Shown: in pieces, positions 1 to 64,000 of the stretch
Position numbering within the stretch: position 1 is the stretch's first letter
Layout: every line of letters starts with the position of its first letter
NCBI RefSeq assembly: GCF_947500325.1
Contig: NZ_CANMRQ010000002.1
Span: forward strand, 186,001-250,000
Direction of reading: 5' to 3'
DNA from: an uncultured Lacinutrix sp.
GTDB lineage: Bacteria > Bacteroidota > Bacteroidia > Flavobacteriales > Flavobacteriaceae
DNA: 64,000 nucleotides
Notes under the pieces: generated by a model
The model's input: the letters and a program-made list of their open reading frames with translations, nothing else
Told to the model about the DNA's origin: nothing
Database searches by the model: none
Program-made: the position numbers and the translations under genes

Positions 1-579
1 CCATTTTGTGAGCGTGATATTCGCAGACCATACGAATTAGAGACAAATAATGAGTCTGGTGAGTTTTTAATGAAAATAAAAAAACAAGATGAAATCTTTG
101 ACATGGTCTATGCCTCACACCCTTTTGATGTTGTAGGTTATGATGGATATAACTATCCTTATGCATTTTCAATCCATGATTTCGAACCTATAACAGGTAG
201 AGTTCATCAACCACCACCAGTACATCAAACTTTTGAAACTGATGCTTTTGTAGTTTGTAGTTTTGTACCTCGTTTATACGATTATCATCCGCAAAGTATT
301 CCAGCTCCTTATAATCATAGTAATATAGATAGTGATGAGGTTTTGTACTATGTTGATGGCGATTTTATGAGTAGAAATGATATTGATCAAGGTCATATTT
401 CATTGCATCCAGCAGGCATTCCACATGGACCACATCCTGGAGCTACAGAGAGAAGTATTGGTCACACAGAAACTGAAGAATTGGCTGTTATGGTGGATAC
501 TTTTAAGCCGCTAATGGTAACTGAAGAAGCTATGAAAATTGCTGATGAAGATTACTATAAATCATGGTTAGAGCATTAA
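1..579 (+). CDS. hmgA: Homogentisate 1,2-dioxygenase, 3' part
   Basis: Opens homogentisate to maleylacetoacetate in tyrosine/phenylalanine catabolism (Fe(II), cytoplasmic). The frame is open from base 1 and translates upstream of the first internal Met as PFCERDIRRPYEL, so the gene begins outside the window; 192 C-terminal codons are present of a family that is usually about 380-440 residues. The segments GYDGYNYPYAFSIHDFEPI, RVHQPPPVHQTFE and HPAGIPHGPHPGATE are characteristic. Probable iron ligands lie in NHSNIDSDE (His, Glu) and in HPAGIPHGPHPG (His). It is followed 93 bases later by the preceding pathway enzyme, hppD, with no terminator between, so the two are probably co-transcribed. Identification is firm; only the N-terminus is missing. 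Confidence 0.95.
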   Translation, partial: PFCERDIRRPYELETNNESGEFLMKIKKQDEIFDMVYASHPFDVVGYDGYNYPYAFSIHDFEPITGRVHQPPPVHQTFETDAFVVCSFVPRLYDYHPQSIPAPYNHSNIDSDEVLYYVDGDFMSRNDIDQGHISLHPAGIPHGPHPGATERSIGHTETEELAVMVDTFKPLMVTEEAMKIADEDYYKSWLEH

Positions 580-634
580 CCTAAAATATATTATTTCTGA
601 TAGAAACAGGAATCCATTTAATTATTAAAAATCG

Positions 635-656
635 TATTCCAAATAGACATGGAATA
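635..656. repeat. Inverted repeat over the possible upstream hppD start
   Basis: TATTCCA (635-641) and TGGAATA (650-656) are perfect 7-base arms with an 8-base spacer. The right arm contains the upstream in-frame ATG at 649. It could be an operator or an mRNA hairpin controlling hppD initiation, or chance in AT-rich DNA. Confidence 0.3.
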
Positions 657-672
657 TCAAAATATATTACTC

Positions 673-1836
673 ATGAGTAAAAAAGAAGTAAAATCAGTAA
701 ACTACGGTTTAGAAAAAATATTTGAAGAGGCACAAGATTTTTTGCCATTATTAGGAACAGATTATGTAGAATTTTATGTAGGTAATGCAAAACAATCTGC
801 ACACTTTTATAAAACAGCATTTGGTTTTCAGTCTTATGCCTATAGAGGATTAGAAACAGGATCTAAAGATTCTGTTAGTTATGTTTTAAAACAAGATAAA
901 ATACGTTTGGTTTTAACAACCCCGTTAAATAGCCAATCTAAAATAAACGATCATATAGTAAAACATGGAGATGGAGTTAAGGTTGTTGCTTTATGGGTTG
1001 ATGATGCAAGAAAATCATATGAGGAAACCACTAAACGAGGTGCTAAATCCTATATGGAACCAGTTGTTGAAAAGGATGAGTTTGGTGAAGTTGTAAGAGC
1101 TGGAATATATACTTATGGAGAAACAGTACATATGTTTGTTGAGCGTAAGAACTATAATGGGGCATTTATGCCAGGCTTTGTAGAATGGAAAAGTGACTAT
1201 AATCCAGAGCCAGTAGGCTTAAAATATATCGATCACATGGTTGGAAATGTTGGTTGGGGTCAAATGAATACATGGGTTAAATGGTACGAAGATGTTATGG
1301 GCTTTGTTAACTTTTTATCTTTTGACGATAAGCAAATCCATACTGAATATTCAGCGCTAATGAGTAAAGTGATGAGTAATGGTAATGGACGTATAAAATT
1401 CCCAATTAATGAGCCAGCAAAAGCTGCCAAAAAATCTCAAATAGAAGAGTATTTGGATTTTTACGAAGATTCTGGAGTACAACATATTGCTGTTGCAACA
1501 GATGATATCATTAAAACTGTAGCACAGTTAAAAGCTAGAGGTGTTGAGTTTTTGCCGCCGCCGCCGCAGGCATATTATGATGATATACCTAGACGATTAG
1601 GAGTGCATATGGATATGATGAAAGAAGATATTAAAGAGCTTCAAAAACTATCTATTTTAGTAGATGCAGATGAAGAAGGCTATTTACTTCAAATTTTCAC
1701 TAAACCTGTAGAAGATAGACCAACATTATTTTTTGAAATTATTCAAAGAATGGGAGCTCAAGGTTTTGGAGCAGGGAATTTTAAAGCATTGTTTGAGTCT
1801 ATTGAAAGAGAACAGGCAAAAAGAGGTACTTTGTAA
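673..1836 (+). CDS. hppD: 4-hydroxyphenylpyruvate dioxygenase
   Basis: Converts 4-hydroxyphenylpyruvate to homogentisate, the substrate of the upstream hmgA product. It is a two-domain vicinal-oxygen-chelate fold: the N-terminal half has GTDYVEFYVGNAKQ, the C-terminal catalytic half has the likely Fe(II) ligands His in YIDHMVGNV, His in VQHIAVATDD and Glu in FFEIIQR. Length 387 residues from the chosen start fits the family. I chose the ATG at 673 (MSKKEVKSVNYGLEKIFEEA), which matches the usual flavobacterial N-terminus; an in-frame ATG at 649 would add eight residues and lies inside a small inverted repeat. A proline run FLPPPPQ is encoded by a GCC-repeat-like stretch near 1553-1567. A terminator follows directly. 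Confidence 0.95.
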   Translation: MSKKEVKSVNYGLEKIFEEAQDFLPLLGTDYVEFYVGNAKQSAHFYKTAFGFQSYAYRGLETGSKDSVSYVLKQDKIRLVLTTPLNSQSKINDHIVKHGDGVKVVALWVDDARKSYEETTKRGAKSYMEPVVEKDEFGEVVRAGIYTYGETVHMFVERKNYNGAFMPGFVEWKSDYNPEPVGLKYIDHMVGNVGWGQMNTWVKWYEDVMGFVNFLSFDDKQIHTEYSALMSKVMSNGNGRIKFPINEPAKAAKKSQIEEYLDFYEDSGVQHIAVATDDIIKTVAQLKARGVEFLPPPPQAYYDDIPRRLGVHMDMMKEDIKELQKLSILVDADEEGYLLQIFTKPVEDRPTLFFEIIQRMGAQGFGAGNFKALFESIEREQAKRGTL

Positions 1837-1857
1837 ATCTTAAGTTAAATAATCACT

Positions 1858-1892
1858 AAAAACACTACGAATAAGCTTTGTGGTGTTTTTTT
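1858..1892 (+). terminator. Terminator after hppD
   Basis: Imperfect stem AAACACTACGAA / TTTGTGGTGTTT (G-U pairs allowed) with a 5-base loop followed by a T run, 20 bases past the hppD stop. Confidence 0.75.
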
Positions 1893-1906
1893 GTTTTATA
1901 TTTTTG
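1877..1906 (+). promoter_or_regulatory. Bacteroidota-type promoter for the DUF3108-kynA operon
   Basis: TTTG (1877-1880) and TATTTTTG (1899-1906) with an 18-base spacer match the -33/-7 consensus TTTG-N(17-21)-TAnnTTTG. The -33 element lies inside the 3' arm of the hppD terminator. Predicted start of transcription is about 1912, leaving a leader of roughly 70 bases before the ATG at 1981. Confidence 0.6.
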
Positions 1907-1980
1907 GAATAGTAATTGTAATCTACTAGATAGAACAATAAATATTCAGCTTAAAAGTTGTTTATAACAACACATTGACT

Positions 1981-2763
1981 ATGAAAAAATTTACATTTAT
2001 AATGATTGCAATTTTTGCTTTCAATTTATCATCTGCACAAGTGGGTGCTTTTAAATCTGGAGAATGGTTTAAGTTTAAGATGAGTTATAGTGGCTGGATG
2101 AAAGCGGGTAACGCAACACTTTCTGTTAAAGAAAAACAACTTGATGGTAAACCAGTATTTCATGTCGTTGGAAAAGGGTGGACAACAGGAGCAATAAAAT
2201 GGTTTTTTAAGGTTGAAGATAGATACGAAAGTTATTTTGACGCTAATAAAATTATTCCTTATAAATTTATTAGAAAAATTGATGAAGGAGGACATAAAAA
2301 AGACATTGAAATTAAGTTTAATCATAAAGAGCGAACTGCTTTTGTTCACAATAAAAAATATAATAGTAAAAAAACAATAGATACAGAGCCAAACGTACAA
2401 GATATGGTCTCTATGTATTATTATTTAAGAAATAATATAGATATCGAGACATTAAAACCTGGAGACGAAATAAAAACAAATATGTTTTTTGATGAAGAGA
2501 ATTATGGTTTTAAACTTAAATATTTAGGAGAAGATATTGTTAAGTTAAAAAATGGTAAGAAAGTAGAATCACTAATGTTTAGACCCTATGTTATGGCAGG
2601 ACGTGTTTTTAAAGAAGAAGAAAGTTTAACACTTTGGGTTACAAAAGATAAAAATAAGATACCTTTACGTATCAAAGCAGATTTGGCTGTTGGTTCTTTA
2701 AGAGCAGATTTAGTGGCTTGGAAAGGACTTAAATATCCATTTAAAATTATTGTCGAAAACTAA
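1981..2763 (+). CDS. DUF3108 domain secreted protein
   Basis: A 260-residue exported protein with a Sec signal peptide (MKKFTFIMIAIFAFNLSSAQ) and no further membrane segment. The body resembles DUF3108, a periplasmic/outer-membrane-facing beta-rich family of unknown function; VGSLRADLVAWKG near the end and EDRYESYF in the middle are typical. The longer frame begins at a TTG at 1975, but the ATG at 1981 gives the clean signal peptide. Its stop overlaps the kynA start (TAATG), so it is translationally coupled to kynA, and a good promoter precedes it. What it does is unknown; the link to kynA is positional only. Confidence 0.85.
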   Translation: MKKFTFIMIAIFAFNLSSAQVGAFKSGEWFKFKMSYSGWMKAGNATLSVKEKQLDGKPVFHVVGKGWTTGAIKWFFKVEDRYESYFDANKIIPYKFIRKIDEGGHKKDIEIKFNHKERTAFVHNKKYNSKKTIDTEPNVQDMVSMYYYLRNNIDIETLKPGDEIKTNMFFDEENYGFKLKYLGEDIVKLKNGKKVESLMFRPYVMAGRVFKEEESLTLWVTKDKNKIPLRIKADLAVGSLRADLVAWKGLKYPFKIIVEN

Positions 2764-3686
2764 TGAGTATAGACCAAGAATTAACCGAGAAACTAGAAGA
2801 AAAATACAAAGCGATAGATCAAAATGTAAACATTCACTTAGATGGGATGTTGCATAGTAAACCAATAACTTATTGGGATTATATACAAACTGATGCGCTT
2901 TTAAACCTTCAAATACAGCGTACAACATTACCAGATGAAATGGTGTTTTTAATGTACCATCAAGTCAATGAGTTATTGTTTAAAATGATTCTCTGGGAAA
3001 TAGATCAAGTAGCAAATGAAGAAAATATGACAGCTGCTTTTTTCGAAACTAAAATGATGAGGATTAGCCGTTATTTTGATGTGTTAACATCTTCTTTTAC
3101 TGTTATGAAGGATGGTATGGACGTTGAACAGTATAACAAGTTTAGAAATACCTTAACACCAGCTAGTGGTTTTCAAAGTGGTCAATATCGTAAAATTGAA
3201 TTTGCTTCAACAGAGCTTATTAATTTAATAGATAATAGATTTAGAGAAACCATAGATAGAAACACGCCTTTTGAGCATGCTTTTGAGCATTTATATTGGC
3301 AAGCAGCAGGAAAAGATTATAAAACTGGAAAGAAAAGCTATTTATTAACAGCTTTTGAAGAGAAATACAAAGACGAATTTATTAGATTTGCACAATTCAC
3401 TAACACTCATAATTTGTGGACTATTTTCAAAAAACTACCACAAGAGGTTAGAGAAGATGAAGATTTAGTAAAAGCAATGCGTCATTATGACTACACAGTA
3501 AATATTACTTGGGTAATGGCACATTATAATACAGCAAATCACTATCTAAATATTGGTGGAAAAACAGCTGAAGCAACAGGAGGAAGCGAATGGGTAAAAT
3601 ATATGCATCCAAAATATCAAAGAAGAATCTTTTTTCCAGATTTATGGAGCAAGCAAGAATTGGAAGATTGGGGAAAAAATATTTAA
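2763..3686 (+). CDS. kynA: Tryptophan 2,3-dioxygenase
   Basis: Haem enzyme opening the indole ring of tryptophan to N-formylkynurenine, first step of the kynurenine route. The segments LLNLQIQRTTLPDEMVFLMY, HQVNELLFKMILWEI and RNTLTPASGFQSGQYRKIEF are diagnostic; the C-terminal part carries NITWVMAHYNTANHYL and the substrate/haem loop around ATGGSEWVKYM. Length 307 residues is full for the family. The start overlaps the DUF3108 stop by one base (TAATG), and the 3' end is overlapped by the M23 peptidase gene. No other kynurenine-pathway gene is in the window, so kynureninase and formamidase must lie elsewhere. With hmgA/hppD it makes a local cluster of aromatic amino acid catabolism. Confidence 0.95.
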   Translation: MSIDQELTEKLEEKYKAIDQNVNIHLDGMLHSKPITYWDYIQTDALLNLQIQRTTLPDEMVFLMYHQVNELLFKMILWEIDQVANEENMTAAFFETKMMRISRYFDVLTSSFTVMKDGMDVEQYNKFRNTLTPASGFQSGQYRKIEFASTELINLIDNRFRETIDRNTPFEHAFEHLYWQAAGKDYKTGKKSYLLTAFEEKYKDEFIRFAQFTNTHNLWTIFKKLPQEVREDEDLVKAMRHYDYTVNITWVMAHYNTANHYLNIGGKTAEATGGSEWVKYMHPKYQRRIFFPDLWSKQELEDWGKNI

Positions 3687-4969
3687 TACTACTATTTTGT
3701 ATTATAACAGCTTTTAGCTGTAAAGAAGATGTTGTAATACCACAAAATTTAGATACAGTTTTAGTTGATGAACCTGAGGATGTTTACGAATTTGGTTTTA
3801 ACCTTAATGACTATGTTGTTAAAAGAGATACTATTAAATCTGGGGATAGTTTTGGGCAAATTTTAGAGCGCAATAATATTAGTTACCCTAAAATATTTGA
3901 AATAGCCGAAGAATCAAAGGATAGCTTTGATATTAGAAAACTACAAATTGGTAAGCCATATACATTACTCTGTTCTAATGATTCATTGCAAAAGCCAAAG
4001 TGTTTTATATATCAGCCAAATAAAGAAAAGTATGTTGTAATTGATTTTCAAGATTCTATTAAAGCCTATACTAGCACTAAGCCAATAAAGTATATAGAAA
4101 AAGAAGCTTCAGGAATCATTACTTCTAATATTTCTCAAGCGATGGATGATCAAGGAAAACCATTTATGTTAGCTTTAAAAATGAGCGATATTTATGCTTG
4201 GACTATTGATTTTTCTAGACTTCAAAAAAACGATAAATTTAAAGTTATTTATACAGAGAAATATATAGACGATTCTATATATGCTGGTATTCACGAGATT
4301 AAATCAGCTTATTTTGAGCATAATAAAGAACCATTTTATGCTTTCGAATTTGAAACAGATTCGGTTTTAGGAATAAGAGATTATTTTAGTGAGGAAGCTA
4401 AAAATTTACGTCGTGCTTTTTTAAAAGCACCAGTTAGTTTTAGTAGAATATCATCAAGATACAATTTGAAAAGACGAATTGCTTTGTATGGTAATAGAGT
4501 GAGACCACATAAAGGAACTGATTTTGCTGCTAGTATTGGAACGCCAATTATGGCTACTGCAAATGGAACAGTTGTCGAGTCTGCTAGAAGAGGTGGTAAT
4601 GGAAATTACGTTAAAGTAAAGCATAATAATACATATACTACACAATATCTGCATATGAAAAGTAGAAAAGCAAAAGTAGGGGATTTTGTTAAACAAGGAG
4701 ATGTTATTGGTTATGTAGGAATGACAGGAAATACTTCTGGTCCGCATGTGTGTTATCGTTTCTGGAAGAATGGAAGGCAAGTAGATCCGTTTAAAGAAAA
4801 ATTACCAGAAGCAAAACCAATTTCAGATAGTTTAAAAATTGAATTTCTAGAGTATATAAAACCATTAAAAATTCAGCTAGATACTATAGATTATCCTATG
4901 CCTCGTATTGAAAAAATAGAAAATGATAGTTTATTAATTAAATCTGGAGATAATAAACTTTTAACATAA
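3644..4969 (+). CDS. M23-family metallopeptidase lipoprotein
   Basis: Probable cell-envelope endopeptidase acting on peptidoglycan cross-links, or a catalytically altered relative. The N-terminus has a lipoprotein signal ending in ITAFSC, then a LysM/OapA-like region (RDTIKSGDSFGQILERN) and a C-terminal LytM/M23 domain with RPHKGTDFAA (Zn ligands His and Asp), YLHM and SGPHVCYRFWKNGRQVDP. The canonical HxH is HxC here, so the third Zn ligand is Cys rather than His. The frame stays open back to 3590 inside kynA; ATG 3644 is used, but TTG 3668 (LGKKYLILLFC...) would give a tidier lipoprotein signal. Either start overlaps kynA, implying coupled translation. It is followed by pgi 9 bases later. 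Confidence 0.85.
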   Translation: MEQARIGRLGKKYLILLFCIITAFSCKEDVVIPQNLDTVLVDEPEDVYEFGFNLNDYVVKRDTIKSGDSFGQILERNNISYPKIFEIAEESKDSFDIRKLQIGKPYTLLCSNDSLQKPKCFIYQPNKEKYVVIDFQDSIKAYTSTKPIKYIEKEASGIITSNISQAMDDQGKPFMLALKMSDIYAWTIDFSRLQKNDKFKVIYTEKYIDDSIYAGIHEIKSAYFEHNKEPFYAFEFETDSVLGIRDYFSEEAKNLRRAFLKAPVSFSRISSRYNLKRRIALYGNRVRPHKGTDFAASIGTPIMATANGTVVESARRGGNGNYVKVKHNNTYTTQYLHMKSRKAKVGDFVKQGDVIGYVGMTGNTSGPHVCYRFWKNGRQVDPFKEKLPEAKPISDSLKIEFLEYIKPLKIQLDTIDYPMPRIEKIENDSLLIKSGDNKLLT

Positions 4970-4978
4970 AAATATTAA

Positions 4979-6622
4979 ATGGGGTTACCATCTATTAATC
5001 CAACAACTACAAAATCTTGGAAAGCATTAGAAGAACATTTTAAATCGGTAAAGGATTTAGAAATGAAAGATTTATTCGCTAAAAATAAAAATAGAGCGAA
5101 TGATTATACTATAGAATGGGAAGACTTTTATATTGATTTTTCTAAAAATAGAATAACAGAAGAAACTTTTAAATTACTTTTAAGTTTAGCAAATGAAGTA
5201 AAATTAAAAGATGCTATAGAAGCTTATTATAACGGAGAAGTAATTAATAAAACTGAAGAAAGAGCAGTATTGCATACAGCACTTCGAGGAAAAAAAACAG
5301 ATACTGTTTTAGTTGATGGTGAAAATGTAATGCCTGAGATTTTTGAAGTTAAAACAAAAATTGAAGCTTTTACAAGTAATATTGTTAACGGAACAAGAAA
5401 AGGTTATACAGAAAAAGCATTCACAGATGTTGTAAATATAGGTATTGGAGGAAGTGATCTTGGACCAGCAATGGTGGTAGATGCACTTCAATATTATAAA
5501 AATCATTTAACAACACATTTTGTAAGTAATGTAGATGGAGATCACGTCAATGAAGTGATAAAAAAACTTAACCCAGAAACAACACTTTTTGTAATAGTTT
5601 CAAAAACATTTACAACTCAAGAGACGCTATCTAATGCGAATACAATTCGTGAGTGGTTTCTAAATCATGGTTCTCAAGAAGCTATTGCAAAACATTTTGT
5701 AGCAGTATCTACAAATATTGAAAAAGTAAAAGCATTTGGTATAGATGAGGTTAATATTTTCCCAATGTGGAATTGGGTAGGTGGTCGTTTTTCACTTTGG
5801 AGTGCTGTAGGATTAACTATTAGTTTGGCAGTTGGTTATGATAATTTTAATAGCCTTTTAGATGGAGCTAATAAGATGGATAACCATTTTAAAACTGAGG
5901 ATTTCGAGTCTAATATTCCAGTAATATTATCTCTTTTAACAATCTGGTATAATAATTTTTTTAAAGCAGAGAGTGAAGCTGTAATAGCGTATTCTCAATA
6001 CTTAAACCAATTTGCCACATACTTACAACAAGGTATAATGGAAAGTAATGGAAAAAGTATAGATAGGAATGGGAAACCAACGAATTATCAAACCGGAACT
6101 ATTATTTGGGGAGAACCAGGAACGAATTCTCAACATGCTTTTTTTCAACTTATTCATCAAGGAACAAAAATAATACCAGCAGATTTTATAGGATTTGGAA
6201 AAAGCCTTCATGGTAATCAGGACCATCAAGATAAACTAATCTCTAACTATATAGCACAAACAGAAGCTTTGCTTAATGGCAAAACAAAAGCAGAAGTTGT
6301 AAAACAATTAGAAAGTCAAAACCTTTCTAAAGATAAAATTGAAGAACTGACTCCTTTTAAAATTTTTGCAGGTAATAAACCAACTAATTCTATATTTATA
6401 AAAAAGCTAACGCCAGAAAGCTTAGGAAAATTAATAGCTATGTACGAGCATAAAATTTTTGTACAAGGAATTATCTGGAATATATATAGTTATGATCAAT
6501 TTGGGGTGGAGCTTGGTAAGCAATTAGCTAGTGAAATTTTAAATGAATTTGATTTTAACACTATTGCGAATCATGATGCTTCAACACAAAATCTTATAGA
6601 ATTCTTTAAAAAAATAAGATAA
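4979..6622 (+). CDS. pgi: Glucose-6-phosphate isomerase
   Basis: Interconverts glucose 6-phosphate and fructose 6-phosphate in glycolysis and gluconeogenesis. The family signatures are visible: VNIGIGGSDLGPAMV, IVSKTFTTQETLSNA, and NWVGGRFSLWSAVGLTISLA. Length 547 residues is normal for the long bacterial PGI class. It is the last gene of the DUF3108-kynA-M23-pgi run; the gap to the M23 gene is 9 bases, so co-transcription is likely, although no common function is evident. No clear terminator follows; the next gene has its own promoter. Confidence 0.97.
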   Translation: MGLPSINPTTTKSWKALEEHFKSVKDLEMKDLFAKNKNRANDYTIEWEDFYIDFSKNRITEETFKLLLSLANEVKLKDAIEAYYNGEVINKTEERAVLHTALRGKKTDTVLVDGENVMPEIFEVKTKIEAFTSNIVNGTRKGYTEKAFTDVVNIGIGGSDLGPAMVVDALQYYKNHLTTHFVSNVDGDHVNEVIKKLNPETTLFVIVSKTFTTQETLSNANTIREWFLNHGSQEAIAKHFVAVSTNIEKVKAFGIDEVNIFPMWNWVGGRFSLWSAVGLTISLAVGYDNFNSLLDGANKMDNHFKTEDFESNIPVILSLLTIWYNNFFKAESEAVIAYSQYLNQFATYLQQGIMESNGKSIDRNGKPTNYQTGTIIWGEPGTNSQHAFFQLIHQGTKIIPADFIGFGKSLHGNQDHQDKLISNYIAQTEALLNGKTKAEVVKQLESQNLSKDKIEELTPFKIFAGNKPTNSIFIKKLTPESLGKLIAMYEHKIFVQGIIWNIYSYDQFGVELGKQLASEILNEFDFNTIANHDASTQNLIEFFKKIR

Positions 6623-6746
6623 ATAATGTTAAAAGGTTTGTTAATAGCTTTGTTTGTTAATGTCTTATTATCAGTAATTTAGTTGTTATCTTCATAGATG
6701 TAAAAATATGTTAACCTTAAGTTAATATGCGCGCATAATTTATTCG

Positions 6747-6754
6747 TATTTTTG
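6747..6754 (+). promoter_or_regulatory. -7 box of the first TonB receptor operon
   Basis: TATTTTTG matches TAnnTTTG, 36 bases before the ATG at 6791. No clear TTG -33 box is seen at the usual distance; the upstream sequence TTAACCTTAAGTTAA (6711-6725) is nearly self-complementary and could bind a regulator. Confidence 0.5.
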
Positions 6755-6790
6755 CCGAAAATTTAAACCAATCAATTTTAATTTAACAAA

Positions 6791-9355
6791 ATGAAGAACA
6801 ATTTCAAATTTTTCTTTTTTGCAGTCACGCTACTATGTTCTGCAATTACAATGGCTCAAAGCACAGTAACAGGTACTGTATTAGATCCAGAAACAAACAC
6901 GCCTTTACCGGGTGTTAACGTTATTGAAGTAGGAACCTCTAATGGAGTCTCTACAGATTTTGACGGAAATTTTAGTCTAACAACAAACGCAAGCGAAACT
7001 AAAATAGCAATCTCTTATGTAGGGTATTTAACGCAAGAGTTCACAATAACAAGCGATACTAATCTTGGAGAAGTTAGTTTAGCGCCAAGTGAATTTGGAT
7101 TACAAGAAGTAAATATTATTGCTTCTGTAGCAGTAGATAGAAAAACGCCTGTTGCAGTATCTACAATTAGATCTGCAGACATTGAATTAAAATTAGGAAC
7201 TCAAGAATTTCCAGAAGTTTTAAAATCTACTCCAGGAGTTTATGCTACTAAAGCAGGTGGAGGATTTGGAGATGGACGTATTAATTTACGTGGTTTTAAC
7301 TCAGAAAATGTTGCAGTTATGATTAATGGTGTTCCTGTTAACGATATGGAAAATGGTCGTGTATTCTGGAGTAACTGGGCTGGATTAGGAGATGTAACAA
7401 GTTCTATGCAAGTACAAAGAGGACTTGGAGCATCTAAAGTAGCAGTACCTTCAGTTGGAGGAACAATTAATATTATTTCAAAAACAACAGATATTGAAGC
7501 TGGAGGTAATGTATATTCTACATTAGGAAATGATGGATATAAAAAATTCGGATTAACATATTCTACAGGCTTACTAGAAAATGGTTTTGCAGCAACAGTA
7601 TCTGCCGCAAAAACAGATGGAGATGGTTATGTAGATGGAACCCAGTTTAATTCTGTATCATATTTCGTAAACTTATCTAAAGAAATTAATGAAGATCATA
7701 AACTGTCTTTTACAGCTTTTGGTGCTAAGCAGCGTCATGGTCAGAGACAAAATAGACACTTAATAGAAACGTATAGAAATAGTGAAAGAGGAAGAAAATT
7801 TAATTCTGACTGGGGATATAAAAATGGTCAAGTAACTTTTCAAGAAGATAACTTTTATCACAAGCCACAAATTTCTTTAAATCACTATTGGGATATCAGT
7901 GATAAAACATCTTTATCTACAGCTGCATACGTGTCGTTTGGATCTGGTGGTGGAGGCGGTATTAGAGGTGTTAATAAATTTCAGCTTAGCCCAGATGGTA
8001 TAGATGGAGTTAGCCCATATAGAACAGGGCTTTATGGACCTATAAACTTTGATGTAATTGTAGATGAAAACGAAGCTCTAGGAGCTAACGGTTCAGAAAC
8101 AATATTAAGAGCATCTCGTAATGACCATAATTGGTATGGAGTATTATCTACTTTAAAGACAGATTTAACAGATGACTTAGTGTTGCTAGGAGGTGTAGAT
8201 TATAGAAACTACAAAGGAATACACTTTCAAGAAGTAACAGATTTATTAGGAGGTAGATACTATGCTGATGCAGGATCTAATGAAAATAATCCATTAGGAA
8301 TTGCTCAAGTTGGCGATAAAATTAATTACTATAATGATGGTTTAGTAGGGTGGTTTGGCGTATTTGCTCAGGCAGAATATGATATTAATGAAAAATTTAA
8401 TACTTTTTTATCTGTAGCTGCATCTAACACATCTTACAAGAGAATAGATTATTTTAACTATTTAGATACTGATCCATTACAGGAAACAGATTATTATAAT
8501 TTCTTAGGTTATAGCGCAAAAAGTGGGGCTAACTATCGTTTAAATGAAAACCATAACGTCTTTATGAATATTGGTTATTTTGAAAAAGCAGCAGATTTTG
8601 ATGCTGTATTTCAAAATTTTAGTAATGATAACATTAATGCAGATGCAGAAAATCAAAAGATTTTTAGTGTAGAATTAGGTTACGGGTTTAGAGGAGAAAA
8701 ATTATCTGCTAATGTTAACTTATACAGAACGGCTTGGAGAGATAGAACAGAAACAGTAAGTTTCCAACAACCAGATGATACTAGAGCTACAGCTAATATT
8801 TTAGGTGTAAATGCTATTCACCAGGGTATTGAAGTTGATTTTGTATACAAACCAACAGATAAACTTAATATAACTGGTATGGTGTCTTTAGGAGATTGGA
8901 GATGGGAAAATAATGTTGAGAATGTACAAATTCGTGATGAAGAGCAAAACTTAGTTGATACAGTAGATATTTTTATAGAAGATTTACATGTTGGTGATGC
9001 AGCTCAAACAACTATGGCTTTAGGGGCTAATTATAAGTTTACACCAAAAACTAGATTGTCTGTAGATTATAATTATTTTGCTAACTTATATGCAGATTTT
9101 GATCCAAGTGATAGAGGTGTAGAAGGAGCTCCAGATGCATGGAAAGTACCAGCTTATGGTATTTTTGATACAGCTTTATCTCATAGTTTTGATTTTGGAC
9201 CTTTTGAGGCAAAGTTAACAGGAAGAATTAATAATATTTTTGATACAGAATATATTGCAGATGCTCAAGATGGAGCTGGCTCTAATTCTAGAACAGCATT
9301 AGTATACTATGGTTTCGGAAGAACATTTAGTGTTGGTGCTAAACTTAAATTTTAA
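6791..9355 (+). CDS. TonB-dependent receptor with CarboxypepD_reg domain
   Basis: Outer-membrane active importer of 854 residues. It has a signal peptide ending in ITMAQ, then a carboxypeptidase-regulatory-like domain (about residues 25-105, TGTVLDPETNTPLPGVNV and DFDGNFSL), a plug domain (about 120-235, STPGVYATKAGGGFGDGRI) and a long beta barrel ending in the Phe-terminated strand TFSVGAKLKF. Substrate cannot be read from the sequence. The gene is 11 bases from the following lipoprotein gene, the usual receptor/lid-type lipoprotein arrangement although the lipoprotein is not a SusD homologue by eye. A paralogous pair starts at 12980. Confidence 0.9.
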   Translation: MKNNFKFFFFAVTLLCSAITMAQSTVTGTVLDPETNTPLPGVNVIEVGTSNGVSTDFDGNFSLTTNASETKIAISYVGYLTQEFTITSDTNLGEVSLAPSEFGLQEVNIIASVAVDRKTPVAVSTIRSADIELKLGTQEFPEVLKSTPGVYATKAGGGFGDGRINLRGFNSENVAVMINGVPVNDMENGRVFWSNWAGLGDVTSSMQVQRGLGASKVAVPSVGGTINIISKTTDIEAGGNVYSTLGNDGYKKFGLTYSTGLLENGFAATVSAAKTDGDGYVDGTQFNSVSYFVNLSKEINEDHKLSFTAFGAKQRHGQRQNRHLIETYRNSERGRKFNSDWGYKNGQVTFQEDNFYHKPQISLNHYWDISDKTSLSTAAYVSFGSGGGGGIRGVNKFQLSPDGIDGVSPYRTGLYGPINFDVIVDENEALGANGSETILRASRNDHNWYGVLSTLKTDLTDDLVLLGGVDYRNYKGIHFQEVTDLLGGRYYADAGSNENNPLGIAQVGDKINYYNDGLVGWFGVFAQAEYDINEKFNTFLSVAASNTSYKRIDYFNYLDTDPLQETDYYNFLGYSAKSGANYRLNENHNVFMNIGYFEKAADFDAVFQNFSNDNINADAENQKIFSVELGYGFRGEKLSANVNLYRTAWRDRTETVSFQQPDDTRATANILGVNAIHQGIEVDFVYKPTDKLNITGMVSLGDWRWENNVENVQIRDEEQNLVDTVDIFIEDLHVGDAAQTTMALGANYKFTPKTRLSVDYNYFANLYADFDPSDRGVEGAPDAWKVPAYGIFDTALSHSFDFGPFEAKLTGRINNIFDTEYIADAQDGAGSNSRTALVYYGFGRTFSVGAKLKF

Positions 9356-9366
9356 AAAAAAGAAAA

Positions 9367-11016
9367 ATGAAAAAAATAGTTTATTTATTTATTGTTTTAG
9401 GTATAATCATTACTGGTTGTAATCCTATTGAAGATATCAATAATGAGATTGATGCTGAAGCTAATCCTATTGTAGGAAATGTAGATTATACATTAGTTGA
9501 AGATGATTATTTAAATGAGGATTTGTTAAACTTAGATGTAACATATTTCGAAACAGTGGATGCTGCAAAATTAGCTTTACCAGCTTTTTTATCAGATTTA
9601 TATCCAACTTATGGACAAGGATCAACAGTAAATGTTGGTTATAATCTATTTGTAGGAGACGCAGAAGGTGTTAGTGATTTTATTACATCTGATACTTATA
9701 ATTTACAAAATGCAGATTACCCTGGTTTTGCAGATGTTATTTTTGCATTCAATGTAGATGAAACACCAGAAGATTTTTTACCAGCAATTTTAGATGCTCA
9801 AATTACTACTCCAGTAGCAGATCAAATAGCTTTAGCTACTTTTAGACAATATACAGAAACTCCTGTCGTAGGTTTTAGTAATATTTATGAAGCTGTTTTT
9901 CCTACAAATTTTGGTGATTTTGAAAATATTGATATTGCTGGACCTCAAGGATGGACAGAAGGTCCAGATAATGCTCAAGGTTCAGGTTTCGCTGGAGGAG
10001 CTGTAGCTAATGAAGACTGGTTAATCTCTCCAGAAATTAATTTGGCAGGCGAATCTGATTTAAAATTTCAAATAACTCAAAGAGTTAGTTTATTTGGTGG
10101 TACAGCAGATCAATTTGATGTTATGGTATCTACTAATTATACTACTGGTTCAGATTTATCAACAGCAACTTGGACAGCTTTTGATATTGATAAAACAGAA
10201 TCTGGTGATTTTGTTACTTCAGATAATTATGATTTTTCTGCATATGATGGTGAAACTATTCATGTTGCATTTAAATATACATCAACAGATATAGTGTCTC
10301 CACGATGGAGAATTCAATCTTTTTCAATTAGAATAGCTGGCGCTGAAGGGAATACGGAAAATTTAGGAGAATATTACACTTACTCAGGTTCGGAATGGGA
10401 ATTAACTGATGGTGTATACTATTTAAGTTCTGCAGATTATGATTCTATGGGAGAAAATAATGGTCAGCCAGGTCGTTTTGATAATTTTAGTAATAGTGTT
10501 GTGCCAGAAAACTATTTGCCTACATTCTTAAATATTAAATATCCTTTTGCTCAAGAGGAAGATGAAATCTATATTATTTATAAGTTCTTTGATGGAGGTG
10601 TTAGTAGACAAGGAAATCTTTATACTTATACTAATGGAGAATGGGTAGGAGATACAGATATTATTGCAACTACATTACAGTTTGGTTTTGATAATGGAGA
10701 ATGGGTGCCAGATAATACTATTAGGTATACATTAGTACCTGGAGACTATGATGCAATTGTTGCAGCATTAAGTACTCAATACCCAGATCCAACATCAAGT
10801 ATGTCTAATTTTGGAAACTTTGAAAGACGTGTTGGTAATGCAGCCGAATGGACAAATCCAATGGTGTTAGAAGCTTTAAATATTGTGCTTAATAACTTAA
10901 ACCCTTCTGCTGAAGAAGCTCAAAAATATATTGTTACAGTAGCAATATATAATGGTTCTACAGGGACTGAAGATTTTGCAGTCATTAAAGAAGGTGGCGT
11001 TTGGGTTTACCAATAA
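9367..11016 (+). CDS. Surface lipoprotein with choice-of-anchor J-like domain
   Basis: A 549-residue lipoprotein (signal MKKIVYLFIVLGIIITGC) encoded 11 bases behind a TonB-dependent receptor, and so probably its surface-exposed partner. Around residues 180-325 is a jelly-roll segment of the choice-of-anchor J / DUF5017 type (GPQGWTEGPDNAQGSGFAGG, DWLISPEINL, VAFKYTS), the same module that ends the other receptor-linked lipoprotein at 15886. The C-terminal third has repeated aromatic blocks (YYTYSGSEWELTDGVYYL, GNLYTYTNGEWV, FDNGEWVPDNTI), suggesting ligand-binding repeats. The ligand is unknown. A strong terminator follows. Confidence 0.8.
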   Translation: MKKIVYLFIVLGIIITGCNPIEDINNEIDAEANPIVGNVDYTLVEDDYLNEDLLNLDVTYFETVDAAKLALPAFLSDLYPTYGQGSTVNVGYNLFVGDAEGVSDFITSDTYNLQNADYPGFADVIFAFNVDETPEDFLPAILDAQITTPVADQIALATFRQYTETPVVGFSNIYEAVFPTNFGDFENIDIAGPQGWTEGPDNAQGSGFAGGAVANEDWLISPEINLAGESDLKFQITQRVSLFGGTADQFDVMVSTNYTTGSDLSTATWTAFDIDKTESGDFVTSDNYDFSAYDGETIHVAFKYTSTDIVSPRWRIQSFSIRIAGAEGNTENLGEYYTYSGSEWELTDGVYYLSSADYDSMGENNGQPGRFDNFSNSVVPENYLPTFLNIKYPFAQEEDEIYIIYKFFDGGVSRQGNLYTYTNGEWVGDTDIIATTLQFGFDNGEWVPDNTIRYTLVPGDYDAIVAALSTQYPDPTSSMSNFGNFERRVGNAAEWTNPMVLEALNIVLNNLNPSAEEAQKYIVTVAIYNGSTGTEDFAVIKEGGVWVYQ

Positions 11017-11030
11017 AAAATATCATTTAA

Positions 11031-11061
11031 AAAACCGCTTCACAATTGAAGCGGTTTTTTT
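11031..11061 (+). terminator. Terminator of the first receptor operon
   Basis: Perfect stem AAAACCGCTTC (11031-11041) / GAAGCGGTTTT (11048-11058) with loop ACAATT and a T run. Confidence 0.9.
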
Positions 11062-11239
11062 ATGCCTAATAATTATTACATTTGTTTAATACCAAATACA
11101 ACATAAAATAAGCCTAATAATTAATTTTATTTTCTATTTCTTCGTCGTTACAAAATTGAACTATAGCAAATACTATACTTAAATTTTATGCCTTGAATAA
11201 ATCGAAATAAATTTCAATTCTATACAATTCATTTTATAT

Positions 11240-11247
11240 TATATTTG
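11240..11247 (+). promoter_or_regulatory. -7 box before the cytochrome-b-like gene
   Basis: TATATTTG fits TAnnTTTG, 30 bases before ATG 11278. It overlaps TATTTGGTAT (11242-11251), the inverse of ATACCAAATA at 11089-11098. No -33 box is obvious. Confidence 0.45.
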
Positions 11248-11277
11248 GTATAACAACTAACTTTAAATATATAAACT

Positions 11278-11709
11278 ATGCTTTCAACAGTAAAAATGTT
11301 ACACTCATATTGGGCTTATTTAGCTTTTTTTATGATGATAATTGCAGCAGCAAATGCTTTAATAAAACACTTTGGTAAAAAAGAGTATGAGGCAAAAGAT
11401 TTTAGAATAGCCTTATTTACATTAATTGTGTCACATATTCAATTATTAATTGGTATAATATTATGGTTTGCTTCAGATTATTTTGGAGAGAATACTATGA
11501 AAGAAGTGATGAGTAATTCTGCTTTACGTTCTAATGCGGTAGAACATCCTTTGACAATGATTATAGCTGTTGCATTAATTACTATAGGTTATTCTAAACA
11601 CAAAAAGAAGTTAACTTCTGCAGGTAAATTAAAACCATTAGCTATATTTTATACTATCGCTTTAATTTTGGTAATTGTAAAATTACCATGGAACCAATGG
11701 TTTAATTAG
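11278..11709 (+). CDS. Small cytochrome-b-like membrane protein
   Basis: A 143-residue integral membrane protein with four predicted helices (about residues 9-30, 43-65, 90-105, 122-138). His9, His53 and His90 sit at or in helices, which is compatible with haem b ligation and is why members of this flavobacterial family tend to be called cytochrome B; haem binding is inferred, not shown. The gene stands alone between a promoter-like box and a strong terminator. It could equally be a membrane protein of unknown function. Confidence 0.7.
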   Translation: MLSTVKMLHSYWAYLAFFMMIIAAANALIKHFGKKEYEAKDFRIALFTLIVSHIQLLIGIILWFASDYFGENTMKEVMSNSALRSNAVEHPLTMIIAVALITIGYSKHKKKLTSAGKLKPLAIFYTIALILVIVKLPWNQWFN

Positions 11710-11730
11710 CTGTAAGTAGCCTTATAATAT

Positions 11731-11767
11731 AAAAAAAGCGATTCTAAATTTAGAATCGCTTTTTTTA
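11731..11767. terminator. Bidirectional terminator between convergent genes
   Basis: AAAAAAAGCGATTCTAAA and TTTAGAATCGCTTTTTTT form an 18-base perfect stem with A and T runs on both sides, serving the gene ending at 11709 (+) and the nuclease gene ending at 11785 (-). Confidence 0.9.
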
Positions 11768-11784
11768 TATTTTATAGAATGTTT

Positions 11785-12840
11785 TTATTCTTTCACTTCT
11801 TTAATTAAATAAACATATACAGGGAAATGGTCACTAAAACCGTCTGTAAAACCACCATTAGCAAAGCTCCGTTTCGGATAGCCCTTATAGCGTCCTTTTT
11901 TGTTTACTAAATAGTTTTTATTAAAAATACCTGCTTTATAAAATTTAAAAGAATCGTAACCCTTTTCAATAAATGGTTTTGTCAACATAATTTGGTCAAA
12001 TAAACTCCAAGCATCTCTATAAGCATTAGAACCTAACCCTTTTTTATAAAAATCAATCATTGGATTGTATATTCCTTTAAGGGGCACATTCTTTTTCTTA
12101 CGCTTCGCTTTTAAAACATCTTTTACACTAGCATTTGTAGGATCGTCATTTAAATCACCCATAGTAATAATCTTAGCATAAGGGTCTATAACTTGTAAAG
12201 AGTCTATAATGCGTTTATTTAACTTTGCAGCTGCAACACGTTTTGCGCGACTTCTTGCTTCTCCTCCACGACGCGACGGCCAGTGATTTACAATAACATG
12301 GATAAGTTCTCCATCTAATTTTCCAGACACTAATAATTGATCTCTAGTATAAATACGTTTTCTAGAAGTATCATCATATATTTTTAAAGTATGTGTACTT
12401 TTATTAATAGGTTGAAATAAATCTTTTTGGTACATCAATCCTACATCAATCCCTCGTCTGTCTGGCGAATCGAAATGTATAATACCATAATCTTTAGCTA
12501 ATAAAAGCGGATCATTCGCTAAATGTTCAACAACATCTACATTTTCAATTTCCGCTAATCCTATTATTGCAGGAGAATTCCCAGAAGTATCACTACCAAT
12601 ATCAGAAATTACACGAGCCATATTATGTACTTTTTTCTTGTAAATTTCTTCACGATCAGCTTGAATTTCCATCATTGGGCTGGCTTCATCGTTTTTTTCG
12701 GGGTCATTTACCGTATCAAATAGATTTTCAACGTTATAGAAAGCTACTGTGTGTATTTTAAACTTCTTTTTCTCTTGGGCGTTTAAACTTATAAAAGCAG
12801 TAATTAAAGCTACTGATAGCCAAGTTCTTAGGTTTTTCAT
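11785..12840 (-). CDS. Secreted endonuclease/exonuclease/phosphatase family enzyme
   Basis: A 351-residue exported enzyme of the EEP (DNase I-like) fold, with signal peptide MKNLRTWLSVALITAFISLNAQ. The catalytic blocks are intact: FYNVENLFD, GLAEIENVDVVEHL (Glu), IVNHWPSRRGG (His), MGDLNDDPTNASV (Asp, Asn) and FSDHFPVYVYL (Asp, His). The family includes nucleases, phosphodiesterases and phosphatases; the substrate cannot be fixed. It is transcribed divergently from a TonB receptor operon whose lipoprotein carries DUF5689, and the two promoters are mirrored, suggesting joint control and a role in breaking down an extracellular polymer, possibly nucleic acid, before uptake (inference). Confidence 0.88.
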   Translation of the reverse strand: MKNLRTWLSVALITAFISLNAQEKKKFKIHTVAFYNVENLFDTVNDPEKNDEASPMMEIQADREEIYKKKVHNMARVISDIGSDTSGNSPAIIGLAEIENVDVVEHLANDPLLLAKDYGIIHFDSPDRRGIDVGLMYQKDLFQPINKSTHTLKIYDDTSRKRIYTRDQLLVSGKLDGELIHVIVNHWPSRRGGEARSRAKRVAAAKLNKRIIDSLQVIDPYAKIITMGDLNDDPTNASVKDVLKAKRKKKNVPLKGIYNPMIDFYKKGLGSNAYRDAWSLFDQIMLTKPFIEKGYDSFKFYKAGIFNKNYLVNKKGRYKGYPKRSFANGGFTDGFSDHFPVYVYLIKEVKE

Positions 12841-12865
12841 TAGTATAAAAGTTAAATTATATTAT

Positions 12866-12886
12866 GCAAGCATACAAAATGCTTGC
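12866..12886. repeat. Perfect inverted repeat in the divergent promoter region
   Basis: GCAAGCAT (12866-12873) and ATGCTTGC (12879-12886) with a 5-base spacer. GCAAGC recurs at 12922-12927. Candidate operator for a shared regulator of the nuclease and receptor genes. Confidence 0.5.
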
Positions 12887-12927
12887 CAAAGGTAAATCTT
12901 TCTAATAAATAATGTACCTTTGCAAGC
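12881..12927. promoter_or_regulatory. Mirrored divergent promoters with identical -7 boxes
   Basis: On the minus strand TACCTTTG lies at 12894-12887, driving the nuclease gene (ATG 12840); on the plus strand TACCTTTG lies at 12915-12922, driving the receptor operon (ATG 12980). The arms GCTTGCCAAAGGTA (12881-12894) and TACCTTTGCAAGC (12915-12927) are inverted copies differing by one inserted base. Confidence 0.6.
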
Positions 12928-12979
12928 CTTAAATAATAAATATTTAACGTGTAAACTATTATTAACTATAATTTCAAGT

Positions 12980-15805
12980 ATGAAAAAAGGTTTTTTTATT
13001 TTTTTATTCGGAATGTTTTCTGTCTTTACAATTGTTGCCCAAGAAACAGTTGTAAAAGGAAGCGTTAAAGATGCTGTTACAGATGAACCCATTCCAGATG
13101 TTACAATCACTGTTGAAGAAACAGGACAAACAGAAACGACTGACAGTGAAGGTCAGTTTAAGTTTGCGACACCAGTACCTCTTGGTGAGCAAATGCTAAA
13201 AATTGAAAAAATAGGGTTTTTAACTAAACGATATCCTATTGTAGTCAATGAAGGAAGAACAGTAGATATTCAAGATATGACCCTTGAAGTAGATCGTGGA
13301 AGTCAGGAAGATTTATTTACTATTACACTTTCTGAAGATGAATTAAGTGACGATGATGCCGGTTCAGATAATATCTCCGGGTTATTATCAGCGTCAAGAG
13401 ATGTGTTTCAAAGAACTGCAGCTTTCGAATTTAGTTCTTCGTTTTTTAGGGTAAGAGGTTTAGATTCAGACAATGGTACCGTTCTAATTAATGGTATTGA
13501 AATGAATAAATTCGATACTGGTAGACCGCAATGGGGTAACTGGGGAGGATTAAACGACGTGGTTCGTAACCAGGAATTTACAGCAGGTTTAGCACCATCG
13601 GCATATAATTTTGGTGGTATCTTAGGAACAACTAATATTAATACCAAAGCTTCTAATTATAGAGAAGGTGGTCGTGTAACGTATTCTTCATCAAATAGAA
13701 GTTATACAAATCGTTTAATGGCTAGCTATGCTTCAGGATTAATGAAAGATGGTTGGGCATATACTATCATGGCTGGAAGACGTTGGGGTAATGAAGGTTT
13801 TCAGGATGGAACACTTTATGATGCTAACTCATTCTTTGCTTCTATTGAAAAGAAAATTAATGATAATCATAGCTTAAACTTCACATCAATATACGCACCA
13901 AACAGAAGAGGACGTTCTTCTGCAAATACACAAGAAGTTTACGATTTAAAAGGTATTAAATACAACGAGTTTTGGGGGTATTTAGACGGGAAAAAAAGAA
14001 ATTCAAGAGTAAGAGAGGTAATCGAGCCTATATTAATGTTAAACCACACTTGGGATATCTCATCTAAAACCACATTAAATACTAATGTAGCATACCAATT
14101 TGGACAAAGAGGAAGCAGTCGTATAGACAATGCTTCTGGAGCTAATCCAAGTCCTGCATATTACCAGAACTTACCAAGTTTTTATTTAGCAGACGACGAT
14201 GGACCAGATTTCGCAGGAGCTTATGGGTCTGAACAAGAATTTTTAAATGATGGGCAATTAAATTGGAATAACTTATTTATAGCCAATGATTCTAGAAATT
14301 TGTCTGGAAATACAGCTGCATATGCTTTATATGAAGATAGAACAGATGATAAAACGTTAACAGTTAACTCTATATTTAATACAGAATTAAATGAAAACAT
14401 TATTTTAAATGCAGGTGTTAATTACAGGCGTTTACGTTCTGATAATTTTGCAGAAATTATTGATTTATTAGGAAGTACAGTTGGAGCTTCTAACGTAGAT
14501 GCATTTAGTCAAAACCAATTCGATTTATTAAATCCAAATAGAATAGCACAAGAAGGAGATAAATTTAGATATCACTTTAAAATAGATGCAAATGAGTTAT
14601 CTGGTTTTGCGCAAGCTCAATTTAAGTATAATAAAGTAGACTTCTATTTAGCAGGAAGTTTAACAAAAACAGATTACCAAAGAGAAGGTGTTTTCTTAAA
14701 CGAAAATCAGGTGTTACGTAATGCAGCAGGAGAGATTACTTTAGATAACTCTTCAGGAAAAGGAGATAAATTAGATTTTACAGGCATTGGTGCTAAAGCA
14801 GGGTTTACATATAAAATATCTGGTAAACACTTAATAGATGTTAATGGAGGTTATATTACCCAAGCACCAACTATTAGAAATACCTATACTAACTCTAGAG
14901 AGAGTCATGATTATGTGGGTGTTTTTCAAGGACAACAATTAGGAAATATCGAATTAACAGAAGAAAAAATTAGTTCAGCAGATATTAGCTATATTTTCCG
15001 TTCATCAATAGTAAAAGCTAGATTAACTGGGTACTACACAAAGATTGAAGATGCAAACGAAGTCTCTTTTTATTTTACGCAAGGATCTACAACAGGGTTT
15101 ATACAAGAAACAGTAGCTAATGCCAATAAAAAGCATGTAGGTGCAGAGTTAGGTATAGAAGCACAAATAACACCAACTATTAAATTAAAAGGCGCTGCTT
15201 CTGTAGGGCAATTTACTTACGATAATAATCCTTTTGTATATGTAACATCTACATCTGAAGATTTTATTGATACAGATGTTGATGGAAATGATATTAATAG
15301 ATCTGGTGAAATATACGAAACCTCTTTAAAAGATTATAAAGTAGCAGGAGGACCACAACGTGCTTACTCCGTAGGTTTCGAATATCGTGACCCAGATTAC
15401 TGGTGGTTTGGGGCAACAGCAAACTTTTTCTCTAACGCTTATGTAGACATTAGCCCATTAGCGCGTTCAAATAAATTTTATCAAGATGAAGACGGATTAC
15501 CGTTTGCAGACTACGACCCAGAAGTAGCAAGAGAACTTTTACGTCAAGAAAAGTTTGATGATTATATGGTAATTAACTTAGTTGGTGGTAAGTCTTGGAA
15601 AATTGGAAAAAACTTTGTAGGTTTCTTTGCAAGTGTAGGGAATTTACTAGATAAACAGTATAGAACAGGAGGTTTTGAGCAAGGGCGTACGGCCGATTAT
15701 AGAGCAATTAGAGATGATAGAAGTAACCCAAAAAGAGTATTTGGTTCTAAATACTGGTATGGTCGTGGTGCAAACTACTTCGTAAACGTATATTACAGAT
15801 TTTAA
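12980..15805 (+). CDS. TonB-dependent receptor with CarboxypepD_reg domain
   Basis: Outer-membrane importer of 941 residues. The signal peptide (MKKGFFIFLFGMFSVFTIVA) is followed by a carboxypeptidase-regulatory-like domain (KGSVKDAVTDEPIPDVTI, DSEGQFKF), a plug (about residues 125-230, with FRVRGLDSDNGTVLINGIEM) and a barrel ending in GANYFVNVYYRF. The longer frame opens at a TTG (12920), but that codon lies inside the -7 promoter box and so cannot be the start; ATG 12980 is used. It is paired with the lipoprotein gene at 15886 and divergent from a secreted EEP enzyme. Substrate is unproven; the neighbours suggest a degradation product made by that enzyme. Confidence 0.9.
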   Translation: MKKGFFIFLFGMFSVFTIVAQETVVKGSVKDAVTDEPIPDVTITVEETGQTETTDSEGQFKFATPVPLGEQMLKIEKIGFLTKRYPIVVNEGRTVDIQDMTLEVDRGSQEDLFTITLSEDELSDDDAGSDNISGLLSASRDVFQRTAAFEFSSSFFRVRGLDSDNGTVLINGIEMNKFDTGRPQWGNWGGLNDVVRNQEFTAGLAPSAYNFGGILGTTNINTKASNYREGGRVTYSSSNRSYTNRLMASYASGLMKDGWAYTIMAGRRWGNEGFQDGTLYDANSFFASIEKKINDNHSLNFTSIYAPNRRGRSSANTQEVYDLKGIKYNEFWGYLDGKKRNSRVREVIEPILMLNHTWDISSKTTLNTNVAYQFGQRGSSRIDNASGANPSPAYYQNLPSFYLADDDGPDFAGAYGSEQEFLNDGQLNWNNLFIANDSRNLSGNTAAYALYEDRTDDKTLTVNSIFNTELNENIILNAGVNYRRLRSDNFAEIIDLLGSTVGASNVDAFSQNQFDLLNPNRIAQEGDKFRYHFKIDANELSGFAQAQFKYNKVDFYLAGSLTKTDYQREGVFLNENQVLRNAAGEITLDNSSGKGDKLDFTGIGAKAGFTYKISGKHLIDVNGGYITQAPTIRNTYTNSRESHDYVGVFQGQQLGNIELTEEKISSADISYIFRSSIVKARLTGYYTKIEDANEVSFYFTQGSTTGFIQETVANANKKHVGAELGIEAQITPTIKLKGAASVGQFTYDNNPFVYVTSTSEDFIDTDVDGNDINRSGEIYETSLKDYKVAGGPQRAYSVGFEYRDPDYWWFGATANFFSNAYVDISPLARSNKFYQDEDGLPFADYDPEVARELLRQEKFDDYMVINLVGGKSWKIGKNFVGFFASVGNLLDKQYRTGGFEQGRTADYRAIRDDRSNPKRVFGSKYWYGRGANYFVNVYYRF

Positions 15806-15885
15806 AAAAAGAAAAAGAAAAAATTATAATTAAAACATTAAATTGTGAAATGCTTTGCATTCACGAACTCAAAAAAAATAAAGTT

Positions 15886-17304
15886 ATGAGTAAAACAAAT
15901 AAATTTTTAGCGTTAGCACTTGGTTTAGTAACTATGCTATTTTTAAATTCATGTGTTGAAGATGATGATTATACTGTGCCAGAAGTATTGGTGCCAGCTG
16001 TAGATATTTCAACATTGGGAACAAAAACAACTTTTGCAGCTGTAGCTTCTAGATTTGCTGATGCGCAAGCAGATGGAGATGATGTTGGTACTTGGGAGTT
16101 TGATGCGCCTTTATATATTGAAGGATATGTAATCTCTAGTGATGCAGCAGGAAATTTCTTTGAAGAAATTATTATTCAAAACACTACAGATGAAAATGAT
16201 TTAGCTGGAGACCCTAGAAAAGGTATAAAAGTTGAAATCAATGTAAGAGACCTTAGTAATTTCTATAACTATGGGCGTAAGGTTTATGTTAAACTTAATG
16301 GTTTAGCTGTAGGTGAATCTAATGGAGTACTTACACTAGGTAAAGCAAATGGAACGTCATTAGGGCAGTTAGAGCCTTTTGAATATCAAGATTTTGTAAT
16401 TAGAGATCAAGAAGTTGCTACTATTTCTCCTAAAATGGTTGCGATTGCAGATTTATCTGAAGACGATGAAAATACTTTAATTCAAATTTCAGATGCACAA
16501 TTTATTAAAGGAGCAATAGAAGCTACTAATACTTATGCTGGAGAATCTACTGATCAATTTGATGGTTTTAGAACTATAGAGAATTGCGAGACAGGTTCTA
16601 CAATTTCATTACAAACAAGTACGTTTGCAGACTTTAAATCATTTCCTTTAGCTGGTGGACGAGGTACTATTGAAGGAATCTATTCTAGAGATTTTGGAGA
16701 CGATTTTAGTGTATTAATTGTTAATGATACTAATGCTATTAATTTTTCAAATACAGATAGATGTGATCCTATAGTATTAGAATGTACAGATCCAGTATCT
16801 ACAGCGGTTACAATATTTAACGAAGACTTCCAATCAATTACAAATGAAGCACAATTAGATGCTTTAGGTTGGACAAATATTAATGTATCTGGAGGAAGTG
16901 AGCGTTATGAAGACAACTCATTTAGTGGAGATACCTATATGAAAATTTCTGCTTTTGGTACTGGTGAAAACCCATTAGAAGCATGGTTAGTAACACCTGC
17001 AATCAATTTAGATGGTTCTACTAATGAAGAATTAAGTTTTGAAGTATCTTCAAATTTTGAAACAGGAAAAATTCTTACAGCTTTCATCACAGAAAACTTT
17101 ACAGGAGATGTTACTACTACTGAGTGGATTGAGCTTGAAGCAAACATTCCAATTGGAGATAGTGGATTTGGTGATTTTGTTGCATCAAATATTAATATCT
17201 CATGTTTAAATGGAGATGTTCATGTTGCATTTAAATATTTAGGTGCAGCTGGCGGAGCAGAAACAAGATACCATATAGATGATATCAAGGTTACAGGAAT
17301 GTAA
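15886..17304 (+). CDS. DUF5689 / choice-of-anchor J surface lipoprotein
   Basis: A 472-residue lipoprotein (lipobox FLNSC) encoded behind the TonB receptor. The first half is a DUF5689 domain (APLYIEGYVISSDAAGNFFE, KGIKVEINVRDLSNFYNYGR, GVLTLGKANGTSLGQLEP), an OB-like fold family. The second half is a choice-of-anchor J-like jelly roll (EDFQSITNEAQLDALGW, EAWLVTPAINLDG, VHVAFKYLG, TRYHIDDIKVTG). The 80-base gap from the receptor contains an earlier in-frame ATG (15850), but ATG 15886 gives the proper lipoprotein signal. It probably sits on the cell surface as the receptor's ligand-capturing partner. The OB-like fold would suit a nucleic acid or other polymer, which is inference. Confidence 0.85.
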   Translation: MSKTNKFLALALGLVTMLFLNSCVEDDDYTVPEVLVPAVDISTLGTKTTFAAVASRFADAQADGDDVGTWEFDAPLYIEGYVISSDAAGNFFEEIIIQNTTDENDLAGDPRKGIKVEINVRDLSNFYNYGRKVYVKLNGLAVGESNGVLTLGKANGTSLGQLEPFEYQDFVIRDQEVATISPKMVAIADLSEDDENTLIQISDAQFIKGAIEATNTYAGESTDQFDGFRTIENCETGSTISLQTSTFADFKSFPLAGGRGTIEGIYSRDFGDDFSVLIVNDTNAINFSNTDRCDPIVLECTDPVSTAVTIFNEDFQSITNEAQLDALGWTNINVSGGSERYEDNSFSGDTYMKISAFGTGENPLEAWLVTPAINLDGSTNEELSFEVSSNFETGKILTAFITENFTGDVTTTEWIELEANIPIGDSGFGDFVASNINISCLNGDVHVAFKYLGAAGGAETRYHIDDIKVTGM

Positions 17305-17330
17305 TAAATATTATTTCAGTAAAATATTGA

Positions 17331-17363
17331 AAAAACCTGCTAGTAAATACTAGCAGGTTTTTT
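17331..17363 (+). terminator. Terminator of the second receptor operon
   Basis: CCTGCTAGTA (17336-17345) and TACTAGCAGG (17348-17357) with flanking A and T runs form a long perfect stem. Confidence 0.9.
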
Positions 17364-17374
17364 ACTTTTAGTGC

Positions 17375-17752
17375 ATGACAGTTTTCGATCAAATTTTTTA
17401 TTTCATTTTCACACGATATAAAGCACGTTTTAAACAAAAAGCTAACACATTAGCTTTAGTCTATACATCTTTGTTTCAAATAGCCTTAGTTTTTTTATTA
17501 GGGTGTTTTTTTGCGGCTTTTTTTAGTCAAATGAACTTTGAGACTATGTCCAGTGATAAAACTTGGATTCTTTTTATACTAACCTCAATAGGTTTGCATA
17601 TTAAAAACTGGATAAAATATAATGGTAAAACAAGAAAAGTAATGAATGCTAGATTCAATAAAAAGAAATCCCCAAAGTACAATTTGGCTTTGCTTATAGC
17701 ATTGCCATTTATTTGTATGGTAATGGGCTTTGTCTTTCTTCAAGCTTTGTAA
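17375..17752 (+). CDS. Small membrane protein of unknown function
   Basis: A 125-residue protein with three hydrophobic stretches (about residues 27-50, 64-76 and 102-122) and basic loops (RFKQKAN, RFNKKKSPKYN). I do not recognise a family. The start lies 12 bases after the terminator of the receptor operon, with no clear promoter box between, so expression may depend on read-through or on a weak promoter within the preceding gene. Confidence 0.7.
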   Translation: MTVFDQIFYFIFTRYKARFKQKANTLALVYTSLFQIALVFLLGCFFAAFFSQMNFETMSSDKTWILFILTSIGLHIKNWIKYNGKTRKVMNARFNKKKSPKYNLALLIALPFICMVMGFVFLQAL

Positions 17753-17801
17753 GTAGAACGATTATTTACCTAAGTTAGATTAATATTAGATATACTATAA
17801 A

Positions 17802-17863
17802 AACGTCAATTCTAGCGATTTTTCGTATTAAAATGGAGAAAAATTGTATCGAGAATAGTTTTT
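17802..17863 (+). repeat. Dispersed intergenic repeat, degenerate hairpin copy
   Basis: Begins AACGTCAATTCTAGCGATT and ends TATCGAGAATAGTTTTT. ATTCT, CGAT and TTTTTC on the left pair with GAAAAA, ATCG and AGAAT on the right with bulges. A second copy, matching 16 of 19 bases on the left and GAGAATAGT on the right, lies in the metG coding sequence at 26597-26641 (minus strand). Confidence 0.6.
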
Positions 17864-17951
17864 AGTAATGAAATACTAGTCATCTTAAGTCTATCAAAAG
17901 GCTCACACAAAACTCTTAACAGAATTTCACTCAAACTGATATTAATACATT

Positions 17952-17987
17952 AAAAAAGCCACTCGATATATATCAAGTGGCTTTTTT
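17952..17987. terminator. Hairpin terminator in the gap
   Basis: AAAAAAGCCACTCGATA and TATCAAGTGGCTTTTTT pair with a single mismatch and have A/T runs on both sides, so it can work in either direction. Confidence 0.75.
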
Positions 17988-18174
17988 GCTATCTAACCAA
18001 TTAAAAATATAAAACAGTTTAAGGGACTAACTATTCTATTTTGCTATACATAAGTAGTGTGTATTAATATCTTATTTCTTACATTTTAACAAGACAAATA
18101 TACAGTGTATCTTATTGTTAATTAATAGGTTGTGTAATAAATGGAAGCGAAATTGTAATAATTGGGAAATAAAG

Positions 18175-19080
18175 TTAGAAAAATAGTTCTTGCGCTAACC
18201 TATAGGTATTAGCATGTGCATTTACTATTGTTTTTATATCTGGAGAATAGCCGCCGCCCATACTACACATAACAGGAATATTATAGGACTTGCAGATTTC
18301 TAAAACAAATCGATCTCTTGATTTGCAACCTTCTACTGTTAAACTAAGCTTACCCAATTTATCAGAGGCTATAATATCGACACCACTTAAATAATATATA
18401 AAATCGGGTTGTTGTTCTTGTATTAATTTTGGTAGTGTTCTATATAAAATAGAAAGGTATTCTTCATCACAAGTATCATTATCTAAAGCAATATCTAAAT
18501 CACTTTGTTCTTTTTTAAAAGGGTAATTGTGTTTGCCATGCATTGAAAAAGTAAAAACAGAAGTATCTTCTTGAAAAATCTCTGCAGTGCCATTGCCTTG
18601 GTGAACATCTAGGTCTACAATTAATATTTTTTCTGCTAATTTTTTGTTTAGAAGATACCTTGCGCCTATGGCTTGATCATTAAGCATACAAAAGGCTTCG
18701 CCACGGTTAGTATAAGCATGATGCGTGCCTCCTGCAATATTCATGGCAATACCATTGGCGATAGCAAATTGACTAGCTTTTATAGTGCCATCTGCAATAA
18801 TAATTTCACGTTCAATTAAAATTTCACTTAACGGAAACCCTATTTTCCTTGCTGCTCTTTTATCTAATGTGATATTAAGTAAATCGTAAAAATAGTCAGG
18901 ATCATGAACTGCCAAAATAGGAGATTCATTTAGCATGCGTTCTGGTTCAAAAAAATTACTAGAGATACAAGTACCTTCATGAAGGAGTTGCTCAGGAAGT
19001 AATTCGTATTTCAACATTGGAAACCGATGACCTTCTGGTAATGGATGTTTATATATTGGATGGTATGCTATTTTAAGCAT
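18175..19080 (-). CDS. Histone deacetylase family (acetoin utilisation-like) hydrolase
   Basis: A 301-residue Zn amidohydrolase of the arginase/deacetylase fold. The catalytic elements are complete: GGTHHAYTNRGEAFC (paired His at 120-121), DLDVHQGNGTAEIF (Zn ligands Asp158 and His160), SGVDIIASDKLG (third ligand, probably Asp240) and GGGYSPDI. Bacterial members deacetylate acetyl-lysine or small acetylated amines; the substrate here is unknown. Its ATG directly follows the tex stop codon with no gap, so it is the second gene of a tex operon and is probably coupled to it. Confidence 0.92.
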   Translation of the reverse strand: MLKIAYHPIYKHPLPEGHRFPMLKYELLPEQLLHEGTCISSNFFEPERMLNESPILAVHDPDYFYDLLNITLDKRAARKIGFPLSEILIEREIIIADGTIKASQFAIANGIAMNIAGGTHHAYTNRGEAFCMLNDQAIGARYLLNKKLAEKILIVDLDVHQGNGTAEIFQEDTSVFTFSMHGKHNYPFKKEQSDLDIALDNDTCDEEYLSILYRTLPKLIQEQQPDFIYYLSGVDIIASDKLGKLSLTVEGCKSRDRFVLEICKSYNIPVMCSMGGGYSPDIKTIVNAHANTYRLAQELFF

Positions 19081-21201
19081 CTATTTATGCAGTTTCAATT
19101 GTATACGTTTTCTTGCCACATCTACTTCTAAAACCTTTACTATAATTTGCTGGTGTAGATGCACATGCTCGTTAACATCTTTAACAAAGCTATCACTTAA
19201 ATTAGAAACATGAATCAAGCCACTTTCTTTAATACCTACATCTACAAAACAACCAAAATTGGTAATATTATTAACGATTCCTGGTAACAATTGACCAGAA
19301 TGTAAATCGGTAATTGTTTTTATATTTTGATTAAATGTAAATACTTTTGCTTGTTCCCTTATATCTAATCCAGGTTTTTCTAACTCTTTAATAATATCTT
19401 CTAAAGTTGGTAGGCCAACGATTTCTGTGCAGTATTTTTTTAAATCTATTTTTTGAAGAATATTTTTATTTCCTATTAATTCGGAAATAGAGACATTTTC
19501 ATCTTTTGCCATTTTTTCAACTATTTTATAGCTTTCTGGATGCACTGAAGAATCGTCTAAAGGGTTTTTTGCAGTTTTAATTCTTAAAAAAGCAGCGCCT
19601 TGTTCAAAAGCTTTACCTCCAAGGCGAGGTACTTTTTTTATGTCATTTCTGGATTTAAAAACACCATTTTCATTTCTATAATTAAAAATATTCTCTGCTA
19701 ATTTTGGACCAATTCCAGAAACATAACTTAAAAGAGAAGTACTCGCTGTATTAATATTTACACCTACAGCATTTACACAATTTTCTACCACTACATCCAA
19801 TTGTTTTTGTAGTTTGTTTTGGTCTACATCGTGTTGGTATTGTCCAACACCAATAGATTTAGCATCAATTTTTACAAGCTCTGCCAATGGATCTTGTAAG
19901 CGTCTACCAATAGAGACAGAACCGCGAACTGTAACATCGTAATTGGGGAATTCTTCACGAGCAATTTTTGATGCAGAATAGATACTTGCTCCAGCTTCAC
20001 TAACAACAAACACTTCGACATTATTTTTAAAGTGCACTTTTTTTACTAGGGCTTCTGTTTCTCTTGAAGCTGTACCATTTCCAATAGCAATGGCTTCAAT
20101 TTTATAAGCTTCACTTAAAGAGCTTATTTTTTTTATTGCACCAATACTATCACTTTTTGGTGGATGTGGATATATGGTTTCGTTATGTAATAATGTGCCT
20201 TGGGCATCTAGGCATACAATTTTACAACCTGTTCTAAATCCTGGATCTATAGCTAAAACACGTTTTTCACCTATTGGAGAACCTAATAACAATTGTTTTA
20301 AGTTTTTAGCAAAAACAGCAATAGCAGATTGATCTGCTTTTTCTTTAGCATTTTGTAGTGCTTCGTTACTTAATGATGGAAACAACAACCGTTTATAAGC
20401 ATCAGAAATGGCTAATTCTATTTGGTCTGCACAAGCATTATTGCTTCTTATAATTTTATTATCAATACGTTCTAAAGCACGAATGTCATCAATCTCAATT
20501 TTAACGCGAATAAATCCTTCATTTTCTGCTCTTAGAATAGCTAATAATCTATGCGACGGAATACGTTGTAAACTTTCAGACCAATCGAAATAATCTCTGA
20601 ATTTTTGAGCCTTTTCATCTTCAGCTTTTGTTTTTACAACTTTGGTAGAAATTTGAGCATGTCGCTCTAATTGATTTCTTAAGTTGTTTCGAATATCTGT
20701 ACGTTCATTTATCCACTCTGCGATAATATGTCTCGCACCTTGTAAAGCATCATCTGTAGTTGTAATTTCTCCTTTTACATATTTAAAAGCTATTGACTTT
20801 ACATCGTTAGCATTTTGACTCATTATTATTTTTGCTAATGGCTCTAAACCATTTTTTCTAGCAGTTTCTGCTTTAGTTTTTCTTTTTTTCTTGTATGGTA
20901 AATACAAATCTTCAAGAGTTGTTAAGTCTATACAAGATTCTATTTTTTGTTTTAATTCTTCAGTTAAAACGGCTTGCTCTTCTAAAGCTTTTATTATGGT
21001 GGTTTTTCGTTTTTCTAAAGCTTCATATTGTTCCTTAAATTTTACAATATCCCCAATTTGAACTTCATCTAAATTCCCAGTACGTTCTTTTCTATAACGA
21101 GAAATAAAAGGTACGGTACAATCTTCGTTTAATAAATCTATTGTATTTTTTACAGAAGATTCTTTTAATTGTGTATGTGATATAATGTATTTTAAAAGCA
21201 T
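19081..21201 (-). CDS. tex: Tex family RNA-binding transcription accessory protein
   Basis: A 706-residue Tex protein: N-terminal helical region (STVPFISRYRKERTG-like block, here NEDCTVPFISRYRKERTGN), YqgF/RNase H-like domain (VLAIDPGFRTGCKIV), helix-hairpin-helix region (NINTASTSLLSYVSGIGPKL) and a C-terminal S1 domain (PGIVNNITNFGCFVDVGIKE). It binds nucleic acid and is homologous to eukaryotic Spt6; family members influence transcription elongation. The start MLLKYIISHTQLKE matches the family N-terminus. A complete terminator hairpin with seven T's ends one base before this ATG, so tex is either under attenuation or begins on a leaderless-type mRNA. Confidence 0.95.
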   Translation of the reverse strand: MLLKYIISHTQLKESSVKNTIDLLNEDCTVPFISRYRKERTGNLDEVQIGDIVKFKEQYEALEKRKTTIIKALEEQAVLTEELKQKIESCIDLTTLEDLYLPYKKKRKTKAETARKNGLEPLAKIIMSQNANDVKSIAFKYVKGEITTTDDALQGARHIIAEWINERTDIRNNLRNQLERHAQISTKVVKTKAEDEKAQKFRDYFDWSESLQRIPSHRLLAILRAENEGFIRVKIEIDDIRALERIDNKIIRSNNACADQIELAISDAYKRLLFPSLSNEALQNAKEKADQSAIAVFAKNLKQLLLGSPIGEKRVLAIDPGFRTGCKIVCLDAQGTLLHNETIYPHPPKSDSIGAIKKISSLSEAYKIEAIAIGNGTASRETEALVKKVHFKNNVEVFVVSEAGASIYSASKIAREEFPNYDVTVRGSVSIGRRLQDPLAELVKIDAKSIGVGQYQHDVDQNKLQKQLDVVVENCVNAVGVNINTASTSLLSYVSGIGPKLAENIFNYRNENGVFKSRNDIKKVPRLGGKAFEQGAAFLRIKTAKNPLDDSSVHPESYKIVEKMAKDENVSISELIGNKNILQKIDLKKYCTEIVGLPTLEDIIKELEKPGLDIREQAKVFTFNQNIKTITDLHSGQLLPGIVNNITNFGCFVDVGIKESGLIHVSNLSDSFVKDVNEHVHLHQQIIVKVLEVDVARKRIQLKLHK

Positions 21202-21235
21202 AAAAAAAGACCTTATTTATTAATAATAAGGTCTT
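21202..21235 (-). terminator. Terminator abutting the tex start codon
   Basis: Minus-strand stem AAGACCTTATT / AATAAGGTCTT (21235-21225 and 21217-21207), 7-base loop, then T7 running straight into the tex ATG. Ends the lipocalin/OmpA operon or attenuates tex. Confidence 0.85.
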
Positions 21236-21285
21236 GTAATATATTTAACTCTCGTTAATTTTTCGAATAAAAATTTAAAAAATAT

Positions 21286-21993
21286 TTAATTTCCTCCAGA
21301 TTGTGTTTTCGCATCATTTATCATTTTGTCATTTGGAAGAATAGCTACGTTTACTCTTCTGTTTTTTGCTCTTCCAGAAGCAGAAGTATTATCATGTATT
21401 GGTTGAGATTCTCCAAACCAATTAGTTGTAAAACGACCACTACTTAATCCTTTTCCTGTTAGATAGTTTGTTACTGCATATGCTCTGTTTTTTGAGAGCT
21501 TCATATTGTTTTCATTACTACCAACACTATCAGTGTGCCCAACAACTAAAATGTTAGTGTCAGGATATTCTCTAAAAATACCTGTTAATTTATTTAAAGT
21601 TTCTTGAGAGGCAGCATTAATATTATATTTAGCAGTATCAAAGTATACACCACTATTCTCATCGAAAGTAATAACAATGCCATCATCCACACGTTCTACT
21701 ACAGCACCAGGAATTTCTTCTTCTATTTTTTGAGCTTGTTTGTCCATTTTTGCTCCAATAAGTACTCCGGCTCCACCACCAACAACGCCTCCAATAACAG
21801 CGCCTAATTCTCCATTGCCTCCTTTTCCAACGTTATTGCCTATTATAGCACCTAAAATAGCACCTCCAGTCGCACCAATTACAGCCCCTTTTTGTTTGTT
21901 ATTAGCATTCTTTACTGCATTACAGCTGGATATATTTATAATTAGAAGTAATGAAAATAAAGTAATTATAGGTTTATTTATTATAGATTTCAT
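21286..21993 (-). CDS. OmpA-family lipoprotein with glycine zipper
   Basis: A 235-residue outer-membrane lipoprotein (signal ending INISSC). Residues about 36-85 form a glycine-zipper membrane segment (GAVIGATGGAILGAIIGNNV and a second GAVIGGVVGGGAGVLIGA), followed by an OmpA C-terminal peptidoglycan-binding domain with VYFDTAKYNINAASQETLNK, VVGHTDSVGSNENNMKLSKN-type core and GRAKNRRVNV. This is the YiaD-like architecture that tethers the outer membrane to peptidoglycan. It lies 5 bases after a lipocalin-like lipoprotein gene, so the two form an operon that ends at the terminator in front of tex. Confidence 0.93.
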   Translation of the reverse strand: MKSIINKPIITLFSLLLIINISSCNAVKNANNKQKGAVIGATGGAILGAIIGNNVGKGGNGELGAVIGGVVGGGAGVLIGAKMDKQAQKIEEEIPGAVVERVDDGIVITFDENSGVYFDTAKYNINAASQETLNKLTGIFREYPDTNILVVGHTDSVGSNENNMKLSKNRAYAVTNYLTGKGLSSGRFTTNWFGESQPIHDNTSASGRAKNRRVNVAILPNDKMINDAKTQSGGN

Positions 21994-21998
21994 AGTTA

Positions 21999-22469
21999 TT
22001 ATAATTTTGAAAAGTTCATATTAATTGTAAAAGGTTTACCTTCTAAAGAAACTGTTTGTTGCCATTGCATATTTGTTTCAGATAAAGTAGATAACTTTAA
22101 TCTAAAACCTTGATTAGTTTCACTTTTGCCCTTAGCATTTGTTGGTTTTAAAAGAAAACTATAAAGCCCTGTAGTTTCATCTACTTCTTTAATAGTAAAA
22201 ATGAAGTTTCTTTCACCATTAGAGCAATTGTCATTAACAATATTATATGTTCCAGTATTATTATTTGGAATAAATTGCCATGTGCTTTGTTCAAAGCATT
22301 CCTTTGTCGTGTCGTTTAATAAAGTAACATTATAAGTTCCTGCTTCACTATAATTTATAGAATTCATAACCCATTGTCCCTTAATTGTTTTTTTTGAAAG
22401 ACGTACAGTCTTTGATGCACCACAATTAAAAAGCGTGATAGCAAATATGAAAAGCATTAGTTTTTTCAT
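21999..22469 (-). CDS. Lipocalin-like lipoprotein
   Basis: A 156-residue lipoprotein (MKKLMLFIFAITLFNC) with a small beta-barrel-like body: KGQWVMNSINY near residue 30 resembles the GxW of lipocalins, followed by alternating strands (STWQFIPNNNTGTYNI, FIFTIKEVDETTGLYSFLL). Ligand unknown. First gene of an operon with the OmpA-type lipoprotein 5 bases downstream, so a role in outer-membrane upkeep is plausible. The lipocalin assignment is by fold-like pattern only. Confidence 0.75.
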   Translation of the reverse strand: MKKLMLFIFAITLFNCGASKTVRLSKKTIKGQWVMNSINYSEAGTYNVTLLNDTTKECFEQSTWQFIPNNNTGTYNIVNDNCSNGERNFIFTIKEVDETTGLYSFLLKPTNAKGKSETNQGFRLKLSTLSETNMQWQQTVSLEGKPFTINMNFSKL

Positions 22470-22694
22470 GTTTATTTTTTTGAATTAATTTATTAAGTCT
22501 AATATAGTTTCTTAGAAAATGATCAATTTATAATTTAATGATATATACGAGCTTAATAGATAATCGGACTTAATTATTGGCTTAAAGACATGTTTTGTTG
22601 GAGAAGGATTACACATATTTTGATTGTTGTATAATTAATAATTTTACTTCTCGTTATTATTATACCTGCTTTTATAACAAAATATATAATTGAT

Positions 22695-23012
22695 ATGAGA
22701 AAAATACTGTTTATTGTTTCTGTTGTAGTTGTGTGTAATAAATCTTATTCTCAAGAGAAAAAAAAGCTTCTATCTAAAGAAATAGTATTTAAATTTTACC
22801 CAAACCCAGTTAAAGAAGATTTATTTATTTTGGGAACACATAAGCTTAAAACGATAGAAATTATTGATGAATTTGGCAAGCGAGTAGAAATACATACTTT
22901 TAATAAAAGTATTATTAAAATGAATGTTTCTAATATTAAAAAAGGTGTTTATTTATTGAAAGCGATCGATATAAATGATAAACAAGAGATTAAAAAACTA
23001 ATTATTAATTAG
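22695..23012 (+). CDS. Stand-alone T9SS type A sorting domain protein
   Basis: A 105-residue protein made of a signal peptide (MRKILFIVSVVVVCNKSYSQ) followed, after only about ten residues, by a T9SS type A C-terminal sorting domain: FKFYPNPVKEDLFI, KTIEIIDEFGKRVE, MNVSNIKKGVYLLKA and the terminal strand KKLIIN. There is no cargo region, whereas such domains normally sit at the end of large secreted proteins. It may be a remnant of a longer gene, a tiny surface protein, or something that competes for the secretion machinery. It stands alone, with a 225-base AT-rich gap upstream showing no gene remnants. Confidence 0.8.
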   Translation: MRKILFIVSVVVVCNKSYSQEKKKLLSKEIVFKFYPNPVKEDLFILGTHKLKTIEIIDEFGKRVEIHTFNKSIIKMNVSNIKKGVYLLKAIDINDKQEIKKLIIN

Positions 23013-23059
23013 TAAACAAGCAGCTTTTTATTATTTTAAAACGATAAATAAGATTTTGA

Positions 23060-23965
23060 ATGCCTAAAAATTACTATTTTAAAACATCTAGGCGCTTTTT
23101 AACAAAGTGCATTTTAATACTTCTTATAGCTGTTTTAAATTCATCTTGTACTGTGTTACAATGGCGTTCTTCGGATGCTGAAATAAAAAATTATTTCAAT
23201 AAAAAAGAAATTCCAAATCAACTTTCTTATCATACTGTAGATAGTTTAGATATTAAAATTAGAGTGCTAGAAGTTAAAGCCTCTAAAAAGAATGTAAATC
23301 TGGTATTTTTTCATGGTTCTCCAAGTTCTTTATCTGCATGGAATGGCTATTTAAATGACACTTCTTTTATTAAAGAAGCTAATCTATATGCTATAGATAG
23401 ACCTGGATACGGCTATTCTAATTTTGGAGATGAAATGGCTTCTATTAAAAAACAAGCTCGTATTATGAGCAGTTTAATTAATGAGTATAAACTGGAAAAT
23501 GTTATTGTAGTTGGATCTTCTTATGGTGGTCCATTAGCAGCTAGATTGGCAGTTGTTAATAAAAATGTAAAAGGTGTGGTTATGATATCGCCTGCTATAG
23601 ATCCAAAGCAAGAAAAGAAAATTTGGGGATCAAGATTAACGCAATGGTGGATTACGCGTTGGTTGGTACCAACAGGGTATCGTGTTGCTGGCGATGAAAA
23701 AACAGTGCATGCTAAAGAATTACAATTAATAGAAAACGATTGGAAACAGGTAAACGTTCCTGTTTTACATATTCATGGAGATGTTGACGATATTGTACCT
23801 TATGGCAATATAAATTATACTAAAAAACAGTTTAATAATATTGAAATAGTTACAATACCAAATACGGGACATGAAATTGCTTGGGCTAGACCAGAATTGA
23901 TTAAGCCACGTTTAAAAAATCTAATAGATTACATAACAAAAAAGTATGAGATTAAACCTCAATAA
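23060..23965 (+). CDS. Alpha/beta hydrolase lipoprotein
   Basis: A 301-residue alpha/beta-fold hydrolase with a lipoprotein signal (LNSSC) that places it on the periplasmic face of a membrane. The oxyanion strand is FFHGSPSSLSAWN, the nucleophile elbow VVGSSYGGP (Ser), the acid probably in HIHGDVDDIVPY, and the His in PNTGHEIAWARPE. Substrate is unknown. A promoter for the following LytTR gene lies just after its stop, so it is not necessarily in the same operon. Confidence 0.88.
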   Translation: MPKNYYFKTSRRFLTKCILILLIAVLNSSCTVLQWRSSDAEIKNYFNKKEIPNQLSYHTVDSLDIKIRVLEVKASKKNVNLVFFHGSPSSLSAWNGYLNDTSFIKEANLYAIDRPGYGYSNFGDEMASIKKQARIMSSLINEYKLENVIVVGSSYGGPLAARLAVVNKNVKGVVMISPAIDPKQEKKIWGSRLTQWWITRWLVPTGYRVAGDEKTVHAKELQLIENDWKQVNVPVLHIHGDVDDIVPYGNINYTKKQFNNIEIVTIPNTGHEIAWARPELIKPRLKNLIDYITKKYEIKPQ

Positions 23966-23979
23966 TACAGTTCTACTAA

Positions 23980-24010
23980 GTTGTGTTTTTATATATGTTT
24001 ATTAGATTTG
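23980..24010 (+). promoter_or_regulatory. Complete -33/-7 promoter for the LytTR gene
   Basis: GTTG (23980-23983) and TAGATTTG (24003-24010), 19-base spacer. Predicted start of transcription near 24016 gives a leader of about 13 bases to ATG 24029 and excludes the TTG at 23981 as a start codon. Confidence 0.65.
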
Positions 24011-24028
24011 ATAGGAGAAATAAAGTTT

Positions 24029-24826
24029 ATGCATAAAATTTATCCGTTTCATTCTAAGCTACAAAATCATTTATGGATTGCTTTTGGCCTCATATTTTGG
24101 GTCTTTTTATTTTTATACTTTTCTGAGCCTTTTGATATAAATAAGTTCTCTGAAAAAGAGAAAATATTTTTATTACCAATTTATGGTTTAATACAAGGTG
24201 TTTGTTATAGTATTCCTTTAGTGTATCAATCTATTATTTATAGAAAAAGAAAACAATGGCTGTTTATAAATGAGTTAGCTTTTTTAATATTATTAGTTGG
24301 CATTGGTGCCTTTATTAATTTTTTATTTTATAACGTTGTTATTGTTAATAATGATCCTGAGACGTATTCTTTTTTTCAATATTTTAAATGGATTTATTTA
24401 CCAGCAGTTACTATTATATTACCTTTTGTTATTATTAGTAGAATAATTCTAGGAAAATTATATAATAAAAAAAATGTAAGTAATAAGATAACAATTAAAG
24501 GAAAAGGGAAAAACGATTTTATAACTTTAAAATTTGAATCATTATTATTTATTCAATCGTCAGATAATTATATAGAAGTTAATTTTATTCAAAATAATGT
24601 AGTTCATAAAAAATTAATGAGAGGAACAATTTCTGAAGTTCAAAAGTCTTTTCCTGAATTATTAAAAACACATCGTTCATTTTTAATAAATAAGTTACAT
24701 TTTATTCAGTTTAAAACAGAAAATAAAAAACTGTTTTTAGATTTAGGCTTTGGAAATGTTATTCCAGTTTCTAGAAATTTACAAATGGCTATAAAAAATA
24801 AGTTACAACCAACCACAAACAAGTAA
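24029..24826 (+). CDS. Membrane-anchored LytTR DNA-binding protein
   Basis: A 265-residue regulator with four predicted membrane helices in the first half (for example WIAFGLIFWVFLFLYF, LAFLILLVGIGAFINFLFY, WIYLPAVTIILPFVIISRII) and a C-terminal LytTR DNA-binding domain (ITLKFESLLFIQSSDNYIEV, LMRGTISEVQ, FLKTHRSF-like LLKTHRSFLINKLH, VIPVSRNLQ). It has no receiver domain, so the membrane part may sense a signal directly. ATG 24029 is chosen because the upstream TTG falls in the -33 promoter element. Likely targets are adjacent genes, including the serine hydrolase downstream (inference). Confidence 0.88.
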   Translation: MHKIYPFHSKLQNHLWIAFGLIFWVFLFLYFSEPFDINKFSEKEKIFLLPIYGLIQGVCYSIPLVYQSIIYRKRKQWLFINELAFLILLVGIGAFINFLFYNVVIVNNDPETYSFFQYFKWIYLPAVTIILPFVIISRIILGKLYNKKNVSNKITIKGKGKNDFITLKFESLLFIQSSDNYIEVNFIQNNVVHKKLMRGTISEVQKSFPELLKTHRSFLINKLHFIQFKTENKKLFLDLGFGNVIPVSRNLQMAIKNKLQPTTNK

Positions 24827-24851
24827 CATTTCGCCACAATACCAGTTTTTA

Positions 24852-24885
24852 TTGTGCCTTAAGAATTTTTAGTCTAATACATTTG
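24852..24885 (+). promoter_or_regulatory. Promoter of the serine hydrolase gene
   Basis: TTG (24852-24854) and TACATTTG (24878-24885), 23-base spacer, upstream of ATG 24917. The -33 region falls in an inverted repeat CACAATA (24835-24841) / TATTGTG (24850-24856), which could be an operator or the end of the preceding transcript. Confidence 0.5.
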
Positions 24886-24916
24886 AAGCATTAAAAACTA
24901 AAAATGTATTTTAAAA

Positions 24917-26038
24917 ATGTTAAAAAAGTCAGTATTATTTCTCTTTATTATAACTATTTCTTTGTTTGTTTTATCCTTTCAATCTTGTCATATTGGACGC
25001 ATGATTAAATATTATAAAGCAGATATTGATGATCATAAAATTTTCCCATATACAGAAGTTAATACAGGAGAAGAAACATTTTATTTTAAAGATGGAACAA
25101 ATTCTAAATACGCTAAACGGATAGATACGTTAACAGTAATAAAAAAAGATAAACGTATACGAATAAAAGAAGTATTAGATAAACAAACAGAAACTACTGC
25201 GTATCTCATTATAAAAAATGATAGTATTATTTCAGAAAACTATTTTGAAGGTTATAAAAGAGATTCTATTTCTAACATATTCTCGGTATCAAAATCTGTA
25301 ACCTCATTACTATTAGGAATTGCTATAGATGAAGGCAGAATAGAAAATGTTAACGATCCTATCACTAAATATATACCAGAATTATCTGAAGCCAATAAAA
25401 TGTTTAATAAGCTAACACTAGAACACTTATTAAATATGCGTTCAGGTTTAAAATTTGAGGAAACTTATAGTAGTCCTTTTGATGAAGTTAGCAAACTGTA
25501 TTATGGTACAAATCAAATTCAACAAATTAAAAAAATGAAATTTGAACATAATCCAGGTACTGTACATAATTATCAAAGTGTTTGTACAACATTACTAGGG
25601 ATAGCTATAGAGCGTGTTACTAAAAAAGAATTAGGGAAATATCTTGAAGAAAAAATATGGAAACCTTTACAAATGGAAAACCCAGCAACTTGGAGTATAG
25701 ATGACGAAACAAGACGAAATACTAAAGCTTTCTGTTGCTTAAATACAACAGCTATAGATTTAGCAAAAATTGCGAGATTATATTTAAATAAAGGTAAATT
25801 TAATGGTAAGCAAATAGTGTCTAAAAATTGGGTAGAGAAATCTGTAATAGGAAATAAAGAAAATGATTGTTATCAATACCAATGGTATAGTAATAATTGT
25901 TCAGAAGATTTTTATGCTTTAGGAATACTTGGTCAAATTATTTTTGTCTCTCCAAAAGAAAATATTATTATAATACGTTTAGGCAAATCTGGAAGTAATA
26001 TGTATTTAGAACCTGTAGTAAAAATGTTAATTGAATAA
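24917..26038 (+). CDS. Serine hydrolase (beta-lactamase class C fold) lipoprotein
   Basis: A 373-residue lipoprotein (signal ending LSFQSC) of the beta-lactamase/esterase/D-Ala-D-Ala-peptidase class C superfamily. The active-site SxxK is in FSVSKSVTSLLLG near residue 130, and HNYQSVCTTLLG is at the position of the YxN motif (Tyr-Gln-Ser). The third motif region is ALGILGQIIFVSPKENII. The substrate could be a peptide, ester or amide; resistance to beta-lactams cannot be inferred. It has its own promoter and ends at a strong terminator shared with metG. Confidence 0.88.
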   Translation: MLKKSVLFLFIITISLFVLSFQSCHIGRMIKYYKADIDDHKIFPYTEVNTGEETFYFKDGTNSKYAKRIDTLTVIKKDKRIRIKEVLDKQTETTAYLIIKNDSIISENYFEGYKRDSISNIFSVSKSVTSLLLGIAIDEGRIENVNDPITKYIPELSEANKMFNKLTLEHLLNMRSGLKFEETYSSPFDEVSKLYYGTNQIQQIKKMKFEHNPGTVHNYQSVCTTLLGIAIERVTKKELGKYLEEKIWKPLQMENPATWSIDDETRRNTKAFCCLNTTAIDLAKIARLYLNKGKFNGKQIVSKNWVEKSVIGNKENDCYQYQWYSNNCSEDFYALGILGQIIFVSPKENIIIIRLGKSGSNMYLEPVVKMLIE

Positions 26039-26073
26039 AAAAAGGCCCAAATAGTTGTTATTTGGGCCTTTTT
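26039..26073. terminator. Bidirectional terminator between convergent genes
   Basis: AAAAAGGCCCAAATA (26039-26053) and TATTTGGGCCTTTTT (26059-26073), a 15-base perfect stem with a 5-base loop, between the serine hydrolase (+) and metG (-). Confidence 0.9.
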
Positions 26074-26092
26074 ATAATTTATTTATATCTTT

Positions 26093-28171
26093 TTAACTTA
26101 TATGTAATCCATTAGAAACATTCGCATCATCGGGATTTACAAATACTAATTTGCCTTCAGGTGTTTCTGTCATTAAAATCATCCCTTGGCTTTCAACGCC
26201 ACGTAATGCTCTTGGTGCTAAATTAACTAATACAGTTACTTTTTTACCTACTACCTCTTCAGCTGTAAAGCTTTCGGCAATACCAGATACAATTGTTCTT
26301 ACATCAATACCGGTATCCACTTTAAGGACTAAAAGTTTTTTAGCTTTAGGCATTTTTTCTGCTTCTAAAATGGTACCAACACGAATATCAAGTTTTGTAA
26401 AATCGTCGAAAGTAATTGTGTCTTTTTGAGGTTCTACTGCTTTATTTGCTGCTTCATTAGCTTTTTTACTAGCTTCTAATTTATCTAATTGTGCTTGTAT
26501 TTCTTTATCTTCAATTTTAGAAAACAATAATTCTCCTTTTGCAATTTGATGGCTTGCAGGTATTAAAATGTCTTTAGTTGAAATATCTGCCCAAGTGTTC
26601 TCGAGACTATTCTCCTGAGTCGAATCACTCGAACTGACGTTAAGTATATTTTTTAGTTTTGAAGATGTAAACGGTAAAAAAGGTTCACATAGCGTAGCCA
26701 AGGCACTTGCTATTTGTAATGCAACATACATAATAGTCTGTGTACGTGCTTCATCTGTTTTTACTAGTTTCCATGGTTCTTCATCTGCTAGATACTTATT
26801 CCCTAGTCTAGCTAAATTCATTAATTCTTGAGAAGCTTCTCTAAAACGGTAACGTTCTAACGAGCTTTCTATAACTTTTGGATATGCTTTTACTGCAGCT
26901 AATGTCTCTTCATCTACTTTAGAAAACTCACTTGGAGTAGGTATTATACCATTATAGTATTTATTTGTTAAAACAACCACTCTATTAATAAAGTTTCCAA
27001 AAATAGCTACTAACTCATTATTGTTTCTCGCTTGAAAATCTTTCCAAGTAAAATCATTATCTTTTGTTTCTGGTGCATTTGCTGTTAATGCATAACGCAA
27101 TACATCTTGTTTGTCTGGGAAATCCTGTAAATATTCTGGTAACCAAACTGCCCAATTTTTAGATGTAGATAACTTATTCCCTTCTAAGTTTAAAAACTCA
27201 TTAGCAGGAACATTATTTGGTAAGATATATGAACCTTCAGCTTTTAACATTGCAGGAAAAATAATACAATGGAAAACAATATTATCCTTACCTATAAAAT
27301 GAAGTAACTTGGTGTTTTCATCTTTCCAATATGGTTTCCAATCTTTACCTTCTCTTGCTGCCCATTCTTTAGTAGCAGAGATATATCCAATTGGAGCATC
27401 AAACCATACATACAATACTTTGCCTTCACCACCAGGAACAGGAACAGGAATTCCCCAATCTAGATCTCTTGTAACTGCTCTTGGGCGTAAACCATCATCA
27501 ATCCAAGATTTTACTTGTCCGTATACATTAGGTTTCCAGTCTTTTTTATGACCTTCAAGAATCCATTCTTTTAAAAATTGTTCATGTTTATTTAATGGCA
27601 AAAACCAATGTTTTGTTTCTTTTAAAGATGGTACATTTCCTGTAATTGCAGATTTTGGATTAATTAAATCTGTTGCATTATGGCTAGTACCACATTTTTC
27701 ACATTGATCGCCATAACTTTCTTCATTGCCACATTTAGGGCAAGTACCAATAACAAAACGATCTGCTAAAAACTGATTAGCTTCTGCATCATACAATTGT
27801 TCTGAAACTTCTTCTACAAATTCGTTTTTATCATATAATGTTTTAAAAAACTCTGATGCTGTATCATGATGAATTTTATCAGACGTACGCGAATAATTAT
27901 CAAAAGAAATTCCGAAATCTTCAAAAGACTGTTTAATTATAGCATGGTATTTATCAACAATATCTTGAGGTGTTACACCTTCTTTTTTTGCCTTAATAGT
28001 AATTGGAACGCCATGTTCATCACTTCCACAAATAAAAGCAACATCATTTCCAGTTAATCTTTTATAACGTGCATAAATATCTGCAGGCACATAAACACCA
28101 GCTAAATGCCCAATATGTATTGGGCCATTAGTATATGGTAATGCTGCAGTAATTGTATATCTTTTTGACAT
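26093..28171 (-). CDS. metG: Methionyl-tRNA synthetase
   Basis: Charges tRNA-Met. The 692-residue protein has the catalytic HIGH block ([14 protein letters not shown]), a Zn knuckle [18 protein letters not shown], the KMSKS-equivalent [15 protein letters not shown], an anticodon-binding domain and a C-terminal tRNA-binding OB domain ([20 protein letters not shown] to the end). Between anticodon-binding and OB regions, residues 511-525 ([15 protein letters not shown]) are encoded by a 45-base copy of a dispersed repeat that also occurs in the 17.8 kb intergenic region; the insertion is an exact multiple of three and leaves the frame open. Confidence 0.97.
26597..26641 (-). repeat. Dispersed repeat exapted in the metG coding sequence
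   Basis: Minus strand begins AACGTCAGTTCGAGTGATT and continues to GGAGAATAGTCTCGAGAAC. It matches the copy at 17802-17863 at 16 of 19 bases on the left end and at GAGAATAGT. It is 45 bases, encodes 15 polar residues and lies in the linker of MetG between folded domains. Confidence 0.6.
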
Positions 28172-28227
28172 CTTTTGTTCTTTTGAAGCCGTAAAATTAA
28201 GGATTTTAGCTGAAGTTATTGTAAAGA

Positions 28228-28255
28228 AAAAGCCTTTAGATAACTAAAGGCTTTT
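28228..28255 (-). terminator. Terminator of the DUF1800-DUF1501 operon
   Basis: AAAAGCCTTTAG / CTAAAGGCTTTT, 12-base perfect stem with a 4-base loop and a T-rich tail on the minus strand, 20 bases past the DUF1501 stop and before the metG start. Confidence 0.85.
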
Positions 28256-28276
28256 AAAAAATAAAAGAAGTGCTTT

Positions 28277-29881
28277 TTATCTTAGAATTATAGACTTACT
28301 ATAATTTTGATTTCCTATAGAAATGCGATAAATATATTGTCCGTTACTTAGTCTAGTTTGCGCTTCTTTTTTTACATCTAAACTATATTCGCCAGGGAAT
28401 AGTAATTCATTTTTAAGGGTAGTAACTTCTTTGCCTAAAATATCATAAAGTTTAATATCTATATGTTGAGTATTATGGTTTTTGAATTTAATAATGGTAT
28501 TGTTGTTATCCATAAGTACATAATGAGAAAAACCTTCTGCAGTATCAAAATTGTCTACACTTAGAGCACTACAAGCAAAACCTATATCTAAGGTGTTATA
28601 ATTTTGCCCTAGTAAGGCTTGATTAACAACTGTCGGGCTAATACATAACCATTCTTGCATAACGGTAGCATAAACTTCTCTAAAATCTACATTATAAATT
28701 AAATTTCCATTATCATCTAGAGTTGTTAAGCTGGGATGATTGCCTATAAAGCCGTTACCTTGAAGTCCTGGTCCAAACATAAGTAATGGAGCTGCTGCAC
28801 CATGATCTGTACCATTAGAACCATTTTCATCTGGACGTCTTCCAAATTCGCTAATAGTCATAGCTAATACATCTTGATCATGACCTGTAACTGCTAAATC
28901 ATCAAAAAATAATTTAACTGAATTAGATAAATTCATTAATATTTCTTGTTGCCTCACAGTTTGGTTTGCGTGCGTATCGAAACCTCCAAGTGTAACCATA
29001 TAAACCTTTGTGCCTAAGTTTCCTTTAATCATTCTAGCAACATTAGCTAATTGCTTACCTAGTCGTTGAGGTAAATAATTAACATCATTTGAAGAACTTA
29101 TGTAAGCATTATGAATGGTTTCTGCATAAGTAAATGTTGTATTTGTAGTCCCACGTATAAATCCTAGTTGCTCGCCATATGTACAAGTAGGAAGACTACT
29201 CATATCGTGTAATGTCCCATTTTGTGCAATGGTTTCTAATTGATTAGGATTTGCAACAGAAAACGCATAATTATTATCATTACCATCAAAAATTAAATTA
29301 CCTATACTACCTATTTGAATAGCGGCAGGAATAGTTGGAGGATTAACAATATAATCTGGGTAAAGGCCTTCAAAATAACGGCCAAACCAACCAGTAGCGA
29401 TTGTGTTTTCGGCATCTGTAGATGCCCAAATATCAGATCCTCTAAAATGCGATAGACTAGCATTTTCATAACCAACACCATGCACAACTTTCATAGCTCC
29501 ATTACCCCAAAGCGTTTGCAGCTCTGTCATATAATTTGGCATTGCAACATTAGAAGACAAATTATATAAATCATTTAAATTATGTTTTATTGTAGGTCTT
29601 AGCATTTCATATTCTCCATATTGATCTAAAGGAACAATAGTATTTAATCCATCATTTCCTCCTTTAAGTCTTATTAATACTAAAACACGATCACTTTCAC
29701 TTTGACTTAGTGCAGCTGCTAATGGTGATGGTTTAGATGCTGTTATTGGTGTTCCTCCAAGCATCATTGTTCCGCCTCCAACTAATCCTAAAGCTTGTAA
29801 AAAAGAACGTCTATTCCATTTTTTATGTTCTTGCACATGAATTTCTGCTTTTGTTTGTGGTTTTTTATGAGTATCGCACAT
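28277..29881 (-). CDS. DUF1501 family secreted protein with T9SS sorting domain
   Basis: A 534-residue protein of the DUF1501 family (sulfatase/alkaline-phosphatase-like fold; KGGNDGLNTIVP, SHFRGSDIWASTD, TISEFGRRPDENGSNGTDHG). The N-terminus has a twin-arginine motif (WNRRSFLQALG, Arg24-Arg25) and a hydrophobic stretch, suggesting Tat export. The C-terminus from about residue 455 is a T9SS type A sorting domain (IDIKLYDILGKEVTTLKNEL, NGQYIYRISIGNQNYSKSII), so it should reach the cell surface. It is 8 bases behind the DUF1800 gene, the conserved partner. Function of the pair is not known; polymer or surface-layer roles have been suggested from genome context only. Confidence 0.88.
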   Translation of the reverse strand: MCDTHKKPQTKAEIHVQEHKKWNRRSFLQALGLVGGGTMMLGGTPITASKPSPLAAALSQSESDRVLVLIRLKGGNDGLNTIVPLDQYGEYEMLRPTIKHNLNDLYNLSSNVAMPNYMTELQTLWGNGAMKVVHGVGYENASLSHFRGSDIWASTDAENTIATGWFGRYFEGLYPDYIVNPPTIPAAIQIGSIGNLIFDGNDNNYAFSVANPNQLETIAQNGTLHDMSSLPTCTYGEQLGFIRGTTNTTFTYAETIHNAYISSSNDVNYLPQRLGKQLANVARMIKGNLGTKVYMVTLGGFDTHANQTVRQQEILMNLSNSVKLFFDDLAVTGHDQDVLAMTISEFGRRPDENGSNGTDHGAAAPLLMFGPGLQGNGFIGNHPSLTTLDDNGNLIYNVDFREVYATVMQEWLCISPTVVNQALLGQNYNTLDIGFACSALSVDNFDTAEGFSHYVLMDNNNTIIKFKNHNTQHIDIKLYDILGKEVTTLKNELLFPGEYSLDVKKEAQTRLSNGQYIYRISIGNQNYSKSIILR

Positions 29882-29889
29882 AGTCTTTG

Positions 29890-31347
29890 TTATTTAATTT
29901 GAAATTCTGGTATTTGAATAATGTGAAGTAACAAGAGTACTACTTGATACGGTGCTTCTTGCCAATATAAGGACCAAATATTGTCTTCATAATAGCCATC
30001 AGAGATATTATATTTAAAAATATCTGTAGCAATATCATAATCTGTTAGGGTATGTAATTCTTTTGGAACAAACCTATCTATAATCGCTTTTGTAATAATA
30101 TATGGGTCACTAATATCTCCAGCAGTTTCTAGAGCAAATGTTCTAAGCGCTTCTGGATCTTCGTTCCAAGTTTGCCAAATCATATATTGCATGATTTCCC
30201 ATCTTCCGGTTAACGTACTTGAATTAATCCAATCATGATTACCTTGCCAACCAGCAACATCTACTGGATTAAATAAATTTTGTCCAGCAACACCAGATAA
30301 ATACATCAGGCTACTTTTAAACTCATCTGTTATTGAAAAGCCAGTAATTTTTAAATAATTAATAGTTAAATCATAAGGACTTTTAATTTGAGTGCCTAAA
30401 CTTAAAGTATTAAAGAAATGTTCACTTTTAAATAAAGTTCTAAGCACATTTGAAATATTAAAATCCACTACAAAGACACTAGCCATTTGAGAAACAATAG
30501 TGTCATTTACATTAGGACTAACAAAGTATTTATATAGTTTTTTACATATAAAATTTGCAATTAAAGGTGCTTTTTCTTGGAATAGAATATTGATAACATC
30601 GTCATAGCCCCAATTTCCTGTTTGCCCAAAAATAGTCTTATTGGTATTATTAAATGTATTAGTATTAAAATCTATAGGAGCACAGTAGCCATTCCATCCA
30701 TTATAACCAGTAAGCGCTTTAGCTGTTTCTACGATATCTGTTTGCGTATAACCATTGTTAACACCTAAAGTAAAAAGTTCATATAATTCTCTAGCATAGT
30801 TTTCATTAGGACTATTAGCAGTGTTATCAAGACCGTTTAAATAAACTAGCATGGCTCCAGTAGTACCTATAGCCCTAGTAAAATCTTCAAAATTACCTAA
30901 AGCATACGTTTGTAATGTTTTATAATATTCAAAAAGTTGACTGGAACAATAGTATTCTGATAATTCAGTTACATAATGATTACTCCAAAACAGAGTTAAT
31001 CTCGCAAAAAGCCCATCGTTTAAAAAACGATTAAAGGCATCTAACCTAATTTCATCATGATTATTTTGTATTTGCTCATCTGGATCTAAACCTGCGTCTT
31101 CATAATCTTGATATGACATATTTGCCCAAGAAGGATCGGGAGTAGGTTGCATTGCTAATGCATTGTCAATAATGGCATCAATAACGGTTTCTGGAGTTTG
31201 TGTTAAAGCAGCGTCAATTTCTGTTTTAGATGCTCCAAAATGTAATCTTCGGTATAAATGATTTGCCTTTTCAGCATTCCATGGATTAGCTGCACTAGGT
31301 ACATAGACTGAAAGGCTACTCGTATTGCAAGAAGTCGAAGTTTGCAT
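29890..31347 (-). CDS. DUF1800 family protein
   Basis: A 485-residue DUF1800 protein. Typical blocks are ANHLYRRLHFGASKTEID near the N-terminus, LFWSNHYVTELSEYY, NENYARELYELFTLGVNNGY and VAGWQGNHDWINSSTLTGRW. No signal peptide is visible at the annotated ATG (MQTSTSCNTSSLSVYVPSAA), which is unusual next to a partner with Tat and T9SS signals; no better upstream start is present before the structured leader. It is first in an operon with DUF1501. DUF1800 and DUF1501 genes occur side by side in many bacteria; their activity is undetermined. Confidence 0.88.
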   Translation of the reverse strand: MQTSTSCNTSSLSVYVPSAANPWNAEKANHLYRRLHFGASKTEIDAALTQTPETVIDAIIDNALAMQPTPDPSWANMSYQDYEDAGLDPDEQIQNNHDEIRLDAFNRFLNDGLFARLTLFWSNHYVTELSEYYCSSQLFEYYKTLQTYALGNFEDFTRAIGTTGAMLVYLNGLDNTANSPNENYARELYELFTLGVNNGYTQTDIVETAKALTGYNGWNGYCAPIDFNTNTFNNTNKTIFGQTGNWGYDDVINILFQEKAPLIANFICKKLYKYFVSPNVNDTIVSQMASVFVVDFNISNVLRTLFKSEHFFNTLSLGTQIKSPYDLTINYLKITGFSITDEFKSSLMYLSGVAGQNLFNPVDVAGWQGNHDWINSSTLTGRWEIMQYMIWQTWNEDPEALRTFALETAGDISDPYIITKAIIDRFVPKELHTLTDYDIATDIFKYNISDGYYEDNIWSLYWQEAPYQVVLLLLHIIQIPEFQIK

Positions 31348-31366
31348 AGGCTATTAGTATTTTAGG

Positions 31367-31445
31367 CGCAATTTAATTGCGTTGGTTTTAGAGAAAACAA
31401 GTTATTTGATAACTTAATTATCTGCTATTTTAGTATAAGCAGATA
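31367..31445. repeat. Three consecutive inverted repeats upstream of DUF1800
   Basis: CGCAATTTAATTGCG (31367-31381) is a 7+1+7 palindrome; AAGTTAT TTG ATAACTT (31399-31415) has 7-base arms; TATCTGCT (31419-31426) and AGCAGATA (31438-31445) are 8-base arms. All lie 20-100 bases upstream of the DUF1800 ATG. They may be operators or a folded 5' leader. Confidence 0.5.
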
Positions 31446-31557
31446 AAATAGATACGTAAATTATTTACATTTAGGACTTTGAAACTATCAAAAAGTTTAT
31501 TTTTTTGAAATGAATATGACTATTTAACAGTTTAATAAATTGATGTATTTTTACAAT

Positions 31558-32577
31558 ATGATTAATAAAGCGCTTATTTTATGCTTGTTTTGTATTGTAT
31601 TCTTCTTTGGAAATTATAATGTTTCAGGACAACCATCACTATCACAAAAAAATAATATCGAATTGATACAACCTCAATATTTAAAAACTGGCGATACAAT
31701 TGCTATTGTTGCGCCTTCAGGGATTTTAAAAAATAGAAATGATGAAGTCGCAAGAGCAAAGAAATTATTAGAAAGCTGGGGATTAAATGTCTTGATAGGA
31801 AAACATGTGTTTAGTAAAGACAATCATTTTGCAGGTACAGATGCTGAGCGTTGTGAAGACTTTCAAAATGCGTTAGACAGCCCTAATATTAAGGCTATTT
31901 GGAGCGCACGTGGTGGCTATGGTACAGTTAGAATTTTAGATAAATTAGATTATAGTAAATTTCTTGAAAACCCTAAATGGATAATTGGCTATAGTGATAT
32001 TACAGCTTTACATAATCAAATTCATACTAAAGGCGTAGAGAGTATTCATGCTTTAATGTGCGTAAGTTTAACAAAAGATCTAAATGAAATTAAAGAAAGT
32101 ATAGAAACTTTTAAATCAACCATTTTTGGAAAACCATTACAGTACAATTTAAAAGGCTCTAAGTATAATAAAGTTGGTAATGCTAAAGGGCAATTAATAG
32201 GAGGAAATTTAACAATGCTACATACCATGTTAGGCTCTAAGACTAGTTTAGATGTAGACAATAAAATTTTATTTATAGAAGAAATAGGAGAGTATAAATA
32301 TCATATTGATCGTATGTTGCAAAGTATGAAACGTGCAGGTTATTTTAATAATTGTAAAGGTGTTATTGTGGGAGATATGAGTAAGTTGAGAAAGAATACA
32401 ACACTATGGGGTACAAGCGTTGAGCAGCTTATTTTGGATGCTTTATCTGAATATGATTTTCCTATAGTATTTAATATGCCTGCTGGTCATGAAAAAGATA
32501 ATCGAGCAATGATTTTAGGGCGAACAATAGAATTAAAAGTTAGTAAAGAAAAAAGTACTATTGTTTTTGAAGAATAA
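31558..32577 (+). CDS. LD-carboxypeptidase (S66 family), exported
   Basis: A 339-residue S66 serine peptidase that trims the terminal D-Ala from murein tetrapeptides (LdcA-like). SARGGYGTVRIL and GYSDITALHNQIH (catalytic Ser in GYSD), IEEIGEYKYHIDRMLQS (Glu) and MPAGHEKDNRAM (His) give the Ser-Glu-His triad. The N-terminus from ATG 31558 (MINKALILCLFCIVFFFGNY) is a signal peptide, so it acts in the periplasm; E. coli LdcA is cytoplasmic. Earlier in-frame TTG and ATG codons (31540, 31543) only add a few residues before the signal. The yraN gene follows after 5 bases. Confidence 0.9.
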   Translation: MINKALILCLFCIVFFFGNYNVSGQPSLSQKNNIELIQPQYLKTGDTIAIVAPSGILKNRNDEVARAKKLLESWGLNVLIGKHVFSKDNHFAGTDAERCEDFQNALDSPNIKAIWSARGGYGTVRILDKLDYSKFLENPKWIIGYSDITALHNQIHTKGVESIHALMCVSLTKDLNEIKESIETFKSTIFGKPLQYNLKGSKYNKVGNAKGQLIGGNLTMLHTMLGSKTSLDVDNKILFIEEIGEYKYHIDRMLQSMKRAGYFNNCKGVIVGDMSKLRKNTTLWGTSVEQLILDALSEYDFPIVFNMPAGHEKDNRAMILGRTIELKVSKEKSTIVFEE

Positions 32578-32582
32578 TTAAA

Positions 32583-32942
32583 ATGGCGCATCATAATGAG
32601 CTTGGGAAAAAAGGAGAGCAACTCGCTACCGATTTTTTATTAAAAAAAGGCTACGACATTATTGAACGTAATTATCGTTTTGATAAAGCCGAAGTTGATA
32701 TTATTGCCCAAATTGAAGAGACTTTAGCTATTGTAGAAGTAAAAACAAGATCGACAATCGATTTTGGAAACCCTCAAGATTTTGTAAAGCCAAAACAAAT
32801 ACAGCGTCTTGTAAAAGCAGTAGATGAATATGTTACTGTAAATGGTTTAGATGTTGAAGTGCGTTTTGATATTATTGCTATCGTAAAAGATGGTAAAAAC
32901 TTTACAATAGAGCATTTAGAAGATGCGTTTTATCATTTTTAA
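32583..32942 (+). CDS. yraN: YraN / UPF0102 endonuclease-like protein
   Basis: A 119-residue protein of the UPF0102 (YraN) family with a restriction-endonuclease-like fold: LGKKGEQLATDFLLKKGYDI, FDKAEVDIIAQIEETLAIVE and VKTRS supply the D-x(n)-E-x-K pattern (Asp in AEVDII, Glu and Lys in IVEVKTR). Role unknown, perhaps nucleic-acid processing. It starts 5 bases after the LD-carboxypeptidase gene and is probably co-transcribed with it. A weak A-rich/T-rich hairpin follows near 32966-32986. Confidence 0.92.
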   Translation: MAHHNELGKKGEQLATDFLLKKGYDIIERNYRFDKAEVDIIAQIEETLAIVEVKTRSTIDFGNPQDFVKPKQIQRLVKAVDEYVTVNGLDVEVRFDIIAIVKDGKNFTIEHLEDAFYHF

Positions 32943-33027
32943 TGACTAGTTAGAATTAAAGACTAGAAAAAAACAACTGGTTTTTTTAAGTAAAGATTAA
33001 GCTTGGAAAATGCATATGTTTAAGTTT

Positions 33028-34656
33028 ATGAAAAAAGAAAAAATACTATTTAAGTTGCAAAATTATTTTTTTTGTTTCTTTTTGTTAATTATTAATTATA
33101 GTTTTTGTCAAAGAGATATAGATAATGATGAGATTCGTATTGCTGTTGATAAAGCCAAAACACTTGCAAATAATGGTAACGTAATTGCTGCTGAACAAGC
33201 ATTTAAATTAGCGCTGTTGGAAGTAGAATCACAAAGCCTAAATTATTTAAAAAGTAAAATTTTAATTGAATGGGGTATTGTATTATCAAACTCATTTGAA
33301 TATAAAAATGCACATGATAAATTTTCAAAAGCTTATAGCGATGCATTAGAATTTAATGATAGTCTTCAACAGGCTAAAATAGAAATCCATCTAGGTAACG
33401 TAAATTATAGTCTAGGCAATAAAACTGAAAGTTCCAAATTTCATAACCTTTCCAAATCTAAAATACTTAAGATAAAGGACAGTTCTAACGTTGCGGCGTA
33501 TTTATGGTCAAGTATTGGCACTATAAATTTCATGAGAGGTCAAGATTCAGCTAAATATTATTTAAAAAAAGCTATTGTAATAGCAGAAAAATATACAGAT
33601 AATAAGCTTATTTCTAATAGCTATATGAATCTAGCTAGTGTATATGCATTTATTGAAAAAGAAATGGATTCAGCTTCTTATTTTTATGAAAAAGCTATTA
33701 AGTATGCTCATAAAACTGGACTTAAAAGATTTATTAATGATACCGAAATTAGGTATTATTCTGCTAAAATATCAAGTCAAAATGATTTAGAATCATTAAA
33801 AAAAATAAAAGAGATTGGAGCTGTTTTTAAAGAAGAAAAAGACTGGGAAAACTATAAAGTTTCTCAATATATATTAAGTGAATATTATAAAAATAAAAAC
33901 GATTTTAAAAAAGCCTTGACTTATCATGAAGGTTACGTAAATGCAATAGATAGCCTTAACTTAATAGCTAATCGTAATTCAAATATAAAATATAAAGAAG
34001 GACTTAATTTTATAGAGCAAAAAAAACAACTTGAAATCATTGAAAAGCAAAAAGAAATAGAAACTAAGAACTCTCGTTTTACTCAATTACTTATTATAGG
34101 TTGTTCTTTAGCTATTATATGTGTTTTATTATTACTTTATATAAGAAAGAAGAACGCATTAGTAAAAACTTTAAATGAGAAAGTAAGTTTCCAAAATAAA
34201 ACAATACTACTCAAAGCAGATGTTGAATTAAAAAATAAAGAGCTTTTAACTAATAATATAAAACTAACAGAAAATAACACAGCATTAGAACATGCCGTTA
34301 CTGCATTAAAAAAAATACAATTAGGAGCTTCTTCAGTAAAATCTAAAACAGCAATAAACGATTTAATTTCTGAACTTAAACTTAGACAAAGTACTAATTT
34401 ATGGACAGAATTTGAATATAGATTTAATGCTATTAATCCAAATTTCTATAGCAAACTATTAAAAGATTTTCCAGATCTTACTGCTAATGATAAACGCATT
34501 GCAGCGTTTATAAAACTCAATCTTTCTACTAAAGATATCGCTACGATTACTAAGCAATCAATAAATTCTATAGATGTTGCAAAAACAAGGCTTAGAAAAA
34601 AATTAAACTGCACTCAAGACAAACAAGATTTCTTTAATTTCATAAATAATTATTGA
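33028..34656 (+). CDS. TPR membrane regulator with C-terminal HTH
   Basis: A 542-residue protein with a signal/anchor segment (NYFFCFFLLIINYSFCQ), tetratricopeptide-like repeats over about residues 35-330, one membrane helix (LLIIGCSLAIICVLLLLYIR), a coiled coil and a C-terminal LuxR-like helix-turn-helix (FPDLTANDKRIAAFIKLNLS, TKDIATITKQSINSIDVAKT, RLRKKLNC). This is the Bacteroidota layout of a periplasmic TPR sensor with a cytoplasmic DNA-binding domain. ATG 33028 (MKKEKILFKL) is preferred to 33010/33016. The T9SS cargo gene immediately downstream may be a target (inference). Confidence 0.85.
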   Translation: MKKEKILFKLQNYFFCFFLLIINYSFCQRDIDNDEIRIAVDKAKTLANNGNVIAAEQAFKLALLEVESQSLNYLKSKILIEWGIVLSNSFEYKNAHDKFSKAYSDALEFNDSLQQAKIEIHLGNVNYSLGNKTESSKFHNLSKSKILKIKDSSNVAAYLWSSIGTINFMRGQDSAKYYLKKAIVIAEKYTDNKLISNSYMNLASVYAFIEKEMDSASYFYEKAIKYAHKTGLKRFINDTEIRYYSAKISSQNDLESLKKIKEIGAVFKEEKDWENYKVSQYILSEYYKNKNDFKKALTYHEGYVNAIDSLNLIANRNSNIKYKEGLNFIEQKKQLEIIEKQKEIETKNSRFTQLLIIGCSLAIICVLLLLYIRKKNALVKTLNEKVSFQNKTILLKADVELKNKELLTNNIKLTENNTALEHAVTALKKIQLGASSVKSKTAINDLISELKLRQSTNLWTEFEYRFNAINPNFYSKLLKDFPDLTANDKRIAAFIKLNLSTKDIATITKQSINSIDVAKTRLRKKLNCTQDKQDFFNFINNY

Positions 34657-34785
34657 TCTGAAAATAAGGTAATTACGGTATTTTGTAAGTTTTTGTAAGG
34701 CGTTATAAAGTATTTGAAAGATAGTATTTAAGTGTATAATATTTTAATTACTCTTTTTTTGCTTGAAAAATTAATTGAAATTATT

Positions 34786-35661
34786 ATGAAAAGAATTACA
34801 AAACAAATACTAGTATGCAGTATTTTATTATTTACAAATTTGGCTTTATCACAAACTATTTTTTTTGAAGAAGATTTTGAAACCACTGTAAGTCCATTAC
34901 CTACATTTACTTTATCAACTTCTTTTGGAGATGGTTCAGTTTCAGGAGCAACAACAATTGTTGAAGGAGCTCCTGGATGTGGAGATTTAGGCAGAGGTAT
35001 TGTTACAGATTTTAATAGTACTAACGTTGATTTTAAAATTAGTCAAAATTCAAGTAAATTTATGGCTATTAACCCAGAAATTTGTGGAGGTTATTATAAT
35101 AAAGGTGCTATAACAACAACAGCAATAAATACTTCTTCTGCAACATCTCCTGTGAAATTACGCTTAAAGTATTATAAGACTTCTACATTAGGGTGGTCAG
35201 CAGGAAATCATTTAGCTATTATAGTAAGTGATGGAACAACTAGTAGTGAGTTTAGTAGTGAATTTAATGTTAGCGATAATTGGACAGAGATAACACTAGA
35301 TCTTCCAACTTTTTCAAACCCTTCAAATGTTTCTCTTGAAGTACGTTTTTTTGGAGGAGAAGGTATAGGAGTTGATGATATACAAGTTGGTTATGATTTT
35401 GCTTTATCTACTGATTCTTTTGCTTTATCAAATACAGGTATTTATCCAAACCCAGTAAAAAATAATCTTAATTGGAAAACGGATAATAATGCAAAAATAA
35501 AAACGGTAACAATACATGCTATAACAGGAGCAATTGTAAAAAAAATAGATATAAATGAAGGAGTTACTCAAGTTAACGTTGAGGACTTAACGGCAGGTTT
35601 ATATCTTATAAATTTTAAAACGGATAATCATACTATTAATAAAAAATTTATAAAACAATAG
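34786..35661 (+). CDS. Secreted T9SS cargo protein, jelly-roll type
   Basis: A 291-residue exported protein: signal peptide MKRITKQILVCSILLFTNLALSQ, then a beta-rich domain with the choice-of-anchor pattern (FFEEDFETTVSPLPTFTLS, KFMAINPEICGGYYN, RFFGGEGIGVDDIQVGY), and from about residue 213 a T9SS type A sorting domain (NTGIYPNPVKNNLNW, KTVTIHAITGAIVKKI, LTAGLYLINFKT). It should be displayed on or released from the cell surface; what it binds is unknown. The longer frame starts at a GTG (34732) and lacks a sensible signal. It follows a TPR/HTH regulator gene and ends before a bidirectional terminator. Confidence 0.85.
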   Translation: MKRITKQILVCSILLFTNLALSQTIFFEEDFETTVSPLPTFTLSTSFGDGSVSGATTIVEGAPGCGDLGRGIVTDFNSTNVDFKISQNSSKFMAINPEICGGYYNKGAITTTAINTSSATSPVKLRLKYYKTSTLGWSAGNHLAIIVSDGTTSSEFSSEFNVSDNWTEITLDLPTFSNPSNVSLEVRFFGGEGIGVDDIQVGYDFALSTDSFALSNTGIYPNPVKNNLNWKTDNNAKIKTVTIHAITGAIVKKIDINEGVTQVNVEDLTAGLYLINFKTDNHTINKKFIKQ

Positions 35662-35753
35662 TGCTTTATAATATTTAATATTCTAGCTTATACATTGAGC
35701 GTACAATTTTAAATTGTAGTGTTTGTGGATAAAAAATAACTGCTTTAGAATAC

Positions 35754-35786
35754 AAAAAAAGCGAAGTAAAATTTACTTCGCTTTTT
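35754..35786. terminator. Bidirectional terminator between convergent genes
   Basis: GCGAAGTAA (35761-35769) and TTACTTCGC (35773-35781) flanked by A and T runs. Confidence 0.88.
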
Positions 35787-35806
35787 ATTTTGTGTTAATT
35801 AAAATA

Positions 35807-36202
35807 TTAAGATTTAGGTAAAACACCGTCTTTATTAATTATTTCTGATTCAAAATTTAATGTATTCCATGCAGTCCCTTTAAGGCCTTTTAAAACAAAT
35901 TTTCCATTAACAAAGTCAATACTAAATTGAAAACTTGCAAGTTTAGGGTCTTGGTTTTGTGATTTAGAATCTGCAGAAACGGTTCCATATTGATCAACTG
36001 TTTTAACTGAATTTAAATCAAATTCTAAATTTGTCCATGCACAACCTCTAATACATCTAAGAGTCATATTTTGTGCATCTTTTTTAATACTAATAACAAA
36101 ATCTTTTTCTTTAGATTTTGATTGAGCAGAAGTAAGTGTTGTCGTTAGCAGAGCTATTGCCAAACAAAGAACACTTAAAAATGATTTTGAAATATTTTTC
36201 AT
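35807..36202 (-). CDS. Small secreted protein with an internal duplication
   Basis: A 131-residue exported protein with signal peptide ending LTSAQ. Two similar blocks, LRCIRGCAWTNLEFDL (about residues 53-68) and LKGLKGTAWNTLNFE (about 108-122), suggest an internally duplicated fold; the Cys pair in the first is absent from the second. I do not recognise the family. It lies 19 bases after the TlpA-like thioredoxin gene, so the two are likely one operon, and a Cys-containing exported protein next to a thiol oxidoreductase is suggestive but not proof of a substrate relationship. Confidence 0.75.
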   Translation of the reverse strand: MKNISKSFLSVLCLAIALLTTTLTSAQSKSKEKDFVISIKKDAQNMTLRCIRGCAWTNLEFDLNSVKTVDQYGTVSADSKSQNQDPKLASFQFSIDFVNGKFVLKGLKGTAWNTLNFESEIINKDGVLPKS

Positions 36203-36221
36203 AATATTTGGGTTTTTATAA

Positions 36222-37571
36222 TTAGTTTTCTTTTTTATGTTCTAATAAACCATCAAAATACGGTTTAAATTCTGGAAAATCATAAGGTTTAGCTAATATG
36301 GTCTTGTTTTTATCTAAAACAAAGTAGCTTGGTGTTGCTTTAGCATTGTATCTATTCCCAATTTCGTTTTCCCATTTGCCTTCACCATATACGTGATAAA
36401 AATCTGGGTAATCATACGTCATGTTTTTCCAACGGTATTTATCATTGTCTAACGCTACTGCAACAACTTGTAATTTCCCTTTTTCTAAACTAGCAGCATA
36501 TTCTTTTAATATAGGTAATTCATCTAAACAATGTGAGCAGGTAGAATTCCAAAATATAACTAAGTAGTTTTCTGCATTATCTAATTCGCTTAATTTTGTC
36601 TTTTTTATTTTGTCCTTTTTGTCTTTTATTTCAATATCAAAATCTGGAGCTATTTTTCCAATAGAAGACATTTCAAAATACGTTAAATTATCTATTAACT
36701 CTTTGTCATTCTCTGCTTTAGCAATAGGAAGTAAATATTTAGAGGCTAAATAATTAGCTGAAACTTCATTTTTTTCGCCTTCAAATTTATTCCATAAAAT
36801 TTCTAATATAGTCTTTTTAACCTTAGGGTTATTTCCCATGGCTTTAATAAGCATATCTAGATTATCTTGATAAGACTGATTTGGATTGTTCCTATCAACA
36901 AAATTGAAGACGTAACTAATAGAGTTATTAATTAAAAAATTTGAATTTTGAAGCTGCTCGTTTCCAAAATCTATATTCTTAAAATAATTGTCTTTTATGT
37001 TCTTTGAAAATGTTAATACATCTTCATATTCTGATGGAATGTATGGTTTGCAGGCTTTTATAAAATGATTAGCAATCATGCCTTTTGAAGCAGATTCAAA
37101 TTCATTTTGCGTTTTAGTTAAAACTTCAAATATTTTAGAAAATCCTTTTTTGTCTGTATCACCAGAACCGTAATAGTTACGTATACTTTTATTCACTAAA
37201 GCAATACTTCTATTATAAGATTTATAGATTTTATTTTCGTTAGATTTTTGAAAACTTAGTCCTTTTTCTAAATCAAAGGAAAGTTCAACATCTTCTTTTC
37301 CGTTAACTAATAAATCGAAATTATATTCATTTTGAGGCTGAGCATATACAATACGATAGGTTCCAGGAACAGCTGTAGAGTCTAATTTTATTTCAAATTT
37401 CCCGTTTTCATCAACATCTGCATTACCAACAAAAAGAGAAGTTTCTGCTGTAACGCGATATAAGAAAGCAAATTTAAATTGATCTGCAGGAGAAAAAGTA
37501 CCTTTTACGCTATGTTGAGCAAATAACATAGCTGGTAAAATAGCGAATACAAAAAGTAATTTTTTAGTCAT
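36222..37571 (-). CDS. TlpA-like thioredoxin with DUF4369-type N-terminus
   Basis: A 449-residue exported thiol-disulfide oxidoreductase. After the signal peptide (MTKKLLFVFAILPAMLFAQ) comes a beta-rich region resembling DUF4369 (residues about 20-100), a helical middle, and a C-terminal TlpA/AhpC-like thioredoxin domain with FWNSTCSHCLDELPIL (redox Cys345 and Cys348) and a cis-Pro block KATPSYFVLDKN. Probable role is periplasmic thiol reduction. It sits 32 bases after mfd and 19 bases before a small secreted protein; the gap to mfd has no terminator. Confidence 0.9.
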   Translation of the reverse strand: MTKKLLFVFAILPAMLFAQHSVKGTFSPADQFKFAFLYRVTAETSLFVGNADVDENGKFEIKLDSTAVPGTYRIVYAQPQNEYNFDLLVNGKEDVELSFDLEKGLSFQKSNENKIYKSYNRSIALVNKSIRNYYGSGDTDKKGFSKIFEVLTKTQNEFESASKGMIANHFIKACKPYIPSEYEDVLTFSKNIKDNYFKNIDFGNEQLQNSNFLINNSISYVFNFVDRNNPNQSYQDNLDMLIKAMGNNPKVKKTILEILWNKFEGEKNEVSANYLASKYLLPIAKAENDKELIDNLTYFEMSSIGKIAPDFDIEIKDKKDKIKKTKLSELDNAENYLVIFWNSTCSHCLDELPILKEYAASLEKGKLQVVAVALDNDKYRWKNMTYDYPDFYHVYGEGKWENEIGNRYNAKATPSYFVLDKNKTILAKPYDFPEFKPYFDGLLEHKKEN

Positions 37572-37603
37572 TATAATGGTTTTTTATTCAACTAAGACAA
37601 AAA

Positions 37604-40600
37604 CTAAGCCAAAATTGGTTCCAGTGCTTTTAAGGCTTGTTTTACTGTTTTAATACGCTCAAAGGTAAGTAATAATCGTAAACCATTTCTAGTTTGCTTT
37701 TCTTTCATCTTACCTGCAGCTGGATTTTTTTGTACATACTGTAATAGTTTTGTGAAATTTGGACTTTGGTAAAAGCTACTTTGTTGATCATTAATAAAGT
37801 AGCCTATTAGTTTGCCTTGTTTCATAATAACCTTTTCAAGTCCTAATTTAGTGGCAATCCATTTTAAACGCACGCTATTTAAAAGGTCTACAACTTGCGT
37901 TGGTAATTCTCCAAAACGATCAATAAGTTCAGCTTCAAAAGTCTTTAATTCTTCTTCTGTTTTAAAATTATTAAGCTGCGTATATAGGTTTAATCTTTCG
38001 GCAATATTATTTACATAATCGTCTGGGAATAATAATTCAAAATCGGTATCAATAGTTATGTCTTTTACGTATTCTTTATTTTCAATATCTTCATCGTATA
38101 AGTCCTTAAATTCAGATTCTTTAAGTTCTTCAATAGCTTCATTTAATATTTTCTGGTAAGTATCAAAGCCAATTTCATTTATAAAACCACTTTGTTCGCC
38201 ACCTAATAAATCTCCCGCGCCACGAATTTCTAAATCTTTCATTGCAATATTAAAGCCGCTACCTAGTGCAGTAAATTGTTCTAATGCTTGAATACGTTTT
38301 CTAGCATCATTTGTCATTGCAGAATATTCTGGAGTAATAAAATAACAGAACGCTTTTTTATTACTTCTACCTACTCGACCACGCATTTGGTGTAAATCAC
38401 TTAAACCAAAATTATTCGCGTTATTAATAAAAATAGTATTTGCGTTTGGTACATCTAGCCCACTTTCAATAATGGTAGTACTTACTAAAACGTCAAAAGC
38501 ACCATCCATAAAAGATAGCATTAATTCTTCTAGTTTTTTACCATCCATTTGGCCGTGACCAATACCAATTTTTGCATCTGGGACCAAGCGCTGAATCATA
38601 CCAGCTACTTCTTTGATATTCTCAATACGATTATGGATAAAGAATACTTGACCTCCACGTTGTATTTCATAACTTACAGCATCTCTAATGCCTTCTTCGT
38701 TAAAACGAATAACATTACTCTCAATAGGATAGCGATTTGGCGGTGGCGTTGTAATAACCGATAAATCTCTGGCAGCCATAAGACTAAACTGCAAGGTTCT
38801 TGGAATAGGTGTTGCCGTTAATGTTAATACATCAACATTATCTTTTAATGTTTTTAATTTTTCTTTTACAGCAACTCCAAATTTTTGTTCTTCATCTACA
38901 ATGAGTAGTCCTAAATCTTTAAATTTTACATTTTTATTTACTAATTGATGTGTACCAATAATAATATCTACATGACCCTTTTCAAGTCTTTCTAAAGTCT
39001 CACGTTTTTGTTTGGCTGTTCGAAAACGGTTAACATAATCCACAGTAACAGGGAATTCCTTTAAACGCTCACTAAATGTTTTATGATGTTGAAATGCTAA
39101 AATAGTTGTTGGCACTAAAATAGCAACTTGCTTACCATTATCTACAGCTTTAAAAGCAGCACGAACAGCAACTTCGGTTTTACCAAAACCTACATCTCCA
39201 CAAATAAGGCGATCCATAGGTCTTTCACTCTCCATATCTGCTTTTATATCTGCAGTAGCAGTAATTTGATCTGGTGTGTCTTCGTATATAAAAGAGGCTT
39301 CTAATTCATGTTGTAAATAGCTGTCTGGGTTATATTGGTAGCCTTTTTCTAGTTTACGCTTAGCGTATAGTTTTATTAAATTGAAAGCAATGTGCTTAAC
39401 ACGAGCTTTGGTTTTTTGTTTTAATGTTTTCCATGCCTTACTACCAAGTTTATATACTTTTGGAGGTTTACCATCTTTACCATTAAATTTTGTGATTTTA
39501 TGTAAAGAATGGATACTTAAATAAAGTACATCTCGTTCTCCATAAACTAATTTTATGGCTTCTTGTTTTTTGCCCTCTACATCAATTTTTTGAAGTCCTC
39601 CAAATTTCCCAATACCATGGTCTATGTGTGTTACATAGTCTCCAATATCTAGATTGGTTAATTCTTTTAAAGTAATAGCTTGCTTTTTTGCATAGCCATT
39701 TTTTAAGTGAAACTTATGGTAGCGTTCAAAAATTTGATGATCTGTATAACATACTATTTTGTGGTCATGATCTATAAACCCTTGAAATAAGGAGATAATA
39801 ATAGTCTCGTAATGTACGTCTTGCTCTACATCATTAAAAATATCATGAAAACGTTTAGCTTGTTGTTCACTTATACAAGCAATATAGTTTTTATAACCGT
39901 TATTATGATTACTATTTAAATTGTCTATTAATAAATCAAATTGCTTATTAAATGAAGGTTGAGGTGTTGTATTATATACAATGTTTTCTTTAGTACTTAG
40001 CCAAGAATCACTACCAAATTCTACAACATTAAAGTCTAACAATTGCTTTTTTAATATTGTTGAATTACAAAACAATTCTGTTGGCTCTGCGTGTTTTAAA
40101 TCTGACGATAACTCTTTAAAAGCATCTTCCGCTTTAATGAAAAAACTATCAATTCTTGAAAATAATAAATCTATATTTTTAGTATAAATTACTGTTTTTT
40201 GCGCGATGTATTTTAAGAAACTGGCACGAGACTCTTCTAAGAATTTATTTTCAACATTTGGTATAATACCTATTTTTTTGATTTGCTCGTTAGAGAGTTG
40301 CGTTTCTACATCGAATGTTCTAATACTATCTACTTCATCTCCAAAAAATTCAATACGATAAGGTTCATCATGAGAAAAAGAAAATACATCAACAATACCA
40401 CCGCGAACGGAAAATTCTCCTGGTTCTGTAACAAAATCTACACGTTTAAATTTGTACTCGAATAACACTTCGTTTACAAAATCTATATTTAAATCGTCAC
40501 CTACATTAATTTTTAATGTATTACGTTCTAGCTCTTTTCGCGTTACTACTTTTTCAAATAAAGCATCTGGATAAGTAACTATAAGTGCAGGTTTTTTTTG

Positions 40601-40966
40601 TGAGTTAATGCGATTTAATACTTCGGCTCGAAGTAATATGTTAGCATTATCTGTTTCTTCTATTTGGTATGGTCTGCGGTAACTTCCAGGATAGAATAAT
40701 ACATCTTTTGTATTTAATAATTGTTCAAAATCATTAAGGTAAAAAGCAGCTTCTTCTTTATCGTTAAAAATTAATAAAAAGGGCTTTTGTGCATTTTTAA
40801 AACTTTCACTTACAACAAATGATAATGCAGACCCAACAAGACCTTTTAAATGTGATTTTGCATTGTCTTGAGTTTTGTTAAAAGCTTGTGTTTGGGTAAT
40901 AGAATCCTGAAGTTTTTGCAGTTGCAAAGACTTTAAATAAGTTTGCGAGATTAGTGTTTTGCTCAC
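37604..40966 (-). CDS. mfd: Transcription-repair coupling factor Mfd
   Basis: Displaces RNA polymerase stalled at DNA lesions and recruits UvrA. From the GTG at 40966 it is 1120 residues: UvrB-like N-terminal domains, the RNA-polymerase-interacting CarD-like region (IGDYVTHIDHGIGKFGG), SF2 helicase motifs (ICGDVGFGKTEVAVRAAFKA, IVDEEQKFGV in place of DEEH-type box II, LTATPIPRTLQ, RGRVGRSNKKAFCYF) and the C-terminal regulatory domain. The open frame extends to a TTG at 40987, but that codon is part of the -7 box TATATTTG; the GTG start gives MSKTLISQ, typical of relatives, with a very short leader. Confidence 0.95.
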   Translation of the reverse strand: MSKTLISQTYLKSLQLQKLQDSITQTQAFNKTQDNAKSHLKGLVGSALSFVVSESFKNAQKPFLLIFNDKEEAAFYLNDFEQLLNTKDVLFYPGSYRRPYQIEETDNANILLRAEVLNRINSQKKPALIVTYPDALFEKVVTRKELERNTLKINVGDDLNIDFVNEVLFEYKFKRVDFVTEPGEFSVRGGIVDVFSFSHDEPYRIEFFGDEVDSIRTFDVETQLSNEQIKKIGIIPNVENKFLEESRASFLKYIAQKTVIYTKNIDLLFSRIDSFFIKAEDAFKELSSDLKHAEPTELFCNSTILKKQLLDFNVVEFGSDSWLSTKENIVYNTTPQPSFNKQFDLLIDNLNSNHNNGYKNYIACISEQQAKRFHDIFNDVEQDVHYETIIISLFQGFIDHDHKIVCYTDHQIFERYHKFHLKNGYAKKQAITLKELTNLDIGDYVTHIDHGIGKFGGLQKIDVEGKKQEAIKLVYGERDVLYLSIHSLHKITKFNGKDGKPPKVYKLGSKAWKTLKQKTKARVKHIAFNLIKLYAKRKLEKGYQYNPDSYLQHELEASFIYEDTPDQITATADIKADMESERPMDRLICGDVGFGKTEVAVRAAFKAVDNGKQVAILVPTTILAFQHHKTFSERLKEFPVTVDYVNRFRTAKQKRETLERLEKGHVDIIIGTHQLVNKNVKFKDLGLLIVDEEQKFGVAVKEKLKTLKDNVDVLTLTATPIPRTLQFSLMAARDLSVITTPPPNRYPIESNVIRFNEEGIRDAVSYEIQRGGQVFFIHNRIENIKEVAGMIQRLVPDAKIGIGHGQMDGKKLEELMLSFMDGAFDVLVSTTIIESGLDVPNANTIFINNANNFGLSDLHQMRGRVGRSNKKAFCYFITPEYSAMTNDARKRIQALEQFTALGSGFNIAMKDLEIRGAGDLLGGEQSGFINEIGFDTYQKILNEAIEELKESEFKDLYDEDIENKEYVKDITIDTDFELLFPDDYVNNIAERLNLYTQLNNFKTEEELKTFEAELIDRFGELPTQVVDLLNSVRLKWIATKLGLEKVIMKQGKLIGYFINDQQSSFYQSPNFTKLLQYVQKNPAAGKMKEKQTRNGLRLLLTFERIKTVKQALKALEPILA

Positions 40967-40984
40967 GTATTTTGTATTGGATAG

Positions 40985-40992
40985 CAAATATA
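40985..40992 (-). promoter_or_regulatory. mfd: -7 box of mfd
   Basis: Minus-strand TATATTTG (40992-40985). Transcription should begin near 40980, about 14 bases before the GTG at 40966, which decides the start codon. Confidence 0.55.
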
Positions 40993-41014
40993 AGTTATAG
41001 AATTATGAATTGGT

Positions 41015-41040
41015 AATTCTTGATTTAGAATTCTTGATTT
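41015..41040. repeat. Short tandem repeat upstream of mfd
   Basis: AATTCTTGATTT occurs at 41015-41026 and 41029-41040, two bases apart, starting 23 bases upstream of the mfd -7 box. Could be a binding site pair or slippage. Confidence 0.4.
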
Positions 41041-41217
41041 CTAAATTAAATTCCAGTTTAAGAAATAGCGATAGTAATAGTTATTAGAGATTGAAGTATT
41101 GTTATAATTATTTATAGCACTGAATGTAGAAGAGGAAGTGTTATACTTCTTTAAAAAAGAAGCAGAATGAAAGCCCAAAAAAAGCCCTTTTTAATTTTAA
41201 AAGATTTTAAGTTTAAC

Positions 41218-41225
41218 TATCTTTG
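41218..41225 (+). promoter_or_regulatory. -7 box of the TerB-like gene
   Basis: TATCTTTG fits TAnnTTTG, 25 bases before ATG 41251. Confidence 0.5.
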
Positions 41226-41250
41226 CGGCACTTAAAAAATTAAAAGATAT

Positions 41251-41682
41251 ATGTCATTTTCAGATTTATTTGATAGCGGATTTAAAAAGCGTAATGAAGA
41301 CCATTTTGCAGCCATAGTTAGAGTGGCAATGGATGATGGAATTATTACCGATGATGAGAAAGCGTTTTTAGACCGTTTGGCGCGTAATTTAGAGATTAGT
41401 GAGGCTAATTATGCTGAGATTTTAAAAAATTATCAGTCGCATCCAATTAATCCTCCAACATCTTACGATAGACGTTTAGAGCGTTTATTCGATTTATCTC
41501 GTATGGTTTATGTAGATCATATTAAAGGTGATCACGAAGAGGTTTTATTAAGAAAAATAGCTGTTGGTTTAGGTTTTAATCCTGAAAATGCAAAGTATGT
41601 TGTAGATAAAGCATTAACTTTAGTTAGTAACGGTGTTGATTTAGATACTTTTATTGAAGAAGTTAAACAAATGAATAGATAG
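41251..41682 (+). CDS. TerB-like tellurite-resistance-fold protein
   Basis: A 143-residue all-helical acidic protein with the TerB pattern: MDDGIITDDEKAFLDRLARN near residue 30 (acidic metal-binding type loop) and a second related block VYVDHIKGDHEEVLLRKIAV. Bacterial TerB-like domains occur in stress and envelope-associated complexes and rarely indicate real tellurite resistance on their own. It is a single gene with its own promoter box and a terminator shared with the convergent histidine kinase gene. Confidence 0.8.
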   Translation: MSFSDLFDSGFKKRNEDHFAAIVRVAMDDGIITDDEKAFLDRLARNLEISEANYAEILKNYQSHPINPPTSYDRRLERLFDLSRMVYVDHIKGDHEEVLLRKIAVGLGFNPENAKYVVDKALTLVSNGVDLDTFIEEVKQMNR

Positions 41683-41696
41683 TATATTTATACTAT

Positions 41697-41733
41697 AAAA
41701 AAAAGCAAGCTTTAATTAGCTTGCTTTTTTTTT
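41697..41733. terminator. Bidirectional terminator overlapping the kinase stop codon
   Basis: GCAAGCT (41705-41711), loop TTAATT (41712-41717), AGCTTGC (41718-41724), flanked by A8 and T8 runs. The loop contains the stop codon of the convergent kinase gene and one arm encodes its last residues. Confidence 0.85.
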
Positions 41734-43235
41734 ATCAAATATTTAATTTTTCTTAAGAGCACATCTTTATCATATGGCTTTCCTAAATAACTGTTTATTC
41801 TTCTTTGTTTACAATATTGTTCTTCTTCTTTAGAAGGATGTTTAGATAAGATCATTATTGGAATTTGCTTAAAATTTTCAAAATCTGAATGTCTTATATA
41901 ACGTGCAGTATCCAAACCGTCCATTGTTGGCAGTTTAAGGTTAAAAATAGCGATATCGAATGGTTGTTTATGAAGTTCTTCTACAACGTCGTCTCCTGTT
42001 TCTACTATTACAACATCGAATTTTTTAGACTTACTTACACTCTCTAAAAATATAGCTTGATCTCTTTTTGAAGGTTCAGCCAAAAGAATTTTAAATTCAT
42101 AATTAGCTGTTGTTTTATTAGTTTTTGTAATATGCTTATCTTCTTTTTGATTTTTGTCAATTTCAAAATCTAAAGTAACAGTAAAGGTTGTGCCTTCACC
42201 TAACGTACTATTAACCTCAATAGTTCCATCTAGTGCATTTACTAATTCTTTAACAATGGCAAGACCTAAACCAGAACCATCATTTCTTATTTTATTACTT
42301 ACTTGGTAAAAACTTTTATAAATAACTTCTAGCTGATCTTGTTCAATACCAATACCAGTGTCTGTAATACTAAATTGAATAGTAGCTTTATCTTTAGTTA
42401 ATGTTTTACATACTACATTTAAATCTATACTACCTTGTTCTGTGAATTTTATGGCATTACCAATAAGATTACTAGCTATTTGAGCTAATCTGTATTTATC
42501 TGCAATAACATATTTAGGGCATTTTTCATCAATTTTATAATTGAGTTTTAATCCTTTTTTCTCACATTTTTTTGTGTATATGCTTATAATTTCGTCGAAC
42601 TCATTTAATAAATTATAACGTATAGAATTGATAGTGAAATGACCAGATTCAATTTTAGAAATATCTAAAATTTCATTAATCATAACTCTTAGTTTTTCAT
42701 TTGTATTCTTAATTATATTCAGATTATAACGTTGACTTTGCTCTAAATTTGAGTCTTCTAATAATGCTGTAAAACCACTTATTGTATTTACAGGCATTCT
42801 TATTGCATGAGTGAAGTTAGCAATAAAGTCATCTTTAAAAGCTTCCTTTTCTTTTAGTAAATAATTAATATGGTAATAAAGTTGCGATTTTATTTCTGCT
42901 TCATTTCTAAGCTGCGCGACTTTTTGGTATAGTATATATTGTTCTGTTAAATCTTGAAAAACGAAAACTGCATGTTCATCCTCTGTATTTAAAATGCCAT
43001 CTACAGTTCGTGTGTTTTTACCAATAGTTAGATTAATGCAATCAAAATTATATTGCTTATTTGTGGTATTTAATAAAGGGATAATAGTATCAAAAAAAGG
43101 ATGTAAATCACTTAAGTGTTTTCCTTTACTATCAATAAACAAATCAGATTCAGAGTCAATTATGATACCTTGTTTGTTAATTAAGAGTATTTGGTTTGTT
43201 TGTTTTTTGTGAAAAAAATTGTAGTTAGTAAGCAT
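41712..43235 (-). CDS. Hybrid sensor histidine kinase with degenerate receiver
   Basis: A 507-residue soluble protein: PAS-like N-terminus (HPFFDTIIPLL; QDLTEQYILYQ), HisKA around residues 135-200 with FIANFTHAIRMP (phospho-His143), HATPase_c (N box SNLIGNAIKF, DTGIGI, GSGLGLAI, all intact) and a receiver domain from about 383. Two key residues are changed: the acidic residue after the phospho-His is Ala144, and the receiver phospho-acceptor is Asn432 in DIAIFNLKLPTMDG; one residue of the acidic pair is also altered (LLAEPS). ATP binding should remain, phosphotransfer through this receiver should not. It is a diverged tandem duplicate of the next kinase and ends in a terminator. Likely signalling inside the small-GTPase cassette. 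Confidence 0.9.
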   Translation of the reverse strand: MLTNYNFFHKKQTNQILLINKQGIIIDSESDLFIDSKGKHLSDLHPFFDTIIPLLNTTNKQYNFDCINLTIGKNTRTVDGILNTEDEHAVFVFQDLTEQYILYQKVAQLRNEAEIKSQLYYHINYLLKEKEAFKDDFIANFTHAIRMPVNTISGFTALLEDSNLEQSQRYNLNIIKNTNEKLRVMINEILDISKIESGHFTINSIRYNLLNEFDEIISIYTKKCEKKGLKLNYKIDEKCPKYVIADKYRLAQIASNLIGNAIKFTEQGSIDLNVVCKTLTKDKATIQFSITDTGIGIEQDQLEVIYKSFYQVSNKIRNDGSGLGLAIVKELVNALDGTIEVNSTLGEGTTFTVTLDFEIDKNQKEDKHITKTNKTTANYEFKILLAEPSKRDQAIFLESVSKSKKFDVVIVETGDDVVEELHKQPFDIAIFNLKLPTMDGLDTARYIRHSDFENFKQIPIMILSKHPSKEEEQYCKQRRINSYLGKPYDKDVLLRKIKYLIKKKQAN

Positions 43236-43316
43236 TAATTAAGGAACAAGCGATATTTATTATACTAAATAAATATACACTTTTTTTTATAATAGTATAG
43301 ATTAGAGGAAAAGTGC

Positions 43317-44843
43317 TTATTCTAAGTGTTTTGCAATTATTTCTAAAAGCTGATTTTCATCAAAAGGTTTTTTCAACACCTCATTAATTCCTGCCTTTTT
43401 ATATAGTTTTAAATCTTCTTTAAAAACTTTAGCAGTCATAGCAATAATTGGTACTTTTCTTTGATGAGGTTCAGGAAGTTTTCTTATTTGTCTAGCTATT
43501 TCGTCTCCTCTATGTTCTTTAAGTTTTATATCCATTAAAACAAGATCTACTTCATTATCATAGTCTACCATTCTAGTTAGTACTTCTTCTGGTTTAGAAA
43601 CAATATCTAAGAAAAATTGACCACGAGTTGCAAGTATTTTAAGTACGGATAATTGAATGATTTCTGAATCCTCTACAAGTAAAATATTATATTTTTTAGA
43701 AGGATTAAACACAACTTTAGTTGCGTCTATTTCTTTAGTAACTTTTAATGAAGGATTTGAAATGAAATTTATATTTGTAGAAAAAGTTGACCCTTTACCA
43801 TAGTTTGAAACGACCTTAATTTTACTATTTGTTAATTCTACCAAATATTTTACAATAGCTAAACCTAAACCAGTTCCTTTGTACGATTCATTTTTATTTA
43901 CTTGATTGAAACTGGTAAAAATATCTTCAAAATTTTCTTCTTTAATACCTATTCCTGTATCTATAATTTCAAAATGTATACTAGCTTTTTGTGCTCTTAT
44001 TTGGTTTAGAGAAACATTAAATGTTACACTACCATTATGTGTAAATTTAATAGCATTATCTAATAAATTAGTAATTACCTGTCTTAAACGTTTAGCGTCA
44101 CCTCCAATAACTTCTGGTAATTTATGATCGTAATTATAGTTGAACTCTAAACCTTTTTGCTTAGCCTTAATCGTGTAATTAAATTTTATTTCGTCTAGCA
44201 GTTTTTTAAAATTAAAAGGCTCGATACTTAAATCTAGTTTACCCGATTCAATTTTAGAAATATCTAAAATGTCATCAATCATTTTCTTTAAAAAACTAGA
44301 AGTAGAGTTAAGAATTTGTATATAATCCTTCTGTTTTGGGTCTAATTTTGTTTTACTTAAAATATTAGAAAATGTAAGTATACCGGTTAAAGGATCACGT
44401 AATTCATGACTAAAATTAGCAATAAATGTATTTTTAAAAGCCTCTTTTTCTTTTAAATAAGTATTTTTAAGTTCAAGGATTTGAGAATTAATAACCGATT
44501 CATTTCTTACTTGAGCAGTCGTTTGGTAATTATTATAGTGCGTCGTTAAATCTTGAATTACTAATAAGGGCTTTTTATTATTTTTAAAGGTTTGTAAAAT
44601 AATATCTGATATGATTTCTTTAGATTCAATATTTAGATGTACACATGAAAATATAGTTTCTTTTTCTATACTTTCTCCTAAAATAGGAATAATGGTTTCA
44701 AAGAAAGGGTGTATGTCAGAAATGTTCTTTTTCTCAAAATTTTCAAATAAGCCATTGTCAGATTCTAAAACTAATCCATTAGGCTCTAATACAGAGTATT
44801 GTATTACTGGTTTTGTGTATTTTTGTTTGTATTCTTCGAGCAT
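43317..44843 (-). CDS. Hybrid sensor histidine kinase/response regulator
   Basis: A 508-residue soluble hybrid kinase: PAS-like N-terminus (HPFFETIIPIL; IQDLTTHYNNY), coiled coil, HisKA with FIANFSHELRDPLTGIL (phospho-His146), HATPase_c (TNLLDNAIKF, DTGIGI, GTGLGLAI) and a complete receiver (ILLVEDSE, phospho-acceptor Asp438 in DLVLMDIKL, Lys in LKKPFDE). No membrane segment, so input must come from the PAS-like region or a partner. The gap to the small GTPase gene upstream is 20 bases, indicating one transcript. The shared N-terminal pattern with the downstream kinase shows a tandem duplication. Confidence 0.92.
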   Translation of the reverse strand: MLEEYKQKYTKPVIQYSVLEPNGLVLESDNGLFENFEKKNISDIHPFFETIIPILGESIEKETIFSCVHLNIESKEIISDIILQTFKNNKKPLLVIQDLTTHYNNYQTTAQVRNESVINSQILELKNTYLKEKEAFKNTFIANFSHELRDPLTGILTFSNILSKTKLDPKQKDYIQILNSTSSFLKKMIDDILDISKIESGKLDLSIEPFNFKKLLDEIKFNYTIKAKQKGLEFNYNYDHKLPEVIGGDAKRLRQVITNLLDNAIKFTHNGSVTFNVSLNQIRAQKASIHFEIIDTGIGIKEENFEDIFTSFNQVNKNESYKGTGLGLAIVKYLVELTNSKIKVVSNYGKGSTFSTNINFISNPSLKVTKEIDATKVVFNPSKKYNILLVEDSEIIQLSVLKILATRGQFFLDIVSKPEEVLTRMVDYDNEVDLVLMDIKLKEHRGDEIARQIRKLPEPHQRKVPIIAMTAKVFKEDLKLYKKAGINEVLKKPFDENQLLEIIAKHLE

Positions 44844-44863
44844 TTTTGCTGACTTTGATTTTT

Positions 44864-45355
44864 CTAAAGAAGCGATTCAGCTAATTTAGAAAAAAGAAAA
44901 TCAACTTGGTTTCCTGTTTTTGCACTAACGTATAAATCCGTTAAACGACCAAAATTATCGTTGTTCTCCTTTAAAAAAGCTTTTGTTACTAAATCGTTCT
45001 TGTTTCCAACAACTTTTATAGGCGTATTTTTTTGTTTTTCTTTTAAGAAATCTATTTCAGCTTGAAGGTTTTCATATGTAGCTGGTCTAGTTACATCGTA
45101 AACATAAATAAAAGCATTGGTACCTATTAAATAAGATAGTCGTGTATTATTTATATCATCGTTGCCTTCTAAATCCCATATAACGAGAGATACGTCTGTA
45201 TCCTTTTCTGGAATTTCTACATTCTTTTTAAAGATGTGTACTCCAATAGTTACTTTGTAGTTTTCAGAAAACGTGTTTTCTACAAAACGTCTAATTAGGG
45301 AAGATTTTCCAACACCAAAATGACCTAGTAAAACAATTTTTTTTGAGATTTTCAT
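44864..45355 (-). CDS. Rab/Ras-like small GTPase
   Basis: A 163-residue Ras-superfamily G domain: P-loop GHFGVGKSS (residues 11-19), switch-I Thr36 in VTIGVH, G3 WDLEGND (Asp61, Gly64; the catalytic Gln position is Asn65), G4 NKND (118-121) and G5 SAK (144-146). The WDxxG form is Rab-like rather than MglA-like, and there is no C-terminal prenylation motif. It carries its own -7 box and is followed after 20 bases by two hybrid histidine kinases; two coiled-coil genes precede it. This suggests a GTP-switch coupled to phosphorelay signalling. Function in the cell is unknown. Confidence 0.92.
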   Translation of the reverse strand: MKISKKIVLLGHFGVGKSSLIRRFVENTFSENYKVTIGVHIFKKNVEIPEKDTDVSLVIWDLEGNDDINNTRLSYLIGTNAFIYVYDVTRPATYENLQAEIDFLKEKQKNTPIKVVGNKNDLVTKAFLKENNDNFGRLTDLYVSAKTGNQVDFLFSKLAESLL

Positions 45356-45448
45356 TACTGAAATATACTTTTATTTTTATAGAAATTAAGGGTTTCGGTA
45401 TATAAATTTATTACTGAAATATTTCTATGTATATGGTTAAGAGTAAGC

Positions 45449-45456
45449 CAAAAATA
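45449..45456 (-). promoter_or_regulatory. -7 box of the GTPase-kinase operon
   Basis: Minus-strand TATTTTTG, immediately after the hairpin that follows the preceding gene; leader of roughly 90 bases. Confidence 0.5.
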
Positions 45457-45458
45457 GT

Positions 45459-45484
45459 AAAAGACACATAATTATATGTCTTTT
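45459..45484 (-). terminator. Hairpin after the coiled-coil gene
   Basis: AAAAGACAcATA and TATaTGTCTTTT pair with one mismatch; the tail is T-rich but interrupted, so termination may be partial. Confidence 0.45.
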
Positions 45485-45497
45485 ATAGAATTTATTT

Positions 45498-46304
45498 TTA
45501 CTTAAAATACTCTTTAAGCTTTTTAGAGAAAACAACTTTGTCGTCAATATCCTCTTTGTTAATATAATTTTGTGCGAAATCTAGTAGCCTATCTTCTAAT
45601 CTACTTTTAAAAATAGCATTATATGCACCTGAAATTACTACGGCAATATAATATGATGAGAAATTTTGTAGGTGAATATGAAACAAATCGTACTCAATAT
45701 ATTGTAATTCTTGTTCCTCTTTTTCAAAAGCATCTTCAGCAAAACTTTTAATAGCTGTGAGCATTCCAGCCACCATATCTTCATCAATTGCTTGTGTTTT
45801 AGAATATTCAGAAATAATTAAACCAGAACCTTTTTCTATAACCATGATTTGCTCAATCATAGGTTGTGCTAATTCTTGTAATATTAAATCACCTTCACTA
45901 ACTCCTGTTTTTTTAGATTTAAATTTTCTTAAGAAACCTTGAAAAGAGAAAGTAGAGTTTATTTTATTATTTATCTGCTCAGATAAAATTCTCATTTCTT
46001 GTTGTACATATTTTTTTATCATCTTTCCAATTATTGGAAATAATGCTTCTACAACGGCATCTTGAGAGTTTTTAATTTCAGATTTTAATGTTTCAGTTAT
46101 TGTTGGTCCTAAAGTTTTAGGCATTTCTGAAACAAAATCTTCTAATTTGTCATCTATAATAGGATTAACACGTTCAGATAATTTTTTTTGTTTTTCAAGA
46201 ATTTCTTCTAAAACCTTGAGTTTTTTCTCAACTTTTGCGGCATACTCTCTTTCATCTGTTAATAAGATGTCTTTTAAAATAGAAAGTTTTTCGTCTTGAT
46301 TCAT
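45498..46304 (-). CDS. Coiled-coil protein with possible longin/roadblock-like C-terminus
   Basis: A 268-residue soluble protein. The first half is coiled coil and helix (KVEKKLKVLEEILEKQKKLS, VQQEMRILSEQINNKINSTF). The second half (about residues 145-250) alternates strand and helix: IMVIEKGSGLIISEYSKTQA, EDMVAGMLTAIKSFAEDAF, YIEYDLFHIHLQNFSSYYIA, VVISG. This order resembles the longin/roadblock folds that bind small GTPases. That assignment is mine by pattern and needs a profile search. The gene lies between a second coiled-coil gene (14-base gap) and the small GTPase gene, the right place for a GTPase regulator or effector. Confidence 0.7.
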   Translation of the reverse strand: MNQDEKLSILKDILLTDEREYAAKVEKKLKVLEEILEKQKKLSERVNPIIDDKLEDFVSEMPKTLGPTITETLKSEIKNSQDAVVEALFPIIGKMIKKYVQQEMRILSEQINNKINSTFSFQGFLRKFKSKKTGVSEGDLILQELAQPMIEQIMVIEKGSGLIISEYSKTQAIDEDMVAGMLTAIKSFAEDAFEKEEQELQYIEYDLFHIHLQNFSSYYIAVVISGAYNAIFKSRLEDRLLDFAQNYINKEDIDDKVVFSKKLKEYFK

Positions 46305-46318
46305 GGCGTGAGAATCAA

Positions 46319-46672
46319 TTAATTACTTATTTTCTCGCCAAGTTTTATAAGTAAATCACCAAAAAGTCTGCGGTCTAATTTTTTATCATCTAAAGCTTCG
46401 GCTTTATCATCTAGAGTGTTTTCAAGCTCAGTAATTCTAATATTAATATCTGTACTAAGGTTGTCTATATTTTGAAGTAATTCAGCTTTAACATCATCTA
46501 TCAAGTTCTCAAGTTCTTTTTTCTTACTTAAGATATCTTGTTTTACAGCTTCAAACTCATGATTGTATTCTTGTATGTTTTCACCAAAAATAAGTTGTTT
46601 AATTGCATCAATTTTAGATGATGGATCTGTTGCAATTATATCTTCGGTTTTGCTTTTATCGTTCTTTGCCAT
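46319..46672 (-). CDS. Small acidic coiled-coil protein
   Basis: A 117-residue soluble protein, almost wholly coiled coil from about residue 35 to 95 (FEAVKQDILSKKKELENLID, INIRITELENTLDDKAEALD), ending DRRLFGDLLIKLGEKISN. No enzymatic motif. It sits 59 bases after fbp and 14 bases before the larger coiled-coil gene. The two probably interact (inference). Proteins of this kind next to fbp may get mislabelled as bisphosphatase; this one contains nothing of that enzyme. Confidence 0.75.
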   Translation of the reverse strand: MAKNDKSKTEDIIATDPSSKIDAIKQLIFGENIQEYNHEFEAVKQDILSKKKELENLIDDVKAELLQNIDNLSTDINIRITELENTLDDKAEALDDKKLDRRLFGDLLIKLGEKISN

Positions 46673-46731
46673 TAATGCATAGTTGTTAAGATTATTGTAA
46701 AAATAACAAAATAATTAGATAACTAAGTTTA

Positions 46732-47739
46732 TTATTCTGCGTTTTGCATGAATTCTTCAGCTTTTTCAACCATGTTTTTACTTCCGCAGAAAAAAGGAAC
46801 ACGTTGATGAAGTTCTGTTGGTTCGATATCTAAAATCCTAGTAAAACCATCGCTAGCTTTACCATTAGCTTGTTCTGCTAGGTATGCCATTGGATTACAT
46901 TCGTATAGTAAACGTAATTTTCCATTAGAATTTTTTGAACTTTTAGGATAGATATAAATACCGCCTTTTATCATATTTCTATGAAAATCTGAAACCAAAC
47001 TACCAATATATCGAGATGTGTACGGTCTATCATCTTCATCTTTTTGGCAATATTTAATATAGTCTTTTACACCTTGAGGAAAATGATTGTAATTACCCTC
47101 GTTTACAGAATAAATATTTCCGTTTTCTGGGAATTGCATGTTAGGGTGTGATAAATATAATGTGCCTAATGCAGGATTTAAAGTAAATCCATTTACACCA
47201 TGACCAGTAGTGTAAACTAGCATTGTAGATGTACCATATACTACATAACCTGCAGCAACTTGTTGATTGCCTTTTTGCAAGAAATCTTCAAGAGTAACTG
47301 GAGTCCCAACTGGAGTAACACGTCTGTAAATTGAAAAAATAGTTCCAACAGAAACGTTTACATCTATGTTAGATGAACCATCTAATGGGTCGATTAAAAC
47401 CACATATTTATTTTGATTGTTTTCATCTTGACTATTTATTGAAATAAAATCATCTTCTTCTTCACTAGCAATACCACATACAATATTCCTGTTAGTTAAT
47501 GTTTGGATAAACTTTTCGTTAGCATAAACATCTAATTTTTGTTGATCTTCTCCTTGTATGTTTGTATCTCCAGCTGCGCCAGTAATATCTACTAAACCAG
47601 CTTTATTTACTTCATGGTTTACTACTTTAGCAGCCAAACGTATGGAGTTAATAAGTCTAGATAACTCGCCAGAAGTATATTTAAATGACGATTGGTTTTC
47701 AATAATAAATTCTCCTAGTGTTTGATTTTTTCTAGACAT
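46732..47739 (-). CDS. fbp: Fructose-1,6-bisphosphatase class I
   Basis: Gluconeogenic enzyme, fructose 1,6-bisphosphate to fructose 6-phosphate. The 335-residue protein has the class I signature [20 protein letters not shown], the metal-binding Glu in [11 protein letters not shown], and the substrate loop [20 protein letters not shown]. It heads the minus-strand block that continues with the coiled-coil, GTPase and kinase genes. A near-consensus -7 box (GATATTTG, minus strand, 47769-47762) lies 23 bases upstream of the ATG. Confidence 0.97.
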
Positions 47740-47834
47740 ATATGTAAGTAGTGTTATTTTGCAAATATCGTATTTTTTTAAAAATTACACTGTCTTACTA
47801 AGAGGTAAATATTTAAACGTTCGTAACTTTAAAC

Positions 47835-47842
47835 TATATTTG
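47835..47842 (+). promoter_or_regulatory. -7 box of the GNAT-aspartokinase-acyltransferase operon
   Basis: TATATTTG fits TAnnTTTG, 18 bases before ATG 47861, in the divergent region with fbp. Confidence 0.5.
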
Positions 47843-47860
47843 AGTATTAAATAAAATATT

Positions 47861-48340
47861 ATGAGTTTTTCTATTCGTTTAGCTACTAGAGAAGATGTAA
47901 AAAGTATTCATGATTTAATTGTTGAATTAGCAGTTTTTGAAAAGGAACCAGATGCTGTAGAAATTACAGTAGAAGATCTATTAAATGATGGTTTTGGTGT
48001 AGATAAAAAATTTGTATGCTTTGTAGCAGAACAAGAAACTAAAGTGGTTGGTATTGCTTTAGTATATTCACGCTACTCTACATGGAAAGGTTCTGTTTTA
48101 CATTTAGAAGATTTAATAGTAAGCCAGAGTATGAGAGGTACAGGTTTAGGTACTGCTCTTTTAAACGAAGTTGTAAAATATGCTTCTAGATTAAAAGTTA
48201 AGCGAGTAAGTTGGGAAGTGCTAGATTGGAACGAGCCAGCTATTAAGTTTTATGAGCAAAAAGGAGCCAATGTAATGAGAGATTGGGATGTAGTACAATT
48301 AGATGAAGAAGGAATTAAAAATTATTTGAACGCTATTTAA
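47861..48340 (+). CDS. GNAT family N-acetyltransferase
   Basis: A 159-residue GNAT enzyme, with the acetyl-CoA loop SQSMRGTGLGTALLNEVVKY (Q/RxxGxG/A pattern) and the C-terminal WNEPAIKFYEQKGA block typical of the diamine/spermidine-acetyltransferase-like subgroup. The acceptor is unknown; small amines are likely for this subgroup. Its stop overlaps the aspartokinase start (TAATG), so they are translationally coupled. Confidence 0.92.
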   Translation: MSFSIRLATREDVKSIHDLIVELAVFEKEPDAVEITVEDLLNDGFGVDKKFVCFVAEQETKVVGIALVYSRYSTWKGSVLHLEDLIVSQSMRGTGLGTALLNEVVKYASRLKVKRVSWEVLDWNEPAIKFYEQKGANVMRDWDVVQLDEEGIKNYLNAI

Positions 48341-49590
48341 TGAGAATATTCAAATTTGGAGGCGCATCAGTTAAAGATGCAGATGGTGTAAGAAATGTTA
48401 TTAAAGTATTAGAAAAAGTAGGTTATAAGAATACTCTTATAGTGGTTTCTGCTATGGGTAAAACCACAAATGCATTAGAAATAGTAATTGATAAATATTT
48501 AAACAACAAAAAAGAATTAACTAACGCACTTCTTAAAGTTAGAGACTACCATAGTGATATACTTATAGATTTATTTGCTAACAAGCAAGATCCAGCTTTT
48601 AAGGTTGTAAATAACCTTTTTGAAGAATTAGAGCAATTTTTAAAATTAAATAAATCACCAGATTATAATTTTATTTATGACCAAGTTATTGGTTATGGAG
48701 AATTAGTATCCACAACAATTATTAGCCATTATCTAAATAATAATGGAATTGAAAATAAATGGCTTGATGTAAGAGAATGTATTAAAACAGATAGTTATTA
48801 TAGAAGATCAAATGTAAATTGGGATATAACTCAAAGCTTAATTTCAACTAAAATAAAACCTAATACTTTTTATATTACCCAAGGTTTTTTAGGCAGTGAT
48901 AAAAATAATTTTACAACTACTTTGGGTAGAGAAGGAAGTGATTATACTGCAGCTATTTTTGGATATTGTTTAAATGCAGAAAGTGTTACTATTTGGAAAG
49001 ATGTTCCTGGGGTTTTAAATGGAGATCCTAGATATTTTAAAAATACACAACTATTAAATACAATATCTTATACAGAAGCTATAGAATTGGCTTTTTATGG
49101 CGCTTCTGTAATACATCCAAAAACACTTCAACCATTACAACGAAAAGAAATTCCGTTACACGTTAAATCTTTTTTAAATCCTGAAAACAATGGTACGATA
49201 GTAAATAAAACAAAAGGGATTACACCACAAATACCTTGTTTTATTTTAAAACAAAATCAAGTGCTATTGTCATTATCTACGTTAGATTTTTCTTATGTAG
49301 TTGAAGAAAATATTAGTGAAATATTTAATTTATTGGCATTATATAAAATGAAAGTAGATGTTATTCAAAACTCTGCGATTAGTTTTTCTGTATGTATAGA
49401 TAACACATATAATAATCTTGATAAATTACTGTTGCATTTAAAAGCAAAATTTAAAGTAACTTGCCATGAAAATGTATCATTATATACTATTAGGCATTAT
49501 GATGATATTGCAATAAGAGCGTTAGAACAAGGTAAAACCGTACTGCTTAAGCAGTTATTTCAACAAACAGTACAGATTGTAACTCAATAA
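48340..49590 (+). CDS. Monofunctional aspartate kinase
   Basis: Phosphorylates aspartate, the entry to lysine, threonine and methionine synthesis. The 416-residue protein has IFKFGGASVKDADGVRNV at the N-terminus, GREGSDYTAAIFG and PGVLNGDPRYF in the catalytic domain, and a C-terminal ACT-like region (from about residue 300) that is shorter and more divergent than in the feedback-regulated LysC type. Flavobacteria usually also carry a fused aspartokinase-homoserine dehydrogenase elsewhere, so this copy may have a special role. It is between a GNAT gene (overlapping) and an OlsF-like acyltransferase (42-base gap). Confidence 0.9.
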   Translation: MRIFKFGGASVKDADGVRNVIKVLEKVGYKNTLIVVSAMGKTTNALEIVIDKYLNNKKELTNALLKVRDYHSDILIDLFANKQDPAFKVVNNLFEELEQFLKLNKSPDYNFIYDQVIGYGELVSTTIISHYLNNNGIENKWLDVRECIKTDSYYRRSNVNWDITQSLISTKIKPNTFYITQGFLGSDKNNFTTTLGREGSDYTAAIFGYCLNAESVTIWKDVPGVLNGDPRYFKNTQLLNTISYTEAIELAFYGASVIHPKTLQPLQRKEIPLHVKSFLNPENNGTIVNKTKGITPQIPCFILKQNQVLLSLSTLDFSYVVEENISEIFNLLALYKMKVDVIQNSAISFSVCIDNTYNNLDKLLLHLKAKFKVTCHENVSLYTIRHYDDIAIRALEQGKTVLLKQLFQQTVQIVTQ

Positions 49591-49632
49591 TCTATTGCTT
49601 ACATTTGTAGGCATTAACCACTAAAAAATAAC

Positions 49633-51438
49633 ATGGCATTAGTAACCGCAAAAGAAGTTTCAAAAGCAATAAACCTAGACAAGTATGGTGTACTTGGTAC
49701 TTTTTTTGGATGGCTATTAATGAAGATTTTAAAAATATCTACATTAAATAAAATCTATAATCGTAATAAACACTTAAACGAAGTTCCATTTTTAGATGCT
49801 ATTTTAGACGAGTTTCAAATTAAGTTTGAAATCCCTGAAGAAGACTTAAAACGTTTGCCTAAAGATGGTGCTTACATCACGGTATCTAATCATCCATTAG
49901 GAGGGATTGATGGCATTTTATTATTAAAATTAATGTTAGAACAGCGTGATGATTTTAAAATTATAGCCAATTTCTTGTTACATCGTATTGAACCGATGAA
50001 ACCTTATATAATGCCTGTTAATCCATTTGAAGATCGTAAAGATGTTAAGTCTAGTATTGCTGGTTTTAAAAATGCAATAATGCATTTGCGAGATGGTCAT
50101 CCATTAGGTTTATTTCCTGCTGGTGAAGTTTCTACTTATAAAGACGGGAAATTAATGGTTGATAAACCATGGGAAGAAGCTGCTATGAAATTAGCTCAAA
50201 AAGCTAATGTACCAATAGTTCCTATTTATTTTCATGCGAAAAACAGCAAGTTATTTTATAAACTGTCTAAGATTAGTGATACGTTTAGAACAGCAAAACT
50301 GCCTTCTGAGTTATTAACCCAAAAGAAAAGAACAATTAAGGTTAGAATAGGTAAGCCTATTAGTGTTAAAGATCAAAACGAATATCAAAATTTAGAAAAT
50401 TTTACAGATTTTGTTCGCCGAAAAACATATATGTTATCTAACGCTTTTGAAACTAAAGAAAAAACAATTAGCTCTATTTCTTCTAGTTTGAAAGTTACTA
50501 AAACACCTAAAGCAATTGTTACTCCTGTGAGTTCTAAGGTTATGCAGGCAGAAGTAGAAGCACTTAAAAAAAATGATAGACGTTTATTAGAAAGTAAAAA
50601 CTATGAAGTGTATTTAACTCCTGCTAATGAGATTCCTAATATTATTAGAGAAATTGGTAGGTTAAGAGAAATCACTTTTAGAGAAGTTGGAGAAGGAACT
50701 AATGAAGCTATAGATTTAGATAAATTTGATAGTTACTATAACCATATGTTTTTATGGGATAATGAAGCTAAGTTAATTGCTGGAGCTTATAGAATGGGAT
50801 TAGGATCTCAAATTTTTGCTGCATTTGGTATAGATGGTTTTTATCTTCAGGATTTATTCCGTTTTGAGCCAGAATTGCATAAAATGATGAGCGAGTCTAT
50901 AGAAATGGGGCGTGCTTTCATTATAAAAGAATACCAGCAAAAACCGATGCCTTTGTTTTTACTTTGGAAAGGTATAGTACATACAACTTTACGTCATCCT
51001 GAACATAAATATTTAATAGGAGGAGTAAGTATTAGTAATCAATTTTCTAACTTTTCTAAGTCTTTAATGATTGAGTTTATGAAATCTCATTATTATGATC
51101 CATATGTAGCCCAATATGTTCGCCCCAAAAAGGAGTTTAAAGTTATTTTAAAAGATGCAGATAAAGATTTTGTATTTGATGCAACTGAAGCCGATTTAAA
51201 TAAATTTGACAAAATTATTGATGAAATTGAACCAGGAGCATTAAGACTTCCTGTACTATTAAAGAAATATATTAAGCAAAATGCAAAACTAGTAGCATTT
51301 AATGTAGATCCATTATTTAATAATGCGGTAGATGGCTTAATGTATATTAAAATTGCAGACTTACCAGATAGTACTGTTCGTCCAGTAATGGAAGAATTTC
51401 AGGCAGAATTAGAACGTAAATTTTCTGAAAACCAATGA
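49633..51438 (+). CDS. OlsF-like bifunctional acyltransferase (aminolipid synthesis)
   Basis: A 601-residue two-domain protein. The N-terminal half is a PlsC/OlsA-like O-acyltransferase (VSNHPLGGIDGILL with His and Asp, FPAGEVSTYKDGKLMVDKPW, ANVPIVPIYFHAKNS). The C-terminal half from about residue 325 is an OlsB/hemolysin-type N-acyltransferase (REITFREVGEGTNEAIDLDK, IEMGRAFIIKEYQQKPMPLF, LIGGVSISNQFSN). This order matches OlsF, which makes ornithine lipids from an amino acid and two acyl groups; in Bacteroidota related enzymes make glycine or ornithine lipids. The acceptor amino acid is not determinable here. Its stop overlaps the next gene by ATGA. Confidence 0.88.
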   Translation: MALVTAKEVSKAINLDKYGVLGTFFGWLLMKILKISTLNKIYNRNKHLNEVPFLDAILDEFQIKFEIPEEDLKRLPKDGAYITVSNHPLGGIDGILLLKLMLEQRDDFKIIANFLLHRIEPMKPYIMPVNPFEDRKDVKSSIAGFKNAIMHLRDGHPLGLFPAGEVSTYKDGKLMVDKPWEEAAMKLAQKANVPIVPIYFHAKNSKLFYKLSKISDTFRTAKLPSELLTQKKRTIKVRIGKPISVKDQNEYQNLENFTDFVRRKTYMLSNAFETKEKTISSISSSLKVTKTPKAIVTPVSSKVMQAEVEALKKNDRRLLESKNYEVYLTPANEIPNIIREIGRLREITFREVGEGTNEAIDLDKFDSYYNHMFLWDNEAKLIAGAYRMGLGSQIFAAFGIDGFYLQDLFRFEPELHKMMSESIEMGRAFIIKEYQQKPMPLFLLWKGIVHTTLRHPEHKYLIGGVSISNQFSNFSKSLMIEFMKSHYYDPYVAQYVRPKKEFKVILKDADKDFVFDATEADLNKFDKIIDEIEPGALRLPVLLKKYIKQNAKLVAFNVDPLFNNAVDGLMYIKIADLPDSTVRPVMEEFQAELERKFSENQ

Positions 51439-52472
51439 AAAGAATAGTTGCTTTTACTGTATTTTGTATTGCAACATTTATATCAAGTTATGGTCAAGAA
51501 TATTTTGGGAAAATATTAGATTCCAAATCTAACGAACCTTTAGAAGGTGTTTCTATCTATTTTGATGGCACTACAATAGGTACTACTACAAATTATTTAG
51601 GAAAATTTAAAATAGAAACGAAGCAATCTATAGAAGCATCATTAGTTGTTAGTTTTTTAGGGTATAAAACGAAAGTTTTAAATAAAGTAGATTTAAAACA
51701 AGAAGAACTTATTGTTTATCTAGAGGTAGAACCAATGACTTTAGCAGAAGTCGTAATAGAAGAAGATAATTGGTCCAGAGAAAAAAAATGGAAGTATTTT
51801 AAGCAGGAATTTTTGGGTAAAACTCTAGCAAGTAATCAATGTAAATTTCTAAATTCTAAAGATATAAGATTGGTTTATAGTAAAAGTGAAAATAAATTAT
51901 TTGCTTCATCTAAAAATCCAATACAAATTATAAACAAATCTTTAGGTTACAGAATAGATTATAATCTTGTTGATTTTGAAATTGTATTTATTGGTAATAA
52001 GAACTTTATAAGAGTAGAAAGAGTTTATTATAGTGGCACTAGTCAGTTTAGAGAGATTAATGAAAAAAAGATAAAAAAGAAGTATGTTAAGGCTAGAGAG
52101 AATGTCTATAATGGCTCTTTTTTACATTTTATGAGATGTATAGCTAATGAAAGTTTAGCTGAAAATAAATTCCAACTTTATATTAAACCAGAGCCAAGAA
52201 GTAAACAGTTTGTTGGAATATCTCCTACGGCAGTATTTAAAACAAAAAAACTTAAAACGAAAGAGACAGAAGTTATTATAAATAGAAGAGGTAAAATTAC
52301 AATAATGTATAAAGGGTTTAGCCAATCTGGAATTACACTTGAAGATGAAGAGACTACTTTCAAGATTGATGGCTATGGCAACTATTATCCAATATATAAA
52401 TTACTTGTTAGTGGTGAGTTTGGTAAGAATAGAATTTCTTCAATGCTTCCTTCTAACTATGGTATAGATTAA
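51435..52472 (+). CDS. CarboxypepD_reg-like domain envelope protein
   Basis: A 345-residue exported protein: signal peptide MKRIVAFTVFCIATFISSYGQ, a carboxypeptidase-regulatory-like domain (GKILDSKSNEPLEGVSIYFD to LVVSFLGYKT, residues about 24-95), then a 240-residue region of unknown fold. Similar proteins are found in Flavobacteriaceae without a TonB barrel. It overlaps the OlsF-like gene by four bases (ATGA), indicating coupled expression and suggesting a role tied to the envelope lipids. Convergent with the arsR-type gene with only 22 bases between and no visible terminator. Confidence 0.82.
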   Translation: MKRIVAFTVFCIATFISSYGQEYFGKILDSKSNEPLEGVSIYFDGTTIGTTTNYLGKFKIETKQSIEASLVVSFLGYKTKVLNKVDLKQEELIVYLEVEPMTLAEVVIEEDNWSREKKWKYFKQEFLGKTLASNQCKFLNSKDIRLVYSKSENKLFASSKNPIQIINKSLGYRIDYNLVDFEIVFIGNKNFIRVERVYYSGTSQFREINEKKIKKKYVKARENVYNGSFLHFMRCIANESLAENKFQLYIKPEPRSKQFVGISPTAVFKTKKLKTKETEVIINRRGKITIMYKGFSQSGITLEDEETTFKIDGYGNYYPIYKLLVSGEFGKNRISSMLPSNYGID

Positions 52473-52494
52473 CAAAACATAAAAAGAATTTACT

Positions 52495-52824
52495 TTAAAG
52501 CTTAGAGCAATTTACTTGAGTCTTTACAAAAAAGTCATTTACTAATCTTCTACATTCGTTTAATTTATCTTGATTTATGCTATAGAAAAGATTTTTGCCT
52601 TTTATCTTTTGCTTTAATAATCCTGTTTTTCTAATCTCAGCTAAATGTTGTGAAATAGTTGGTTGTGCTAAACCTATAGCTTTAACTAACCTATTACAAT
52701 TACAATCTTTATGTTCACTAATATATTGTATAATAGATACTCTTGCTGGATGCCCTATTACCTTAGTGTAATTAGCAATTTGGTTTTGTTGATCGCTAAA
52801 GATGTGTTTTTTTGTAAATCCCAT
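52495..52824 (-). CDS. ArsR family regulator with CxC metal-site motif
   Basis: A 109-residue winged-helix ArsR/SmtB protein: IGHPARVSIIQYISEHKDCN, the helix-turn-helix LVKAIGLAQPTISQHLAEIR, and wing KIKGKNLFYSINQ. DCNCNRLV sits where ArsR has its ELCVCDLC arsenite site, so a CxC sensor is possible; a further Cys lies in VNCSKL at the C-terminus. The longer frame starts at a TTG (52854) inside a palindrome, so ATG 52824 is used. No arsenic or metal resistance gene is in the window, so its target may be itself or remote genes. Confidence 0.88.
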   Translation of the reverse strand: MGFTKKHIFSDQQNQIANYTKVIGHPARVSIIQYISEHKDCNCNRLVKAIGLAQPTISQHLAEIRKTGLLKQKIKGKNLFYSINQDKLNECRRLVNDFFVKTQVNCSKL

Positions 52825-52845
52825 TTTTTTTAATTTAAAAGCGTG

Positions 52846-52857
52846 ATATTGCAATAT
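52846..52857. promoter_or_regulatory. Probable ArsR operator/promoter
   Basis: ATATTGCAATAT is a perfect 12-base palindrome 22 bases upstream of the arsR-type ATG and overlaps a near-consensus minus-strand -7 box (TAATATTG, 52859-52852). Its form resembles ArsR/SmtB operators, suggesting autorepression. Confidence 0.6.
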
Positions 52858-52874
52858 TACAATAATTTTAAATA

Positions 52875-52905
52875 ATAAAAAACCTAAGTATGAAAACTTA
52901 GGTCT
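52875..52905 (-). terminator. Terminator of the LEA-like gene
   Basis: ACCTAAGT (52882-52889) and ACTTAGGT (52896-52903) with a T run on the minus strand. Confidence 0.8.
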
Positions 52906-52919
52906 TTACTTACATTATT

Positions 52920-53450
52920 TTATTTTCCAAAAAGCCTCTGGAAGAAATTCTTCGTTTTCTTTGTTGTTTCTTCAATTACCTCTTTAGCATCATCTGCAAA
53001 ATCTTCTAATTTTTCTCCTGCTTCACTAGCCATTTCTGAAGCTTTAACTTTAGCTTTGTCTAAAGCTTCTTTAGCATCATCAATCATTTCTTTCCCATCT
53101 TCATTAATAAAAGCAGTAGTTTTTTGTTTTGCTTTTTCATATGCTTCTTTTGCATCTTCTTTTAAATCATCAAACTTTTCTTCAGCTTCATGGGCTAATT
53201 CAGACGCTTTAGCTTTTGCATTATCCAGAGCTTCCTTGGCATCTCCTTTAATAAACTCTTCAGCTTTATTTTTTAAATCACCTAGTTTTTCCTTTGCTTC
53301 ATCAGCAATTTCAGAAGCTTTATCTTTCAAATTATCTATAGATTCATTTGAGTTATCTGTTACCTCAGATGCTTTGTCATCTAAAGCTTCACTTGTATTT
53401 TCTACAGTATCTTCAATATTTTCTTCTAAATTGTTGTTTTCTTCAGACAT
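52920..53450 (-). CDS. LEA/apolipoprotein-like amphipathic repeat protein
   Basis: A 176-residue, highly charged Ala/Lys/Glu-rich protein without Cys or signal peptide. Amphipathic helical repeats recur, for example DAKEALDNAKAKASELAHEA and DAKEALDKAKVKASEMASEA about 57 residues apart, plus related KASEIADEAKEKL and DAKEAYEKAKQKTTAF. The composition resembles LEA group 3 and YtxH/apolipoprotein-type stress proteins, which protect membranes or proteins during drying, freezing or salt stress. That role is inferred from composition. The C-terminus NFFQRLFGK is more hydrophobic and could touch a membrane. Single gene with a terminator. Confidence 0.8.
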   Translation of the reverse strand: MSEENNNLEENIEDTVENTSEALDDKASEVTDNSNESIDNLKDKASEIADEAKEKLGDLKNKAEEFIKGDAKEALDNAKAKASELAHEAEEKFDDLKEDAKEAYEKAKQKTTAFINEDGKEMIDDAKEALDKAKVKASEMASEAGEKLEDFADDAKEVIEETTKKTKNFFQRLFGK

Positions 53451-53508
53451 GATTTAATTGTTTTATTATTTATTATAGGTTAAATATAAAGCAAATCTGT
53501 TACAATAT

Positions 53509-53895
53509 TTATAAAAAAGCTTTATCTATAGGTTCCCAAAGTTCAATTTTATTTCCATCATTATCTAAAATCCAACCAAATTTTCCATAATCATATTCTT
53601 CTATCTCTCCTATAATAGTTACGCCTTCTTCTTTTAAAGTAGCTAATAATTTAGGTAAATTTTCTACTCGATAATTAAACATGAAGTCTTTTTTTGAAGG
53701 CTCATAATATTTTGTGTCTTCTTGAAAAGGAGACCATTGTGTAGAGCAATCATTACCTTCTTTGTCTTTCCACCAAAAGGTACAACCATAATCGTCTGTA
53801 TTAAAACCTAAATGTTTTTTATACCACGCTTTAGTTTGTTTAGGGTCTTTGGTTTTAAAGAATAAACCACCAATTCCTGTTACTCGTTTTTTCAT
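53509..53895 (-). CDS. VOC / glyoxalase-like protein
   Basis: A 128-residue vicinal-oxygen-chelate domain protein: GIGGLFFKTKDPKQTKAWYK at the start and GKFGWILDNDGNKIELWEPI at the end (the terminal Glu is a metal ligand position). Such single-domain proteins include glyoxalases, isomerases and resistance proteins; the reaction is not predictable. It lies 2 bases after the DUF1801 gene and is last of a three-gene operon. Confidence 0.9.
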   Translation of the reverse strand: MKKRVTGIGGLFFKTKDPKQTKAWYKKHLGFNTDDYGCTFWWKDKEGNDCSTQWSPFQEDTKYYEPSKKDFMFNYRVENLPKLLATLKEEGVTIIGEIEEYDYGKFGWILDNDGNKIELWEPIDKAFL

Positions 53896-53897
53896 TT

Positions 53898-54356
53898 TTA
53901 TTTCTTTTTTAGAACTGATTCATATATGTCTATCCATTCCTCAACACTCATTTTACCTAATAACTCTTCAATTAAACTATAAGGGATATCTTCTATTTTT
54001 TTAAATCTTACACAGCTTTTACCCATGTCTAATTTGTATTTACAGTGTTTTGGATATTCTCCAACAAACCAATCATATAATTCTTTCTTAGCATACATGC
54101 CAGAATGATATAAGGCTATAAAGTTTTTTTGTGAAGCTAAATTAATAAAAGGTAAAGGAGGAAAAGGTTTGCAATGATAACCATTTGGATAAATAGATTT
54201 TGGAACATAATATGCTAACATTCCATAACCCATTCCTGCTTCCAAACCTTTTGGCATATGTTTTATAATAAGGTTGTTTAATTTTGTAATTGGTTCTTTT
54301 CTATCTTCTGGTAGTTGACTAATGTAATCTTCTGGAGAGTCTGCTTTGTACTGCAT
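53898..54356 (-). CDS. DUF1801 family protein
   Basis: A 152-residue soluble protein of the DUF1801 (YdhG-like) family: SPEDYISQLPEDRKEPITKL at the N-terminus, GYGMLAYYVPKSIYPNGYHC and KSCVRFKKIEDIPYSLIEEL further on. Family function is poorly defined; some members resemble frataxin-fold iron chaperones. Middle gene of the DUF4199-DUF1801-VOC operon, 12 bases after DUF4199. Confidence 0.88.
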   Translation of the reverse strand: MQYKADSPEDYISQLPEDRKEPITKLNNLIIKHMPKGLEAGMGYGMLAYYVPKSIYPNGYHCKPFPPLPFINLASQKNFIALYHSGMYAKKELYDWFVGEYPKHCKYKLDMGKSCVRFKKIEDIPYSLIEELLGKMSVEEWIDIYESVLKKK

Positions 54357-54368
54357 AATCGTTTATTT

Positions 54369-54875
54369 TTATTTGCGTTGTAAAATTAATGATGATATTA
54401 AAGATATAATAAATCCTATAATAACGACAGAGGAAAACATTATGAAAGCCATAAACCCCGATCCACCATAATCTGCCATTTGTTGTGTTAGTTTTGTTTT
54501 TTCAATTTCAAATTCTTCTGCAGATAATGTAGATTTCATTGTTTCTAATGTTTTATCTAAATATTCTGTAGCAAAGTCAGGATTAATTACTGTAGTGTAT
54601 ATATAATCTATAATACCAAAACCTATACCTGCGAATAGTGAAATTAAGACTCCTATTTTTAAAGCTTTGCCAAATGAAACAATGCCATTATTCTCTTTGT
54701 CTCTGTAGTGCTTAATCCCAAAGAAAACAAAACTTAATGAAGCTACCATTGTTGTATATCCTACAATCTCTTGAGCAGAATAATTTAATGATTTTCCAAG
54801 TGTTAATGCTAATAAAAATAATATGGCTGCAGTTAATAACCCATAAACACCATATCTAATGACTGTATTTTTCAT
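54369..54875 (-). CDS. DUF4199 membrane protein
   Basis: A 168-residue integral membrane protein with four helices (about residues 8-27, 36-54, 72-92, 138-163) in the DUF4199 pattern common in Bacteroidota: YGVYGLLTAAILFLLALTLG, GIKHYRDKENNGIVSFGKAL, GIGFGIIDYIYTTVINPDF and a helical periplasmic or cytoplasmic loop with LDKTLETMKSTLSAEEFE. Function unknown. First gene of the small operon, with a -7 box 30 bases upstream. Confidence 0.88.
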   Translation of the reverse strand: MKNTVIRYGVYGLLTAAILFLLALTLGKSLNYSAQEIVGYTTMVASLSFVFFGIKHYRDKENNGIVSFGKALKIGVLISLFAGIGFGIIDYIYTTVINPDFATEYLDKTLETMKSTLSAEEFEIEKTKLTQQMADYGGSGFMAFIMFSSVVIIGFIISLISSLILQRK

Positions 54876-54904
54876 AATCTATATTTAGTTAAAAATTAGT
54901 TATT

Positions 54905-54912
54905 CAAAAGTA
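54905..54912 (-). promoter_or_regulatory. -7 box of the DUF4199 operon
   Basis: Minus-strand TACTTTTG (54912-54905), 30 bases before the ATG at 54875. Confidence 0.5.
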
Positions 54913-54938
54913 GAATGATACTTGAAAAAATGACTCAT

Positions 54939-54968
54939 ACTAAAGTACCAAATGGCTTGTACTTTAGT
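54939..54968 (-). terminator. Strong hairpin after the LuxR gene
   Basis: ACTAAAGTAC (54939-54948) and GTACTTTAGT (54959-54968) form a perfect 10-base stem with a 10-base loop. The T run (six T's) comes only after an 8-base gap on the minus strand, so it may be a terminator or an RNA-stabilising hairpin. Confidence 0.5.
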
Positions 54969-54983
54969 CTAAAAATATAAATT

Positions 54984-55394
54984 TTATAGAATTTTTAAAC
55001 TTTTTGCAATTTGAATGGCTTGTGTACGTCGTTTAGCATTTAATTTTAATAATAAATTTGAGACATGAGTTTTTATAGTACTTTCTGAAAGAAATAATTT
55101 CTCTGCGATTTCTTTATTTGATAAACCTTCAGAAATAGCTTGTAAAACTTCATATTCTCGTTTGGTGATTTCTAATTCTTTAATCTTTTGATGATTAATT
55201 TCTAGAACAGGTAATACTATTTTGTGCAAGCTTTTTTTATTAAGATAGATCCCAATAAATAGAAAGACAATGGCTACTAGAATAATAACAATTTCTACAT
55301 TAAAATTATGAGACGTTAAGGTGAATTTGCTTATTTGAAATAAGGTTAAAATAGCAACAATTAGTAATCCAAAAACAAGAATAGTTTTTTTCAT
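54984..55394 (-). CDS. Membrane-anchored LuxR-type regulator
   Basis: A 136-residue protein with two N-terminal membrane helices (ILVFGLLIVAILTLFQI and FNVEIVIILVAIVFLFIGIY) and a C-terminal LuxR helix-turn-helix (LEITKREYEVLQAISEGLSN, KEIAEKLFLSESTIKTHVSN, LLLKLNAKRRTQAIQIAKSL). This is a short membrane-tethered one-component regulator, common in Flavobacteriaceae. Its start overlaps the stop of the dehydrogenase gene (TAATG), so it is the last gene of the cupin-dehydrogenase-LuxR operon. What it senses is unknown. Confidence 0.9.
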   Translation of the reverse strand: MKKTILVFGLLIVAILTLFQISKFTLTSHNFNVEIVIILVAIVFLFIGIYLNKKSLHKIVLPVLEINHQKIKELEITKREYEVLQAISEGLSNKEIAEKLFLSESTIKTHVSNLLLKLNAKRRTQAIQIAKSLKIL

Positions 55395-56350
55395 TAGCAA
55401 AAGTTCATTTTTATTTTATCTACAATTGTTTGCGCCAGTTTTTCTTTACTTTCTATTGTCCATCCCGCAACATGTGGTGACAATAAAACGTTATGAGATT
55501 GTATTAAATAGCGAAAGGCCTGCGGCATTTCTTCACCAGCTCTAATATTATTTTTTTTGAATAAATTTTCGAAAGACGATTTTTCATATTCCAAAACATC
55601 AAGTCCAGCACCTATAATTTTACCAGATTTTAGAGCAGAAACAAGATCTTTGGTAATTACGCTTTTTCCGCGAGCTGTATTAATGAGCCAAAAAGAGTTT
55701 TTAAATGAATTTATAAAATCCTCATTAATCATTCCAATAGTTAATGGTGTTTCGGGTGTGTGAAGACTTAAAATATTAGCTTTTTGTTGTAACTCTTCTA
55801 ATGAAACTTGCTTGGCATCTTCATTACCAACGTTGTCTTTTATATCATAGCAAAGTACTTTAACATCAAAACCTCGTAATTTTTTTGCAAAAGCTTTTCC
55901 CATGTTTCCATAGCCTATTAAACCAATGGTTTTGCCATCCAATTCGAGTCCACGATTATCTTCACGTAGCCATTTTCCTTGCCTAACTTCTCTATCTGCT
56001 TTATTAAGTTTATTAAACAATGATAATAGCATTGCTAAACTATGTTCTCCAACTGCATTTCTATTGCCTTCAGGAGCAGCAATAAGAATTACACCTTTTT
56101 TTTGAGCATAGTCACAATCAATATTTTCTAATCCAGCACCAACACGACCTATAAATTTTAAGTTTTTTGCAGCATCTATAAAGTCTTTATCTATTTTAAA
56201 TCGGCTTCTTATAATAAATCCATCGTATTGATGAATGATTTTTTGAATAGCCTCTTTAGAATCTACATAGTTTTCATGATTACTAAAGCCTAAGGCATTA
56301 AGTTGATTAATTAACAACGAATGGTTAGCGTCTAAGTGAAGAATTTTCAT
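55394..56350 (-). CDS. D-2-hydroxyacid dehydrogenase (SerA-like)
   Basis: A 318-residue NAD-dependent dehydrogenase of the phosphoglycerate dehydrogenase-like group: Rossmann motif GLIGYGNMGKAFAKKL, INTARG (catalytic Arg region) and LLSPHVAGWTIESKEKL (catalytic His). It lacks the C-terminal regulatory ACT domain of full SerA. Substrate is uncertain. The open frame begins at a TTG (56362) inside the cupin gene; ATG 56350, two bases after the cupin stop, is used. The LuxR gene overlaps its stop by one base. Confidence 0.9.
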   Translation of the reverse strand: MKILHLDANHSLLINQLNALGFSNHENYVDSKEAIQKIIHQYDGFIIRSRFKIDKDFIDAAKNLKFIGRVGAGLENIDCDYAQKKGVILIAAPEGNRNAVGEHSLAMLLSLFNKLNKADREVRQGKWLREDNRGLELDGKTIGLIGYGNMGKAFAKKLRGFDVKVLCYDIKDNVGNEDAKQVSLEELQQKANILSLHTPETPLTIGMINEDFINSFKNSFWLINTARGKSVITKDLVSALKSGKIIGAGLDVLEYEKSSFENLFKKNNIRAGEEMPQAFRYLIQSHNVLLSPHVAGWTIESKEKLAQTIVDKIKMNFC

Positions 56351-56352
56351 AG

Positions 56353-56718
56353 TTATATCCAAGGATATTCGGTTTGTGTTTTTTCGTCTTTTACATTTCC
56401 AGTATGAGCTGTATTGAGTTTTTCGAATAATAGTAAATGGACTTCTTCTTCATTTTTTGTCATAGGATTGTGTTCAACCCCTTTTGGTACAACTATAATT
56501 TCACCTTCATTTACAATTTCTGTTCGGTCTCTAAACTGCATGTATAATGTGCCTTTTATAACTTGAAATAATTCATCTTCATCATCATGACTATGCCATA
56601 CAAACTCGCCTTTTATTTTGGCTAAAATGACTTGCATATTGTCTACAGTTGCAATGCGATGTGGATGCCATTGTTTAGTAAAGGCGGCGTGTTTCTCTTT
56701 TATGTTAATGGGTTTCAT
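56353..56718 (-). CDS. Cupin domain protein
   Basis: A 121-residue single cupin: FVWHSHDDEDELFQVIKGTL (motif 1, His-x-His and Glu metal ligands) and EIIVVPKGVEHNPMT (motif 2, His). Probably a small metal-dependent enzyme or sugar/amine-binding protein; function unknown. First gene of an operon with the dehydrogenase and LuxR genes. Confidence 0.9.
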   Translation of the reverse strand: MKPINIKEKHAAFTKQWHPHRIATVDNMQVILAKIKGEFVWHSHDDEDELFQVIKGTLYMQFRDRTEIVNEGEIIVVPKGVEHNPMTKNEEEVHLLLFEKLNTAHTGNVKDEKTQTEYPWI

Positions 56719-56833
56719 AGCTTAATACATTATGTGTGAGTATAAATTTACGACAATTTGTATTAGTGTAAAACTTATATGTTTATCGTATTTTTCTATT
56801 TAATAAAAGGAAAGTGTTTTTTTGATAGAAAGG

Positions 56834-58204
56834 TTATATTCCTAAAATAAGTTTTGCAATCCAGAAGTAGATTAATATTCCAAAAATATCATTACTAGTA
56901 GTTATAAATGGGCCAGTTGCTATGGCTGGGTCTATTCCCTTTTTATCTAAAAATAGAGGAACAAATGTACCAATAAGACCTGCTATTATAATGACAACAA
57001 CTAAGGAAACAGAAATGGCTAATGCTGTTAGGAAATCTCCTTTTGTAGCCCAGACAAAACCAAAAAGAAATAGGGCAAGAATGACACCATTAAGTGCAGC
57101 TAAAAGCATTTCTTTTATTAAACGATTATTAATACTGCCTTTAACATCATCATTAGCTAAACCTTGAACAATAATAGCGCTAGATTGTACTCCAACATTT
57201 CCTGCCATAGCAGCAATTAAAGGTGTGAAGAAAAAAAGAACAGCATACTTCTCGAAAGAACTTTGAAAACCTTCCATTATAATAAAAGCTCCAATACCTC
57301 CAATCAAGCCTAAAAATAGCCAAGGCAAACGAGCCTTAGTTAATTCAATAATACTATCATCTGCTTCTACATCTTGGGTAATACCAGCTGCAAGTTGGTA
57401 ATCTTTATCTGCTTCTTCTTTAATAACATCTACAATATCATCGATAGTAATACGGCCTAACAGTATTTTATTTTCATCGACTACAGGAATAGCTTCCAAA
57501 TCATATTTCTGCATGATTTTTGCAACATCTTCTACATCTTCAAAAACTTTTACATAATCTACTTTAGGTATGTAAACAGTAGAAATATGTGCTCTTGGTG
57601 ATGCCATTAATAGATCTTTTAGAGACAAACGACCTATTAATTTTTCAGCTTCATCAACAACGTAGATAGAATGTACTCGGGTTACATTTTCTGCTTGAGC
57701 TCGCATTTCTTTAACACATTCTGTAACGGTCCAATTTTCGTTTACACTAACCAACTCTTTAGCCATTAGACTACCAGCAGTATTCTCATCATAAGTTAGT
57801 AATTCTTGAATTTCAGCTTTATGTTCTTCATCTTCAATTTGAGAAATTACAGCTTCTTGACGTTCTTCTGGAAGTTCTGCAATAATATCTGCTGCATCAT
57901 CTGTGTCTAGTTCTTCAACTTCTTCGGCAATTTCTTTTATAGATAGTGAAGCAAGAATTTTTTCTCGATCATCATCATCCATTTCCATAAGGATATCGGA
58001 TGTTTTTTCACTATCTAAAAGCTTAATAATGTAGGTAGATTGTTCAGTTTTTAACTCTTCAAGAATTTCGGCAATATCTGCATGGTGGTAGTCATTTAGT
58101 AATTCAAGAATCGTTTTATCATCTTGAGAGTTTACTAAAAGTTCTACCTTTTCAATAAGTTCATTACTTATTTTGAATTGGATATTTTTATCTTGTTCTT
58201 CCAC
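56834..58204 (-). CDS. mgtE: MgtE magnesium transporter
   Basis: Mg2+ channel of 456 residues: N-terminal MgtE_N superhelix (HHADIAEILEELKTEQSTYI, DTDDAADIIAELPEERQEAV), two CBS domains (about 135-255, including YDLEAIPVVDENKILLGRIT) and a five-helix membrane domain starting PWLFLGLIGGIGAFI with AAMAGNVGVQSSAIIVQGLA and the C-terminal pore segment. The cytosolic domains close the channel at high Mg2+ in studied homologues. It begins 8 bases after ksgA, so the two are co-transcribed. Confidence 0.95.
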   Translation of the reverse strand: MEEQDKNIQFKISNELIEKVELLVNSQDDKTILELLNDYHHADIAEILEELKTEQSTYIIKLLDSEKTSDILMEMDDDDREKILASLSIKEIAEEVEELDTDDAADIIAELPEERQEAVISQIEDEEHKAEIQELLTYDENTAGSLMAKELVSVNENWTVTECVKEMRAQAENVTRVHSIYVVDEAEKLIGRLSLKDLLMASPRAHISTVYIPKVDYVKVFEDVEDVAKIMQKYDLEAIPVVDENKILLGRITIDDIVDVIKEEADKDYQLAAGITQDVEADDSIIELTKARLPWLFLGLIGGIGAFIIMEGFQSSFEKYAVLFFFTPLIAAMAGNVGVQSSAIIVQGLANDDVKGSINNRLIKEMLLAALNGVILALFLFGFVWATKGDFLTALAISVSLVVVIIIAGLIGTFVPLFLDKKGIDPAIATGPFITTSNDIFGILIYFWIAKLILGI

Positions 58205-58212
58205 CTAAAAAT

Positions 58213-59016
58213 TTAATTTTCGCTATCGTTTTGTATTAAAGTTGTAAGTTCTATAAACGCTTGAACATTTAGTTGCTCTGGACGTTTGCCAAATATAACA
58301 TTTGCTTTTAATTTATCGCTTAGATTGAATGTTTTTAAACTGTTGCGCAATGTTTTTCTACGCTGTTGAAATGCTTGTTTTACAACTCTAAAAAAGAGTT
58401 TTTCATTACATGGTAAACTGTAATTGTCTTTACGTATTAATCTTAAAACTCCTGAGTCTACTTTTGGCGGTGGATTAAAAACAGTAGGAGGAACAGTAAA
58501 TAAGTATTCTGCATCGTAAAAAGCTTGTGTAAGTACAGATAAAATACCATAGACTTTGCTACCCTCTTTAGAACATATACGTTTTGCAACTTCTTTTTGA
58601 AACATTCCAGAAAATTCTGGAATTTGGTCGCGTAATTCTAATGTTTTAAAAACAATTTGTGTTGAAATATTATAAGGAAAGTTACCAATAATTGCTAATG
58701 GCTCTTCTTTAAAAGTCTCATTTAAATTGTATTTTAAAAAATCTTTTTCTAATATTCTTGGAGCAAGATTTAGATAATTATTCTTGAGGTATTCTACACT
58801 TTCAGTGTCAATTTCAATAACATAAGTTGTTACTGGCTTTTTTAGAAGATATTTAGTTAAAACACCCATTCCTGGACCAATTTCTAAAATATTTTTATAA
58901 CCATTTAATGTTAAGGTGTCTGCGATGTCTTTTGCAATAGTTTCATCTTCCAGAAAATGCTGACCTAAAAACTTTTTTGCTTTTACTTGATGAGAATTGT
59001 TTTGTTTTTGTGCCAT
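58213..59016 (-). CDS. rsmA: 16S rRNA dimethyladenosine transferase
   Basis: KsgA/RsmA, which dimethylates two adjacent adenines near the 3' end of 16S rRNA. The 267-residue protein has [20 protein letters not shown], the SAM-binding [16 protein letters not shown], and the catalytic [13 protein letters not shown] (NLPY-type). The C-terminal helical domain is present ([13 protein letters not shown]). It is upstream of mgtE in the same operon. Confidence 0.96.
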
Positions 59017-59092
59017 TAGTTTAAGTTAAAGGTGAATTAACTAAGATAAGTTTTTAACAGCCTATATTAGTTCAGGAATGATGACTATTTAC

Positions 59093-59416
59093 TTATTTAA
59101 AGTCTACTGTATATTCGTCAATAATTTCTAATTCAGTTCTAAAAGCTAAAGATTTACCAGCAAATTTAGACAAGCCTTCTGCTCGTAAACGATCTGCATC
59201 ATCTTTATAATAAGCCTCTAACGATTCTCTTGAGTGCGCTCTATATTGAATAGAATAAGTCTGTCCACCCATTTCTTCCTCAATTAAAACTTTAGTCAAT
59301 TTTGCTTCTTTGAATTTGCCGGTTGCTAATACTCTAGGTATATGTTCTTTTATCCATACTATCCAATCATTATGTATAGTGTCATCTACATTAACTGTAA
59401 CATTGTATATGAGCAT
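59093..59416 (-). CDS. DUF4286 family protein
   Basis: A 107-residue ferredoxin-like small protein of the DUF4286 family (MLIYNVTVNVDDTIHNDWIV, WIKEHIPRVLATGKFKEAKL, YSIQYRAHSRESLEAYY). Usually found next to ksgA or TPR genes in Flavobacteriaceae, as here. Function unknown. It has a clear -7 box upstream. Confidence 0.88.
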   Translation of the reverse strand: MLIYNVTVNVDDTIHNDWIVWIKEHIPRVLATGKFKEAKLTKVLIEEEMGGQTYSIQYRAHSRESLEAYYKDDADRLRAEGLSKFAGKSLAFRTELEIIDEYTVDFK

Positions 59417-59441
59417 AATTTATTAATTATAATATAATAAG

Positions 59442-59449
59442 CAAAGGTA
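59442..59449 (-). promoter_or_regulatory. -7 box of the DUF4286 gene
   Basis: Minus-strand TACCTTTG (59449-59442), 26 bases before the ATG, identical to the boxes at 12894 and 12915. Confidence 0.55.
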
Positions 59450-59490
59450 AGATTTTACTCTTAATCTAATTGTAAATGAAAATGTATTAC

Positions 59491-61266
59491 TTAATTTATA
59501 GCATCGCCACGAAGTGCACGGTATTTTTTTCGAGCCTCAACAAAATAAATACTATCTGCATGATTAAAAATAATAGATTCGTATAGTTCTTTAGCTTTTT
59601 CAGTTTGCCCTAACTTATTAGCATAAATTTCGGCTAAGGCATAGATTGCATCATCAATTAAAATGCCTTCATTATAATTTTTAATTATAGCTTCGTAATT
59701 ATTTTTTGCCTTTTCAAATTCTTGTTTGTCTTCAAATAATTGTGCTTGTTTTAATAAGGTTTGAGGTATAATAGCTTCAGTTTTATGATTTTTTAATATG
59801 CTTGACAATATAGATATAGCTTCATTTTTTCTGTTTTGAAATGCTAACAGATCTGCTCTTGCATAACTTTTTAATGCTACTTGTAAAGAATCATCAAGTT
59901 TGTTATCTGAGATAAGTAATTTTAAATCTAATGCATCATTGGCTGTTAATTGAGAGGTTGATTTTTTTAATATTTTTAATTGGGATTCTGCCCATTTAAA
60001 ATCGCCTTTATAGTAGCTGGTTTTTGCGACTTTAAAACGAGCTTCTTGTGAAATGGGACTATTTTTTAAACTACGTTGTATTTGCGTATAATAAATTAAA
60101 GCTTCATTAAATTTTTCTTCCAAAACTAAAATATCACCTAATTCTAATTTAATTTTTGCAAGTAAATAACTTCCTATGCCAAGCTTTAAACTGTCTTTTA
60201 AATAAGTAATGGCATCACTAGTATTATTTATATAGAAAGCTAGAAAATGGGCATAAGCAATTTGTAGATCTATAGTTCTGCCGTTTTTGCCAAATTCATT
60301 TAATAATGTTTTATATCTTTTATTTATAGCATTGTATTCTTCTTTAGTAGCTTGCTCTGTTTCTATTTTTAGAAGATTATAATGAGCACTTATTTTAATG
60401 TCAATATCTTGTGTGTTTTCTATTATAAACTCATAAACTTCTTTAGCTATTGCTATTTGTTTTTGGTTATATGCAATATTTGCCAGTTCTTCAACACGAT
60501 TTAAAGATTCTAGTTGTCGTTTATATATTGCTTTTTCCTGAATAAATGCTTTCTTATAATCTTTTTGCTGAATAAATAGCCAGCTTAACATTTCATTCCA
60601 AAGTAAATTAGGTGATGTTTGAATTTTTTTAAGTAAAATTTTTCTTAAAATAATATTGTTATTATTATCACTATTCTCGCTTATAAATGTGCTAAATTCT
60701 CGTTTTATTCTATTGATGTAACTTTCGTTAATTTCTGAAAAATTAATATAACTATTAAACATTTTTTCAATATTACCTTGTTCTCCATAAATACGAGCCA
60801 ATTGCATATTGAAATTTAAAGCAGGTTTCAATGCCATTGCTTTTTCATATGTTACAATAGCTTGTTTTAAAAGTGAGAAGCTTTCAAAACTTCTCCCTAC
60901 ACTATAGGCATTATTGGCATTCTTGTCTAAAGTAGCAATTGCTTTATTGTAATTTAGCGTTGCATTAATAGTGTCTTTTTTTAAGCTAAAATTGTAACCA
61001 AGTTCTACTAAGTATGGTGGATATTCATAACGAATTAATTCAGTAGTTAGTAATTTTTCTGCTTCAGTAAATTGTTCTAATTGCTGATGTGTTTTAATAA
61101 GCTGATAGAAGTAATTTCGATTTTTATTGTTTTTTGCGTAGAGTTTTTTGTAAGAGACTAGCGCTTTTTCAAAGGCTCCGTTTTTAAAGTATTCTTTAGC
61201 TAAAATATCATCTTGAGAAAAGGTATTTAAGCTAGATAAAAAGAATAAAAGAAATAAAATTCGCAT
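59491..61266 (-). CDS. Large tetratricopeptide repeat periplasmic protein
   Basis: A 591-residue exported protein. The start ATG 61266 gives signal peptide MRILFLLFFLSSLNTFSQ; the frame continues to a TTG at 61314, which is in the terminator of the small upstream gene. The rest is tetratricopeptide repeats (KEYFKNGAFEKALVSYKKLY, LYYTQIQRSLKNSPISQEAR, AKNNYEAIIKNYNEGILIDD, AKELYESIIFNHADSIYFVE). Such TPR proteins scaffold protein complexes in the periplasm, for example outer-membrane assembly; the exact role here is not evident. Confidence 0.88.
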   Translation of the reverse strand: MRILFLLFFLSSLNTFSQDDILAKEYFKNGAFEKALVSYKKLYAKNNKNRNYFYQLIKTHQQLEQFTEAEKLLTTELIRYEYPPYLVELGYNFSLKKDTINATLNYNKAIATLDKNANNAYSVGRSFESFSLLKQAIVTYEKAMALKPALNFNMQLARIYGEQGNIEKMFNSYINFSEINESYINRIKREFSTFISENSDNNNNIILRKILLKKIQTSPNLLWNEMLSWLFIQQKDYKKAFIQEKAIYKRQLESLNRVEELANIAYNQKQIAIAKEVYEFIIENTQDIDIKISAHYNLLKIETEQATKEEYNAINKRYKTLLNEFGKNGRTIDLQIAYAHFLAFYINNTSDAITYLKDSLKLGIGSYLLAKIKLELGDILVLEEKFNEALIYYTQIQRSLKNSPISQEARFKVAKTSYYKGDFKWAESQLKILKKSTSQLTANDALDLKLLISDNKLDDSLQVALKSYARADLLAFQNRKNEAISILSSILKNHKTEAIIPQTLLKQAQLFEDKQEFEKAKNNYEAIIKNYNEGILIDDAIYALAEIYANKLGQTEKAKELYESIIFNHADSIYFVEARKKYRALRGDAIN

Positions 61267-61313
61267 AGTCATGATTTGTGTAAATATAGCAAATGTTATG
61301 CCTAAATAAAACA

Positions 61314-61344
61314 CAAAAAAATGCCTGAACTTAACCAGGCATTA
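61314..61344 (-). terminator. Terminator of the small peptide gene
   Basis: ATGCCTG (61321-61327) and CAGGCAT (61336-61342), 8-base loop, then a minus-strand T7 run (61320-61314). Confidence 0.85.
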
Positions 61345-61417
61345 GCCAATCTAAATAAATGTGCTATTAATCATATATTTTACATGATTCAATTACTTGA
61401 TTGGGGTATTGGTAAAA

Positions 61418-61540
61418 TTATTTGTTTGCAACAATAGTTGTATTCAATTGCGATTTTAATTCATCATATTCTGAAGAAAAAACCACAGTGGCTACAATAA
61501 TTAGCGTTGCAAGTAGGAACAAGCGCTTAATGTTTTTCAT
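61418..61540 (-). CDS. Exported 40-residue peptide
   Basis: A short frame in the 350-base gap between serS and the TPR gene: ATG at 61540, MKNIKRLFLLATLIIVATVV then FSSEYDELKSQLNTTIVANK, stop at 61418. Basic N-terminus, hydrophobic core and a polar tail look like a Sec signal peptide or membrane anchor with a short remainder. The flavobacterial pattern MKxIKxLFLxAxL with a tail like ...LKxQLRTEIVxL is known to me from unannotated small secreted proteins. A dedicated terminator lies 76 bases downstream, which supports a real transcript. Function unknown. Confidence 0.6.
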   Translation of the reverse strand: MKNIKRLFLLATLIIVATVVFSSEYDELKSQLNTTIVANK

Positions 61541-61667
61541 ATAAGTAGGGTTTATTATGGATTCTAAAAGTCATAATAAAATCTAAATAAAAAAAACTAA
61601 TAAGCAAAAAATCGTCAAACAACGTGTTTTTTTAACATTTCGTCGATTTAAAAATGTGTTTCAATTT

Positions 61668-62939
61668 TTATTCAATTGTAGAGAATCCTGTATAAGGAAC
61701 TAAAACATCAGGAATAGTTATACCATTTTCAGTTTGATAATTCTCTAAAATACCAGCTAAAACACGTGGTAATGCTAATGAACTACCATTTAATGTATGC
61801 GCTAATTCATTTTTACCATTACTATTTTTAAAACGTAGCTTTAAACGATTAGCTTGATAAGTTTCAAAATTAGAAACACTAGATATTTCTAACCAACGAT
61901 CTTGTGCAGTTGAAAACACTTCAAAATCGTAAGTCATTGCAGATGGGAAACCAGTATCTCCACCGCATAAACGTAAAATTCTATAAGGTAATTTTAGCTC
62001 ACGTAAAATGGTTTTTATATGTTCAATCATTCCATCAAATGCTTTATAAGAATTATCAGGATGCTCCACACGAATAATTTCTACCTTATCAAATTGGTGC
62101 AATCTATTTAATCCGCGAACATGAGCTCCATAACTTCCTGCTTCACGCCTAAAGCATGGTGTATAGCCGGTTATTCCTATTGGTAAATCTGCTTCATTTA
62201 ATAGTACATCTCTAAAAACATTTGTACCTGGTACTTCAGCCGTTGGAATTAAATATAAATTATCGCGAGAATCATGATACATTTGGCCTTCTTTATCTGG
62301 TAATTGACCAGTACCATAACAAGACGCTTCATTTACTAAATGTGGTAGCTGATATTCTGTATAACCAGCATCAGTATTCTTGTCTAAAAAGTAGGCAATT
62401 AAAGCACGTTGTAATCTAGCACCTTTCCCTTTGTATACAGGAAAACCAGCACCAGAAATTTTATTCCCTAGTTCAAAATCAATAAGGTCGTATTTTTTAG
62501 CTAAATCCCAATGTGGCATCGCATTTTCATTCAATTTTGGGATGTCTCCTTCAGTAAATATCTCTTCGTTATCCGCTTCGCTATTTCCTGCAGGTACAGA
62601 TGTGTGTGGTACGTTAGGGATTTGATATAACAACTGAGTTAAAGCATCTTCTTTTGAGTTTAACTGTTCTTTTAGTGTTTTTTCATTATTCTTTAAAAGT
62701 GTCGTTTTTTCTTTTAGAATATTGGCTTCTGCAGCTTTTCCAGATTTATATAAGTTACCAATTTCTTTGGAGATTGAATTAGATTCTGCTTTAGTATTGT
62801 CTAATTCACTTTGTAAAGCTCGTCTCGCTTCATCAACAGCAATCACTTCATTTACAATAGTAGTAGCATCAAAATTTCTTTTTGCTAAACCAGTGATAAT
62901 TGCATCTTTGTTTTCTCTAATAAATGGTACTTGTAACAT
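61668..62939 (-). CDS. serS: Seryl-tRNA synthetase
   Basis: Charges tRNA-Ser (and tRNA-Sec where present). The 423-residue protein has the N-terminal antiparallel coiled-coil arm (about residues 30-105, ALQSELDNTKAESNSISKEI) and class II motifs: GARLQRALIAYFLDK region (motif 1), TPCFRREAGSYGAHVRGLNR (motif 2) and LNGSSLALPRVLAGILENYQ (motif 3). A full-length normal enzyme. It probably reads from its own promoter in the 205-base gap upstream. Confidence 0.97.
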   Translation of the reverse strand: MLQVPFIRENKDAIITGLAKRNFDATTIVNEVIAVDEARRALQSELDNTKAESNSISKEIGNLYKSGKAAEANILKEKTTLLKNNEKTLKEQLNSKEDALTQLLYQIPNVPHTSVPAGNSEADNEEIFTEGDIPKLNENAMPHWDLAKKYDLIDFELGNKISGAGFPVYKGKGARLQRALIAYFLDKNTDAGYTEYQLPHLVNEASCYGTGQLPDKEGQMYHDSRDNLYLIPTAEVPGTNVFRDVLLNEADLPIGITGYTPCFRREAGSYGAHVRGLNRLHQFDKVEIIRVEHPDNSYKAFDGMIEHIKTILRELKLPYRILRLCGGDTGFPSAMTYDFEVFSTAQDRWLEISSVSNFETYQANRLKLRFKNSNGKNELAHTLNGSSLALPRVLAGILENYQTENGITIPDVLVPYTGFSTIE

Positions 62940-63041
62940 AAATTTTATTTTGGACGTTATCTAAAGGTCAGGCTATTCGCTAAATCTTTTTGTGGAAAAA
63001 ACAAAAAGCATATTGCCATAATTATGTAGCAATCACGATGT

Positions 63042-63066
63042 ATTACTCAATATATTTATGAGTAAT
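63042..63066. repeat. Inverted repeat upstream of serS
   Basis: ATTACTCA (63042-63049) and TGAGTAAT (63059-63066) with a 9-base spacer, in the gap between serS and the HTTM gene. TGAGTAAT-like palindromes suit a dimeric repressor; it lies about 100 bases upstream of the serS ATG and just after the convergent end of the HTTM gene transcript. Confidence 0.4.
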
Positions 63067-63144
63067 CCTTAACGCAAGGGTATAACTTCAATTTAAAGAC
63101 GTAAAAGTAGTAAGATTTAGTGTGTTGTAAAATAAAAAGTGTGC

Positions 63145-64000
63145 CTATTTTGAAGGCAATATCCAATCATTATGTTTAAAGATATTCCATTTGGCATTTG
63201 CCATGTCTACTTCTGGGTTAATTAATTGCCTGTGAGGCTTGCCATTTACACTAACATATGCATTAACATAAATTGAAATATCCTTCCCTTTTTCTTTATA
63301 TTCTTTTTTTAAACGCTGTGCAAATTGCCATATAACATCAGGTTTAGAACTTGCTAATCTTATTTGTTTTTTTGAGAGATAATGCTTAAGATTAACTCTT
63401 ATTTCTTTTTTGGATTCTTTGTCTACAATTTTATAAGTTGTGGTACTCGTTTTAGAACGTAACATCATTCGCCAAGACATTCTATGGCCTTCTTCTGTCC
63501 ATAATACATTATCTTCTATAAAATGATGGCGTAGAGGTAATGCAATTTGTATTACAAAATAGATAGAAGCTAGTGTAATTAAGACAGGTTTGTATTTAGG
63601 TACTATTACTTTAGAATCTGTATATAACTCTTTCTTTTTTAGAAAAATATTTTTAACAGTTTTTGGTTTAAAAAAGAATAAACAAAATGCTAAAGATAGA
63701 TATGGAAATACACCAACTTGAAATACTATGGAATTAAACAAATGAAAAAAGATCGAAGCAAAAAAAGCATATTTTCTTGTAGGTTTAAATAACAATAATG
63801 GAATAATTAACCCATCAAATAAAATGCCTCCATAGCCTACCAAGTAAGGCATAAAATCATTTTGTAGAAAACCTCCTATTATGGGATAATTGATTTTGCC
63901 TTGCATTAATAATTTAGGAACTGTTAAATCTATCCAATCTGGATACATTTTAGCAATAGAAGCATAAGAATAAAGAATGAACAATTGTAATATAAATATC
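63145..64000 (-). CDS. HTTM (vitamin K-dependent gamma-carboxylase-like) membrane protein, 3' part
   Basis: The frame runs off the window edge (reading IFILQLFILYSYASIAKMYP at its visible start), so only the C-terminal 280 or so residues are seen. Membrane helices (MPYLVGYGGILFDGLIIPLL, YAFFASIFFHLFNSIVFQV, FPYLSLAFCLFFF) and the HTTM pattern AKMYPDWID, FHLFNSIVFQVGVFPYLS and ALPLRHHFIEDNVLWTEEGH-type block RMSWRMMLR are typical. The soluble C-terminal part has KLVINPEVD-type LINPEVDMANAKWNIF. Related to gamma-glutamyl carboxylase; substrate in bacteria is unknown. The gene may not have carboxylase activity. Confidence 0.85.
   Translation of the reverse strand, partial: IFILQLFILYSYASIAKMYPDWIDLTVPKLLMQGKINYPIIGGFLQNDFMPYLVGYGGILFDGLIIPLLLFKPTRKYAFFASIFFHLFNSIVFQVGVFPYLSLAFCLFFFKPKTVKNIFLKKKELYTDSKVIVPKYKPVLITLASIYFVIQIALPLRHHFIEDNVLWTEEGHRMSWRMMLRSKTSTTTYKIVDKESKKEIRVNLKHYLSKKQIRLASSKPDVIWQFAQRLKKEYKEKGKDISIYVNAYVSVNGKPHRQLINPEVDMANAKWNIFKHNDWILPSK

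Follow-up and report, generated by a model that had tools for sequence, protein, structure and literature searches.

The five minus-strand genes behind fbp at positions 41712–46672 of the window (the whole 64,000-nucleotide stretch of DNA analyzed here, from a marine Lacinutrix) fit a Group 1 Rup GTPase system, and the conserved domain encoded by the second of these genes looks roadblock/longin-like in profile comparisons and in its predicted fold. As described in 2014 (PMC4316618), a Group 1 Rup system consists of a GTPase, a coiled-coil protein, a domain listed as unknown that is often fused to OmpA, and an output protein with an invariant Gln, and Bacteroidetes are among its holders; this bacterial signaling family has received little study. 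The original prediction, which knew of no described pathway of this composition and proposed that it may be new, is overturned by that description. The gene models themselves were exactly as predicted, with open reading frames of 117, 268, 163, 508, and 507 amino acids. Starting 59 bases behind fbp, they encode the coiled-coil protein CC (46319–46672), the roadblock/longin-like protein RBL (45498–46304), the Group 1 Rup-type, Rab-like GTPase (44864–45355), and the hybrid kinases HK1 (43317–44843) and HK2 (41712–43235). The ORF ends give the predicted spacings of 14 (CC–RBL), 20 (GTPase–HK1), and 81 bases (HK1–HK2), and an additional gap of 142 bases between the RBL and GTPase genes.

The 163-residue GTPase is matched by the Pfam Ras model (4.8e-31), and K17, T36, D61, G64, N118, K119, D121, S144, and A145 are all present. 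Because the nearest solved relatives of its family profile are Rabs (Sec4, 6.2e-35), its designation as Rab-type holds by similarity, but its G3 motif, WDLEGND, is abnormal for a Rab, with Asn65 at the position of the catalytic Gln61 of Ras. Rab GTPases have WDTAGQE as G3 and carry C-terminal prenylation cysteines. The cassette GTPase has neither of these hallmarks and ends in ESLL. A G3 that keeps DxxG (here D61 and G64) and lacks the Gln is shared with the Ras/Rab-like GTPases of Group 1 Rup, to which the Rab, Ran, Ras, and Rho families are very similar (PMC4316618). Across 123 distinct GTPases of the family, the Asp and the Gly are each present in 123, and the Gln occurs in 13, which form one group of relatives that departs from the Rup pattern. 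The invariant Asp also separates the family from MglA, whose G3 is TVPGQ or GTPGQ, with the Asp replaced and the Gln kept (PMC4316618); membership of the window GTPase in MglA is thereby ruled out.

RBL (268 amino acids) has a helical N-terminus, and its putative roadblock/longin-like domain spans residues ~147–250. Pfam and NCBIfam scans of RBL gave no match above the curated cut-offs, searches of Pfam and of PDB sequences with the RBL family did not find roadblock, and the RBL profile returned four matches among PDB sequences, all unrelated and with E-values of 0.15 or worse. Fold and profile–profile comparisons point to the relationship. Specifically, the AlphaFold2 model of the C-terminus has a beta-beta-alpha-beta-beta-beta-alpha arrangement, as sought for a roadblock/longin fold, with moderate model confidence (mean pLDDT of 64 for RBL, with C-terminal blocks mostly at 70–85 and one at 55). 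Foldseek searches with this model retrieved the AP-sigma longin (4.8e-5), MglB (5.1e-4), and Mon1-Ccz1 (6.1e-4), with moderate TM-scores of ~0.25–0.35 by query in most rows. In hhalign, RBL aligned with Robl_LC7 proteins (19 of the 20 fetched loci, as L198 yielded no usable frame and was left out) with a P-value of 2.4e-5, which none of 300 column shuffles equaled; the OmpA-fused RBL rows alone gave a weak alignment (P-value = 0.0014). The longin/roadblock-like C-terminus anticipated for the 268-residue protein is thus corroborated by topology, Foldseek, and hhalign. A search of the same genome with PF03259 (Robl_LC7) gave no match at E <= 1e-6, which leaves RBL as the sole candidate identified for a roadblock protein. 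The pairing of a small GTPase with a roadblock-fold partner is shared with MglA/MglB, although RBL, unlike MglB, is linked to the roadblock family by profile–profile and fold similarity and not by a match to the Robl_LC7 model.

Judging from context, the RBL domain would be the one listed as unknown in PMC4316618. In both cases a conserved-domain protein is encoded adjacent to the GTPase, and in Group 1 Rup it often has a transmembrane helix and OmpA. The RBL of the window is instead short and soluble and has neither a membrane helix nor OmpA; a short form (~280 amino acids) was also found in a genome from another order of the same class (G506). Outside the class, all 12 RBL matches in 11 genomes of the phylum lie in open frames of 598–738 amino acids. 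The one of these frames scanned with Pfam, that of locus L097, has OmpA and BON domains; a Nostoc locus (L194) matches across 94 per cent of L097, and the frame of a Mesorhizobium locus (L195) is annotated as OmpA family. Matches occurred in 56 plasmid records, and among the 20 listed, the first 4 match the N-terminal half and 16 the OmpA region only.

CC (117 amino acids) had nothing above the curated cut-offs of Pfam and NCBIfam. Judged from its sequence, it is a putative coiled coil, which would make it the counterpart of the adjacent coiled-coil cytoplasmic protein of Group 1 Rup. It is present in 37/37 loci L041–L077, in 80/80 named loci, and in 9 of the 11 distant loci L097–L107, being undetected in L104 and L107.

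HK1 and HK2 each contain HisKA, HATPase_c, and Response_reg domains by Pfam. Their input is a PAS fold, and no Pfam PAS model matched either protein at E <= 1. No strongly hydrophobic segment is present (19-residue maxima of 1.46 and 1.11), and the prediction of tandem hybrid kinases with soluble, PAS-like inputs therefore stands as to the inputs; the two kinases are not equivalent, however, as HK2 is degenerate. The PAS-fold region of HK1 (44454–44843, minus strand) holds near-invariant Q15, G23, D80, Y103, and Q111 and is a candidate GTPase-binding module. As in Group 1 Rup, the output is a histidine kinase or another protein, with a conserved N-terminal region that includes a Gln, for which Q111 and Q15 are the candidates. 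Q111 is conserved in 96/96 single and 28/28 tandem kinases (124/124 distinct full-length sequences), and Q15 in 123/124. A Flavobacteriaceae N-domain HMM matched 0/11 of the distant loci L097–L107, and the Q111 shared by these loci rests on an alignment at 7–13 per cent identity. One row (L106:4764-5846), evidently in the wrong frame because it had no Pfam match and was out of register, was disregarded. It is possible that Q111 supplies the missing catalytic Gln to the GTPase in trans, but we do not favor this reading because all 11 kinases in the set that belong to Gln-bearing GTPases keep Q111. Four Flavobacteriaceae genomes carry two GTPases, each directly preceding its own PAS-region protein, and in L063, L064, L067, and L074 one of these proteins is 198–200 amino acids long and has no kinase; this pairing points to the PAS region as the partner of the GTPase.

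HK2, seen only around Lacinutrix and Bizionia, is a paralog of HK1 (37 per cent identity) in which the receiver Asp is replaced by Asn, a second acidic residue is lost, and the H-box reads HAIR instead of HELR. HK1 has an intact H-box His and receiver Asp. The receiver substitution occurs in 14/14 HK2 copies, and the HK1 partner retains its Asp in 14/14. Such a substitution is not confined to HK2, because 24 of the 96 single kinases likewise have another residue in place of the receiver Asp (one further row is truncated); the kinase of L057 also lacks the ATPase G-box motifs. A recent origin of HK2 by copying of HK1 is not shown, as HK2 branches outside the HK1-holding clade, on a long stem. 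HK2 might simply be decaying, as a redundant tandem paralog heading to loss. Its branches are generally longer than those of HK1, the L120 locus has a single kinase, and HK2 has lost the H-box His in L114 and L115. We hold this reading only tentatively, at well below even odds, because HK2 forms one clade (support 100/99) with open frames of 501–517 amino acids across Lacinutrix, Bizionia, and other relatives, keeps the ATPase Asn together with Q15, D80, and Q111 in 14/14 copies, and in L045, where HK1 has lost its H-box His, carries the sole donor His of the two kinases.

Our preferred model, to which we assign a probability of roughly 60 per cent, is that the state of the GTPase is set by RBL and CC and that the kinases are gated through their PAS domains, on which the GTPase acts. 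The content, order, and co-occurrence of the genes, their domain identities, and the residue losses are observed; the interactions and the direction of signaling are inferred as follows. The cassette would be a Flavobacteriaceae form of the Group 1 Rup system. The divergent roadblock-like RBL would assemble into one complex with the coiled-coil CC, and as a GAP or a GEF (compare MglB for MglA) this complex would determine the nucleotide state of the Rab-like GTPase. In one of its states, the GTPase would dock on the N-terminal PAS domain and signaling helix of the hybrid kinases and switch their autokinase/phosphatase balance. HK1 would have both kinase activity and a functional receiver, and HK2, a paralog with a receiver that can presumably no longer be phosphorylated, is probably its partner or modulator; the phosphate would then pass to a phosphotransfer protein or regulator encoded elsewhere. 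According to PMC4316618, no member of Rup had been experimentally characterized at that time, and we found no later characterization in the open-licence PMC literature.

The signal may also run the other way, with the kinases sensing through PAS and passing the signal via RBL and CC to the GTPase, which would itself be the output and act on the cell envelope or polarity. This is the direction proposed for actinobacterial conservons (Cvn), in which a small GTPase, a roadblock protein, and a histidine kinase are likewise combined (PMC4316618, PMC13343842). Conservons resemble the cassette as operons of a histidine kinase, a roadblock protein, a small GTPase, and a further protein, but their GTPase belongs to MglA group 2, their CvnB is an MglB homolog, and their kinases are membrane-bound (PMC4316618); CvnC and an LPxR kinase are further conservon hallmarks. 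In the cassette, the kinases are hybrids with no strongly hydrophobic segment, and the GTPase is a Rup one whose G3 is not GTPGQ; the genome has no Robl_LC7 match at E <= 1e-6. The replaced receiver Asp in a quarter of the single kinases (24/96) suggests that several lineages can do without phosphorylation of the receiver, as this direction would allow, whereas the HisKA His is conserved in all 96. The variety of outputs beside such GTPases (hybrid kinases, a kinase with an NtrC-type regulator in L101, sigma-54 activators in L097 and L099, and an adenylate/guanylate cyclase in L195) is also easier to explain with the GTPase upstream, and we regard the reverse direction as rather unlikely.

The preferred model treats the cassette as one unit. 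Among 199 sampled Flavobacteriaceae genomes, the GTPase was found in 43 (E <= 1e-15), all 43 of which have RBL, and 43 of the 46 genomes with RBL have the GTPase. CC, RBL, GTPase, and kinase genes are grouped in 42 of these 43 genomes and in 78/80 named loci, and the cassette is hence conserved in other genera of the family. Both the conservation and the fold on which the original prediction had staked itself came out in its favor. In the three phylum-level genomes checked (G211, G322, and G230), a family GTPase lies on another contig; in the first two it is outside the 15 kb fetched around RBL, and for G230 the neighborhood was not fetched. The GTPase is on the strand opposite to RBL in four of the nine distant loci with a GTPase hit. 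Among weak RBL matches, L079 is apparently a decayed copy, sited between fbp and a TerB gene, and L080 gave no support.

The region between the RBL and GTPase genes contains a -7-like box (TATTTTTG, 45449–45456, minus strand), a candidate promoter of the GTPase–kinase half. Its pattern TAnnTT(T/C)G is conserved in 7/7 aligned Lacinutrix-type intergenic regions (L116, where the two frames overlap and leave no such region, was left out), which makes the predicted second promoter plausible. No -33 element was seen by eye, and a scan for sigma-70 promoters, a model that leaves out this promoter type, showed no excess (32 found; mean of 32.3 in shuffles). A 12-pair hairpin, a possible terminator, lies at 45458–45485 on the minus strand (MFE of -12 kcal/mol, z of -4.03 for 45430–45500) and is poorly conserved in sequence among relatives. 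This gap with its box and hairpin, the separation of the two halves in the 43rd GTPase-bearing genome (G158), and the retention of CC with a divergent RBL in G182, where no Ras-like GTPase was found, would suit two functionally separate units that are neighbors through shared history, but the co-occurrence in 43/43 genomes, the finding that, when each is extended to its first possible start, the RBL frame overlaps the GTPase frame in 70 of the 78 named loci with both, and the retention of both halves where they are unlinked make this very improbable.

Operons of FtsZ-like, OmpA, and GTPase genes (PMC2875224) were considered for their combination of OmpA and GTPase and set aside, as their diverged GTPase carries TxKD and they also encode VWA proteins. 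Eukaryotic Rabs with longin/roadblock partners (Mon1-Ccz1, AP sigma) are among the nearest known systems. Solved Rabs are nearest to the GTPase profile, and the RBL model matches both folds; they differ from the cassette in their catalytic Gln, their C-terminal cysteines, and their outputs, the linked output here being a two-component kinase. A bolder and distinctly improbable extension is that in Lacinutrix and Bizionia the GTPase gates a relay of two kinases, one contributing the kinase side only and the other the receiver side, and that the Rab and longin/roadblock partnership of eukaryotic membrane traffic was already present in bacteria as a signaling module, with Rup supplying a Rab-like GTPase, a regulator of longin/roadblock fold, and an effector of PAS type.

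Added here to the account in PMC4316618 are the roadblock/longin-like reading of the domain, the short soluble RBL, the PAS input of the kinases, and the degenerate second kinase in tandem. The roadblock reading was not found in print in the open-licence PMC literature. It provides a concrete candidate regulator for Rup GTPases, and the short version of the system in culturable Flavobacteriaceae, which has neither membrane nor OmpA parts, should suit biochemistry.

The five minus-strand open reading frames behind fbp were all confirmed, with the lengths and spacing first proposed: a coiled-coil protein, judged such from its sequence (CC; 117 aa, 46319..46672), a protein with a roadblock/longin-like C-terminus (RBL; 268 aa, 45498..46304), a GTPase (163 aa, 44864..45355), and two hybrid histidine kinases, HK1 (508 aa, 43317..44843) and HK2 (507 aa, 41712..43235). 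A gene for a TerB-like protein (143 aa, 41251-41682, plus strand) is convergent with this cassette. The GTPase matches the Pfam Ras model (4.8e-31) and both kinases match HisKA, HATPase_c, and Response_reg in a Pfam scan, while CC and RBL have no match above the cut-off in Pfam or NCBIfam. The window's genome contains a single match to the GTPase, five far weaker matches to the Ras model (the best at 7.9e-8), and no match to the roadblock model Robl_LC7 at E <= 1e-6.

The original prediction held that the cassette may represent a new pathway. According to the available part of one description, Group 1 Rup GTPases lack the G3 Gln and are found in several phyla, Bacteroidetes among them. Three neighbors are conserved: one coiled-coil protein, one protein whose unknown domain often precedes a membrane helix and OmpA, and a diguanylate cyclase/phosphodiesterase or histidine kinase output with an invariant Gln in its N-terminal region; no member had been characterized at that time (PMC4316618). 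Every one of these features that could be tested is present in the window. On the strength of these features, we file the cassette as a Group 1 Rup system and not as an undescribed pathway; what remains of the claim of novelty is a variant of a kind already known, though apparently uncharacterized.

Among 199 Flavobacteriaceae genomes, RBL was found in 46 (E <= 1e-3) and the GTPase in 43 (E <= 1e-15), all of them included in the 46. CC, RBL, GTPase, and kinase genes are adjacent, in that order, in 42 of the 46 (the window, 37 loci L041-L077, and loci L108, L109, L110, and L113). In five of these loci (L063, L064, L067, L074, and L075), a gene encoding only a PAS region lies within the order, accompanied in all but L075 by a second GTPase. 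In genome G158 the set is split: fbp and the TerB gene enclose CC-RBL, and GTPase-kinase is on a separate contig. In G086 the RBL match is doubtful and the GTPase was not found. No Ras-like GTPase was found in G182, whose locus holds CC and a divergent RBL (L078 7294-8560); in G062, an RBL remnant with two stops lies between fbp and the TerB gene (L079 4556-4924), and the GTPase was not found.

A scan of genome contigs confirmed 404 relatives, of which we kept the best 80 as named loci, some shared with the 199-genome sample. The four-gene order recurs in 78 of these best 80, the other two having only CC-RBL at the locus. A second kinase is present in 12 of the 78. Most named loci (60/80) are flanked by fbp directly upstream and TerB downstream; fbp alone flanks three, TerB alone two, and neither 15, although contig ends truncate some of the loci. 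When frames are read from their earliest possible start, those of RBL and the GTPase overlap in 70 of the 78 named loci (best 80 of 404) that contain both genes; in the window, 142 bases separate them. This gap contains an A+T-rich 12-pair hairpin on the minus strand (45458-45485; z -4.03) that differs in relatives, and a -7-like box kept in 7/7 aligned regions. Two transcripts for the cassette are plausible.

An AlphaFold2 model of RBL, built on a 38-row alignment, has a mean pLDDT of 64, with C-terminal blocks mostly at 70-85 and one at 55. Its C-terminus comprises helix 137-145, strands 149-157 and 163-168, helix 175-194, strands 202-205, 208-214, and 218-225, and helix 230-247. Nearly all of the 50 Foldseek matches listed are to what we take to be longin or roadblock folds, including AP sigma (4.8e-5), MglB (5.1e-4), Mon1-Ccz1 (6.1e-4), Rag GTPase chains, and Ykt6. 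TM-scores are mostly about 0.25-0.35 by query length and mostly 0.4-0.67 by the length of the single-domain targets. Ordinary sequence searches (Pfam, PDB) did not detect the similarity to roadblock proteins. As an independent line, a profile built from the RBL C-termini of 25 family rows and 11 OmpA-type rows was compared with 19 Bacteroidota Robl_LC7 proteins, giving a collinear alignment over 89 columns (probability 75.5, P 2.4e-5). The best of 300 column shuffles reached P 0.0046, six other profiles did no better than 0.0035, and reversing the profile gave 0.47; the family rows alone gave P 4.1e-5 over 44 columns and the OmpA-type rows alone only 0.0014. The available part of one study relates longin and roadblock domains, supports a kinship of longin with MglB, and describes GTPase binding as generally similar between the two (PMC3521125). 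The model and the profile alignment support the initial guess of a roadblock-like protein, and we read RBL as a probable divergent roadblock/longin protein. As far as literature searches show, this reading goes beyond the 2014 description.

Across the phylum, RBL was found in 14 of 395 genomes (E <= 1e-5): the window's own, one more of the family, G506 of another order of the same class, and 11 outside the class, which together give 12 matches, all within open frames 598-738 aa long. The G506 locus (L096 3937-7557) has the same cassette order, with a short RBL of ~280 aa and a kinase-receiver-Hpt protein as output. Among 11 distant loci (L097-L107, ten genomes), nine have a CC match and nine a GTPase match (same strand as RBL in five, opposite in four), and none matched the Flavobacteriaceae N-domain HMM. 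A family GTPase lies on another contig in each of the three genomes checked, G211 and G322 (RBL loci without GTPase) and G230. The L097 homolog of RBL, the only one scanned with Pfam, contains OmpA and BON. Peak hydropathy (19-residue mean) is 1.88-2.44 in six distant homologs; the window RBL peaks at 1.01 and the 80 named RBLs at 0.88-1.69. Next to the GTPase, L101 encodes a kinase and then an NtrC-type regulator, and L103 and L107 encode kinases. Sigma-54 activators lie directly behind the GTPase in L097 and L099 (Pfam), with L098 alike; the available part of PMC4316618 does not name this output. A Nostoc plasmid carries CC, an L097-like protein, the GTPase, and an 822-aa output, and on a Mesorhizobium plasmid a CC-like protein is accompanied by one of the OmpA family, one with the annotation 'Rab family GTPase', and an adenylate/guanylate cyclase.

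Collecting 135 GTPases gave 123 distinct ones, none of which deviates at the G3 Asp and Gly, the P-loop Lys, NKxD, or SA; the T36 position holds T in 115 and S in eight. The closest solved relatives by profile are Rabs, so the label 'Rab-like' is fair, although the G3 motif departs from that of Rabs. The Gln61 position (Ras numbering; Asn65 in the window) is N in 45, H in 30, T in 14, Q in 13, and other residues in the rest. The 13 Gln-bearing GTPases come from Algibacter, Tamlana, Hyunsoonleella, Flaviramulus, a Winogradskyella MAG, and one further bacterium. Gln-bearing GTPases pair with kinases whose receiver Asp is replaced by S, A, or T in 11/11 cases in the set (L128, L129, L130, L134, L135, L138, L144, L147, L148, L151, and L171); because these lineages are related, the association possibly reflects one event.

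In a tree of 58 kinases picked from 124, the HK2 sequences form a single clade (100/99), and their branches are in general the longer ones. This clade lies outside the one holding HK1, so the tree does not show that HK2 derives from HK1, an origin that the long stem of HK2 may obscure. In all 14 distinct tandem copies, the HK2 receiver has Asn for the phospho-acceptor Asp and has lost the second acidic residue, and the HK1 partner keeps its Asp (14/14). Silent receivers are common in the family, since 24 of 96 single kinases also carry another residue at the position of the receiver Asp (S 12, K 7, A 4, T 1; one row incomplete). The H-box of the window HK2 reads HAIR, and in L114 and L115 HK2 has lost the HisKA His. 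In L045 (7966-11015), this His is lost from HK1 and kept in HK2, whose receiver Asp is Asn; the pair is a possible split relay.

Pfam did not detect PAS in the HK1 N-terminus. Its model (pLDDT 91.9; strands, helices, three strands, and a long helix) matches almost exclusively PAS or LOV proteins among the 50 Foldseek matches listed (best E 5.8e-4, TM ~0.55), in agreement with the PAS-like inputs originally proposed. Q15, G23, D80, Y103, and Q111 are conserved in 47-48 of 48 aligned rows, and all 124 distinct full-length kinases have Q111 and D80, while 123 have Q15. Q111 sits within long helix 100-129 of the model, and Gln occupies its position in 11 of 12 rows of an alignment that includes distant outputs (identity of the distant rows 7-13 per cent), the twelfth being the misread frame of L106. 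In L063, L064, L067, and L074, each of the two GTPases is followed by its own PAS-region protein, the first of which is 198-200 aa long and without a kinase. This pairing, seen in all four genomes with two GTPases, makes the PAS region a candidate for the part bound by the GTPase, and is the best clue to that part.
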